Shown: in pieces, positions 1 through 33,091 of the stretch
How the letters are laid out: every line of letters starts with the position of its first letter
Numbering within the stretch: position 1 is the first letter of the stretch
Assembly (NCBI GenBank): GCA_021803465.1
Contig: JAJZLL010000038.1
Location: 1 to 33,091 of the forward strand
Direction of reading: 5' to 3'
Origin: a bacterium
GTDB lineage: Bacteria; Chloroflexota; Dormibacteria; Aeolococcales; Aeolococcaceae
Length of the DNA: 33,091 nt
Program-made: the position numbers and the translations under genes
The notes under the pieces: generated by a model
What the model was told of the DNA's origin: nothing
The model's database searches: none
Seen by the model: the letters and a program-made list of their open reading frames with translations, nothing else

Positions 1-2292
1 CGATCTCTCGCGCACCTTGCCGTTGATCTGCACTGCGACATGCACCTCCTGCTCCCTTGCGAGTTCTGGATCTGCCACTGGCCAGTGGGCGCGGTGGATT
101 GACTGGGTTTCGCCCAGAACATGCCAGAGCTCCTCCGTGCTGTAGGGAGCAAATGGGGCCAGAAGAACAAGCAGGGTGCGCGCATCATCGGGATGCACTT
201 CCTTCTCACGTGACAGCTCCCGCGTGAATTCCATAAGGAGCGCGATCGCTGTGTTGTACCTGAGGTTGCGCACTTCGCGGTCGACACGGTCGATGAGTCG
301 ATGCCTCCGTCTTGGCTGGTTCTGCGAATCGGACGCCTTCTCCCCAACACTGCCAATGACGCCGTAGACCCTGTCCAGGAAGCGTGTCATGCCCCGCATC
401 CCATCATCCCTCCAGTCCCCTCCATCAAGGAAAGGGCCAAGAAACATGAGGTACAGCCGAAAGGCATCTGCACCATGCTGGGCAACGAACTCATCAGGAT
501 TGACGACATTACCCTTGCTCTTTGAGATCTTCGCACCGTCCTTCACCAGGAGTCCGTGCGCACGGAATGTCGTGAACGGCTCTGGCGCAGGCACAAGGCC
601 CAGCCCATGAAGAGCACGCATGACGAACCGTGCATAGAGGAGATGCAGCACTGCATGCTCGTTCCCGCCTATGTACATCGTGACTGGCAGCCACTTCCAT
701 GTGATGTCATGGTCGAAGGCCCTGTCCTGGAATCCAGTCGACGGGTAGCGGAGAAAATACCAGGCGGAGTCGAGAAAATTGTCGCTCACGTCCGTCTCAC
801 GCTTCGCATCCATTCCGCATGTGGGGCATGGCACATGCACCCATTCCTCAACCTGCGCTAGAGGGGAACTTCCCGTACCCAGTGGACGGAACTCATCGAC
901 ATGGGGCAGCACCACAGGAAGCTCTTCCTCTGGCACGGGCACAGGTCCACATGAAGGACAGTGGATGATGGGAATTGGAGGTCCCCAATACCGCTGTCGG
1001 GAAATGAGCCAATCCCGGAGCCTGAACTGCACAGCCTTCCTTCCCAGGTGCTGTGCCTCAAGATCCGCTGTGATCCTCAACTTTGCCACTGGAGTTGCCA
1101 GTCCGTCGTACGGGCCACTGTTCACTGCAACGCCATCGTCCGTAAACGGTGCATCCGTGCCTGTTCCACCACCCACTACCCATCTGACAGGAATCGCGTG
1201 GGCGTGCGCGAACTGCCAGTCTCGCTCATCGTGCGCTGGGACAGCCATGATGACGCCTGTTCCATAGGCTCCAATAACGTATGGAGCTGCGAAAACGGGA
1301 ATCCGTTCACCATTGACTGGGTTGACTGCCAGTGTGCCAAGGGAGATCCCCTTCGTGAAATCCGGTTCGGCTGCGCCCACAGGCAGTCCCTGCTTCCAGG
1401 CAGTGACCTCTGCCTTCCGTTCAGGAGCGACGTAGTCCATGAGCTTTGGATGGTCGGCTCCCACAACCATGAAGGTCGCTCCATAGAGCGTGTCAGGACG
1501 TGTGGTGAAGACAGTGACTTCCGGTGCTGGGCAGCCCTCAAGAGTGAAAGTGACGTATGCACCCTCGCTCCTGCCTATCCAGTTGCGCTGGGCGATTTTG
1601 GTCTTCTCGGACCAGTCAAGAGCATCAAGTGCATCCAGAAGCTCCTGGGCATATGCAGTCGTCTTGAGAAACCACTGCTTGAGGAAGCGCTGCTCAACAA
1701 CTGAGCTGCACCGTTCGCACTGTCCACCAATGACCTGCTCATCCGCCAGCACTGTCAGACAGGAGGGGCACCATTTGACTGGTCCCTCGCGGTGTTCTGC
1801 AAGGCCGGCCCTGAACAGCTGGATGAAGAGCCACTGGGTCCACCGGTAGTATTCCGGATCTGTTGTGTTGACCTCATGTTCCCAGTCCACCATGAGACCA
1901 AGCTTCTTGAGCTGCTCCTCACGGAAGTAACGGACATTCTCCTCTGTAAGCTCTGCAGGATGCCTCCCAACCTTGATCGCATAGTTCTCACTGTGGATAC
2001 CAAACGCGTCAAAACCCATGGGCTCAAAGACATCATCGCCAAGCAGCCGGTGGTATCGCCCATAGATGTCCGCTCCACAGAACGCGTAGGCATTGCCCAC
2101 ATGCAGCTTCTCCGCTGAGGGATATGGGAACATCATGAGGTTGTAGAAGGGCCGTTCAGCATGCGCCAAGTCCACAGCATCAAGCCGTTCCTCTTCCCAC
2201 TTCTTCCGCCACTTTGCATCGATTGCAGCGTAGTCGCGCCGTCCTTCGGGCGCAGCCTCCTGCCCCACCACCTGCGGAATCGGTTGTTCCAT
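1..2292 (-). CDS. leuS: leucyl-tRNA synthetase, 3' end cut by window edge
   Basis: Charges tRNA-Leu with leucine in the cytoplasm. The 764 codons in the window form one open frame. The class I HIGH signature is HVGN (residues 64-67) within MMFPYPSAEKLHVGNAYAF. The CP1 editing domain carries the TTRPDTLYG motif. Two CPxCG pairs (CPSCG, CPTCG) suggest a zinc ribbon. The KMSKS loop is KISKSKGN (588-595, bases 517-531 for KISKS). The last visible residues, VAVQINGKVRERS, belong to the C-terminal domain, so only about 50 residues are missing. The start is the ATG at 2292; its ribosome site is weak. The gene is divergent from the iron-permease-like gene. The FPYPSAEKLHVGN start motif and SENYAIKVG segment resemble LeuRS of Patescibacteria and Chloroflexota from memory. 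Identification is secure; the lineage inference is not. Confidence 0.96.
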   Translation of the reverse strand, partial: MEQPIPQVVGQEAAPEGRRDYAAIDAKWRKKWEEERLDAVDLAHAERPFYNLMMFPYPSAEKLHVGNAYAFCGADIYGRYHRLLGDDVFEPMGFDAFGIHSENYAIKVGRHPAELTEENVRYFREEQLKKLGLMVDWEHEVNTTDPEYYRWTQWLFIQLFRAGLAEHREGPVKWCPSCLTVLADEQVIGGQCERCSSVVEQRFLKQWFLKTTAYAQELLDALDALDWSEKTKIAQRNWIGRSEGAYVTFTLEGCPAPEVTVFTTRPDTLYGATFMVVGADHPKLMDYVAPERKAEVTAWKQGLPVGAAEPDFTKGISLGTLAVNPVNGERIPVFAAPYVIGAYGTGVIMAVPAHDERDWQFAHAHAIPVRWVVGGGTGTDAPFTDDGVAVNSGPYDGLATPVAKLRITADLEAQHLGRKAVQFRLRDWLISRQRYWGPPIPIIHCPSCGPVPVPEEELPVVLPHVDEFRPLGTGSSPLAQVEEWVHVPCPTCGMDAKRETDVSDNFLDSAWYFLRYPSTGFQDRAFDHDITWKWLPVTMYIGGNEHAVLHLLYARFVMRALHGLGLVPAPEPFTTFRAHGLLVKDGAKISKSKGNVVNPDEFVAQHGADAFRLYLMFLGPFLDGGDWRDDGMRGMTRFLDRVYGVIGSVGEKASDSQNQPRRRHRLIDRVDREVRNLRYNTAIALLMEFTRELSREKEVHPDDARTLLVLLAPFAPYSTEELWHVLGETQSIHRAHWPVADPELAREQEVHVAVQINGKVRERS

Positions 2293-2501
2293 GCCTTATC
2301 TACCCTCAGACCTAAGTTGCTCTGGTCTTCATTGTGGCATGGCACCTTGCCGTACCGCATAAGCCATGGCCTGCCCCTTCCACTCACAGCAGCAGACTGT
2401 ATGGTCTTCCGCGATGCATTATCAGCATTCGTACGGTATCATTCGCTGTGCAGCCTGCAGCAGCTCAGGCCTTCCACCATCGCCAACCCCTGGAGTCCCG
2501 C

Positions 2502-2969
2502 ATGAACACCATTGCACCACCAGCACCCGCAGCTGAAGCCACCAACGACCAGGAGCGGATATCCCTCTTCCAGCGTATTGCCGACAAGGTGAGCTATGGC
2601 ATGGGCACACCGACAAACATCATCATCTGGATACTCGCTGTAGGAACCTGGATTGCGCTTGGTCCGTATTTCGCAACGCACAGTTTTCTTCCAGGCTGGT
2701 TCACCTCGAACGGTTTCAACTTCCCCCTCAACACCGTCACTACGATCGCTGAACTATACATCGGATTCCTTGTTGGAGCATCCTCAAACCGTTCAGAGAG
2801 GAATCTTGAGCGAACACTTGCGAAGATAAGCGCCCAGGAAGACCAGATTGACGATGTGGAAGTGAAACTCTCCAAAGCGCTTGCACAGAACACTGAGCTC
2901 ACCCAGGAGATCCACCACCTCACCACCATCATCCACTCGCTCATGACGGAGCGGCAGTCCAGCAGTTAG
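2502..2969 (+). CDS. low-affinity iron permease-like small membrane protein
   Basis: A 155-residue protein with two predicted transmembrane segments, about residues 40-62 (IIIWILAVGTWIALGPYF) and 77-100 (NTVTTIAELYIGFLVGA), followed by the pattern SSNRSERNLERTLAKI and a heptad-like, probably coiled-coil tail. This layout (two helices, a loop ending in a polar N-rich turn, then a charged amphipathic helix) matches the low-affinity Fe/Cu permease family (PF04120), whose members often read TTTIITFLMVFLIQNTQNRD at the same place. The actual transport role of that family is poorly established, so iron transport is inferred from homology only. The ATG at 2502 is chosen over an upstream in-frame ATG because GGAG lies 7 bases before it. 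Divergent from leuS, convergent with the VOC gene. Confidence 0.75.
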   Translation: MNTIAPPAPAAEATNDQERISLFQRIADKVSYGMGTPTNIIIWILAVGTWIALGPYFATHSFLPGWFTSNGFNFPLNTVTTIAELYIGFLVGASSNRSERNLERTLAKISAQEDQIDDVEVKLSKALAQNTELTQEIHHLTTIIHSLMTERQSSS

Positions 2970-3044
2970 TCCAATGCCCAGTGCAGTGCAGGATTTCACC
3001 CCCCACTGAACGGCAACAGCACAGTCTGACTTCGCGCTTCCAGT

Positions 3045-3410
3045 TCACTCACTCCGGGGCAACGGCTCGATAAGGCCAAAAACATTGCCCTCGGTATCCC
3101 TGCAGTAGGCAGTGCTGCCGATGCCGGGTACTGTCTGTGGATCTTCAGCAATCTCCCCGCCAGCAGCCTTCACCTGTTCCATCATGTCCGTGAGACTGTC
3201 CACTGAGATCCAGAGTATTGCAGGCTGCGCATTGTACGTCTTTGGCATGATTGCTCCATCGATGCCCATGGAAGCTTCTCCTGTCCGAGCGAGCAAATAC
3301 TCCATTCCTTCCATGCCGCTATCGTCGATGTTCCAGCCAAATATGGAATAGAACTTCCGTGCACGAGCCGTGTCGCCAGCCGTGATCTCGAAATGCACTA
3401 CGCGGCCCAT
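3045..3410 (-). CDS. VOC (glyoxalase/dioxygenase-fold) family protein
   Basis: A 121-residue single-domain protein. The start MGRVVHFEITAGDTARARKFY, then SIFGWNID, is the classic first half of a vicinal-oxygen-chelate fold (H7 and E9 as candidate metal ligands). The second half has ILWISVDSLTDMMEQVKAAGGEI and ends in DTEGNVFGLIEP, the usual closing strand with a glutamate ligand. VOC proteins bind a divalent metal and act as glyoxalases, dioxygenases or resistance proteins; nothing visible fixes the substrate. The start at 3410 has a strong ribosome site (GGAGGGA, 6 bases upstream) and removes a 78-residue non-homologous extension. It lies 83 bases downstream of the phosphatase gene on the same strand and may be co-transcribed with it. 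Confidence 0.85.
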   Translation of the reverse strand: MGRVVHFEITAGDTARARKFYSIFGWNIDDSGMEGMEYLLARTGEASMGIDGAIMPKTYNAQPAILWISVDSLTDMMEQVKAAGGEIAEDPQTVPGIGSTAYCRDTEGNVFGLIEPLPRSE

Positions 3411-3493
3411 TGATTGTCCCTCCGTTCGCGAACAGGTTTGCATGGCCAGTGTACAGTGTGCCTGCATGGAAAGATCCCAGTTGGCAACGCTTG

Positions 3494-4351
3494 CTAGAGG
3501 CTTTTCTCTCCAGAAGGATGCTCCCACGGGAATTTGGGAAACGGATCGGAGAAGCGGTCCTTGATGTAGGGGGCATGTGCCTGCACGGAGCGCACTGTCA
3601 TCTCTGGATACCGGAATGCTGACAGCCTGTGCCCGAACATGCACCCCGAGTCGACATTCACCACATGCCCTGTATGCACCACCTTGCCTACAGCTTCATG
3701 GCCATGCACCTGAAGGGGACCCTTGTACTGTGGAGCCCAGCCAACCCAATGATCTCCCTTGGCATACGGCCTACCTGATGGCGGCAATCTCAGGGATCTC
3801 TGTTTGGCTTCACTGCCTGTCTCTGCAAGAAACTTCTCTGGTACTCCAGCATGGGTGATGACAAGCTTTCCCCCATCGAGAAACAGTTGGTGTGGCAGTC
3901 CTTCCATGAAGGCGACCAACGCTGCCTTGAGTCCTGCCGGAGCAAGACTGAGAGCCTGCATGGTGCGTCTGCGATACCACGGATGCCTTCCCGCATCCGT
4001 CGAAGAGAGTGCCTCCAGCAACTCATCCTCATGGTTGCCCCGAATGGCGACTGCAGTGCCTTCCCTCACGTTGTTCATGGCAAAGGTTAGCGCGCCAAGG
4101 GAGTCTGGACCAAGATCAATGAGGTCTCCCACGAAGACGAGCATTCTTCCCTTGGGATGATGGACAACGCCCTGTTCATCCAGCCTGTACCCCAGCCGCT
4201 GCACGAGTTCCAAAAGCTCGTCTAGACATCCCTGAACGTCTCCTATGATGTCAAAGGGGCCATGCAGGGATCTCAGGTCATACTCTCTGGGAACAGTGCC
4301 TTCCCACGCAGTGAGTGGTCGCACAATGGGTTCACGGTGTGGGTCAGTCAT
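3494..4351 (-). CDS. stand-alone Pnkp-phosphatase-like PPP metallophosphoesterase
   Basis: A 285-residue calcineurin-fold phosphoesterase. Motifs in order: FDIIGDVQGCLDELLELV (D38, Q40), VFVGDLIDLGPDS (D76), AIRGNHEDE (N106, H107), VITHAGVP, LQVHGHEAVG, and VNVDSGCMFGHRLSAFRYPE. The last block is highly reminiscent of the phosphatase domain of bacterial polynucleotide kinase-phosphatase (Pnkp: IDTGCVFGGRLTALRYPE), which removes 2',3'-cyclic or 3' phosphates in RNA repair. Here the domain stands alone with no kinase or ligase part. Two usual residues differ: GDxHG reads GDVQG and GDxxDRGP reads GDLIDLGP. The His-to-Gln change also occurs in ApaH-type enzymes that hydrolyse Ap4A, so a nucleotide hydrolase (ApaH/PrpE-like) is the main alternative. 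The start at 4351 is uncertain because the ribosome site is weak and close. Confidence 0.82.
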   Translation of the reverse strand: MTDPHREPIVRPLTAWEGTVPREYDLRSLHGPFDIIGDVQGCLDELLELVQRLGYRLDEQGVVHHPKGRMLVFVGDLIDLGPDSLGALTFAMNNVREGTAVAIRGNHEDELLEALSSTDAGRHPWYRRRTMQALSLAPAGLKAALVAFMEGLPHQLFLDGGKLVITHAGVPEKFLAETGSEAKQRSLRLPPSGRPYAKGDHWVGWAPQYKGPLQVHGHEAVGKVVHTGHVVNVDSGCMFGHRLSAFRYPEMTVRSVQAHAPYIKDRFSDPFPKFPWEHPSGEKSL

Positions 4352-4441
4352 GCTCCAAGCGTACCGGAGTGTGTTGGGGAAGCAGGTGACGAACTCTTGA
4401 AACTGCTGCTACAGCACCCGTGGCTCATTACACGCTGATGT

Positions 4442-4469
4442 TCGACATCGTGAACTGAGTCGCTACAAT
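4442..4469 (+). promoter_or_regulatory. sigma-70-like promoter of the tRNA-Thr gene
   Basis: TCGACA (4442-4447, five of six matches to TTGACA) and TACAAT (4464-4469, five of six to TATAAT) are separated by 16 bases. The predicted transcription start near 4476 lies about 12 bases before the mature tRNA 5' end, as expected for a short 5' leader removed by RNase P. Read from sequence only. Confidence 0.6.
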
Positions 4470-4488
4470 GACTGAAGGGTCCTAGCGG

Positions 4489-4564
4489 GCCGACGTAGCT
4501 CAGTTGGTAGAGCAGCGGTTTCGTAAACCGCTGGTCGGAGGTTCGAGTCCTCTCGTCGGCTCCA
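4489..4564 (+). tRNA. tRNA-Thr, anticodon CGT
   Basis: A complete 76-base cloverleaf. The acceptor stem GCCGACG pairs with CGTCGGC, the D-arm is GTAGCTCAGTTGGTAGAGC, and the anticodon stem GCGGT/ACCGC carries loop TTCGTAA. The anticodon CGT at 4522-4524 reads ACG (Thr). The T-arm contains GGTTCGAGTCC. The 3' CCA is encoded (4562-4564) after discriminator T. It has its own promoter just upstream and no clear terminator after it. The AT-richer, gene-poor stretch begins immediately downstream. Confidence 0.97.
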
Positions 4565-4692
4565 CTGTGATGAACTCAATTCCAACCGTACTGCTGTACG
4601 CAAACGTGTCACATTCAGATGGGATGACGTGTTTTCAAGCGTGTACGCCATTGTCTCTCAGTTGTCCGCATATCTCAAGTATATTTTCGAAC

Positions 4693-5409
4693 ATGAGAAC
4701 GATGAACTCCTCGGAAGTTGCACAAGCCATCCAAGATGGATCTTCACGTCTTCCTGTAATTTTTGACATGGGAGGTGTTCTCCTCCGTGGTGGAACGATG
4801 TGCGCTGGGGACGAAAGTGGAATATTCAACAAGCTTTCAGCCCTTGGGGGTCCACCAAGGAGATCAGCAAGGTCGGTGTGGCATCAGGTGATGCAAGCAA
4901 CTGAAACAGGTGCAATGCCCGAAGCATATGCGTGGGAACAACTAGCAGCAAATTCCTCTCGACTTGGGGCATCGGAAATTCGCTCTCTCATAATGGATGA
5001 TGTCTATCCTGTACCAGCGGCCATAGAATTGCTCCGCAAGGTAAAGGAATCCGGTCACACCACTGCAATAGCATCGAATCATTATGAAAGCTGGATGGCG
5101 CATTGGATTCGCAAGTACCCTGAAATGTTCACACTGGTTGATCATGTGTACTTTTCGCAGAATATTGGGCATCGCAAACCCAGTGAAGAATTCTTTAAAT
5201 CGGTACTGAAAAGTTTGAACGTTAAAAGAGGTTGGTTTATCGATGATCGCAGGGAGAACTGTGTTGCTGCAGCACAATGTGGACTGACTGCGGTGTATTT
5301 CCAGGATGATAGACACTGCGAAATCATCAGTCCCCTTGATGTGAGACGCATGACAAAAGCTTCTTCGAGCAGTCAGCTACACCATTCACGCCAGGAACGT
5401 TCGCTTTAG
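4693..5409 (+). CDS. HAD-superfamily phosphatase, YihX-like
   Basis: A 238-residue haloacid-dehalogenase-fold hydrolase. Motif I is VIFDMGGVLL (nucleophile D25), where the second Asp of DxD is Gly, as in the YihX/epoxide-hydrolase-N-terminal group (FDxGxV). Motif II is TTAIASNHYESW, motif III is GHRKPSEEFF, and motif IV is GWFIDDRRENCVAA (DD). A helical cap lies between motifs I and II. YihX dephosphorylates alpha-glucose-1-phosphate; the substrate here is unknown. The start is not settled: ATG at 4693 and 4702 both lack a good ribosome site, and the frame stays open upstream into the tRNA. Base composition is clearly AT-richer than in neighbouring genes, which fits recent acquisition. The family call is solid. 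Confidence 0.82.
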   Translation: MRTMNSSEVAQAIQDGSSRLPVIFDMGGVLLRGGTMCAGDESGIFNKLSALGGPPRRSARSVWHQVMQATETGAMPEAYAWEQLAANSSRLGASEIRSLIMDDVYPVPAAIELLRKVKESGHTTAIASNHYESWMAHWIRKYPEMFTLVDHVYFSQNIGHRKPSEEFFKSVLKSLNVKRGWFIDDRRENCVAAAQCGLTAVYFQDDRHCEIISPLDVRRMTKASSSSQLHHSRQERSL

Positions 5410-5831
5410 GTTCCAGCACTGCGTATCACATGCACTACAGAATCACCTACTGACATGTGCGAGCACCAGCAGTGGTGATTGCTAGACGTGGCTCCTACTG
5501 CTCCAGAGTGTTGACTGAAGAGGCAGATGCAGAATTTGACCACGGTATTGGGGCCAAAATGCATCGCAGGTACAAGTGTCCTCCTTCAAATACCAAACTC
5601 GACTACGGCATGCCCCCTGTCATCACCTATTCGAGGAAACAGCAGCTGCAACGACTGCAGGAGTTCGCAAGGCGCATGGAATCTGGCACTTCAAGGAGCA
5701 CAACGTGGCACATGATGTAGCAACGCATTTTACGGACCAAATGCAAGCAATGGAATTCTCACAGTCCCACAATCAGATATCCATGTAGGATGTAGCGGGC
5801 GGAGCAGAAATACCAACCGGAGGAACCGGAC
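5410..5831. other. gap with no convincing gene; possible gene remnant
   Basis: No reading frame here has both a good start and family resemblance. The best plus-strand stretch (about 5457-5720, GTG start, no ribosome site) would end in QQLQRLQEFARRMES, which is helix-like. A second frame (to 5788) continues with plausible protein composition, so a frameshifted remnant of a small gene is possible. I found no terminator-like hairpin and no tRNA fragment. Confidence 0.3.
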
Positions 5832-6026
5832 ATGACTGTCGAATCGAGCAGAGAAAGCCTTGTTCTCGCTAGTATGGAGTTGCACGGTGAGTCACGCGAG
5901 GAAGCAGAACTGAACGTGGACCACTACCTGGGTTTGCGACATGGCCATGGCGGAGAGGCCACTATTGGGTATTGGAAGAGTCGTGCTGCGCGCGAAACGT
6001 CTCAACAGCAGAAGCAATCTGAATAA
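5832..6026 (+). CDS. small hypothetical protein (64 aa)
   Basis: A 64-residue, polar, acidic-then-basic protein with no recognised domain: an N-terminal helix-like part (ESREEAELNVDHYLGL), then a His/Gly-rich turn (RHGHGGEA) and a basic Gln-rich tail. The main support is its ribosome site, CGGAGGAA at 5818-5825, 6-7 bases before the ATG. Its last 65 bases overlap the convergent gene on the minus strand, so one of the two may be spurious or the pair may interfere. No function can be assigned. Confidence 0.42.
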   Translation: MTVESSRESLVLASMELHGESREEAELNVDHYLGLRHGHGGEATIGYWKSRAARETSQQQKQSE

Positions 6027-6240
6027 TCTGGTCCGCAGTGAGTTTCATGTCCATCTGAGCTGCTGCGATATCGTCCCATGAGTCTGTGACAGGCTTCAGG
6101 TCCATTGACTCCCAATCATCAGGAGAGTCGGAGTAGTGTGGTCTTCGCGTGTAGGAAAACGAGCAAAGGAACTTAAGGAGCTCGTCAAAAGACATGTCTC
6201 CTGCAACGTATTTGTCGATAGCGCTTGCAATCTGTCCCAT
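5962..6240 (-). CDS. hypothetical acidic small protein (92 aa)
   Basis: A 92-residue acidic, probably soluble and largely helical protein. Segments such as IDKYVAGDMSFDELLKFLCSF, DSPDDWESMDL and LTADQIIQIASAVETF look like genuine amphipathic helices. Composition (D/E/S-rich, few Arg, no low-complexity) is protein-like rather than random. The layout recalls small uncharacterised actinobacterial proteins with a YVAGEISFDELV-type repeat, but that is from memory and unverified. The ribosome site before the ATG at 6240 is weak. It converges on, and overlaps by 65 bases, the 64-residue ORF. Function unknown. Confidence 0.55.
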   Translation of the reverse strand: MGQIASAIDKYVAGDMSFDELLKFLCSFSYTRRPHYSDSPDDWESMDLKPVTDSWDDIAAAQMDMKLTADQIIQIASAVETFRAQHDSSNTQ

Positions 6241-6547
6241 TTGATGATTTTACCCAGCTGAGGAATTCATGGGAATTGTATCTCGCCCAGGGTGTGGCTT
6301 CTGTAACGCAAACCAAGCTAACACAGCTGTACTGAGACGTGAATCTCCACAGAATTCTCCGGTATGAGCCATCACCACCAATGAATTATCGCTGAACGAA
6401 CCCACCACTCTGGACGAGGATTCCCACATGGATCATTGGACAAGAATCAGACATGCTCACTGTGGTGGTGACGAGCTGTTCGTTGCTCTTTGCCTCGCGT
6501 CAAGAGGGAAGTAGTACGAGTACTGGAAGCTTGCACCCACAGTTCAA
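6241..6547. other. intergenic stretch without recognisable features
   Basis: About 300 bases with no frame showing protein-like composition, no tRNA-like fold and no strong inverted repeat. It should contain the promoter of the acidic small protein reading left, but no good -35/-10 pair is apparent. A plus-strand frame entering from 6453 looks like noise. Confidence 0.3.
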
Positions 6548-6709
6548 TCAGAACAGATTGAACTTCGATCTCACGGTTCCTGGCAGACAAAACAGCACAC
6601 CGACAAAGACCAGATGCCGAATGCTACGCCTTCCCCACTGGGACGAGGCAATCCCAAGCATGCACACTCCAAGTGCACGCAGAGACTTCGGGATGCCACT
6701 CTCTCCCAT
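6548..6709 (-). CDS. putative small membrane protein (53 aa)
   Basis: A 53-residue frame that begins MGESGIPKSLRALGVCMLG and ends in VLFCLPGTVRSKFNLF. It has two short hydrophobic segments (about 11-22 and 33-44) separated by a basic loop (QWGRRSIRH), a hairpin topology common in uncharacterised small membrane proteins. The start at 6709 is supported by AGGAG 4-5 bases upstream. It lies about 110 bases downstream of the three-helix membrane protein on the same strand, so it could be the last gene of the oxidase-linked transcript. No homologous family recognised; it could be a chance ORF. Confidence 0.4.
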   Translation of the reverse strand: MGESGIPKSLRALGVCMLGIASSQWGRRSIRHLVFVGVLFCLPGTVRSKFNLF

Positions 6710-6818
6710 GGCACTCCTGAGCTCGCTGTCAACGGAACCGGAAAGCACTGGACCTTCCATGCATTACGAGTGCTGCCGTTATGAGTCACGCCATAATGAG
6801 CGATTCGCTGGTTCAGCG

Positions 6819-7259
6819 TTAGGGCACTTGACCAAACCCTGACATCAGATTCTTGAGGCTGGCAAAACCCTGCGACTGTGCCCAAAGCAGTGTCCCAGCA
6901 ACAAGGAGAAACGCAAAGGCAAATGCATACATTGAGTTGTCGCCAAGACTCGCATGAATCTTGCCCCCCACAAACTCGTCCTCCTTCAACTTGTTGGCCA
7001 CAGCATGGCCATAGACAAGCCCCATAGCCATAAGGAGCGAAAGCACACCAAGGAACAATGTTGAGTCAAGGAGTGATGCCACGTAGTTGAGGCCCAGTGG
7101 CTTGCCACGGAGGGCGGACGCAAGCCCGCCAGATGCTGCACCTCCCTGGGAGGGGGTAAGGACTTCGTTCACGACACTTCCAGTGATCAAAGACACCAAG
7201 ACAGTGAGGATTATGGCAATCACGTGAAGTCGAGTGGGTTTTTGCAGACGCAGTTTCAT
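6819..7259 (-). CDS. unknown three-helix membrane protein next to cyo operon
   Basis: A 146-residue protein with three predicted transmembrane segments at about 12-32 (VIAIILTVLVSLITGSVV), 64-86 (STLFLGVLSLLMAMGLVYGHAV) and 109-127 (MYAFAFAFLLVAGTLLW). The loop between the first two is Gly/Ala/Ser-rich and the second loop is charged (NKLKEDEFVGGK). The start at 7259 has a strong GGGAGGGAG ribosome site. It sits 295 bases downstream of cyoD on the same strand, in the place where cyoE (haem O synthase) often lies, but it is far too short and lacks the prenyltransferase motifs. Not recognised; a link to the oxidase is inferred from position only. Confidence 0.7.
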   Translation of the reverse strand: MKLRLQKPTRLHVIAIILTVLVSLITGSVVNEVLTPSQGGAASGGLASALRGKPLGLNYVASLLDSTLFLGVLSLLMAMGLVYGHAVANKLKEDEFVGGKIHASLGDNSMYAFAFAFLLVAGTLLWAQSQGFASLKNLMSGFGQVP

Positions 7260-7554
7260 GAGCTCCCTCCCACTCCTTCTTCAGAAGGGACGCATTCGCA
7301 GTCGTCCCAGTTGCTGCATGGGGTCAAACACTCACAATATACATCTCCAAGAGAAGATGTGGGGATGGCCCATCTTGGCATGCATCGTCTCCTGTTCTCC
7401 ACCCGGCCAGTAGTGCATTGTGCATGGACGACTGCAGCAATGCACGCTCGCACATTGGACAGGTCCTCAACGCGGCATCCCCTCACAGGACAGTCCCATC
7501 CACCTCACTGGATAGTCAGTCACAGGGCACGTGGTCAAGCCATGCGAAAGTGTC

Positions 7555-7932
7555 TCATATTCCCGATTGTGAGCGCATGTACTGTTCCTGCATGTGAATT
7601 GACATCCGCACATTGAGGCTGTGCATGATCCACAGTGAGCCAGCCACAAAAATGAAGACGATGAGGCACATCGCGAGAAACACAGCAAGCTTCCACCGCG
7701 GTTGCTCCTCATCCCGCATGTGAAGAAAGTAGATGAGCTGCGCAACAAACTGCACAAGAGCAATGGCGCAGATGGAGAGTCCAAGCGCCAGTCCACTGAA
7801 TGCCCTGCTCAGGACAAGAAGGAACGCAGCTGCTGTGCAGATGATGGAGATGCCGAGCCCAGCAAGATAGCTTGAGAGCTTGACATGGCCAAGAATCGCA
7901 CTCATTTCCTCGTCGGGTGTGTAGGTTGCCAT
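7555..7932 (-). CDS. cyoD: cytochrome bo3 quinol oxidase subunit IV
   Basis: A 125-residue small integral subunit of the bo3 oxidase, thought to help assemble the CuB site in the E. coli enzyme. Three membrane segments match CyoD: residues about 20-42 (YLAGLGISIICTAAAFLLVL), 48-70 (LALGLSICAIALVQFVAQLIYFLHM) and 82-105 (AVFLAMCLIVFIFVAGSLWIM). The family-typical run VQ..(V/A)..(I/C)YFLHM and GSLWIMHSLN is clear. Its ATG overlaps the cyoC stop by one base (TGATG), so translation is probably coupled. No obvious terminator follows in the 295 bases before the next gene. Confidence 0.93.
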   Translation of the reverse strand: MATYTPDEEMSAILGHVKLSSYLAGLGISIICTAAAFLLVLSRAFSGLALGLSICAIALVQFVAQLIYFLHMRDEEQPRWKLAVFLAMCLIVFIFVAGSLWIMHSLNVRMSIHMQEQYMRSQSGI

Positions 7933-8534
7933 CAGTGCATGCCTCCAATGAGATACACAAAGGTGAAGATGAAGATCCAGACGAGATCAAGAAAGTGCCA
8001 GAAGATGGACAGCAGGGCCAGCCGTCTTGTCGTGCCCCTGGTGAGACCAGACTTGAACAGTGTTGCGATCGTAACTGCTATCCAGAGCAGACCAACAGTG
8101 ATATGCAGTCCGTGCGTGCCCACAAGAGTGAAGAATGCGGAAAGCATGGCGCTTCTGTGCCAGCTCTCCCCATGAATGATGAGACCGTGAAACTCGAAAA
8201 GCTCCATTGTGAGGAACGTCGCTCCAAGAAGGAACGTCAGCAGGAGAAAGAGGATGACTCCGTTTCTCCTGCGGTGCTGTGCAGAAAGAATTGCCATTCC
8301 GCACGTGAAGCTGCTTGCAAGCAGCACCAGCGTTTCCACAAGCGCATATGGGAGGTCCACGATCTGCGCCATATCAGGTCCACCAGCAGTCCTTGTCCGC
8401 AGAACAGCAAACACTGCGAAGAGGCTTGCGAAGACGACACAGTCCGTCATGACATACACCCAGAAGCCAATGAGGGTTGTGATGTCCTTTTCCTGGTGCT
8501 CTGACCGTGTGAGTGGGTGGGTAGTGGCACTCAT
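7932..8534 (-). CDS. cyoC: cytochrome bo3 quinol oxidase subunit III
   Basis: A 200-residue, five-helix haem-copper oxidase subunit III of the quinol-oxidase (CyoC) length. Diagnostic stretches are GFWVYVMTDCVVFASLFAVF, LVLLASSFTCGMAI, TFLTMELFEFHGLI, FFTLVGTHGLHITVGLLWI and the C-terminal WHFLDLVWIFIFTFVYLIG. It binds no metal; it stabilises subunit I and its proton uptake. The start ATG overlaps the cyoB stop in ATGA, and the stop overlaps the cyoD start, so the subunits are likely translated as one coupled unit. Confidence 0.95.
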   Translation of the reverse strand: MSATTHPLTRSEHQEKDITTLIGFWVYVMTDCVVFASLFAVFAVLRTRTAGGPDMAQIVDLPYALVETLVLLASSFTCGMAILSAQHRRRNGVILFLLLTFLLGATFLTMELFEFHGLIIHGESWHRSAMLSAFFTLVGTHGLHITVGLLWIAVTIATLFKSGLTRGTTRRLALLSIFWHFLDLVWIFIFTFVYLIGGMH

Positions 8535-10540
8535 GCAGCAACACCTCCCTTCGCACTCCTGCCCGTTCCAGTAAGGAGTTCCTTCGGAATCACATACTCG
8601 GAATCATCAGTCGATGATGTGCGGTGAACCAGCATGACTATGCACAGAATTGCAGCGAGCGCTCCCAGCCAGTACATGTGCCAGACCATGGAGAAGCCGA
8701 CAAGAAAGCCTCCCATGCCAATGAAAAAGCCTGTTGGCGTGTTCATTGGGAGCATGATGTCGTCATACGGATGGGTGGCCGTAACCTGAAGCGGATCCGG
8801 CTCTCTCCCCTCCTTTGCTTCCCAGAAGGGATCTCTACTGTGCACAACAGGAGTGATGGCGAAGGTGTAGGCAGGCACTGGTGAGGGCAGGGCCCATTCG
8901 AGCGTCCTTCCATTCCACGGATCCCCAGTGAGATCCCGTCGTGCATGCCTCGTCCGTACGCTTCCCACAAAGAGTCCAACCTGGATTGCGACACCGACTG
9001 CAATGATGGCTGTACCCGCAGCTGCAACTGCGAAGAGTGGCTGCCATCCTGTTGATGCTGCGTAATGGCTCATGCGCCGTGTAACACCCATGAAGCCAAG
9101 GACGTAGAGAGGGGCGAAAGCGAGGATGAATCCGACAAACCAGCACCAGAATGACCTCTTGAGCCACTTCTCACTGAGCGTGAATCCGAATATCTTGGGA
9201 AACCAGTAGATGAGGCCCGCAAAGTCAGCGAAGAGAACTCCGCTCACAATCATGGTGTGGAAATGGGCCACAAGAAACAGACTGTTGTGAAGCTGGTAGT
9301 CAAGGCCTGGCACAGCAAGTATGACTCCTGTCACACCACCAAGCGTGAAGAGGACGACAAAGCCCATGAAGAAATACATTGGAGAAGCAAAGTGGATTCT
9401 TCCCCTGTACATTGTGGCGAGCCAATTGAAGATCTTCACTCCTGTGGGAATGGAGATGATCATGGTCGCAATGCCAAACACCGCATTCACATCCGTGCCA
9501 GCTCCCATCGTGAAGAAGTGATGCACCCAGACTGTGTACGCAAGAATGGTGATAGCGCCAAGTGCTGCGACCATCGAGGTGTACCCAAACAGCGGCTTTC
9601 TCGAGAAGGTCGCCACCACTTCGGAGAAGATGCCGAATCCTGGCATGACGAGGATGTACACTTCCGGATGTCCCCAGGCCCAGATGAGATTGACATACAT
9701 CATCATGTTGCCACCCCCACCAATGGTGAAGAAATGCGTGCCAAGCGACCTGTCTAGAAAGAGGAGCGCGAGGGTGACAGTAAGGATAGGGAAGGCGAAC
9801 ATGACTAGCGTCATGCTGCACAGCACACTCCAGACAAACATGGGCATCCGCATGAGTTTCATCCCCGGACACCGCATCCTCAGTATCGTGACGACGAAGT
9901 TGATGCCTGAGAGCATGCTCCCTATACCTGCAATCTGGAGACTCCAGATCCAGTAGTCCACACCCACACCCGGACTGAACCGCAGCTCCGACAGCGGCGG
10001 ATAGGAGAGCCAGCCAGCTGCCGAGAAAAATCCGATGCCAAGCGATGTGTTGGCGATCGCCATTCCCGCAAAAAAGAGCCAGAAGCTTGCAGCATTCATG
10101 ACGGGGAAGGCGACATCGCGTGCACCGATCTGCATTGGCACAACGAGATTGACGATTCCAAAGAGGAATCCCATCGCCACAAAGAAGATCATGATTGTGC
10201 CATGGGCGGAGAAGATCTGCTGGAAGGTTGCTGTTGGCATGATCCCACTTGACGCTCCCACTCCCGTGAGCTGCTGGGCACGGATGAGGATAGCGTCAGA
10301 CCCGCCTCGGATGAGCATGAGCATGGAAACAATGAGATACATCACGCCTATCCGCTTCGGATCCACTGTCGTGATCCACTCCTTCCAGAGCCAGTTCCAC
10401 CTCTTGAGCCTGGTAACGATGCCAGCTGCTATGAGGAGGATCGCGATCATCGAAATGAACGCGATCGTTGTCATGGGGTCGCTCGGCAGCACATGTGTCG
10501 AGAAGCGGCCAAGAAGGATATTGGCGATCAGGAGATGCAT
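8531..10540 (-). CDS. cyoB: cytochrome bo3 quinol oxidase subunit I
   Basis: The catalytic subunit (669 residues, close to E. coli's 663): oxidises quinol, reduces O2 to water and pumps protons. Ligands are present: H113 (low-spin haem), H291-E293-Y295 (WGHPEVY, CuB and cross-linked Tyr), H340/H341 (WVHHFFTMG), and H426 and H428 (VAHFH; high- and low-spin haem). The D-channel D142 (GARDVAFP) and K-channel K369 (PTGVKIFNW) are also present. Aligned to E. coli CyoB with a +7 offset, the quinol-site residues R71, D75 and Q101 are kept as R78, D82 and Q108, but H98 is replaced by T105 (PTATFQQIF versus PPHHYDQIF). The ribosome site AAGGAA lies 7 bases before the ATG. It follows cyoA after 85 bases and overlaps cyoC. 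Confidence 0.98.
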   Translation of the reverse strand: MHLLIANILLGRFSTHVLPSDPMTTIAFISMIAILLIAAGIVTRLKRWNWLWKEWITTVDPKRIGVMYLIVSMLMLIRGGSDAILIRAQQLTGVGASSGIMPTATFQQIFSAHGTIMIFFVAMGFLFGIVNLVVPMQIGARDVAFPVMNAASFWLFFAGMAIANTSLGIGFFSAAGWLSYPPLSELRFSPGVGVDYWIWSLQIAGIGSMLSGINFVVTILRMRCPGMKLMRMPMFVWSVLCSMTLVMFAFPILTVTLALLFLDRSLGTHFFTIGGGGNMMMYVNLIWAWGHPEVYILVMPGFGIFSEVVATFSRKPLFGYTSMVAALGAITILAYTVWVHHFFTMGAGTDVNAVFGIATMIISIPTGVKIFNWLATMYRGRIHFASPMYFFMGFVVLFTLGGVTGVILAVPGLDYQLHNSLFLVAHFHTMIVSGVLFADFAGLIYWFPKIFGFTLSEKWLKRSFWCWFVGFILAFAPLYVLGFMGVTRRMSHYAASTGWQPLFAVAAAGTAIIAVGVAIQVGLFVGSVRTRHARRDLTGDPWNGRTLEWALPSPVPAYTFAITPVVHSRDPFWEAKEGREPDPLQVTATHPYDDIMLPMNTPTGFFIGMGGFLVGFSMVWHMYWLGALAAILCIVMLVHRTSSTDDSEYVIPKELLTGTGRSAKGGVAA

Positions 10541-10625
10541 GATGCAGTTCCTTTTCTGGAAGAAGTGTTCGGACAGTATGGTCGTTGCCCATCGCTGGGA
10601 AACGGAATGTGGTGGTGGATGCAGG

Positions 10626-11522
10626 CTATGCCGTTACACGAGGAACCCCCTCCCCCTTCATGACATTCATGATGATCTGCTGGAAGAGCTTCGATTCTGG
10701 TACGGAGTAGTACTGGACTGCATGGTCAATCCTGGGTTTGGCAAGCTCCGTGAATGAGGGCATCGTGAGCGGAGTTCTTGCCCTGTTGCGGGTTGAGGCA
10801 GCCCAGGAGCGGAACTCCGACTGGGACACCACGTGGGTCGGAAAGGTCATTGAGGAGAAGCCGACACCACTGATGTTGGAGGACAGTCCTTCGAAAGTGC
10901 CGTTCGAGTTGGCGAGTATGTTGAGCTGTGTTTCCATGCCGGGCATCGCCATGATCTGCCCTGCAAGCTGCGGTATCCAGAGACCATTCATCGGACCGTC
11001 CGATGTGATGTGGAGACTGATGTTCTCATGTGCAGGAATGACAAGTCTGTTCGTGAGTGCGATGTGCTCAGCAGGATAGATGAAGAGCCACTGCCAGTCG
11101 AGAGAAACAGCATCAACCGTAACTGTGTGGGATGCGGGGGCCAGTGGCCGGTATGGATCTAGTGCATTCGTGCTTGTCCACGTGACAATCGAAAGCACAA
11201 GAATGAGAAGCGCAGGAATGCCCCACCAGACGAGTTCCACACGAGTTGAGGAGGCTTGCCGAGGCTCATAGCGTCCATGACTTCCTTCCCTATACCGCAA
11301 GGCAAAGCCGAACAGCATCGCAAACACTGGAATGACAACGAAGAGGCTCAGGATGACAGCGAACAGAAGCAGATGATACTGCTCAAGTGCGACACGCCCC
11401 TTGGGTTCGAGCACTGGAATGCTGACTGAGCTGAGATAGCGGTAACTGAGGTACACGCCCCCAAGACTGAGGACTGCAATGCTGACAATGCGAACACCAA
11501 GAATCCCCCTCTTGTGTCCCAT
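10626..11522 (-). CDS. cyoA: cytochrome bo3 quinol oxidase subunit II
   Basis: A 298-residue subunit II. An N-terminal helix, then the family block VLEPKGRVALEQYHLLLF, a second transmembrane helix, RVELVWWGIPALLILVLSIVTW, and a periplasmic/extracytoplasmic cupredoxin domain with VSLDWQWLFIYP, IPQLAGQIMAMPGMETQLN and SGVGFSSM, closely matching E. coli CyoA. The CuA-binding Cys-Glu-Cys motif of cytochrome c oxidases is absent, so the enzyme uses quinol, not cytochrome c. E. coli CyoA is a lipoprotein; no lipobox Cys is visible here, so helix 1 probably stays as an anchor. The start at 11522 is chosen for AGGAG 6 bases upstream. First gene of the cyo operon. Confidence 0.95.
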   Translation of the reverse strand: MGHKRGILGVRIVSIAVLSLGGVYLSYRYLSSVSIPVLEPKGRVALEQYHLLLFAVILSLFVVIPVFAMLFGFALRYREGSHGRYEPRQASSTRVELVWWGIPALLILVLSIVTWTSTNALDPYRPLAPASHTVTVDAVSLDWQWLFIYPAEHIALTNRLVIPAHENISLHITSDGPMNGLWIPQLAGQIMAMPGMETQLNILANSNGTFEGLSSNISGVGFSSMTFPTHVVSQSEFRSWAASTRNRARTPLTMPSFTELAKPRIDHAVQYYSVPESKLFQQIIMNVMKGEGVPRVTA

Positions 11523-11579
11523 TTCGATCTCCTGAGTACGCAACCAATAACGATCTCAGGGTGTCGTAGTGCGAATGGC

Positions 11580-11607
11580 ATCGTAGTACGTGACATCCTT
11601 ATGTCAT
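11580..11607 (-). promoter_or_regulatory. candidate cyo operon promoter with overlapping inverted repeat
   Basis: Reading leftward, ATGACA (bases 11607-11602, five of six to TTGACA) is followed by a 16-base spacer and TACGAT (11585-11580, four of six to TATAAT), about 60 bases before the cyoA start. An inverted repeat TGACAT-CCTT-ATGTCA (11591-11606) overlaps the -35 and spacer, and the heptamer TCGTAGT is repeated directly at 11564-11570 and 11581-11587. These could be regulator sites for oxygen or redox control; this is inference. Confidence 0.42.
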
Positions 11608-11708
11608 TAATGCTACGCCTATTCACTCATTTGCCGTTTTCATGCCCTGCAGTGGTGGATGCCAGTCAGAGTGCCAGCTGTACTGCTGCGCCACCTGTAC
11701 CAGGAAGG

Positions 11709-12308
11709 CTACAGCCGTGCAGGTGCGACATGGCGCAGTCTGAGATCTGCAGTCCTGCCTATGATGATGCCAATCTGCGGCATGCAGAACAGGGAGGGAA
11801 GGATTACAGGAATGTTGTGGATGCCAATGCCGTAGACAAGCCAGAGAAGCATGCCCACAAGTGCAATGCACCATGCAGGCAGTGACACGCCATCAACATC
11901 TCTGCTTCTGATCACTGCAACCATCTGCGGGAGAAAGTACACGGAGGGGATGGCCACCGCGAGCACATTGAGCAGCCCATGTGACAGGAAAGCACCAGCA
12001 ACAGCCATGCATGCAATGCCAACAGCCCCAGCTGCCACTCTCCCAGTATGCATGCCGCGCATGCTGAGCACCAGAAGGACAGAGCCTGAGGCGAGGCCGA
12101 TGCCCAGGTTCGCCACAAGATTCGGAAGGTTTGCAAAGGTGATTCCCCAGACAATCCAGACGAGACTGCTCGCAAGGCTCAATCCCCATGTTGCTGCGGA
12201 AACACCTGCAGTGCGTCGTTGAAAGAGCGTTCTCCCTGCCTGGGGAAGTGCCCGGGCTATGGCAAGAAGCGCTGCGGCAAATCCAACCCCTGCAATGAGC
12301 TGTGGCAT
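11709..12308 (-). CDS. PQ-loop (SWEET/SemiSWEET-like) membrane transporter
   Basis: A 199-residue, six- to seven-helix membrane protein made of two copies of a three-helix PQ-loop unit. Copy 1 has RALPQAGRTLFQRRTAGVSAATWGL (PQ at 22-23), and copy 2 has YFLPQMVAVIRSRDVDGVSLPAW (PQ at 127-128). Each is followed by a helix and a conserved LPxL segment, and a third PQ lies in FCMPQIG (177-178). SWEET and SemiSWEET proteins of this fold move sugars by facilitated diffusion; other PQ-loop proteins move amino acids, so the substrate is open. Bacterial SemiSWEETs are usually single units of about 90 residues, so a fused pair is less common. It lies 186 bases upstream of cyoA on the same strand with its own candidate promoter. 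Confidence 0.8.
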   Translation of the reverse strand: MPQLIAGVGFAAALLAIARALPQAGRTLFQRRTAGVSAATWGLSLASSLVWIVWGITFANLPNLVANLGIGLASGSVLLVLSMRGMHTGRVAAGAVGIACMAVAGAFLSHGLLNVLAVAIPSVYFLPQMVAVIRSRDVDGVSLPAWCIALVGMLLWLVYGIGIHNIPVILPSLFCMPQIGIIIGRTADLRLRHVAPARL

Positions 12309-12327
12309 CGCACCCGCATTCCCTTAT

Positions 12328-12357
12328 ATCTTATGAAAGAGGAACAACATATACCAA
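12328..12357 (-). promoter_or_regulatory. candidate promoter of the PQ-loop transporter gene
   Basis: Reading leftward, TTGGTA (12357-12352) and TAAGAT (12333-12328) are 18 bases apart, each matching four of six consensus positions. The predicted start of transcription lies about 13 bases before the ATG at 12308. The surrounding DNA is locally AT-rich. A small inverted repeat CCACAA-CACC-TTGTGG (12373-12388) lies just upstream, between this gene and the divergent patatin gene. Confidence 0.4.
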
Positions 12358-12577
12358 TGTACTACATGAATGCCACAACACCTTGTGGTGACCACTGACT
12401 CACCTGCAGTGAAAGCTCGTGGATGTGTGAAACAACCCGAATGCACTGAACTCGGAGCTCCTGCTCCTCAGAAGCTGCTCAGCAGCATATCCGCAACTCA
12501 TTCTAGGATGGAAGAGTTGGCTTTCCTGTAAACAGCGGCAAGCGACGTAGATTGATGGCAGGCACAAGGAGATCTCC

Positions 12578-13423
12578 ATGAATGCGCTGGTGCTCTCTGG
12601 CGGTGGAATCGCAGGCATAGCCTGGGAAATTGGTGTGCTTCTCGGAATTCAGGAAGCTGCACCTGACCTTGCAGCAGAGATCTGCGGATCGTCCATCGTC
12701 GTTGGCACGTCCGCTGGAGCCACAGTCGGTGCGAAACTGTCAAGTGGACTTCCCCTGGAAGAGCTGTATGAAGAGCAATGCAGGGAAAGCACAACGGAGA
12801 TCCCTGTCGACATGGATCTCGCTGCTCTCACCAGGACATTCAGCGATGCAGTAGCTGGAGTTACTGATGTGCGTGAGTCCCGCCGCAGAGTTTGCGCCCT
12901 CGCACTTGCCACTCCCCCCAAGGCAACTCAGGAAGACAGACTGCAGGCAATACGTGCCCGACTGCCGCAGCTGGATTGGCCAGAACGTGATCTCCGCATC
13001 ACTGCTGTTGATGCAACACGTGGAGAGCTCACAGTGTTCACACGCCACTCGGGAGTGACTCTCCTTGAGGCAGTCGCTGCAAGCTCAGCAGTGCCAGCCA
13101 TCTGGCCACCTGTCGTCATCAATGGTGTGCCCTATGTGGATGGTGGCGTGGTATCGCTCACGAACGCAGATCTGGCTGCTGGTGCAGACAGGGTACTCAT
13201 CCTCCGCACAAGCACCCTTCCCAGGCCAGAGGTTCCGGATCCCCTTCGAGGGGAAACAGCAAGACTTGGTGCAGCGAAGGTCGCCATTATCAATGCGGAC
13301 ATGGGATCTCTCGCTGCGTTCGGCACCAACCCGCTCTCTCCACGGAGCAGCATGGCAGCAGCTCCTGAAGGACGCCGGGTTGGACACGCTGCAGCCTCAG
13401 AGATTCTGAAGGCCTGGGGCTAG
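12578..13423 (+). CDS. patatin-like phospholipase/acyl hydrolase
   Basis: A 281-residue patatin-fold serine hydrolase, expected to cleave acyl ester bonds of lipids with a Ser-Asp dyad. The oxyanion-hole loop is LSGGGIAGIAW (7-17), the nucleophile elbow is VGTSAGA (S45) and the catalytic Asp lies in YVDGGV (D188). An ASSAVPAIWPPV segment typical of the family precedes it. There is no signal peptide, so it is probably cytoplasmic or peripherally membrane-bound. AAGGAG 7 bases before the ATG at 12578 fixes the start. The sequence resembles single-domain actinobacterial patatins. It is divergent from the PQ-loop gene and convergent with the SDR gene. The natural substrate is unknown. Confidence 0.9.
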   Translation: MNALVLSGGGIAGIAWEIGVLLGIQEAAPDLAAEICGSSIVVGTSAGATVGAKLSSGLPLEELYEEQCRESTTEIPVDMDLAALTRTFSDAVAGVTDVRESRRRVCALALATPPKATQEDRLQAIRARLPQLDWPERDLRITAVDATRGELTVFTRHSGVTLLEAVAASSAVPAIWPPVVINGVPYVDGGVVSLTNADLAAGADRVLILRTSTLPRPEVPDPLRGETARLGAAKVAIINADMGSLAAFGTNPLSPRSSMAAAPEGRRVGHAAASEILKAWG

Positions 13424-13462
13424 CAGCAGGGCACAGCCTGCGAGAACTTCACAGGATAGTGC

Positions 13463-14551
13463 CTACTGGACTGACCACCCACCATCGGAGGGAATGATTG
13501 CGCCATTGATGTTCGCGCTGTCATCACTGAGAAGGTAGGTGATGAGTCCAGCAAGCTGCTCTGCCTGCGCCATGGCAGGCATGGAAGAAAGTATCTTGTT
13601 CACCCGCTCACTTCCCATTTGCGACGCAAAATGCGCCTCAATGTTCGTGGTCACTCCACCTGGAGCAACAACATTTGTCCGGATGCCATGTGGGCCATAC
13701 ATGAATGCCATGCTCTTCGACAATCCTGCGACTGCGTGCTTTGAGGTCGTGTATGCCACACCAGCAACAGATCCCTTGAGTGTCGCTTCGGAGCCGACAT
13801 TGACTATGGAACCATAACCCTGATTCAGCATGACGGGGAGTACTGCGCGTGAAAGACGCATCATCCCTTCGAGGTTCACTGCCATAACCCTCTCCCAAAC
13901 CTCGTCTGTCATCTCATGCAGTGGTGTGAAATTGTCCATGATGCCAGCAATGTTCGCAAGACAGTCTATGACTGGTCCCGCATGATCGCATGCTTCCTTG
14001 ATGAGGGACTCTTCCCGAATGTCTCCAGCGACAGTCTCGATGGTGTATTCATGGTATTCATCCCTGAAGGTGGACAGACGTTCCGCTGAGACGTCCACAG
14101 CAATGACCCGTCCTCCTTCCCGGACAATCCGCGAAGCTGTCGCCTTCCCTATGCCAGATCCAGCACCAGTGACAATGACTGTCTTGCCCGCAAATCTGCC
14201 AGGTGTGACTTGCTCCACCCAGGACTGTGGCGCGGATACAGCACTTTCTGGATGGCTCACTTCTGCCACTCCACTCCCTGTTTGCAGTGTCCGAGATTGA
14301 GCCTTTCCCACCATGTCAGCAACCATCGCATCAGTCATCTGCCCATTGCTGAGTGATGCGAGCTTCGCAAGGGTGATGCCTCGCACAGGCTGGAGAACAC
14401 TCTCCTGCTGTCCACTCTCACTGAGAATGCTTCGGAAGATCTTTCCACCCACTGGATCATCGAGCCACTCGCCAATCGTTGACTCCGCAGTCAAACCTGA
14501 TGTGGACTGTGCTCCTGCCACGCCAGCTCCTGGTGCATCGAGATCGTTCAT
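13463..14551 (-). CDS. SDR-family dehydrogenase with N-terminal helical extension
   Basis: A 362-residue protein. Residues about 120-362 form a classical short-chain dehydrogenase/reductase: TGAGSGIG nucleotide loop (128-135), VAGDIREE, ANIAGI (NAG-type), catalytic S254 (NVGSEA), Y267 and K271 (YTTSK), and a closing SDDSANINGAIIPSDGG. These enzymes oxidise alcohols or reduce ketones using NAD(P)(H). The first about 110 residues are an unusual extension, TIGEWLDDPVGGKIFRSIL then GITLAKLASLSNGQMTDAMV. From memory this resembles a small helical module found at the ends of some carboxylesterases and glucosidases; its role is unknown. AGGAG 7-8 bases upstream fixes the start at 14551. Divergent from the tiny lipoprotein gene. 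Confidence 0.9.
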   Translation of the reverse strand: MNDLDAPGAGVAGAQSTSGLTAESTIGEWLDDPVGGKIFRSILSESGQQESVLQPVRGITLAKLASLSNGQMTDAMVADMVGKAQSRTLQTGSGVAEVSHPESAVSAPQSWVEQVTPGRFAGKTVIVTGAGSGIGKATASRIVREGGRVIAVDVSAERLSTFRDEYHEYTIETVAGDIREESLIKEACDHAGPVIDCLANIAGIMDNFTPLHEMTDEVWERVMAVNLEGMMRLSRAVLPVMLNQGYGSIVNVGSEATLKGSVAGVAYTTSKHAVAGLSKSMAFMYGPHGIRTNVVAPGGVTTNIEAHFASQMGSERVNKILSSMPAMAQAEQLAGLITYLLSDDSANINGAIIPSDGGWSVQ

Positions 14552-14673
14552 GGCACCTCTCCTTTCCTTCTGGACAGCCATTCTCAATTAACCTTTACTT
14601 TACCACTACCTGTTTATTTCAACCCTCCCCCGACCTTCCTGCAAGTGCGTTACGCTGAAAGAAGGAGCCTGCC

Positions 14674-14775
14674 ATGAAATGTTCCTCTTCAATGGTGCTG
14701 CCATTCCCTGCTCGTTGGACTGGAATTGCAGTGCTCGCATTCATCCTCAGCGCATGCTGGCAGCAGCAGGGCTAG
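14674..14775 (+). CDS. tiny lipoprotein (33 aa) with almost no mature part
   Basis: A 33-residue frame: a basic/polar start (MKCSSSMVLPFPARW), a hydrophobic core (TGIAVLAFILSA) and a lipobox LSAC with Cys at position 28. Only CWQQQG would remain after signal peptidase II cleavage. AAGGAG lies 7 bases before the ATG, the best ribosome site in this part of the window. Bacterial entericidin-like and lysis lipoproteins are short in the same way, but usually keep 20 or more mature residues. Alternatively the cleaved signal peptide or hexapeptide could be a signal. Its TAG stop interlocks with the stop of the convergent gene in a shared CTAG (14772-14775). Confidence 0.6.
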   Translation: MKCSSSMVLPFPARWTGIAVLAFILSACWQQQG

Positions 14776-15665
14776 GCGAGCTCTTCCTGGGACAGGGTGA
14801 CCATTCCTCCACGCACCATTGCAGTGAAATCCATAGTCTTTCCCACACGCAGCCCTGCAGCTTCGAGTGCCATTCGGGCAGCCTTCTCGATTGGGTCAGC
14901 GGGAATGTCTGAGCCAGGCATCTGGACTTGCCGCATTTTCTGGACGTGGAACCTCTTGCCTGCTTTTTCCAGCCCCAGAAGCTCCTGCATCTTCCCGTCA
15001 GTGAAGTATCCCTTTGCACTGGCCCCTTCCGCCTCACTTCGAAGCAGCCTGCCAATGCCATCAAGGTCACTGGAGTGGCCAGTTGCGCATGCAAGCACAC
15101 CATAGGAATGCGCACTGTCCACTGCCACCACTGCTCTCAGGTCACCTGAATTGCTGTCGTGAAGTGCAAACAGATGGACCATCGCTGTGGGCCGCTCAAT
15201 TGCAGCAGCTCCCCTTTCAAGAAGATGTGGTGCAAGTACCCCCTCAAGCCAGCGTTCAATATCCTTCCCATTCCGCAGCTTCGAACTCGATACAGGCACA
15301 GTGAAGCATCCGTTGGACGCATTCCGCTGCAGTACTGAGCACGACACCTGCCTGTGCTCCACATCCACTGTGAGAACGATTCGCTGTGGACTGGTATACG
15401 CTCCCACTGTGAATGCGCACCCCCCTCCATGCTGCAGTGCGTCTGGGAGGAGACTGCCTGATGGGCCAAACCATTCAGGAACAAGCTGCTGTGCACCATC
15501 TGGTGTCTGATACAGCGCATGGGCTGAGGCACAGCGCCCAACACACTTTCTGACAAGGTTCAGAAGCCGCTTTGCGTGAGCCGCCTGGCTGCTGCCCTGA
15601 GAACTTCCCCCTCCAAAGACTCCCCGACCAGGACCCTGGAAGAGCCACCATGCTGCCACTGCCAT
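14772..15665 (-). CDS. hypothetical protein (297 aa), no recognised domain
   Basis: A 297-residue protein I cannot assign. The N-terminus (MAVAAWWLFQGPGRGVFGGGSSQG) has a short hydrophobic patch followed by a Gly/Ser-rich linker. The body is mixed alpha/beta, with HLFALHDSNSGDLRAVVAVDSAH, then a helical C-terminal half (IGRLLRSEAEG, MQELLGLEKAGKRF, PIEKAARMALEAAGL). The start at 15665 is preferred over the ATG two codons upstream because GGGAG then lies 6 bases away instead of touching it. It is divergent from the 150-residue hypothetical gene and convergent, with an interlocked stop, with the tiny lipoprotein. Coding is supported by long continuous composition typical of the region; function unknown. 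Confidence 0.75.
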   Translation of the reverse strand: MAVAAWWLFQGPGRGVFGGGSSQGSSQAAHAKRLLNLVRKCVGRCASAHALYQTPDGAQQLVPEWFGPSGSLLPDALQHGGGCAFTVGAYTSPQRIVLTVDVEHRQVSCSVLQRNASNGCFTVPVSSSKLRNGKDIERWLEGVLAPHLLERGAAAIERPTAMVHLFALHDSNSGDLRAVVAVDSAHSYGVLACATGHSSDLDGIGRLLRSEAEGASAKGYFTDGKMQELLGLEKAGKRFHVQKMRQVQMPGSDIPADPIEKAARMALEAAGLRVGKTMDFTAMVRGGMVTLSQEELA

Positions 15666-15807
15666 TTCCATCTCCCTCTCTCATGCTGTGGGAAAAGCAT
15701 AGCAGTGCTGCATGCATGACAGCAGTACCCAGACTTTGTCTGTCGAGTGTCCGTCAAGCACTGTCAGGGTGAGACATGTGGACGCATACTGATGAGGATC
15801 TGACACT

Positions 15808-16260
15808 ATGAGCTTCTCTGAGCGGGCAGCAGCATTCTACCGCAGACTTGTCATACCTTCGGGCTTCAGTCCGACGGATGGATCTATCCATGCAGGAGTG
15901 TTCGGTACCAGGAAGATCATCCTGTCGCCAATGAACGGTCACATCCCTGAAGCTGTGGACAAGCCAAGGGATCACATGGTCACCATCTACGATGGAAGGC
16001 ATTTTGAGGCAAACGACTACAACACCACAATGACCTGGCTGCAGATGGCGCGGCTGGATCTTGTCCAGAAGGGCATACCCTGTGGCCGGATTGCACGCTG
16101 CGGACCAGCAGGCACACTTGGATTCAGTGCAGCCTGTGACAGGCCAGACCTCGACACAGTGCGCACTGTGCTGCGAAGCAGGCATCTCTTCGACTACGGA
16201 ACTCTTGTCCGGAACATGCAGAAGTCGGGTGTCCCAGCTCCCAATGCCATTGGAGAGTAG
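15808..16260 (+). CDS. hypothetical protein (150 aa)
   Basis: A 150-residue soluble protein without a recognised family. It has an N-terminal helix (SFSERAAAFYRRLVIP), then a beta-rich part (HAGVFGTRKIILSPMNGHI, HMVTIYDGRHFEANDYNTT) and a C-terminal part with Cys at about 93, 98 and 109 (IPCGRIARCGPAGTLGFSAAC), which could bind a metal or be incidental. GAGGA 9 bases before the ATG at 15808 supports the start. Transcription diverges from the 297-residue hypothetical gene, with 142 bases between starts. The long inverted repeat and the TetR gene follow downstream on the same strand. Confidence 0.65.
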   Translation: MSFSERAAAFYRRLVIPSGFSPTDGSIHAGVFGTRKIILSPMNGHIPEAVDKPRDHMVTIYDGRHFEANDYNTTMTWLQMARLDLVQKGIPCGRIARCGPAGTLGFSAACDRPDLDTVRTVLRSRHLFDYGTLVRNMQKSGVPAPNAIGE

Positions 16261-16346
16261 ACATACTGTTCGGGATCTGCAGCTGAGACTTCACCATGTG
16301 TCCCACACCTCGGAGCAATGGCCGTACTGCATGCCAATCTCCAAGA

Positions 16347-16378
16347 AATGTCACAATGCACGCGCAAGTTGTGACATT
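16347..16378. promoter_or_regulatory. inverted repeat, candidate TetR operator
   Basis: A perfect inverted repeat: AATGTCACAA (16347-16356), 12-base spacer, TTGTGACATT (16369-16378), centred about 145 bases before the TetR-family start. No T-run follows, so it is not a standard terminator. TATAGT hexamers that could be -10 elements occur twice between it and the gene (about 16395 and 16433). TetR regulators often bind such palindromes near their own promoter, so autoregulation is a reasonable inference. Confidence 0.5.
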
Positions 16379-16506
16379 AGACAGTGCGGCCGGATATAGT
16401 TATCACAACAATAATGTCGTGCTCATCTACTGTATAGTGACTTTGGTCCCTTTCTTGACGCTGCAGGATCAGCTTACCGTGCACTGATGCAACTGAAAGG
16501 AGTGTC

Positions 16507-17196
16507 ATGCCCTCGGATCATGAAGAGTCCGTCCCCGCCCCTATCCCCCATCGTCGTGGACGTCCCCGGCTTTCCGAGGGTCCAGCAGTCACCCGAGAAC
16601 AGATTCTCGAGACTTCTCTTGCTGCACTTCGTGCGAACGGCATGCGCGGACTCTCACTCCGGGAAATCGCGCGGACGCTCAATGTCACACTTCCCACCAT
16701 ACAGCGCCACTTCCCAACCAAGGACGATCTCTGGCGTGCATGCGTCGACTTCAGCGTTGCGGGCCTACCACTTGTGCGGGATCCACAGCTCCCCCAGGAA
16801 CCCAAAAAGGTGCTTTCCGCACACATTCGTGGACAGATAGAACGGTCCATGACCTTTCAGATGGCGACTGCCACCATGTGGAATGACCGTGAGGATGGAG
16901 GCGCAGAGCGCATTGCCTACCTGACTGAACTCATCAAGCCAGTCATCATACGTGCCCGGGAACGTCTGACACTTGGCATTGAACTGGGACTTTTCCGCCA
17001 GTTCGATCCGGACATGATCATCGCCATCATTGCTCTTGGGGTCAGCTCAATCTCAGCATCGCCCGCAGCGATGGAACAGCTGTTCGGCATCGACATCACA
17101 AATCCCGATGTCAAGAACCACCTCGTGGACGAGCTCACTGACATACTCCTCAATGGAATGCTCAAGGACAAGCTCTCCGACAACTCTGGAGAGTAG
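16507..17196 (+). CDS. TetR-family transcriptional regulator
   Basis: A 229-residue one-component regulator. After a disordered, Pro/Arg-rich leader (about 1-25) comes the TetR DNA-binding domain: REQILETSLAALRANGMRGLSLREIARTLNVTLPTIQRHFPTKDDLWRACVDF (about 30-82), with the helix-turn-helix in the LSLREIARTLNVTLPTIQRHF part. The rest is the helical ligand-binding and dimer domain. AAGGAG 4-5 bases before the ATG supports the start. Regulators of this family usually act as repressors released by a small molecule, often controlling neighbouring genes. Candidate targets are itself and the flanking 150-residue gene, through the inverted repeat upstream. The ligand is not predictable. Convergent with ctlX, only 11 bases away. 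Confidence 0.93.
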   Translation: MPSDHEESVPAPIPHRRGRPRLSEGPAVTREQILETSLAALRANGMRGLSLREIARTLNVTLPTIQRHFPTKDDLWRACVDFSVAGLPLVRDPQLPQEPKKVLSAHIRGQIERSMTFQMATATMWNDREDGGAERIAYLTELIKPVIIRARERLTLGIELGLFRQFDPDMIIAIIALGVSSISASPAAMEQLFGIDITNPDVKNHLVDELTDILLNGMLKDKLSDNSGE

Positions 17197-17207
17197 CTGA
17201 CCGACCA

Positions 17208-18236
17208 TCAGTGACTGCTGCACTTGGGGAAGATTTCAGCGAGCATGCACCTCGCACTACCTCCCCCGATTCCCTCAATAACGGGAATCGAGACAGGCAC
17301 AATCTCGCCATGCCCTGAGAGTGCTGCCTGCTTCTCCGGCTGGAGAGCCCTCCACCCTGATGCGGAAATTGCGATCTTCGTAGTGCTGTCGTCACTGCTG
17401 AGTTCAAGGAGATTTCCTGCAAAGCAGTACATCTCTGCCCGGGTAAGGGCAATCACTTCATGTCCTGACGAGGTGAGCGAGTCGAGGACCTCATTCCTCT
17501 CAGATGGATCGCATATCGCTTCTGTGCAGACAACAGCAAAATCTGTGCCTATACCCATGACCACATTCGTATGGTAGATGGCGATGCCGTCTTTATCGAC
17601 AGCCTTGAAATGCATTGGCCTGTAGCCGGCAATGCTGCACCATTTCTCAACTGCACTTCTCACTGTACGTGGTGATTCTGCTGCATAGGCAATGCGGTTG
17701 AGTCGGTCAAGCACAAGACTCCCCGTTCCCTCCAGATACTCACCCGCCTTCTCCCATCCAGTGCAGTCAATGATGCTGAGGCCCTTCTTGATATCTTCTG
17801 GAAGGCGGTCAATGACAGCTGTTGGCTGCCGTTCTCTGCGACGCGCTTCTGCAGCCATGGGATAGAGAATGAGCACGGCTGCACCGTCTGGTCCCTCATG
17901 GAGGGAGAACCAGTTGTTGGGAAAAACAGCATCAGGGCACGCAGCACCATTTGGAGATCCAGGAAGCTCATCCACACGGATGCCTTGGGCTCGCAGAGTG
18001 TCCACCATCGTACTGTATTCCACAAGCGCAAGATCAGTAATGTCCTTCGCAGAAATGCCAAGCTCATCTGGACGCTTCTGGAAGGAATTTGAGCCTGCAG
18101 TCTCATCATCAAATCTGAAGTGGACCGGTGGAACGACCATCACTCCGGCTGCTGTCTGCCGCTTGCCGTCAAATGCTCCCTGCACCAACATGCCGCCTTC
18201 CTGTGAAATCCCGCTACCCGGGCACGGTTCCGCCAT
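17208..18236 (-). CDS. ctlX: CtlX-type arginine-deiminase-fold amidinohydrolase
   Basis: A 342-residue enzyme of the guanidino-group modifying superfamily (arginine deiminase, dimethylargininase, CtlX). Landmarks: VPPVHFRFDDETAGSNSFQ (start of the domain), PDAVFPNNWFSLHEG (D102, N107, N108), LEGTGSLVLDR, catalytic His in YHTNVVMGIG (H222), FAGNLLEL and the nucleophile Cys near the C-terminus in GGGSARCMLAE (C330). The TAASNxFQ-type motif and FPNNW point to the CtlX group, associated with citrulline/arginine use, rather than to classic ADI. AGGAG 6 bases before the ATG at 18236 fixes the start; earlier in-frame starts touch that site. It lies 30 bases downstream of the HELLH gene and is probably co-transcribed with it. 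Substrate not proven. Confidence 0.85.
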   Translation of the reverse strand: MAEPCPGSGISQEGGMLVQGAFDGKRQTAAGVMVVPPVHFRFDDETAGSNSFQKRPDELGISAKDITDLALVEYSTMVDTLRAQGIRVDELPGSPNGAACPDAVFPNNWFSLHEGPDGAAVLILYPMAAEARRRERQPTAVIDRLPEDIKKGLSIIDCTGWEKAGEYLEGTGSLVLDRLNRIAYAAESPRTVRSAVEKWCSIAGYRPMHFKAVDKDGIAIYHTNVVMGIGTDFAVVCTEAICDPSERNEVLDSLTSSGHEVIALTRAEMYCFAGNLLELSSDDSTTKIAISASGWRALQPEKQAALSGHGEIVPVSIPVIEGIGGGSARCMLAEIFPKCSSH

Positions 18237-18266
18237 CCTCATCTCCTGCAAGCGATCCCAATGACG

Positions 18267-19187
18267 CTAGTGTATCGTCTCGGCACCCGGGCTGCGATGC
18301 GGATTTGCCCGAGATCCGCTGGCATCCATTCCTGTTTTGCCTAGAAGGGCATCCGCGAGGGATGCGTACCTTTGGATGAACTCTCCACAGCGTGCCTCAA
18401 CATCTTCCACTGAGTCCACCTGCTCCCTTCCCGCTTCCACATTCCCAAGGAATGCCTCAAGCTCAAGGGAGGCGCATGCGAACACGCCAAGCAGTTCCTT
18501 CAGCGCATGTGCGCGCATTTCCCTGGATCCTGAAAGAAATGGCTGGGTGAGAAGGTGCGCAGCCTCAATGGTCGAACCCGCACTTCCAAGACAGTGGAGA
18601 AGGTGATTCTCTGTGATTCCCTGCACCTGTGCTGATTTCCCCAGGAGATGTGCGAGAAGTGGCACAATGACGTACTCATAGTCGTTTGCACGTTCCCGCG
18701 GGGTTGTGAGTGATGATGGGGTATCAGTCGCAGCGAAACCAAGGCGGGAGAGGATGTGGGGCACTGCCTGCCGGGACAGGAGGGTTGTCAGCGCTTCCTC
18801 GAAGGAATCCAGACCGGGGAAGAGTTCCTCTGCATCGATGTTCCGCTCTGCCTGCCTGGCATCGAATCGGAGGTGCAGCAGCTCATGGGCAAGCACCTCT
18901 GCCTCCTCCACTGCCCTGACGCTCTGGACATTCTCATGAGCCTTCAGCCCAGAAGCAAGGAGATCCTCGACGAATTTTCGTGTTGACCTGGAGAAGGAAA
19001 TTCGTGACAGCGCTGGCTGGGCATACGCGGAGACATTCCCTCTCATGCGAAGCGCCACCCTCACGCGCCTCAGATGGCAGGGAATGCCTGTGACGTCTGG
19101 AAGCTCTCGTGCTAGATCAGCCACAAATGACTGGAACTCAGCATGGGAGGTCTGGAGTCTCATGGCCTTCTCATCCTGCAGGCGCAT
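18267..19187 (-). CDS. putative HExxH metalloprotein of unknown function
   Basis: A 306-residue protein with a zinc-peptidase-like motif VLAHELLHLRFD (H101, E102, H105) and a downstream Glu pair in SFEEALTTLLSRQ (E130/E131) that could supply the third ligand, as in gluzincin-type peptidases. The last 150 residues are helical with no motif. There is no signal peptide or membrane segment, so any activity would be cytoplasmic. It resembles the minimal-gluzincin pattern HELLH...E, but I do not recognise the family, so peptidase activity is inferred. The start at 19187 is supported by GGAGG 9 bases upstream; a second ATG eight codons later is possible. It precedes ctlX by 30 bases and follows the EF-Tu-domain gene by 101. 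Confidence 0.72.
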   Translation of the reverse strand: MRLQDEKAMRLQTSHAEFQSFVADLARELPDVTGIPCHLRRVRVALRMRGNVSAYAQPALSRISFSRSTRKFVEDLLASGLKAHENVQSVRAVEEAEVLAHELLHLRFDARQAERNIDAEELFPGLDSFEEALTTLLSRQAVPHILSRLGFAATDTPSSLTTPRERANDYEYVIVPLLAHLLGKSAQVQGITENHLLHCLGSAGSTIEAAHLLTQPFLSGSREMRAHALKELLGVFACASLELEAFLGNVEAGREQVDSVEDVEARCGEFIQRYASLADALLGKTGMDASGSRANPHRSPGAETIH

Positions 19188-19288
19188 GCTGCCCTGCCTC
19201 CAGATCGTGTTCCCTCCTGCATTGTCTTCTCCATGTACTTGTTTCCTACCAAGCAGAGTACTGCGCACTCACGGACAATGGCGAGACA

Positions 19289-19651
19289 TCATGCTGCCCG
19301 TACCCACATGCCCCGTTCCACAGAACTCCTGCCGAGCGAACTGAAGAGAATGCCAATGTTCATGCCAGCCTGGGCAGTCTTGAGCGTCTTGCGAAATGCT
19401 TCAAGTCCATCAACTCGGCAAACCATTTCCAATCCCTTTCCCTGAATGCGCACTGTGTCACCCACAGCAACACTTCCACTGCTGACCGTTCCCGTCACAA
19501 CTGTCCCTCTTCCCTTGATGGTGAAGACATCCGCGATTTCCATGGCAAATCCACCAGGGATTGCCTGCTGCGAGCCAAAGAGTGATGAGAACTCGTGATT
19601 CTCAGGGTGGGAAGCATGTTCTGAGAGACGCTTGCTGCCAAACCACCCCAT
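19289..19651 (-). CDS. stand-alone EF-Tu domain-2-like protein
   Basis: A 120-residue protein. Residues about 37-120 match the beta-barrel domain 2 of translational GTPases: AMEIADVFTIKGRGTVVTGTV, VAVGDTVRIQGKG, RVDGLEAFRKTLKTAQAGMNIGILF, VERGMWV. No GTPase domain accompanies it, so it cannot act like EF-Tu alone; such free-standing domains occur in some bacteria and their role is poorly known. The first 36 residues are a short polar, probably disordered leader. GGAGGT 5-6 bases before the ATG at 19651 fixes the start and excludes an earlier 58-residue extension. It is divergent from the HAD phosphatase gene, with 117 bases between starts. Confidence 0.82.
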   Translation of the reverse strand: MGWFGSKRLSEHASHPENHEFSSLFGSQQAIPGGFAMEIADVFTIKGRGTVVTGTVSSGSVAVGDTVRIQGKGLEMVCRVDGLEAFRKTLKTAQAGMNIGILFSSLGRSSVERGMWVRAA

Positions 19652-19768
19652 GGCGGACCTCCAACTTCCGACTCCTCCTCTGCAATGATACGGAAGATCC
19701 ATTGAGAGAGTCACCCACAATCTGGTACGGTGGGGTTCAGACTCGTTCCATGAGAGGCAAGGGGGCAG

Positions 19769-20551
19769 ATGGCGACTCGCCAGTTCACGGTCATCCGACC
19801 ACGGAATGCACGCACTGACATGCATCGTGCCATCGTTTTCGATGCTGATGACACGCTCTGGAGCACGGAGTGGCTCTATGACCAGGCACTCGAAGAGTGC
19901 CAGAAACTCGTAGAGTCAACTGGACTCAATGGAAGGGCTTGGAAAAAGCGGTATCTCGAGCATGACAAGCGCAATGTTGCGACCTTTGGCTTCCGCAAGG
20001 AGCGCTTTGCAACCTCTGTCGTTTCCTCCTATGTTGAGATGGCAGAAGAGTCTGGCCAGGGCATCGATCCCTCCCTCCTGTCATCCCTCCAGCGCAGTGC
20101 ATCGATGGTCTTCAAGCGGAAGGCTCCCCTACTTCCCGGTGTCATGGAGGTGCTGACAGCACTTCGCAGCGACTACCAGCTTGTGCTCATGACCAAGGGA
20201 GACCCCTCAGTCCAGATGAAGCGGATTCAGGATGCTGGCTTTCTCAAAGCGTTTGATGCCATTGTCATCGTTGACGAGAAGGACACGGCAACATACCGCC
20301 GCATGTGCAGAACACTGGGAATCCGCGCGAAGGAATCGTGGTGCGTGGGAAACAATGTGGCTTCTGACATTGCACCTGCCCTTCCACTTGGCATGCATGG
20401 AGTTTGGATCGATGCGCATGTCTGGGAATATGAGCGGACCCGCCAGCACTCCATTCCTGAACGAATCACGCGGCTCCGGTCACTCCGGCAGCTGCTGCCC
20501 GTGATCAGCCAGCATGCACGCCAGACACAGGGTCAGGCAGAGCTTTCCTGA
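19769..20551 (+). CDS. HAD-superfamily phosphatase, YjjG/PGP-like
   Basis: A 260-residue HAD hydrolase with a helical cap. Motif I is IVFDADDTLW (D25 nucleophile, D27), motif II is LVLMTKGDP, motif III is a Lys in the DEKDTATYRRM region, and motif IV is VGNNVASDI, typical of nucleotidase/phosphoglycolate-phosphatase relatives. The cap lies between motif I and PLLPGVMEVL. GGGGG lies just 4 bases before the ATG at 19769; the alternative ATG 17 codons on, immediately before motif I, has no ribosome site. The frame therefore probably begins with MATRQFTVIRPRNARTD. Convergent with the giant surface protein gene (88 bases apart). Substrate unknown. Confidence 0.85.
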   Translation: MATRQFTVIRPRNARTDMHRAIVFDADDTLWSTEWLYDQALEECQKLVESTGLNGRAWKKRYLEHDKRNVATFGFRKERFATSVVSSYVEMAEESGQGIDPSLLSSLQRSASMVFKRKAPLLPGVMEVLTALRSDYQLVLMTKGDPSVQMKRIQDAGFLKAFDAIVIVDEKDTATYRRMCRTLGIRAKESWCVGNNVASDIAPALPLGMHGVWIDAHVWEYERTRQHSIPERITRLRSLRQLLPVISQHARQTQGQAELS

Positions 20552-20639
20552 TCCCTGCACAGAGTGTCCCCTCGGGGAGTGTCAATGCCTTGACCACCTT
20601 CCGACAGGCCCCTGACGAGCCAGTGCTGACCATATGATT

Positions 20640-23600
20640 CTAGTTCGGACGATGCTGCCAGCGTTTTCTGTACAGCAGCACAAAAGCGACTGCAAGACAT
20701 GCTCCGCAGGCAAGGAGCGCAACGAGAAGCGCCTGCCACGTGAGGAGCACATTGCCGATCTTTCCAAGGAATGACAGTCCTGAAACAGGAAGGGTGCCGT
20801 GTGGCGCCTGCACATGGGCAGTTCCCAGGAAGGTCGCGTGGGGACGAAATTCCACCACACCCTTCTCCGGGGTGAGTGCCACGCCTCCAGCTGTCGCAAG
20901 CCTGGCTCCACCTGCAAGAAGCACTTCACCATTGGAGAGAGTCACTGCAGAGGCGTTCATCTCCGGAGAAGGTAGGTTCCCTGCGTTCTTCCACGTCGCA
21001 GTCTTCACATCGAACACATCGGCACTGTCAAGCATCGTGGTTCCTGCCAATCCTCCTGCAACAAGCACATCACCATTTGGCAGCTGGCTCACACTGGGCA
21101 TGACACGGGTTGTCCGCATGCCAGCACTCTCTATCCACACGCCCGATGCAGGATCAAAGATGTCCGCACTGGCACCATCTCCCACAACAAGCGCCGTTCC
21201 ATCGGGAAGCGTGACTGCTTCCGCAAAAAATCGAGGCTGGGACATCGTTCCTGCCCGACTCCAGTGGCCGATCGAAGGGTCGTACATCTCAGCTGCAGCA
21301 GTTGGATGACCTGTGCTGTCCAGTCCTCCTGCCACAAGGATGCTTCCGTTGTGCAGGACAGTCGAAGCTGCAAATGCGTGGGCAGCATGCATGGATGCAG
21401 CTGCTGTCCACGTTCCGCTTCCCAGATGAAACACCTCTGACGAGGCAAGTGGCGCATGGTGCATCCCGAGCCCACCTGCTGCGAGAACCTCGCCCCCTGG
21501 GAGCAGTGCAGTGGCAGCAAACGCACGGGGAGTTGCCATCGCACCCACCTCATGCCATGTGCCCGTTGCAACCTCATAGATTTCCGCAGAGGAAAGAGGG
21601 AGATCCTGTGAGCCAATGCCTCCAGCAACGAGGACATTTCCGTCAGGCAGCAGCTGTGCCATGGCGCCGAGCCTGGCTGCGTTCATTGATGCAGTCTGAG
21701 TCCAGTGTCCATCCGCAGGATTGAAGATCCATGCCTGTGATGTCGGACTCCCCTGCGCAGTGAACCCTCCAGCCAGAAGGACATCCCCTCCATGAAGGGG
21801 AACGAGCACACTGTCACTGACTGGCTGTGCAAGAGGAGGCGCATGGTACCATGCGCCCACTGCGTTCCCTTCGCTCGGCACTGCAGTGACATCCGATATC
21901 GCCTGGGAACCACCCTGTATCGGTCCAGTGCTCCGAAATGCACCCGCTAGCACGATGGGATTCTCTGTTGCAGTTCCTGAGCTGATGAACTGCACATGGG
22001 ATCCAGGCCGCACAACTCGCACTGGCTCACCTGTTTTCGGGACATAGCTCAGGAGCACTGTGCTCGTTGCACTGTTACCCGCACCGCCATTGATCGCTGT
22101 TCCAGGCGTGTACCGTGTGGACACTGAAGCTGTGCCGTTGTAGTAGAACGTGATGGAATACCCATCCGCCTCAAGGGTCACGCCACTGCTGTTCACCGAG
22201 AAGCCTGTCTTGCCAATGGTCACATTGACATACGTGTATGACCAGTAGTAGTCGCACGGATACGGAGCCCAGCCATCCCACCAGCACGTGGCGCCAGGAA
22301 GATACGCGCCAAGCTGCACATTGACATTTCCCCACAGGAAGGCGCTGATCCCACTAGTGCTGACGTTGATTGCGACCGATGCGGAAAGTGAGCCTCCGAC
22401 ATACAGCGCAGGTCCAATGTCCGACCCTCCTGGTCCCAGAGAAAGCGTGCCGTCAAATTCAAAATCGAACATGAGTGGCGATGTGCTTGCATCGAGCTTC
22501 ACAGTGATTGGTCCAACAGTGAGACCGCCTAGCGTGACTGAGGAGAGGGTTCCCAGGAAGTGGATGCTCGGTGGAGCAAATCCGATATTCGCCATGACAT
22601 TGAGGTTCACCCCCTCAACGGATGCCTGGAAGGCGAGTCCGAATCCCGCGGGGTAGACCGTTTGGGCAATCGTTGCCCCTTCAGGACAGAGGTACAGCGA
22701 TGCGAAGTCAATCTCAAGAAGGTTTCCTTGCCCGAAATATGCGAACGGTTCCAGTGCGGGAGTTCCGGAATTTGCTGTCCCGATGGAGAGGGAAAGCAGG
22801 AACGGGTCAAAGTTGAAGGCAAAGCTGATTGGGGCATTGTTCATGTAGCCAATGACATTCGCCACTGTGGACGGAAGCGACGTGATTGTCCCCTCGAAGC
22901 CGACATTTGGCAGGGGTACTCCATCGCCCCAGCTCACGCCTCCCTGGAGAGCTGCGCACTTCACTGTAAGACCGTTGAGACCAAATGCATCGACCCATCC
23001 AGCACTGGTTCCAGAGCAGTTGCCAAGCGAGAGACTGAGATTGATTCCCGTATCCGATACTGTCAGCGCTCCAGTGAGTGTCACGGATGAGGCAGCTCCA
23101 CCATTTCCTGGCGAGGGAAGGTTCAATGTGGTGTCGAGTCCCAGTGAAAACGATTCAACACTCGGAGACAGCACGACAGCGACAAACCCATCATCCAGAA
23201 CAAGTGAGGCTCCCCCAGTGCTGAAGATGGTAAGCCCAGTACCGAGTGATATGGACACCTTGAAGGTGTACGTGTCAGTGGCAAAGTCGGCTGTTCCAAC
23301 TGCAGTGAGTGCAGTGTTCGCTGGAAGTGAGAGCCCAATGTGGGTAAGCATGCTCGTGAAGCTCTGCGGAAGATCAAGGGCGATGGCGAAATCAATCCCC
23401 TGGGTGAGATTGATTGCTCCGAGGGATGGGCTTCCCGTGGCGAAATTTGCCATGTCCGCACTTGCGTAGTAGAGATACGCACTGTTTCCTGAGCTTCCAA
23501 TCCACTGTGAGAGATCAACTGATGCACCGATGACAAATCCCGCACTGCTGTAGGCGATGACTGCAGTCGCCTGGATAGTGCCACCGCCTGGCATCGAAAC

Positions 23601-26600
23601 AGTGAACGGAGCCGTGATTGCAACCGCAAAGGTGCCGGACGTGTCGCTGATCGTGAAGGTGGGATCGGAAAGTGTCACTGCGTTGTTGAGAGCGCTGAAG
23701 CTCAGGGAAGGAATCGATGCAGTGAGGATGAAGGTGCCTGCAGTGATGTCGTACGTCCCTGATGCCGTGACAGAGCCGGAAACGCTCCCGAGGGAGATCG
23801 TCATCCCTCCTGATACGCATACCCAGAGATCTCCCACCTTTGACACCGTGCACCCTGTGGATGGCGCACCATTGCCAATGCCAAGAGACGTCACGGTAAA
23901 GCTGTAGCCAGTGCTTGATATCGCAAGCAGTGGACTCTGGTTGGTGCCAGTGGCAAGGATGACAAATGTCACTGCTCCCGAAGTGTCCGTAAGGGTTCCA
24001 GAGAGCGTTGCGTCAATGGTGAATCCAGGAGCTGGTGTGAAACTCTGCGCCTGGGCCAGGGTGAGTGAGAGCTCCCACGAACTGAGAGAGGTCACAGTAC
24101 CCGACAGGGCAATGGATCCAACATTGTCTGCACTCACTGTTCCCGAGATGGTGAGTCCTGCAGTTCCGAGATCGAAGGACAGGTTCGAAATCGTGACAGG
24201 CACACCAGAGAATGGGGTGATCGGACCGGGAATCGCTCCCTTTGTGCAACTGCTCCCCGTGACAGTGCAGCTGGCAACATCCGCAGTGATGTTTCCGGAT
24301 GCGGAACGGGTCACTGTACCCACCATTCCGAAGCTTGCGCCGAACACTGTCATGTTCGAAACAGTCACACTTCCCGCAAATGAGCCGTCCGTGCTGATGG
24401 TGATGGTCATGGTGAGTGTTGCGGAGGGCTCAGCAGGTATCGGAATCGTGCCATCAGCAGTGAAGGTGAGTGAGCCCCCTGCAAAGGTGAGTGTCGCTCC
24501 TGTGATGCTTCCTCCATCGGGAAGGGTGAGTATGGGGTAGTTTGCAGGTGAGGAAATCGTTGCAGTGAATGTAGGAGTGGCTCCAGGAGTCCAGGATGCG
24601 GAAAAGAAGATGGTCCCACTTGAAGCAACGGAAAAGCCAAGCGCATTGAGCGCGCCTGCAGTTGCAGGATCGAGCTGGTAGAGAGCAAAGGCGTTGAATC
24701 CCTTGGCAAGCGTGACAGTCCCAATCCCGCTAACACCAGTGTTGAACGCGCTCACAGGTGCGGATGCATAGACAAAGACGCCCGTGAGGGGAACATTGAG
24801 GTTGCTGAGGCTGAGATTCGTTATTGCTATGATGAGAGGTCCATTCGTGTCAGTGACCGTCATGATGATCGGCTTTGCACTCAGGCTGGGTACCAGCACT
24901 GATGCCTGTCCATTCACGCTGAGGGAACTGCCAATCCCCACAATGGAGAGCTGCTGGAGTGTCACTGTGAACCCGGGAGCCACCTGGATGGTCGGTGTGG
25001 CAATGGTGGAATCGAGCCCCAACGCGAACGCGCCTGAGCGGAGGTTGAGCGTTCCATCAATGCCTGCTGTGAAGCCGGAGGCTCCTCCCACACTCACCAT
25101 GCCCTGCATGGAAAGCGTGGGATCAGTGGGTGTCGAGAGTCCTCCTCCAGTGCAGCCATTTGCGGGGGAAGAAATGCCATACGCAAATGCGATGCAGTAC
25201 ACGGTGAGTGCCACTCCACTTCCAGATGGCGCAAATGTTGCGAGAGCTGGAGATGCGCTTCCCGATGTGGGAGAAGTCCCTGCTCCAATGTCATAGGTCA
25301 CTGCTCCGCTGTCGGAGATGGTCACTGTTCCCGACACCGTTGCAGTGAATGTGAGACCAGACACGGGAGACCAGCTCGGAAGGGCTGTTGGCGAAGCAGC
25401 AATGCTCCACGTCCCAGCAGTGTATGTTCCAGTTAAGGGAAGGGTGACAGGATGCGCTGCGCTACCAAATGTTCCTGTTGCGCTCACTGAGAGTCCTGCA
25501 GTGCTTGACAGTGTGAGCGATATGCCTCCAACAGACATGCCTGGAAGCGGTGCGTACGTGCCAGTGTTCGAAAGGGTGATGGAGCCGCTTCCTCCATTGA
25601 GGCTTCCCGAAGAGCCAGTGCTCACTGCGAAGGTGCCGTTCCACGTGCTGCCAAAGGGGACATTGTGGAGACTCACAGTCCCTCCTGCACTGACTGCTGA
25701 ACCTGACCAGCCTGCAGTGATGTCTACCAGCGCATATGGAGATGAGCTCGGGACAGTGCCTGGGCCAATGTGGATCGCAATGTCCTGGGGAGAGCCGCTC
25801 GTGAATGAGAGAGTGAGGTCATACGGCGTGGAGGATCCTGCCGCTCCGAAGGGCAGGGACACTCCAGCTGCTGTCAACACACCTGACGTGATTGTCCCAA
25901 GCGTGCCCCCTCCAGCAGTAGCCGAGGAGATTGAAAAGCAGAGATCTTCCGTTGTGCCAAGCGGTACAGGAGAAAGCTTCCACCCTGATGGGAAGCCAAG
26001 GTTCCCCCCTGTGATGCACAGCTCCGTACCCCCCGTCGTGTCAGCAATGTACCCTGAAAGGCCAGTTCCACCCACACTCCCCCCAAGGAAACTCAAGTGT
26101 ACTGCTGACAGGGAAATGGTAGTGTCCCGTGTGCAGGAGCCACTGAGACCAGCTGCTGTCCCAGCAAGGGTGGATGCTCCTCCCAAACTTCCAGGCGTGA
26201 AGGAGAGTGATGCTCCTGCAGAGCCAATGGCTGTCCAGAGCGTCTGGAATGGGGCGCTGCATGCTCCTCCCGGAGTGAATGCTGCAGTTCCACTGGTTGG
26301 TACTGCGAAGTTGGGACTTGGTGTCACTGTTGCAGTGAATGTGTCGGTTGCAGTCGGAGCTGGAAGCGAGCAGGTTGCTGCTGCTGCCCCGTTCGCTTCG
26401 GGTATGAGCGTGACAGCACTGCAGCTGCTTGGATTTGTTGGAGATCCAGAGAAAACCACAGTGCCTGCTGGTGGTGCAGGAGAACCTGCACTGGTGTTGG
26501 TCACTGTCGCTGTGATGAGAATGTGCCCAGCAATCGATGGATCAGGACCAACAGTGACCCCCAGTGAGGTGGATGCGGGCGTAATGGTGATGGATGCGGG

Positions 26601-29600
26601 AAGCGCTGTGCTTCCCTCGTAGGCGCCTCCCGCATACGCGTATGCAGCTCCAAACGTGTAGGGAGTGGAGAACACATCCTCCTCGGGAAGCGTGCATGAC
26701 GCACTGCCTCCAACGACAGCGACATTCACGCAGATGGGGGATCCTGATGCTCCAAGAATTGCTGAGGCGGATGCGCTCCCTGGAATCGTGTCACTGAAGG
26801 CAATGGTTCCACCCGACACGGGAGTGCCTGAGGAATCCACTGTGGCAGTGAGTGTGATGGGCGTACCGAACGCTACGGACGAGCCTCCTGGTGAGACTGC
26901 AAGCGTCGTTGTGGTTGGAAGTCCGCTCACACTGTAGTAGCTCGGTTCGGACATCGTGTCCGATCCAGCAGTGAGCACGGGAAGTGCTGGTGAGGGAGTG
27001 AACATGGCAACGAGCGCATCCTGCCCCCCAGCTGTTGGCCTGTACTGGCATGAAGCTGTGGCAGTTCCCGGAGAGGAGCCTGCCTGCACGGCAACGTTCA
27101 TGCAGTTAGTGGCATTGCCATTCTCGTAGAAGCTCATGGTGCCAGCTGGTGTGGCAGGCGAGGATCCTGTTGGCAGCACGGTATGCACTGTAGCTGTCAC
27201 TGTGAGGGACGACCCGCCCGTGACACTCACAGGATGGGTGTCCGAGCCAAAGGGACTCACTGTGATCTGTGTTGGATCCGGCTTTGGAGTGTAGGCTGTC
27301 GTCGCTTCCGTGCCAGGCTGCCAGTCCACACAGTCTGTCGCTGTGCTTCCCTGAGGACAGAATGTCGCTCCATAGATGTGCTGTGAGGCATCCGTTGGCG
27401 ACATCGCCACTGTGCATGTGGCAACACTTGTTCCAGGACTGCCACTCACGGGGTTCGGTGATGCAGGGGAGGAGTTGGTGCAGACTGCGGGCGCTCCATT
27501 TTCCGTGAAGGCGACTGTGCCGCTTCCCAGTGGCGCTGCATGGGTGTTGCTCGCATCAGTGATCGTTGCAGTTACCGTGATGGGGACACCGACATACGGG
27601 TCGTTCTGGGCAGCGCTCACGGACACTGCAGTGGACGTCGCTGCGGGCGTGATCGTGTAGAGCACATTCGTGGACGTCCCGGTCGAGCTGCTTTGGGAGG
27701 TCTCGCTGTCTCCCTGGAAGCTCGCAACAAGAGCTCCCTGGGTATTCGAGGGAACATAGGTGCAGGAGGACGCTGTGCCTGTCATGACACCACCTCCTAT
27801 TGGCACAAGCTTATTGAACGGTGCAGGATTCAGTTGCCCAATCCCGGTGCAGGTTGCGGTCGGGCCACCCACACCATACGTGTACACCACTTCTCCAGTT
27901 CCCGATGTGTCCGTCGTGGGAATGTTCGTGACTGTCGCAGTCGCAGTCTCCGGGGTTCCATAGGTGATTGTTGCGCCTGTGGGATCCGGAGCCACTGCAA
28001 GTGTCGTCGTGGTCGTGAACTTCGCGACATCAAGGGACTGTGGAGTGGGGGGAGTCTGGCCTAAGGAGGGAGCATTGAGGTTGTCATTGTTCCCACCATA
28101 GACGGCAGTGAACTCGTAGTTTGTACCAGGCGTCGCTGTGAACGGGCAGGACGGATTCGCAGCACTTTTGGCAGCGAGATTGCCTGGTATCGTCTGCTGG
28201 CAGGCAGACATCGAGGGAGTGGGAAATGTTGTCGTGGTGCTTTTCGAATAGAGGAAGTTCACTATTCCATCCGTTGTCCCGGAATCCTGCCCAAGTGAAC
28301 CTATGGCGTATGAGACTGGTCTGACTGTCACTGACAGCGTGTACTGCGTTGCGGACACAGGCGTGATGATGACATTGCCGATTGTTGTCGGATCTTTGAG
28401 TCCAGTGAGGGCGAGAGAGGAACTCGTCTGCTGGGCTGTGACACCATCCCCCGAGTAGCTTGCCGTGTAGCTGAGCGTGCCGACTGCAGGAAGCGTGATG
28501 GAACATGCTGCTGTACCGCTGCTGTCCAGTGCGACTGCCACACAGGCGGACCCTGATCCACTGCCTCCTGAATAGTTGAACGTGACAGTTCCTGTGGGTA
28601 TGTAGGTTGGATTCGATGGTGTCGTGACATGTGCAGTGAGCGTGATGGCACCCACTGCTCCCGCATTCGCGGAACTTGAGCTGCTCGTGAGCTGCACAGT
28701 TGGCGTGGCAAGGGGCCAGGACACTGTGACGGATCCCGCTGAGTTGGATCCCCCACCGCCACCAGGAGTGTCCGAGACTCCACTCACATATGTTCCGTTG
28801 TACCCGTCGGAGCCGCCTGCACCGCCACCGCCAGAACTGTCCGTGCTTCCGCCGCCACCTCCGCCACCGCCGAGCCAGCCGCCACCTGCACCGCCACCGC
28901 CGCCTCCGGATCCGCCAGCGCCACTGCCACCACCACCACTTCCACCAGAGCTCGATGAGCCAGAACTGCCACCTCCTCCCTGGTCTACTGAGCATGCCCC
29001 GTTGTTGGAGCCACTGCCACTACCACCGCCTGATGCGCCTGCTGTGCCGCCATAGCCATTGCAGGTACCACCACCATTAGATCCATTGCCACCATTGGAG
29101 GACGTTGCTCCGCCTGTTCCTCCTGTCGAGGGACCCTGTCCAGATCCGTATCCACCGTAGGAGCCACCACCGCCAGCTGCAATCATGCGGGTGCCAGCAA
29201 CAGAGATGCTCGAGCTTCCGCCACCACCACCACCACCGTTGTGGCCACTGCCGCCAGAACCTCCGTCAGGCCACCCTCCAGCACCACCCGTGCCGCCATT
29301 GTCACCGTTCCCAGCTCCACCAACATTGATGGAAAGCGATGCTCCACTCGACACAGACAGTGCACCAGAAATCTTCCCCCCTGCCCCATTGCCACTTCCA
29401 GCTCCGCCAGCGCCACTGACGGACACATTCACTGACGTGAGACCTGATGGAAGTTGCAGACTCTGGGTTGCTCCCGTGTATCCGTACGTGCACTGTTCCA
29501 CATAGTTTCCTGTTGTGCCTGTCTGTGAACATGCAGCAGGAAGCGGGTTGCTGAGGGCAAGGGCCCGAGCATCAAGGGACAGCTGGTTCAGCGGAACGCG

Positions 29601-29789
29601 CTCCGTGGTCGTCGCATATCCTGGAGGAAGCTGGAATGTCTGCGGTCCAGCATGGCTTTGTGTAGGAGCGGGCTGCACAGCTGCAGGATTGACAACCACA
29701 TTGGCAAGTGACGTTGTCACTGCAAATCCCAGAAGCACAAGGAGCGTGAGCTGACGGGCACGACTCACTGGCACATGCAGTCTACGCAT
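20640..29789 (-). CDS. giant secreted, membrane-anchored surface protein (about 3049 aa)
   Basis: One uninterrupted frame. Approximate parts: signal peptide 1-29 (RRLHVPVSRARQ then LTLLVLLGFAVTTSLA); glycine-rich domain 124-348; about seven Ig-like repeats 352-1167 (each 100-130 residues, opening with TTTLAVSP-type strands, like bacterial Ig-like families); an unassigned Ser/Thr/Gly- and valine-rich beta region 1170-2580; a kelch-type beta-propeller 2659-2982 with about seven blades of LPDGxVLVAGG...W type; then LPVSG (3000-3004), a transmembrane helix (about 3020-3040) and a basic tail RKRWQHR. This is a cell-surface display layout, suggesting adhesion to cells or polymers. The start is uncertain: the frame also has GTG/ATG at 29846/29843 with a poor site; 29789 makes the signal peptide begin correctly. 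No matching whole protein is known to me. Confidence 0.85.
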   Translation of the reverse strand: MRRLHVPVSRARQLTLLVLLGFAVTTSLANVVVNPAAVQPAPTQSHAGPQTFQLPPGYATTTERVPLNQLSLDARALALSNPLPAACSQTGTTGNYVEQCTYGYTGATQSLQLPSGLTSVNVSVSGAGGAGSGNGAGGKISGALSVSSGASLSINVGGAGNGDNGGTGGAGGWPDGGSGGSGHNGGGGGGGSSSISVAGTRMIAAGGGGSYGGYGSGQGPSTGGTGGATSSNGGNGSNGGGTCNGYGGTAGASGGGSGSGSNNGACSVDQGGGGSSGSSSSGGSGGGGSGAGGSGGGGGGAGGGWLGGGGGGGGSTDSSGGGGAGGSDGYNGTYVSGVSDTPGGGGGSNSAGSVTVSWPLATPTVQLTSSSSSANAGAVGAITLTAHVTTPSNPTYIPTGTVTFNYSGGSGSGSACVAVALDSSGTAACSITLPAVGTLSYTASYSGDGVTAQQTSSSLALTGLKDPTTIGNVIITPVSATQYTLSVTVRPVSYAIGSLGQDSGTTDGIVNFLYSKSTTTTFPTPSMSACQQTIPGNLAAKSAANPSCPFTATPGTNYEFTAVYGGNNDNLNAPSLGQTPPTPQSLDVAKFTTTTTLAVAPDPTGATITYGTPETATATVTNIPTTDTSGTGEVVYTYGVGGPTATCTGIGQLNPAPFNKLVPIGGGVMTGTASSCTYVPSNTQGALVASFQGDSETSQSSSTGTSTNVLYTITPAATSTAVSVSAAQNDPYVGVPITVTATITDASNTHAAPLGSGTVAFTENGAPAVCTNSSPASPNPVSGSPGTSVATCTVAMSPTDASQHIYGATFCPQGSTATDCVDWQPGTEATTAYTPKPDPTQITVSPFGSDTHPVSVTGGSSLTVTATVHTVLPTGSSPATPAGTMSFYENGNATNCMNVAVQAGSSPGTATASCQYRPTAGGQDALVAMFTPSPALPVLTAGSDTMSEPSYYSVSGLPTTTTLAVSPGGSSVAFGTPITLTATVDSSGTPVSGGTIAFSDTIPGSASASAILGASGSPICVNVAVVGGSASCTLPEEDVFSTPYTFGAAYAYAGGAYEGSTALPASITITPASTSLGVTVGPDPSIAGHILITATVTNTSAGSPAPPAGTVVFSGSPTNPSSCSAVTLIPEANGAAAATCSLPAPTATDTFTATVTPSPNFAVPTSGTAAFTPGGACSAPFQTLWTAIGSAGASLSFTPGSLGGASTLAGTAAGLSGSCTRDTTISLSAVHLSFLGGSVGGTGLSGYIADTTGGTELCITGGNLGFPSGWKLSPVPLGTTEDLCFSISSATAGGGTLGTITSGVLTAAGVSLPFGAAGSSTPYDLTLSFTSGSPQDIAIHIGPGTVPSSSPYALVDITAGWSGSAVSAGGTVSLHNVPFGSTWNGTFAVSTGSSGSLNGGSGSITLSNTGTYAPLPGMSVGGISLTLSSTAGLSVSATGTFGSAAHPVTLPLTGTYTAGTWSIAASPTALPSWSPVSGLTFTATVSGTVTISDSGAVTYDIGAGTSPTSGSASPALATFAPSGSGVALTVYCIAFAYGISSPANGCTGGGLSTPTDPTLSMQGMVSVGGASGFTAGIDGTLNLRSGAFALGLDSTIATPTIQVAPGFTVTLQQLSIVGIGSSLSVNGQASVLVPSLSAKPIIMTVTDTNGPLIIAITNLSLSNLNVPLTGVFVYASAPVSAFNTGVSGIGTVTLAKGFNAFALYQLDPATAGALNALGFSVASSGTIFFSASWTPGATPTFTATISSPANYPILTLPDGGSITGATLTFAGGSLTFTADGTIPIPAEPSATLTMTITISTDGSFAGSVTVSNMTVFGASFGMVGTVTRSASGNITADVASCTVTGSSCTKGAIPGPITPFSGVPVTISNLSFDLGTAGLTISGTVSADNVGSIALSGTVTSLSSWELSLTLAQAQSFTPAPGFTIDATLSGTLTDTSGAVTFVILATGTNQSPLLAISSTGYSFTVTSLGIGNGAPSTGCTVSKVGDLWVCVSGGMTISLGSVSGSVTASGTYDITAGTFILTASIPSLSFSALNNAVTLSDPTFTISDTSGTFAVAITAPFTVSMPGGGTIQATAVIAYSSAGFVIGASVDLSQWIGSSGNSAYLYYASADMANFATGSPSLGAINLTQGIDFAIALDLPQSFTSMLTHIGLSLPANTALTAVGTADFATDTYTFKVSISLGTGLTIFSTGGASLVLDDGFVAVVLSPSVESFSLGLDTTLNLPSPGNGGAASSVTLTGALTVSDTGINLSLSLGNCSGTSAGWVDAFGLNGLTVKCAALQGGVSWGDGVPLPNVGFEGTITSLPSTVANVIGYMNNAPISFAFNFDPFLLSLSIGTANSGTPALEPFAYFGQGNLLEIDFASLYLCPEGATIAQTVYPAGFGLAFQASVEGVNLNVMANIGFAPPSIHFLGTLSSVTLGGLTVGPITVKLDASTSPLMFDFEFDGTLSLGPGGSDIGPALYVGGSLSASVAINVSTSGISAFLWGNVNVQLGAYLPGATCWWDGWAPYPCDYYWSYTYVNVTIGKTGFSVNSSGVTLEADGYSITFYYNGTASVSTRYTPGTAINGGAGNSATSTVLLSYVPKTGEPVRVVRPGSHVQFISSGTATENPIVLAGAFRSTGPIQGGSQAISDVTAVPSEGNAVGAWYHAPPLAQPVSDSVLVPLHGGDVLLAGGFTAQGSPTSQAWIFNPADGHWTQTASMNAARLGAMAQLLPDGNVLVAGGIGSQDLPLSSAEIYEVATGTWHEVGAMATPRAFAATALLPGGEVLAAGGLGMHHAPLASSEVFHLGSGTWTAAASMHAAHAFAASTVLHNGSILVAGGLDSTGHPTAAAEMYDPSIGHWSRAGTMSQPRFFAEAVTLPDGTALVVGDGASADIFDPASGVWIESAGMRTTRVMPSVSQLPNGDVLVAGGLAGTTMLDSADVFDVKTATWKNAGNLPSPEMNASAVTLSNGEVLLAGGARLATAGGVALTPEKGVVEFRPHATFLGTAHVQAPHGTLPVSGLSFLGKIGNVLLTWQALLVALLACGACLAVAFVLLYRKRWQHRPN
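28745..29420 (-). repeat. glycine-rich low-complexity tract in the giant gene
   Basis: About 225 codons dominated by Gly and Ser (GGAGGSGGG-like runs), read on the plus strand as CCACCG/CCTCCA repeats. Short repeats of this kind are prone to length change. The protein pattern (GAGGAGSG at the front, SVTVSWP closing) resembles glycine-rich domains on bacterial surface proteins. Confidence 0.85.
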
Positions 29790-29820
29790 GCATGCCACAC
29801 ATGGACGGATAGCCGAACAT
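29782..29820 (-). CDS. 12-residue leader peptide ORF overlapping the giant gene start
   Basis: A 13-codon frame MFGYPSMCGMHA-stop. A purine-rich site GCGAGGGGAG lies 3-7 bases before its ATG, better than any site before the giant gene's own ATG. Its TAG stop overlaps that ATG: the last eight bases, ATGCGTAG, contain the giant gene's start codon in another frame. Ribosomes finishing the leader would therefore be placed at the main start, implying translational coupling. This is read from sequence; translation is not shown. Confidence 0.4.
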   Translation of the reverse strand: MFGYPSMCGMHA

Positions 29821-29983
29821 GGTCTCCCCTCGCATGGACCCATCACACCTGCACGGTCGATGGATCATGCCACCCTGAACTCTATACTGCTGCACACACA
29901 TGACCATTCATGTCACGTAGGTAGCACTATATCATTCCCCAGATCACATCTGCCCGAGTGCTCAAGTGTGTGGATGGCACAAC

Positions 29984-30011
29984 GGGGATGGCTCCAGCTG
30001 GAGCCATCCCC
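29984..30011 (-). terminator. 28-bp perfect palindrome after acs, likely terminator hairpin
   Basis: GGGGATGGCTCCAG (29984-29997) is followed directly by its exact complement CTGGAGCCATCCCC (29998-30011), so RNA from either strand can form a very stable hairpin with about 12 paired bases. It lies 15 bases after the acs stop and upstream of the giant gene. On the minus strand the bases after it are GTTGTGCC, without a U-run, so it is an imperfect intrinsic terminator or an mRNA 3'-end stabiliser. A smaller repeat ACATGA-CCAT-TCATGT (29898-29913) lies nearer the giant gene. Confidence 0.7.
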
Positions 30012-30026
30012 ATTTGCACATGCGTC

Positions 30027-32021
30027 TTACTCTTCAGTTCCCGGATGCGCCTTGAGATTCTCATCAATCATCTTGACGACTGTGGGATCCAGGAGGGTTG
30101 TCACATCTCCTAGTTCCCGGTGCTCCGCCACATCGCGAAGCAGTCGCCGCATGATCTTGCCGCTTCTTGTCTTCGGAAGCTCTGGAGTGAGAATGATCTG
30201 CCGCGGTTTGGCGATGGGTCCAATGGTAGTGGCGACATGGTCACGGAGGTCCGAAACAAGCTGGCTTCCATCTTCCTCCGACTTCGCCTGCTCACCCTTT
30301 ACTGTGACAAACGCAACTATAGCCTGGCCAGTAATGGGATCCGATGCGCCAACTACTGCTGCCTCGGCGACAGCTGGATAGCCAACAAGCGCATGCTCGA
30401 TCTCCGTTGTGGAGATGCGATGACCCGAGATGTTCATGACATCATCCACCCGACCGAGAAGCCAGATGTCTCCATCCTCATCCCGCTTGGCTCCATCACC
30501 TGCGAAGTACATCCCCGGAAACCGTGACCAGTAGGTGTCCCTGTAGCGCTCGGGATCGCCCCAGATACCTCGAAGCATCCCTGGCCAGGGCTTCCTGATG
30601 ACAAGGTAGCCACCCGCACCGTTGGGTACGGAATCCCCATGGTCGTCCACAACGTCCGCATCTATGCCAGGAAATGCGCGCATTGCTGCTCCCGGCTTCG
30701 TTGACGTGATGCCGGGAAGGGGTGTGATCATGATGCCTCCCGTCTCTGTCTGCCACCAGGTGTCGACAATGGGACAGTTGTCACGTCCTATGTACTTCCG
30801 GTACCACATCCACGCCTCGGGATTGATGGGCTCGCCAACTGAGCCAAGGAGGCGGAGTGAAGACAAGTCATGGGAAGCTGGATAGGACTCCCCCCACTTC
30901 ATGAGGGTACGGATCGTGGTTGGTGCAGTGTACAGGATGCTGACCTTGTATTCCTCGACAATCTTCCACCACCGATCCTTTCCGCCTGCGTCCGGCGTTC
31001 CCTCGTACATGACTGAGGTTGATCCGTTCACCAGCGGTCCATAGACGATATAGCTGTGTCCTGTCACCCAGCCAATGTCTGCAGCAGTCCAGAAAATGTC
31101 ACTCTCCGGCTTGAGATCGAAGATGTACCGGTGCGTCGTTGCTGTATGCACGAGATACCCGGCAGTGGTATGGAGGATGCCCTTTGGCCGTGCGGTTGTG
31201 CCGCTCGTGTACATGATGTAGAGCGGATGCTCCGCATCGAACGCCTCTGGCGTATGTGTAGTCGACTGGCGGTCAACCAGGTCATGCCACCACACATCCC
31301 GACCTTCAACCCAGTTCACCTCTCCACCAGTCCGGCGCACGACAAGCACGGAACGGACATTGGGACAGGTTTCGAGAGCCGCATCCACCTGGGGCTTGAG
31401 CGGAAGGGCTGTCCCCCGACGGAACTGTCCATCCGCTGTGATGATGACACGCGCGTCCGCATCCTGGATTCTGCCTGCAAGGGCTTCGGATGAGAATCCA
31501 CCAAACACCACGGAGTGCGGTGCGCCTATCCGTGCGCAGGCAAGCATTGCGACAACAGCCTCGGGAATCATTGGCATGTAGATTGCGACTCTTTCGCCTG
31601 CTGTGACTCCAAGCTCCTCAAGTGCATGAGCTGCCTGGCTGACCATGGCAAGGAGATCGCGGTACGTAATGACTCGATGTTCTCCTTCGGGTTCTCCAAC
31701 CCAATAGTAGGCGACCTTGTCTCCTCGTCCCTCTTCGACATGCCTGTCAACGCAGTTGACTGCCGCATTGAGCTTTCCGCCAACAAACCACTTCGCAAAC
31801 GGGAGATCCCACTCAAGTGTGGTGTCCCAGCGCTTCTCCCATTTCAGATGCTCCGCTTCCTTGGCCCACCATGCGACTGGATCCTGTGCAGCCTCCTCGT
31901 ATATGGATGGCTGGGCGTTCGCACTCTTGGCAAATGCCTCGGAAGGGGAGAAATGCCGATGCTCATGCAGCAGTGCAGCAAGCGCCTCGCCCTGGATAGA
32001 GCCAATTGTATCGTTGCTCAT
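30027..32021 (-). CDS. acs: acetyl-CoA synthetase (AMP-forming)
   Basis: Makes acetyl-CoA from acetate, ATP and CoA via acetyl-adenylate (664 residues, normal for Acs). Landmarks: an N-terminal WWAKEAEHLKWEKRWD segment, VFGGFSSEAL, the nucleotide loop YTSGTTARPKGILHT (271-285), WTAADIGWVTGHSYI, DTWWQTETGG, the hinge region with GRVDDVMNISGHRIS, and the C-terminal PKTRSGKIMRR, whose Lys is the conserved catalytic and acetylation site in this family. SGTTARPKG is a variant common in actinobacterial Acs. The ribosome site AGGAGG lies 6-7 bases before the second ATG (32021), preferred over the first at 32024. It lies 21 bases after satP, so the two form an acetate operon. A strong palindrome follows the stop. 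Confidence 0.97.
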   Translation of the reverse strand: MSNDTIGSIQGEALAALLHEHRHFSPSEAFAKSANAQPSIYEEAAQDPVAWWAKEAEHLKWEKRWDTTLEWDLPFAKWFVGGKLNAAVNCVDRHVEEGRGDKVAYYWVGEPEGEHRVITYRDLLAMVSQAAHALEELGVTAGERVAIYMPMIPEAVVAMLACARIGAPHSVVFGGFSSEALAGRIQDADARVIITADGQFRRGTALPLKPQVDAALETCPNVRSVLVVRRTGGEVNWVEGRDVWWHDLVDRQSTTHTPEAFDAEHPLYIMYTSGTTARPKGILHTTAGYLVHTATTHRYIFDLKPESDIFWTAADIGWVTGHSYIVYGPLVNGSTSVMYEGTPDAGGKDRWWKIVEEYKVSILYTAPTTIRTLMKWGESYPASHDLSSLRLLGSVGEPINPEAWMWYRKYIGRDNCPIVDTWWQTETGGIMITPLPGITSTKPGAAMRAFPGIDADVVDDHGDSVPNGAGGYLVIRKPWPGMLRGIWGDPERYRDTYWSRFPGMYFAGDGAKRDEDGDIWLLGRVDDVMNISGHRISTTEIEHALVGYPAVAEAAVVGASDPITGQAIVAFVTVKGEQAKSEEDGSQLVSDLRDHVATTIGPIAKPRQIILTPELPKTRSGKIMRRLLRDVAEHRELGDVTTLLDPTVVKMIDENLKAHPGTEE

Positions 32022-32042
32022 CATTACCCTCCTGTGGGTATG

Positions 32043-32654
32043 TCAGTGGCCCTGGATCGCCAGTGAATGTGTGGGGATCACATTGCGACCAAATGTCGCG
32101 TTCACGACGCCAGCAAAGGAAGCATACCAAGCTGCAATGGCTGTCAGGATACCGAGATATCCACCAATCTGGTTGAACATCGTCGATGATGTCCCAGCAC
32201 CGATGGTGAGTGCAAGGAAGGTGAGAGTCAGCAGGACAAACACGAGTGCCACGGCAGTGGACACCCTGAAGGACGCAATCATCATGTAGCAGGTGAAGAT
32301 GGTCCAGGAAAGGAGAAATACGGTGACTGCAGCATTGACATCTCCTGCATTGCCAATGGCTGGTGCAACAAACTTCCCAAACACGAAATACGCAATCCAG
32401 AATGAACCGTATGACGTGAATGCGAGTGCGCCAAACGTGTTCTTCCGCACGAATTCCCACATTCCTGCAGCGAACTGGGCAATACCTCCATATACAAGAG
32501 CGAGTGCGAGTGCTGCAGCAGCAACACCTTTCGCTCCAGTGCCAATCTGGGCATTGGAAATGCTCAGAACGAATGTTGTCATCGCAAATGCAGCAAGACC
32601 AAGGGGTCCTGGATCTGCGACTGCTGGCTGTGCTGATGGACTGTTCGATGCCAT
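32043..32654 (-). CDS. satP: acetate uptake transporter, SatP/YaaH (GPR1/FUN34) family
   Basis: A 203-residue, six-helix membrane protein that moves acetate, or succinate-acetate with protons, into the cell. The family signature NPxPLGL is present as DPGPLGLAAFAMTTFVLSISNA (from residue 14), and a second family stretch is seen in YGGIAQFAAGMWEFVRKNTFGALAFTSYGSFWI. GGAGGT lies 6 bases before the ATG at 32654, which excludes an upstream start. The gene is first in a pair with acs (21-base gap), so uptake and activation of acetate are co-expressed. Family and substrate class are strongly supported by this pairing. Confidence 0.92.
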   Translation of the reverse strand: MASNSPSAQPAVADPGPLGLAAFAMTTFVLSISNAQIGTGAKGVAAAALALALVYGGIAQFAAGMWEFVRKNTFGALAFTSYGSFWIAYFVFGKFVAPAIGNAGDVNAAVTVFLLSWTIFTCYMMIASFRVSTAVALVFVLLTLTFLALTIGAGTSSTMFNQIGGYLGILTAIAAWYASFAGVVNATFGRNVIPTHSLAIQGH

Positions 32655-32714
32655 GTCGCACCTCCTTTTCAACCGCTCACATACGTGAGGCAAGGTACAG
32701 CACTTTGCATCTCC

Positions 32715-32743
32715 ATCGTGTGTCCGCAGATTTAAAAAGTCAA
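32715..32743 (-). promoter_or_regulatory. candidate satP-acs promoter
   Basis: Reading leftward, TTGACT (32743-32738, five of six to TTGACA) and, after 17 bases, CACGAT (32720-32715, three of six to TATAAT), about 60 bases before the satP start. The AT-rich TTTTAAAT in the spacer is notable. The -10 is weak, so an activator may be needed or the site may be wrong. Confidence 0.33.
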
Positions 32744-32853
32744 TGCGGAACTCAATGTTTTCACAATGCGATGCATCCCGTACACCGCACGGTCCGCTGT
32801 GTCGAAGGGAGGCTCACACGGCCTGTCATTCCCCTGTCCAATCAGGGAACAGC

Positions 32854-33091
32854 CTATGCGACCTGCTGCTCTGCTGTTCCGTGCCCAACCTCGACCCGCT
32901 CAAGAAACTTCGCAACTGCTGCAGAGCGGTGGAGCACTGAACGTATGCGGCGACAGAGACCCTCAGCCTGCTCCGGCTCACCATGGACGGCATACGTCTT
33001 TCGCGCAGGAGCTTTCGCAAGCCACGAAATGAGCTCCTCAGCATCCGCGTGCCCAGAGAATCCCACATGCTCAATCCGGGATCTCACGACA
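32854..33091 (-). CDS. beta-CASP metallo-beta-lactamase-fold nuclease, C-terminal end only
   Basis: Only the last 78 codons lie in the window and the frame runs off the right edge. The visible part carries EHVGFSGHADAEELISWL, which holds the His of the SGHAD motif, and KTYAVHGEPEQAEGL, the closing VHGE motif. This pairing is typical of beta-CASP RNA-processing nucleases of the CPSF73/Ysh1 type, which cut RNA with two zinc ions; RNase J has related motifs. It ends 200 bases upstream of the satP start, on the same strand. The upstream catalytic HxHxDH motif would be outside the window. Confidence 0.85.
   Translation of the reverse strand, partial: VVRSRIEHVGFSGHADAEELISWLAKAPARKTYAVHGEPEQAEGLCRRIRSVLHRSAAVAKFLERVEVGHGTAEQQVA

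Follow-up and report, generated by a model that had tools for sequence, protein, structure and literature searches.

The window, i.e. the whole stretch of 33,091 nucleotides that was analysed, belongs to contig 6 in a draft genome (2.03 Mb, 73 contigs, 91% complete), and its G+C content is about 50-60%, compared with a class median of 66.9% (PMC10608941). A metagenome-derived draft of the same genus, 'Candidatus Dormiibacterota bacterium clean372' (hereafter the sister genome), is a Dormiibacterota bacterium, and the genome of the window was therefore assigned to the Dormibacteria, which are placed in or next to the Chloroflexota and which reportedly have few giant genes (PMC10608941). A single uninterrupted frame of 3,068 aa was found on the minus strand, listed with a GTG start. 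However, an in-frame ATG at 29789 (residue 20, MRRLHVPVSRARQLTLLVLLGFAVTTSLA) agrees better with the signal peptide than this GTG does, and is the likely translation start. The features discussed below are the following:

20640..29846, minus strand: whole open reading frame, 3,068 aa, likely start ATG 29789
29703..29789, minus strand: predicted signal peptide, residues 20-48, read from the sequence
28722..29528, minus strand: glycine-rich region, residues 107-375, colinear in alignment with a PF12810 protein of the same genome
26307..28703, minus strand: seven Ig-like repeats, residues 382-1180, from Pfam Big_3_5 matches and start motifs
25863..26306, minus strand: lead-in of the middle region, residues 1181-1328, no family, fast-evolving (about 49-61% identity to the ortholog)
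24552..25862, minus strand: middle unit 1, residues 1329-1765, colinear with unit 2 at an offset of about 435
23253..24530, minus strand: middle unit 2, residues 1773-2198, colinear with unit 1
22017..23204, minus strand: conserved beta core, residues 2215-2610, from dN/dS and identity to the ortholog
20877..21803, minus strand: kelch propeller of 6-7 blades, residues 2682-2990, from Kelch_1, structure matches and blade motifs
20778..20792, minus strand: LPVSG motif, residues 3019-3023, TPVSG in the sister species
20673..20729, minus strand: hydrophobic membrane segment, residues 3040-3058, followed by the basic tail YRKRWQHRPN, read from the sequence
29984..30011, minus strand: perfect 12-bp inverted repeat with an AGCT loop, read from the sequence

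The upstream gene, encoding acetyl-CoA synthetase, ends at 30027, and the inverted repeat that comes just after it, between this gene and the giant gene, is the likely end of the upstream transcript. The giant gene is therefore probably transcribed on its own; a promoter-like site was looked for and none was found. The acetyl-CoA synthetase gene (30027-32693) adjoins a frame that was named, by reading, as a GPR1/FUN34/YaaH-like acetate transporter. Elsewhere in the window, the best match in the sister genome of a cytochrome oxidase subunit I-like protein (8531-10540) is only 45% identical, in contrast to 93% for acetyl-CoA synthetase; its ortholog may be absent from the sister draft or replaced there.

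The modules that an earlier note had described at the two ends of the protein were all recovered. The putative signal peptide consists of a basic n-region and the hydrophobic stretch LTLLVLLGFAV. It is followed by a glycine-rich tract at about residues 150-375, with Gly above 40% within residues 201-400. The glycine-rich region has no Pfam match, the PF12810 cut-off not being reached, and with bias correction HMMER gave no significant match to ALK/LTK (the corrected score was negative). On the other hand, it aligns colinearly with a PF12810 protein of the same genome (z=4.9 against block shuffles), so that a relationship to the ALK/LTK glycine-rich domain is probable. In residues 382-1180, seven Ig-like repeats were counted, four of them scored by Pfam Big_3_5 (PF16640; four stretches, 72 bits with a cut-off of 35.5) and the other three recognized by their start motif and by reading.

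A linker separates the end of the middle region, at residue 2610, from the kelch part, which starts at 2682. The presence of a kelch propeller is certain from its matches to Kelch_1 (102 bits, E=9e-30) and to Keap1-type structures (E about 1e-26), with blade motifs at residues 2686, 2735, 2784 and further. Weak matches to NCBIfam GlxA and to the Pfam glyoxal-oxidase family across the same part might suggest a secreted oxidase akin to galactose oxidase or GlxA, but the GlxA score is 47 bits against a cut-off of 800, and residues 2671-2995 contain zero cysteines, so that the Cys-Tyr radical cofactor cannot form. This rules out the classical cofactor of galactose oxidase and GlxA, and makes an oxidase of this kind extremely improbable.

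At the C-terminus, the hydrophobic segment and its basic tail indicate that the protein is probably membrane-anchored. The genome of the window and the sister genome have one sortase match each. Three Ig-repeat proteins of the window's genome end in VPATG or VPSTG, 2-5 residues ahead of the membrane segment and basic tail, whereas in the giant protein the motif lies 15-16 residues ahead of the membrane segment. Because of this longer gap, and of the change from LPVSG to TPVSG in the sister species, processing of the giant protein by sortase is doubtful.

Between the Ig-like repeats and the kelch linker lies a middle region of about 1,400 residues (about 1181-2610). As had been claimed, hydrophobic residues tend to occupy every second position: measured as lag-2 minus lag-1 autocorrelation, the alternation gave z=5.3 for residues 1181-1650, 4.4 for 1651-2090 and 6.9, the highest value, for 2091-2610, against 1.3 in the Ig part and -0.1 in the kelch part. 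The proposal that the region forms one long, uniform beta-solenoid fared worse. Residues 1329-1765 and 1773-2198 are tandem copies of one unit of about 435 residues, as revealed by self-comparison (blastp E=2.7e-7; a single colinear alignment with an offset of about 435) and by shuffles that preserve composition and alternation, which gave z=7.1 for 1331-1650 versus 1766-2090 and z=4.4 for the parts after them. The duplication is followed by a distinct and far more conserved core, in which a third copy of the unit was sought in residues 2215-2610 without a significant result, and which contains a W/Y/C-rich stretch, GATCWWDGWAPYPCDYYWSYTY. The hydrophobicity autocorrelation of the middle revealed no rung-length period, the top lag being 2 and the next, a weak one, 89. 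At the level of sequence, the lack of a short rung period, together with the duplication and the unique core, speaks against a uniform short-rung solenoid, though the middle may still adopt a solenoid fold. AlphaFold models of residues 1420-2619 (two alignment rows) and of unit 2 (three rows) had pLDDT of 32 and 34, with every residue under 50 in both.

No homology of the middle to a named family was found in Pfam, NCBIfam, PHROGs or PDB sequences, in agreement with the earlier statement that this part could not be assigned. Searches that covered 110 class genomes and 400 phylum genomes returned only marginal matches beyond the sister genome, none was obtained in plasmids or viral contigs, and a scan of 84,980 species genomes, which rested on two short peptides and which distant relatives would escape, detected the sister alone. 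Among the weak profile matches in phylum genomes (E 0.0016-0.06), four frames were read (a sensor histidine kinase, two lipoprotein-like frames and an isoleucyl-tRNA synthetase), appeared unrelated by eye and were taken as chance. A tblastn match to a Synechococcus phage was weak (29%, E=7e-3), and a Bactofilin match (E=0.014) was under its cut-off. Literature searches on matching architectures or on bacterial glycine-rich domains yielded nothing useful. Judging from these comparisons, the middle is restricted to the genus among the sets searched.

The ortholog in the sister genome lies on three contigs: one with the glycine-rich end, the Ig repeats and the start of the middle (C213), with one reading-frame change at about residue 1050; a second that covers the middle through the kelch part (C231); and a third (C41) running from kelch through the C-terminus and into a HAD phosphatase gene, the same neighbour as in the window. 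Residues 1474-1734 fall in a gap between the contigs of the sister genome. The order of the segments is identical, and every segment aligned is under purifying selection, which spans both joins, Ig/middle on C213 and middle/kelch on C231. Synonymous divergence is near saturation in all segments (dS about 1.1-1.7) and the protein has been retained, which rules out a frame open by chance and leaves a chimeric assembly very unlikely. The draft state of both genomes could favour an assembly or frame artefact, but 3,068 open codons and a counterpart with the same segment order and selection across the joins leave this explanation with almost no likelihood. The single giant frame that had been described, and for which an assembly artefact had been named as a danger, is thus a real gene.

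Constraint differed widely along the protein. The dN/dS ratios, which are approximate since they come from one species pair with near-saturated dS, were 0.17 for the Ig repeats, 0.26 for residues 1181-1475, 0.08 for 1737-2090, 0.044 for 2091-2300, 0.017 for 2301-2610 and 0.125 for kelch; the corresponding dN values, whose ranking is independent of dS, were 0.29, 0.40, 0.11, 0.056, 0.024 and 0.17. As a control, the neighbouring housekeeping gene for acetyl-CoA synthetase (93% identity) gave a dN/dS of 0.029 and a dN of 0.037. Residues 2301-2610, 95.5% identical between the species and reaching 97-98% in most 100-residue windows of 2301-2550, are therefore under the strongest constraint within the protein, stronger than that on acetyl-CoA synthetase. 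A core kept as slowly evolving as a housekeeping enzyme probably carries out an important task.

Taken together, the domain matches in one frame, the signal peptide and the C-terminal membrane segment support the description of a giant multidomain surface protein. The reading that we favour, and consider reasonably probable, is that of a genus-restricted, exported and modular surface protein, anchored in the membrane, in which the beta core next to the membrane is conserved and the outer stalk is variable. The signal peptide would direct secretion and the C-terminal hydrophobic segment would hold the protein at the envelope, from where the genome's single sortase could possibly pass it on to the wall. 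With the C-terminus anchored, the core and the kelch part would lie close to the cell, with the diverging Ig repeats directed outward as a stalk; the order from the cell outward would thus be anchor, kelch propeller, conserved beta core, the two 435-residue beta units, Ig stalk and glycine-rich tip. We infer a division of labour in which core and propeller together would do the work, as a fixed platform binding a ligand common to the genus (candidates are envelope components, polymers and hydrophobic compounds), while the Ig stalk, variable between species, would project from the cell. By analogy, adhesion or attachment is a plausible task for the protein.

Other readings were also weighed. 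Both kelch and glycine-rich domains are known to serve as binding modules, and anchored Ig-repeat giants are common in the family, so a plain modular adhesin, with the Ig repeats and the middle as stalk and the glycine-rich tip or the kelch part binding a surface or a sugar, has to be considered. However, such a stalk would not be expected to be under stricter constraint than an enzyme of core metabolism when the supposed kelch binder diverges, and the strongest constraint lies toward the membrane-anchored end and not at the outer tip, where the binding head of a simple adhesin would sit; we regard this explanation as unlikely. Alternatively, the middle might be shaped as a long, hydrophobic groove or tube of beta structure, in which lipids or hydrocarbons are bound or passed along at the cell surface, in the way of AsmA/TamB or bridge-like lipid-transfer proteins. 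The strong alternation, strongest in the most conserved part, and the tandem duplication of a large unit would fit a groove, but ordinary beta sandwiches are also expected to alternate, the two AlphaFold models are of very low confidence, and no homology of the middle to any such family was found, with no Pfam or NCBIfam profile match to an AsmA/TamB-like one. Moreover, the phylum is usually counted among the bacteria that lack an LPS outer membrane (PMC10608941), and therefore the known role of TamB does not apply. This explanation seems to us quite unlikely. A further proposal concerns residues 1329-2610, i.e. the duplicated 435-residue beta unit plus the distinct 400-residue core, which might be a new extracellular domain family under housekeeping-level constraint, with a new fold or groove and a conserved, lineage-specific ligand; we put this forward only tentatively.

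Returning to the anchored protein with a conserved core and a variable stalk, a core stricter than a core metabolic enzyme combined with a diverging stalk points to a fixed extracellular task in these widespread uncultured soil bacteria. The core offers a defined target of 400 residues for structural work, and whether the middle is a new fold will decide how interesting the finding is.

With respect to known systems, the architecture had been called uncharacterised, which holds for the middle, present in no family searched, but not for the remaining parts, as Ig giants are common and glycine-rich plus Ig proteins occur in the family, and kelch modules are common in the class: 33 of the 41 genomes searched had Big_3_5 proteins, 35 of 110 genomes of the class had kelch-type matches, and at least two genomes had the glycine-rich plus Ig combination. 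The giant protein shares signal peptide, Ig runs and membrane segment with basic tail with the Big_3_5 surface proteins of the same family of Dormibacteria (own-genome examples on contigs C22, C52 and C28), which blastp with the whole protein matched over the Ig part only; the middle region is absent from all of those that were compared. The example on C22 (L031:5110-8892, minus strand) is a 1,261-aa protein with a signal peptide, PF12810 over its cut-off, six Big_3_5 repeats and a VPATG-type anchor; those on C52 (L032:3355-5574) and C28 (L033:2797-4860) combine an N-terminal half resembling a beta-propeller with one or two Ig repeats and an anchor of the VPSTG type, and are likely substrates of the single sortase, encoded on C63. 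Like bacterial PF12810 proteins (L031, and locus L078 of genome G008), the giant has a glycine-rich region followed by Ig repeats, but this region is under the Pfam cut-off and the match vanishes under bias correction. It resembles LPXTG sortase substrates in its C-terminal motif, hydrophobic segment, basic tail and the sortase in the genome, and differs from the VP(A/S)TG proteins of its own genome in motif and spacing. Its kelch repeats resemble those of Keap1-type and galactose oxidase/GlxA proteins, with clear matches to solved structures; unlike galactose oxidase and GlxA, its propeller has no cysteine and hence no radical copper cofactor, and unlike in known kelch-propeller proteins, it is embedded in a giant surface protein. 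Large surface proteins composed of Ig repeats, propellers and anchors are thus a known kind, and what is new here is the unassigned middle.

Follow-up and report, generated by a model that had tools for sequence, protein, structure and literature searches.

The window, as we call the whole 33,091 nt stretch of DNA analyzed here, belongs to a genome of 2.03 Mb in 73 contigs (G000), which was compared with one genome of the same genus (G001). It carries a giant gene on the minus strand, whose frame is open from the GTG at 29846 to 20640 and would encode 3,068 aa if counted from that GTG. The protein starting from the ATG at 29789 has the N-terminus MRRLHVPVSRARQLTLLVLLGFAVTTSLA, which by eye is probably a signal peptide, and the protein is probably secreted. 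It contains kelch repeats and an Ig-like Big_3_5 domain (Pfam) as well as a Gly-rich part, and a C-terminal membrane segment was recognized by eye. The C-terminus (20640-20820) consists of LPVSG, a hydrophobic segment and the tail YRKRWQHRPN, an arrangement which we take to resemble a sortase-type sorting signal.

The acetyl-CoA synthetase gene (acs, 30027-32024) is located upstream of the giant gene. The inverted repeat between the two genes is the probable transcription end of acs, and joint transcription of the giant gene in an acs operon is therefore improbable. A scan of this intergenic region for a T-run terminator found none. An inverted repeat at the acs end is kept as a structure in the sister genome (L003, about 1000-1050), with a wholly different sequence. 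A possible extended -10 element, TG-N-TAYAGT, occurs in both genomes 111 nt upstream of the leader ATG, and a scan for two-hexamer sigma-70 promoters upstream of the leader found nothing. Because the inverted repeat separates acs and the TG-N-TAYAGT element is present in both genomes, the giant gene is probably transcribed on its own, with about 100 nt preceding the leader.

Table 1. Features around the start of the giant gene (positions in the window)
Feature	Position	Strand	Remarks
Giant gene	20640..29789	minus	3,049 aa from ATG 29789; open frame and domain search
Predicted hairpin, main AUG in stem and leader UAG in loop	29769..29797	minus	7 inner pairs GCAUGCG/UGCAUGU; 30-nt fold
Leader ORF MFGYPSMCGMHA-stop	29782..29820	minus	ATG 29820, 12 sense codons, TAG 29784-29782; kept as MFGSPSMSDMHA-stop in the sister genome
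Stop/start overlap ATGCGTAG	29782..29789	minus	-8 nt spacing; same letters in both genomes
Leader ribosome-binding site GAGGGGAG	29824..29831	minus	GAGAGGAG in the sister genome; duplex -8.3 / -9.1 kcal/mol
Possible extended -10 promoter element TG-N-TATAGT	29926..29931	minus	TACAGT in the sister genome; TG and distance to the leader ATG unchanged
Inverted repeat between acs and the giant gene	29981..30014	.	opposite-strand self-match, 94% over 34 nt

The minus strand reads GAGGGGAG-ACC-ATG TTC GGC TAT CCG TCC ATG TGT GGC ATG CAT GCG TAG, and the main ATG of the giant gene (29789-29787) is contained within ATGCGTAG. This reading confirmed the preliminary description, made from the window alone, of a 12-residue leader which has a purine-rich ribosome site and whose stop overlaps the main ATG. 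It also bore out the remark that the main ATG itself has no clear ribosome site, as no SD-like site was found there and the anti-SD duplex is only -1.5 kcal/mol (-1.9 kcal/mol in G001).

To judge these values, the starts of orthologous genes in the two genomes were used as a comparison set. Among 393 reciprocal pairs, 190 were without overlaps, and 130 of these shared a start and were 55% or more identical; this set is not clean and includes some shadow ORFs (e.g. pair 1683, which lies antisense to the giant gene). The subset counts of 127, 128 (giant gene included) and 120 refer to pairs with enough flank. Duplex energies were computed against the anti-SD core, whose letters we assumed. A site at least as strong as that of the leader is found at 24% of the 130 starts and in 2% of control stretches, while 87% of the starts are at least as strong as the main ATG. 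SD sites are indeed in use in this genome, since 62% of the comparison starts are preceded by a match of 4 or more bases, versus 32% and 20% in two control zones. About 38% of the comparison starts lack an SD, as the main ATG does.

The matching region in G001 lies on contig C43 (10,504 bases; DAIDIX010000043.1, a Candidatus Dormiibacterota MAG) and reads GAGAGGAG-ATC-ATG TTC GGC AGC CCG TCC ATG AGC GAT ATG CAT GCG TAG, with the overlap unchanged. The ribosome site, the leader start, the length of 12 codons, the stop and the overlap are all kept in this single congener. The leader, whose loss in close relatives had been named as evidence against it, is not lost in the sole relative compared. 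In G001, an in-frame TGA is located four codons before the main ATG, which makes a start at 29843/29846 impossible there and unlikely in the window, and leaves the main ATG as the first usable start in the sister genome. The GTG of codon 6 (29774) was also rejected as a start of the giant gene, as this codon is GTA in the sister.

Including the stop, 10 of the 13 leader codons are identical between G000 and G001. The other three all differ non-synonymously (Y/S, C/S and G/D), and no synonymous change is present in the nine remaining sense codons. Codons 1-110 of the main gene comprise 50 identical codons, 45 synonymous changes and 15 non-synonymous changes. A conserved leader with changing third bases, which had been proposed as support for the coupling, was not found. 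Since three non-synonymous and zero synonymous changes were counted, selection on the leader peptide was rejected, and we do not claim it; what is conserved may be the leader nucleotides, the open frame or translation itself rather than the peptide.

The leader pattern occurs once each in G000 and G001, that is, in 2 of the 32 genomes of the family, and is absent from the other 30; its only locus in the named genome collection is the sister contig C43. Similarly, among 50 genomes of the order, the N-terminal 110 residues of the giant protein were found only in G000 and G001, and the other 48 gave no ortholog of this N-terminus. Another genome of the family, G023, encodes three proteins (L006, L007 and L008) with similar Gly-rich parts, which were left out of the comparison because their N-termini are unrelated to that of the giant protein. 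The region upstream of the main ATG is not exceptionally conserved: the identity of 0.775 over positions -40 to -1 is reached by 46 of the 130 ortholog pairs, and that of the -40 to -16 block is matched by 7 of the 30 pairs with a diverged upstream.

A hairpin, GCAUGCG-UAGAC-UGCAUGU, is predicted at the start of the giant gene with the same placement of AUG and UAG in both species. The 30 nt fold has a predicted energy of -13.0 kcal/mol in the window, where it includes four outer pairs, and of -8.3 kcal/mol in G001, where there is one extra U-A pair. When 40 nt on either side were folded, the unpaired probability of the main AUG was 0.009 in the window and 0.002 in G001, whereas that of the leader AUG was 0.80 and 0.73, respectively. 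The product of the two main-AUG values is lower than in any other of the 130 pairs. With flanks of 20, 30 and 60 nt, 4, 19 and 13 of the 130 pairs are as low. When the upstream sequence was shuffled, a start was as inaccessible in 19% (window) and 6.5% (G001) of the trials, and 134-nt folds gave no global signal (z about 0 versus shuffles). Because of this context-dependent rank, the shuffle frequencies and the z value, the predicted start hairpin is plausible but not proven.

We consider it fairly probable, judging from the sequences, that translation of the giant gene is coupled to that of the short leader via termination-reinitiation. Ribosomes would bind the GAGGGGAG site, translate the 12 codons and stop at the UAG in the loop of the hairpin that hides the AUG of the giant gene. 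The terminating ribosome would keep the hairpin open and, instead of leaving, would slip back a few bases and initiate again at the AUG that overlaps the stop. The peptide encoded by the leader is probably only a by-product. In support, the leader has a usable start with a ribosome site in two species, its stop overlaps a downstream start on the same strand in both, and the arrangement is conserved in the only congener compared. The downstream start has no SD of its own, and the strength of the hairpin predicted around it varies with the context folded. The coupling suggested in the preliminary description is partly supported: the strong leader site, the absent main site and the predicted hairpin fit it, but the expected third-base pattern was not seen. 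We infer leader translation, formation of the hairpin in the cell and re-initiation, as well as any regulatory use. A stronger version, in which the leader would be an obligate, regulated gate and the predicted hairpin would keep this 9-kb surface-protein gene silent, is doubtful; changed ribosome loading on the 12-codon leader would then act as an on/off switch for giant-protein synthesis.

The main alternative, which we regard as unlikely, is that the leader is a chance mini-ORF, persisting by accident in two related genomes, and that ribosomes start on the giant gene directly at ATG 29789 without the help of an SD, which about 38% of the comparison starts lack. In 7,926 shuffled upstream regions, 214 (2.7%) contained an ATG mini-ORF that was SD-led, 8-40 codons long and terminated at -2 to +12, and in 32% of simulations a chance leader was still present after the block had received 10 substitutions. 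With a loose SD test, 1 of 120 other pairs had a conserved leader at the same coordinates at the overlap, and comparable conserved mini-ORFs at non-overlapping positions numbered 0-2 of 120 per 15 control offsets. However, when a strong site (at most -7.5 kcal/mol) was required in the same place in both genomes, only one of the 120 other ortholog pairs had such a leader at the overlap (15 offsets) and one over 75 control offsets. The expected background at the overlap is about 0.2 per 120 genes, and the case at the overlap position is pair 1430, itself leader-like. In addition, the leader site remains strong despite different bases (GAGGGGAG and GAGAGGAG), and folding predicts a buried main AUG. 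Chance occurrence is therefore roughly 0.2-1% per gene. With some 25 genes scanned per window, by a rough count, the leader is suggestive of more than chance, not conclusive.

It is improbable that the conserved block represents an RNA or DNA element, namely two small hairpins or a protein-binding TGCATG repeat, with the frame incidental. The seven leader differences are confined to codon 4, which forms the loop of a predicted CAUG-UU-CGG....CCG-UC-CAUG hairpin, and to codons 8-9, which form the linker, and the other leader codons lack even a synonymous change; TGCATG-N7-TGCATG is rare, with two matches in 548 kb on both strands. The first hairpin, however, shows no compensatory pair change, in the second only one pair has changed, from U-G to U-A, the folding energy is no better than that of shuffles, and the strong ribosome site directly before the ATG is left unexplained. 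A search of the entire window at the Rfam gathering thresholds returned nothing but the tRNA at 4489-4561, with no known RNA near the leader. We also rejected a riboswitch-linked uORF, as this search gave no known aptamer upstream, and an attenuation or arrest leader peptide, as 3 of the 12 residues are changed and neither a codon run nor an arrest motif was seen by eye.

A programmed +1 frameshift at GCG-UAG-A could fuse the leader to the giant protein, because shifting by +1 at the stop would bring the leader frame into the main frame, and a minor fusion product is reported for uPPE2-PPE2 (PMC11260477). By eye, no slippery codon or internal SD-like stimulator lies beside the UAG, and a normal AUG overlaps the stop, which makes this very improbable. 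Finally, that the giant protein begins at ATG 29843 or GTG 29846, with the leader internal to it, is scarcely credible, for although the frame is open in the window, it contains a TGA in the sister genome, the duplex energies of the two starts are -3.8 and +0.4 kcal/mol, respectively, and the signal-peptide-like N-terminus starts at 29789; such a protein start, which had been named as evidence against coupling, is blocked in the relative.

The proposed coupling of the giant gene to its leader resembles several known systems. In PMC8876359, the 11-residue, SD-led ORF-11 of the integron attI1 site precedes cassette genes without a ribosome site, and its translation is proposed to pass ribosomes on. 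Like the present leader, ORF-11 is tiny and has a GGAG-type site and a TAG near the start of a site-less gene. ORF-11 differs in being located within a recombination site, its stop being supplied by the inserted cassette without a fixed overlap (PMC8876359), whereas here the overlap is fixed and the downstream gene is a chromosomal giant gene. In M. tuberculosis, PPE2 expression is strictly uORF-dependent and proceeds mainly by termination-reinitiation, and an out-of-frame SD-led uORF overlaps the start of the SD-less gene, as at the giant gene (PMC11260477). The uPPE2-PPE2 overlap is AUGA (-4) and is combined with a B12 riboswitch (PMC11260477), whereas ATGCGTAG has -8 nt spacing and there is no Rfam match nearby.

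A 2025 review (PMC12548453) includes the -8 nt spacing (NTGNNTGA type) among three enriched overlap spacings and describes both an RNA-unfolding and a ribosome-scanning model for coupled pairs; coupling has been tested in E. coli and Haloferax (PMC6728339). Coupled pairs in these sources are generally two protein genes of an operon, while the upstream partner here is a 12-codon ORF (PMC12548453, PMC6728339). Short unannotated leader ORFs before structural genes were proposed to raise initiation by re-initiation in PMC4833913, whose survey counted non-overlapping leaders only; the present leader overlaps by 8 nt. In the open-licence PMC literature, 'Dormibacterota' in that spelling was not joined with 'leader peptide' or 'translational coupling'. 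The leader is most likely a new instance of an established mechanism whose principle is already known. It leads to a corrected start for the 3,049-residue protein and suggests a way in which the costliest secreted protein of an uncultured lineage may be controlled. In addition, it provides a compact -8 nt coupled leader for reporter testing.

Elsewhere in the two genomes, a second SD-led leader of 11 residues is located at L121 3681-3716 (MSRAAFGTMRL-stop; MHHAASGTMGL-stop in the sister, G001:C56, L083 minus strand). Its TGA overlaps the GTG start (GTGA, 3713) of a 257-residue Rce1-like protease gene in both genomes, and the first 60 residues of this protease are found in 2 of the 32 genomes of the family. 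If leader and hairpin together did gate the giant gene, this second leader would point to a lineage habit in Dormiibacterota. Among the most buried starts in both genomes is also that of L117 at 2576 (+), with an ATGA overlap and unpaired probabilities of 0.005 and 0.009; this gene is possibly coupled to an upstream gene.
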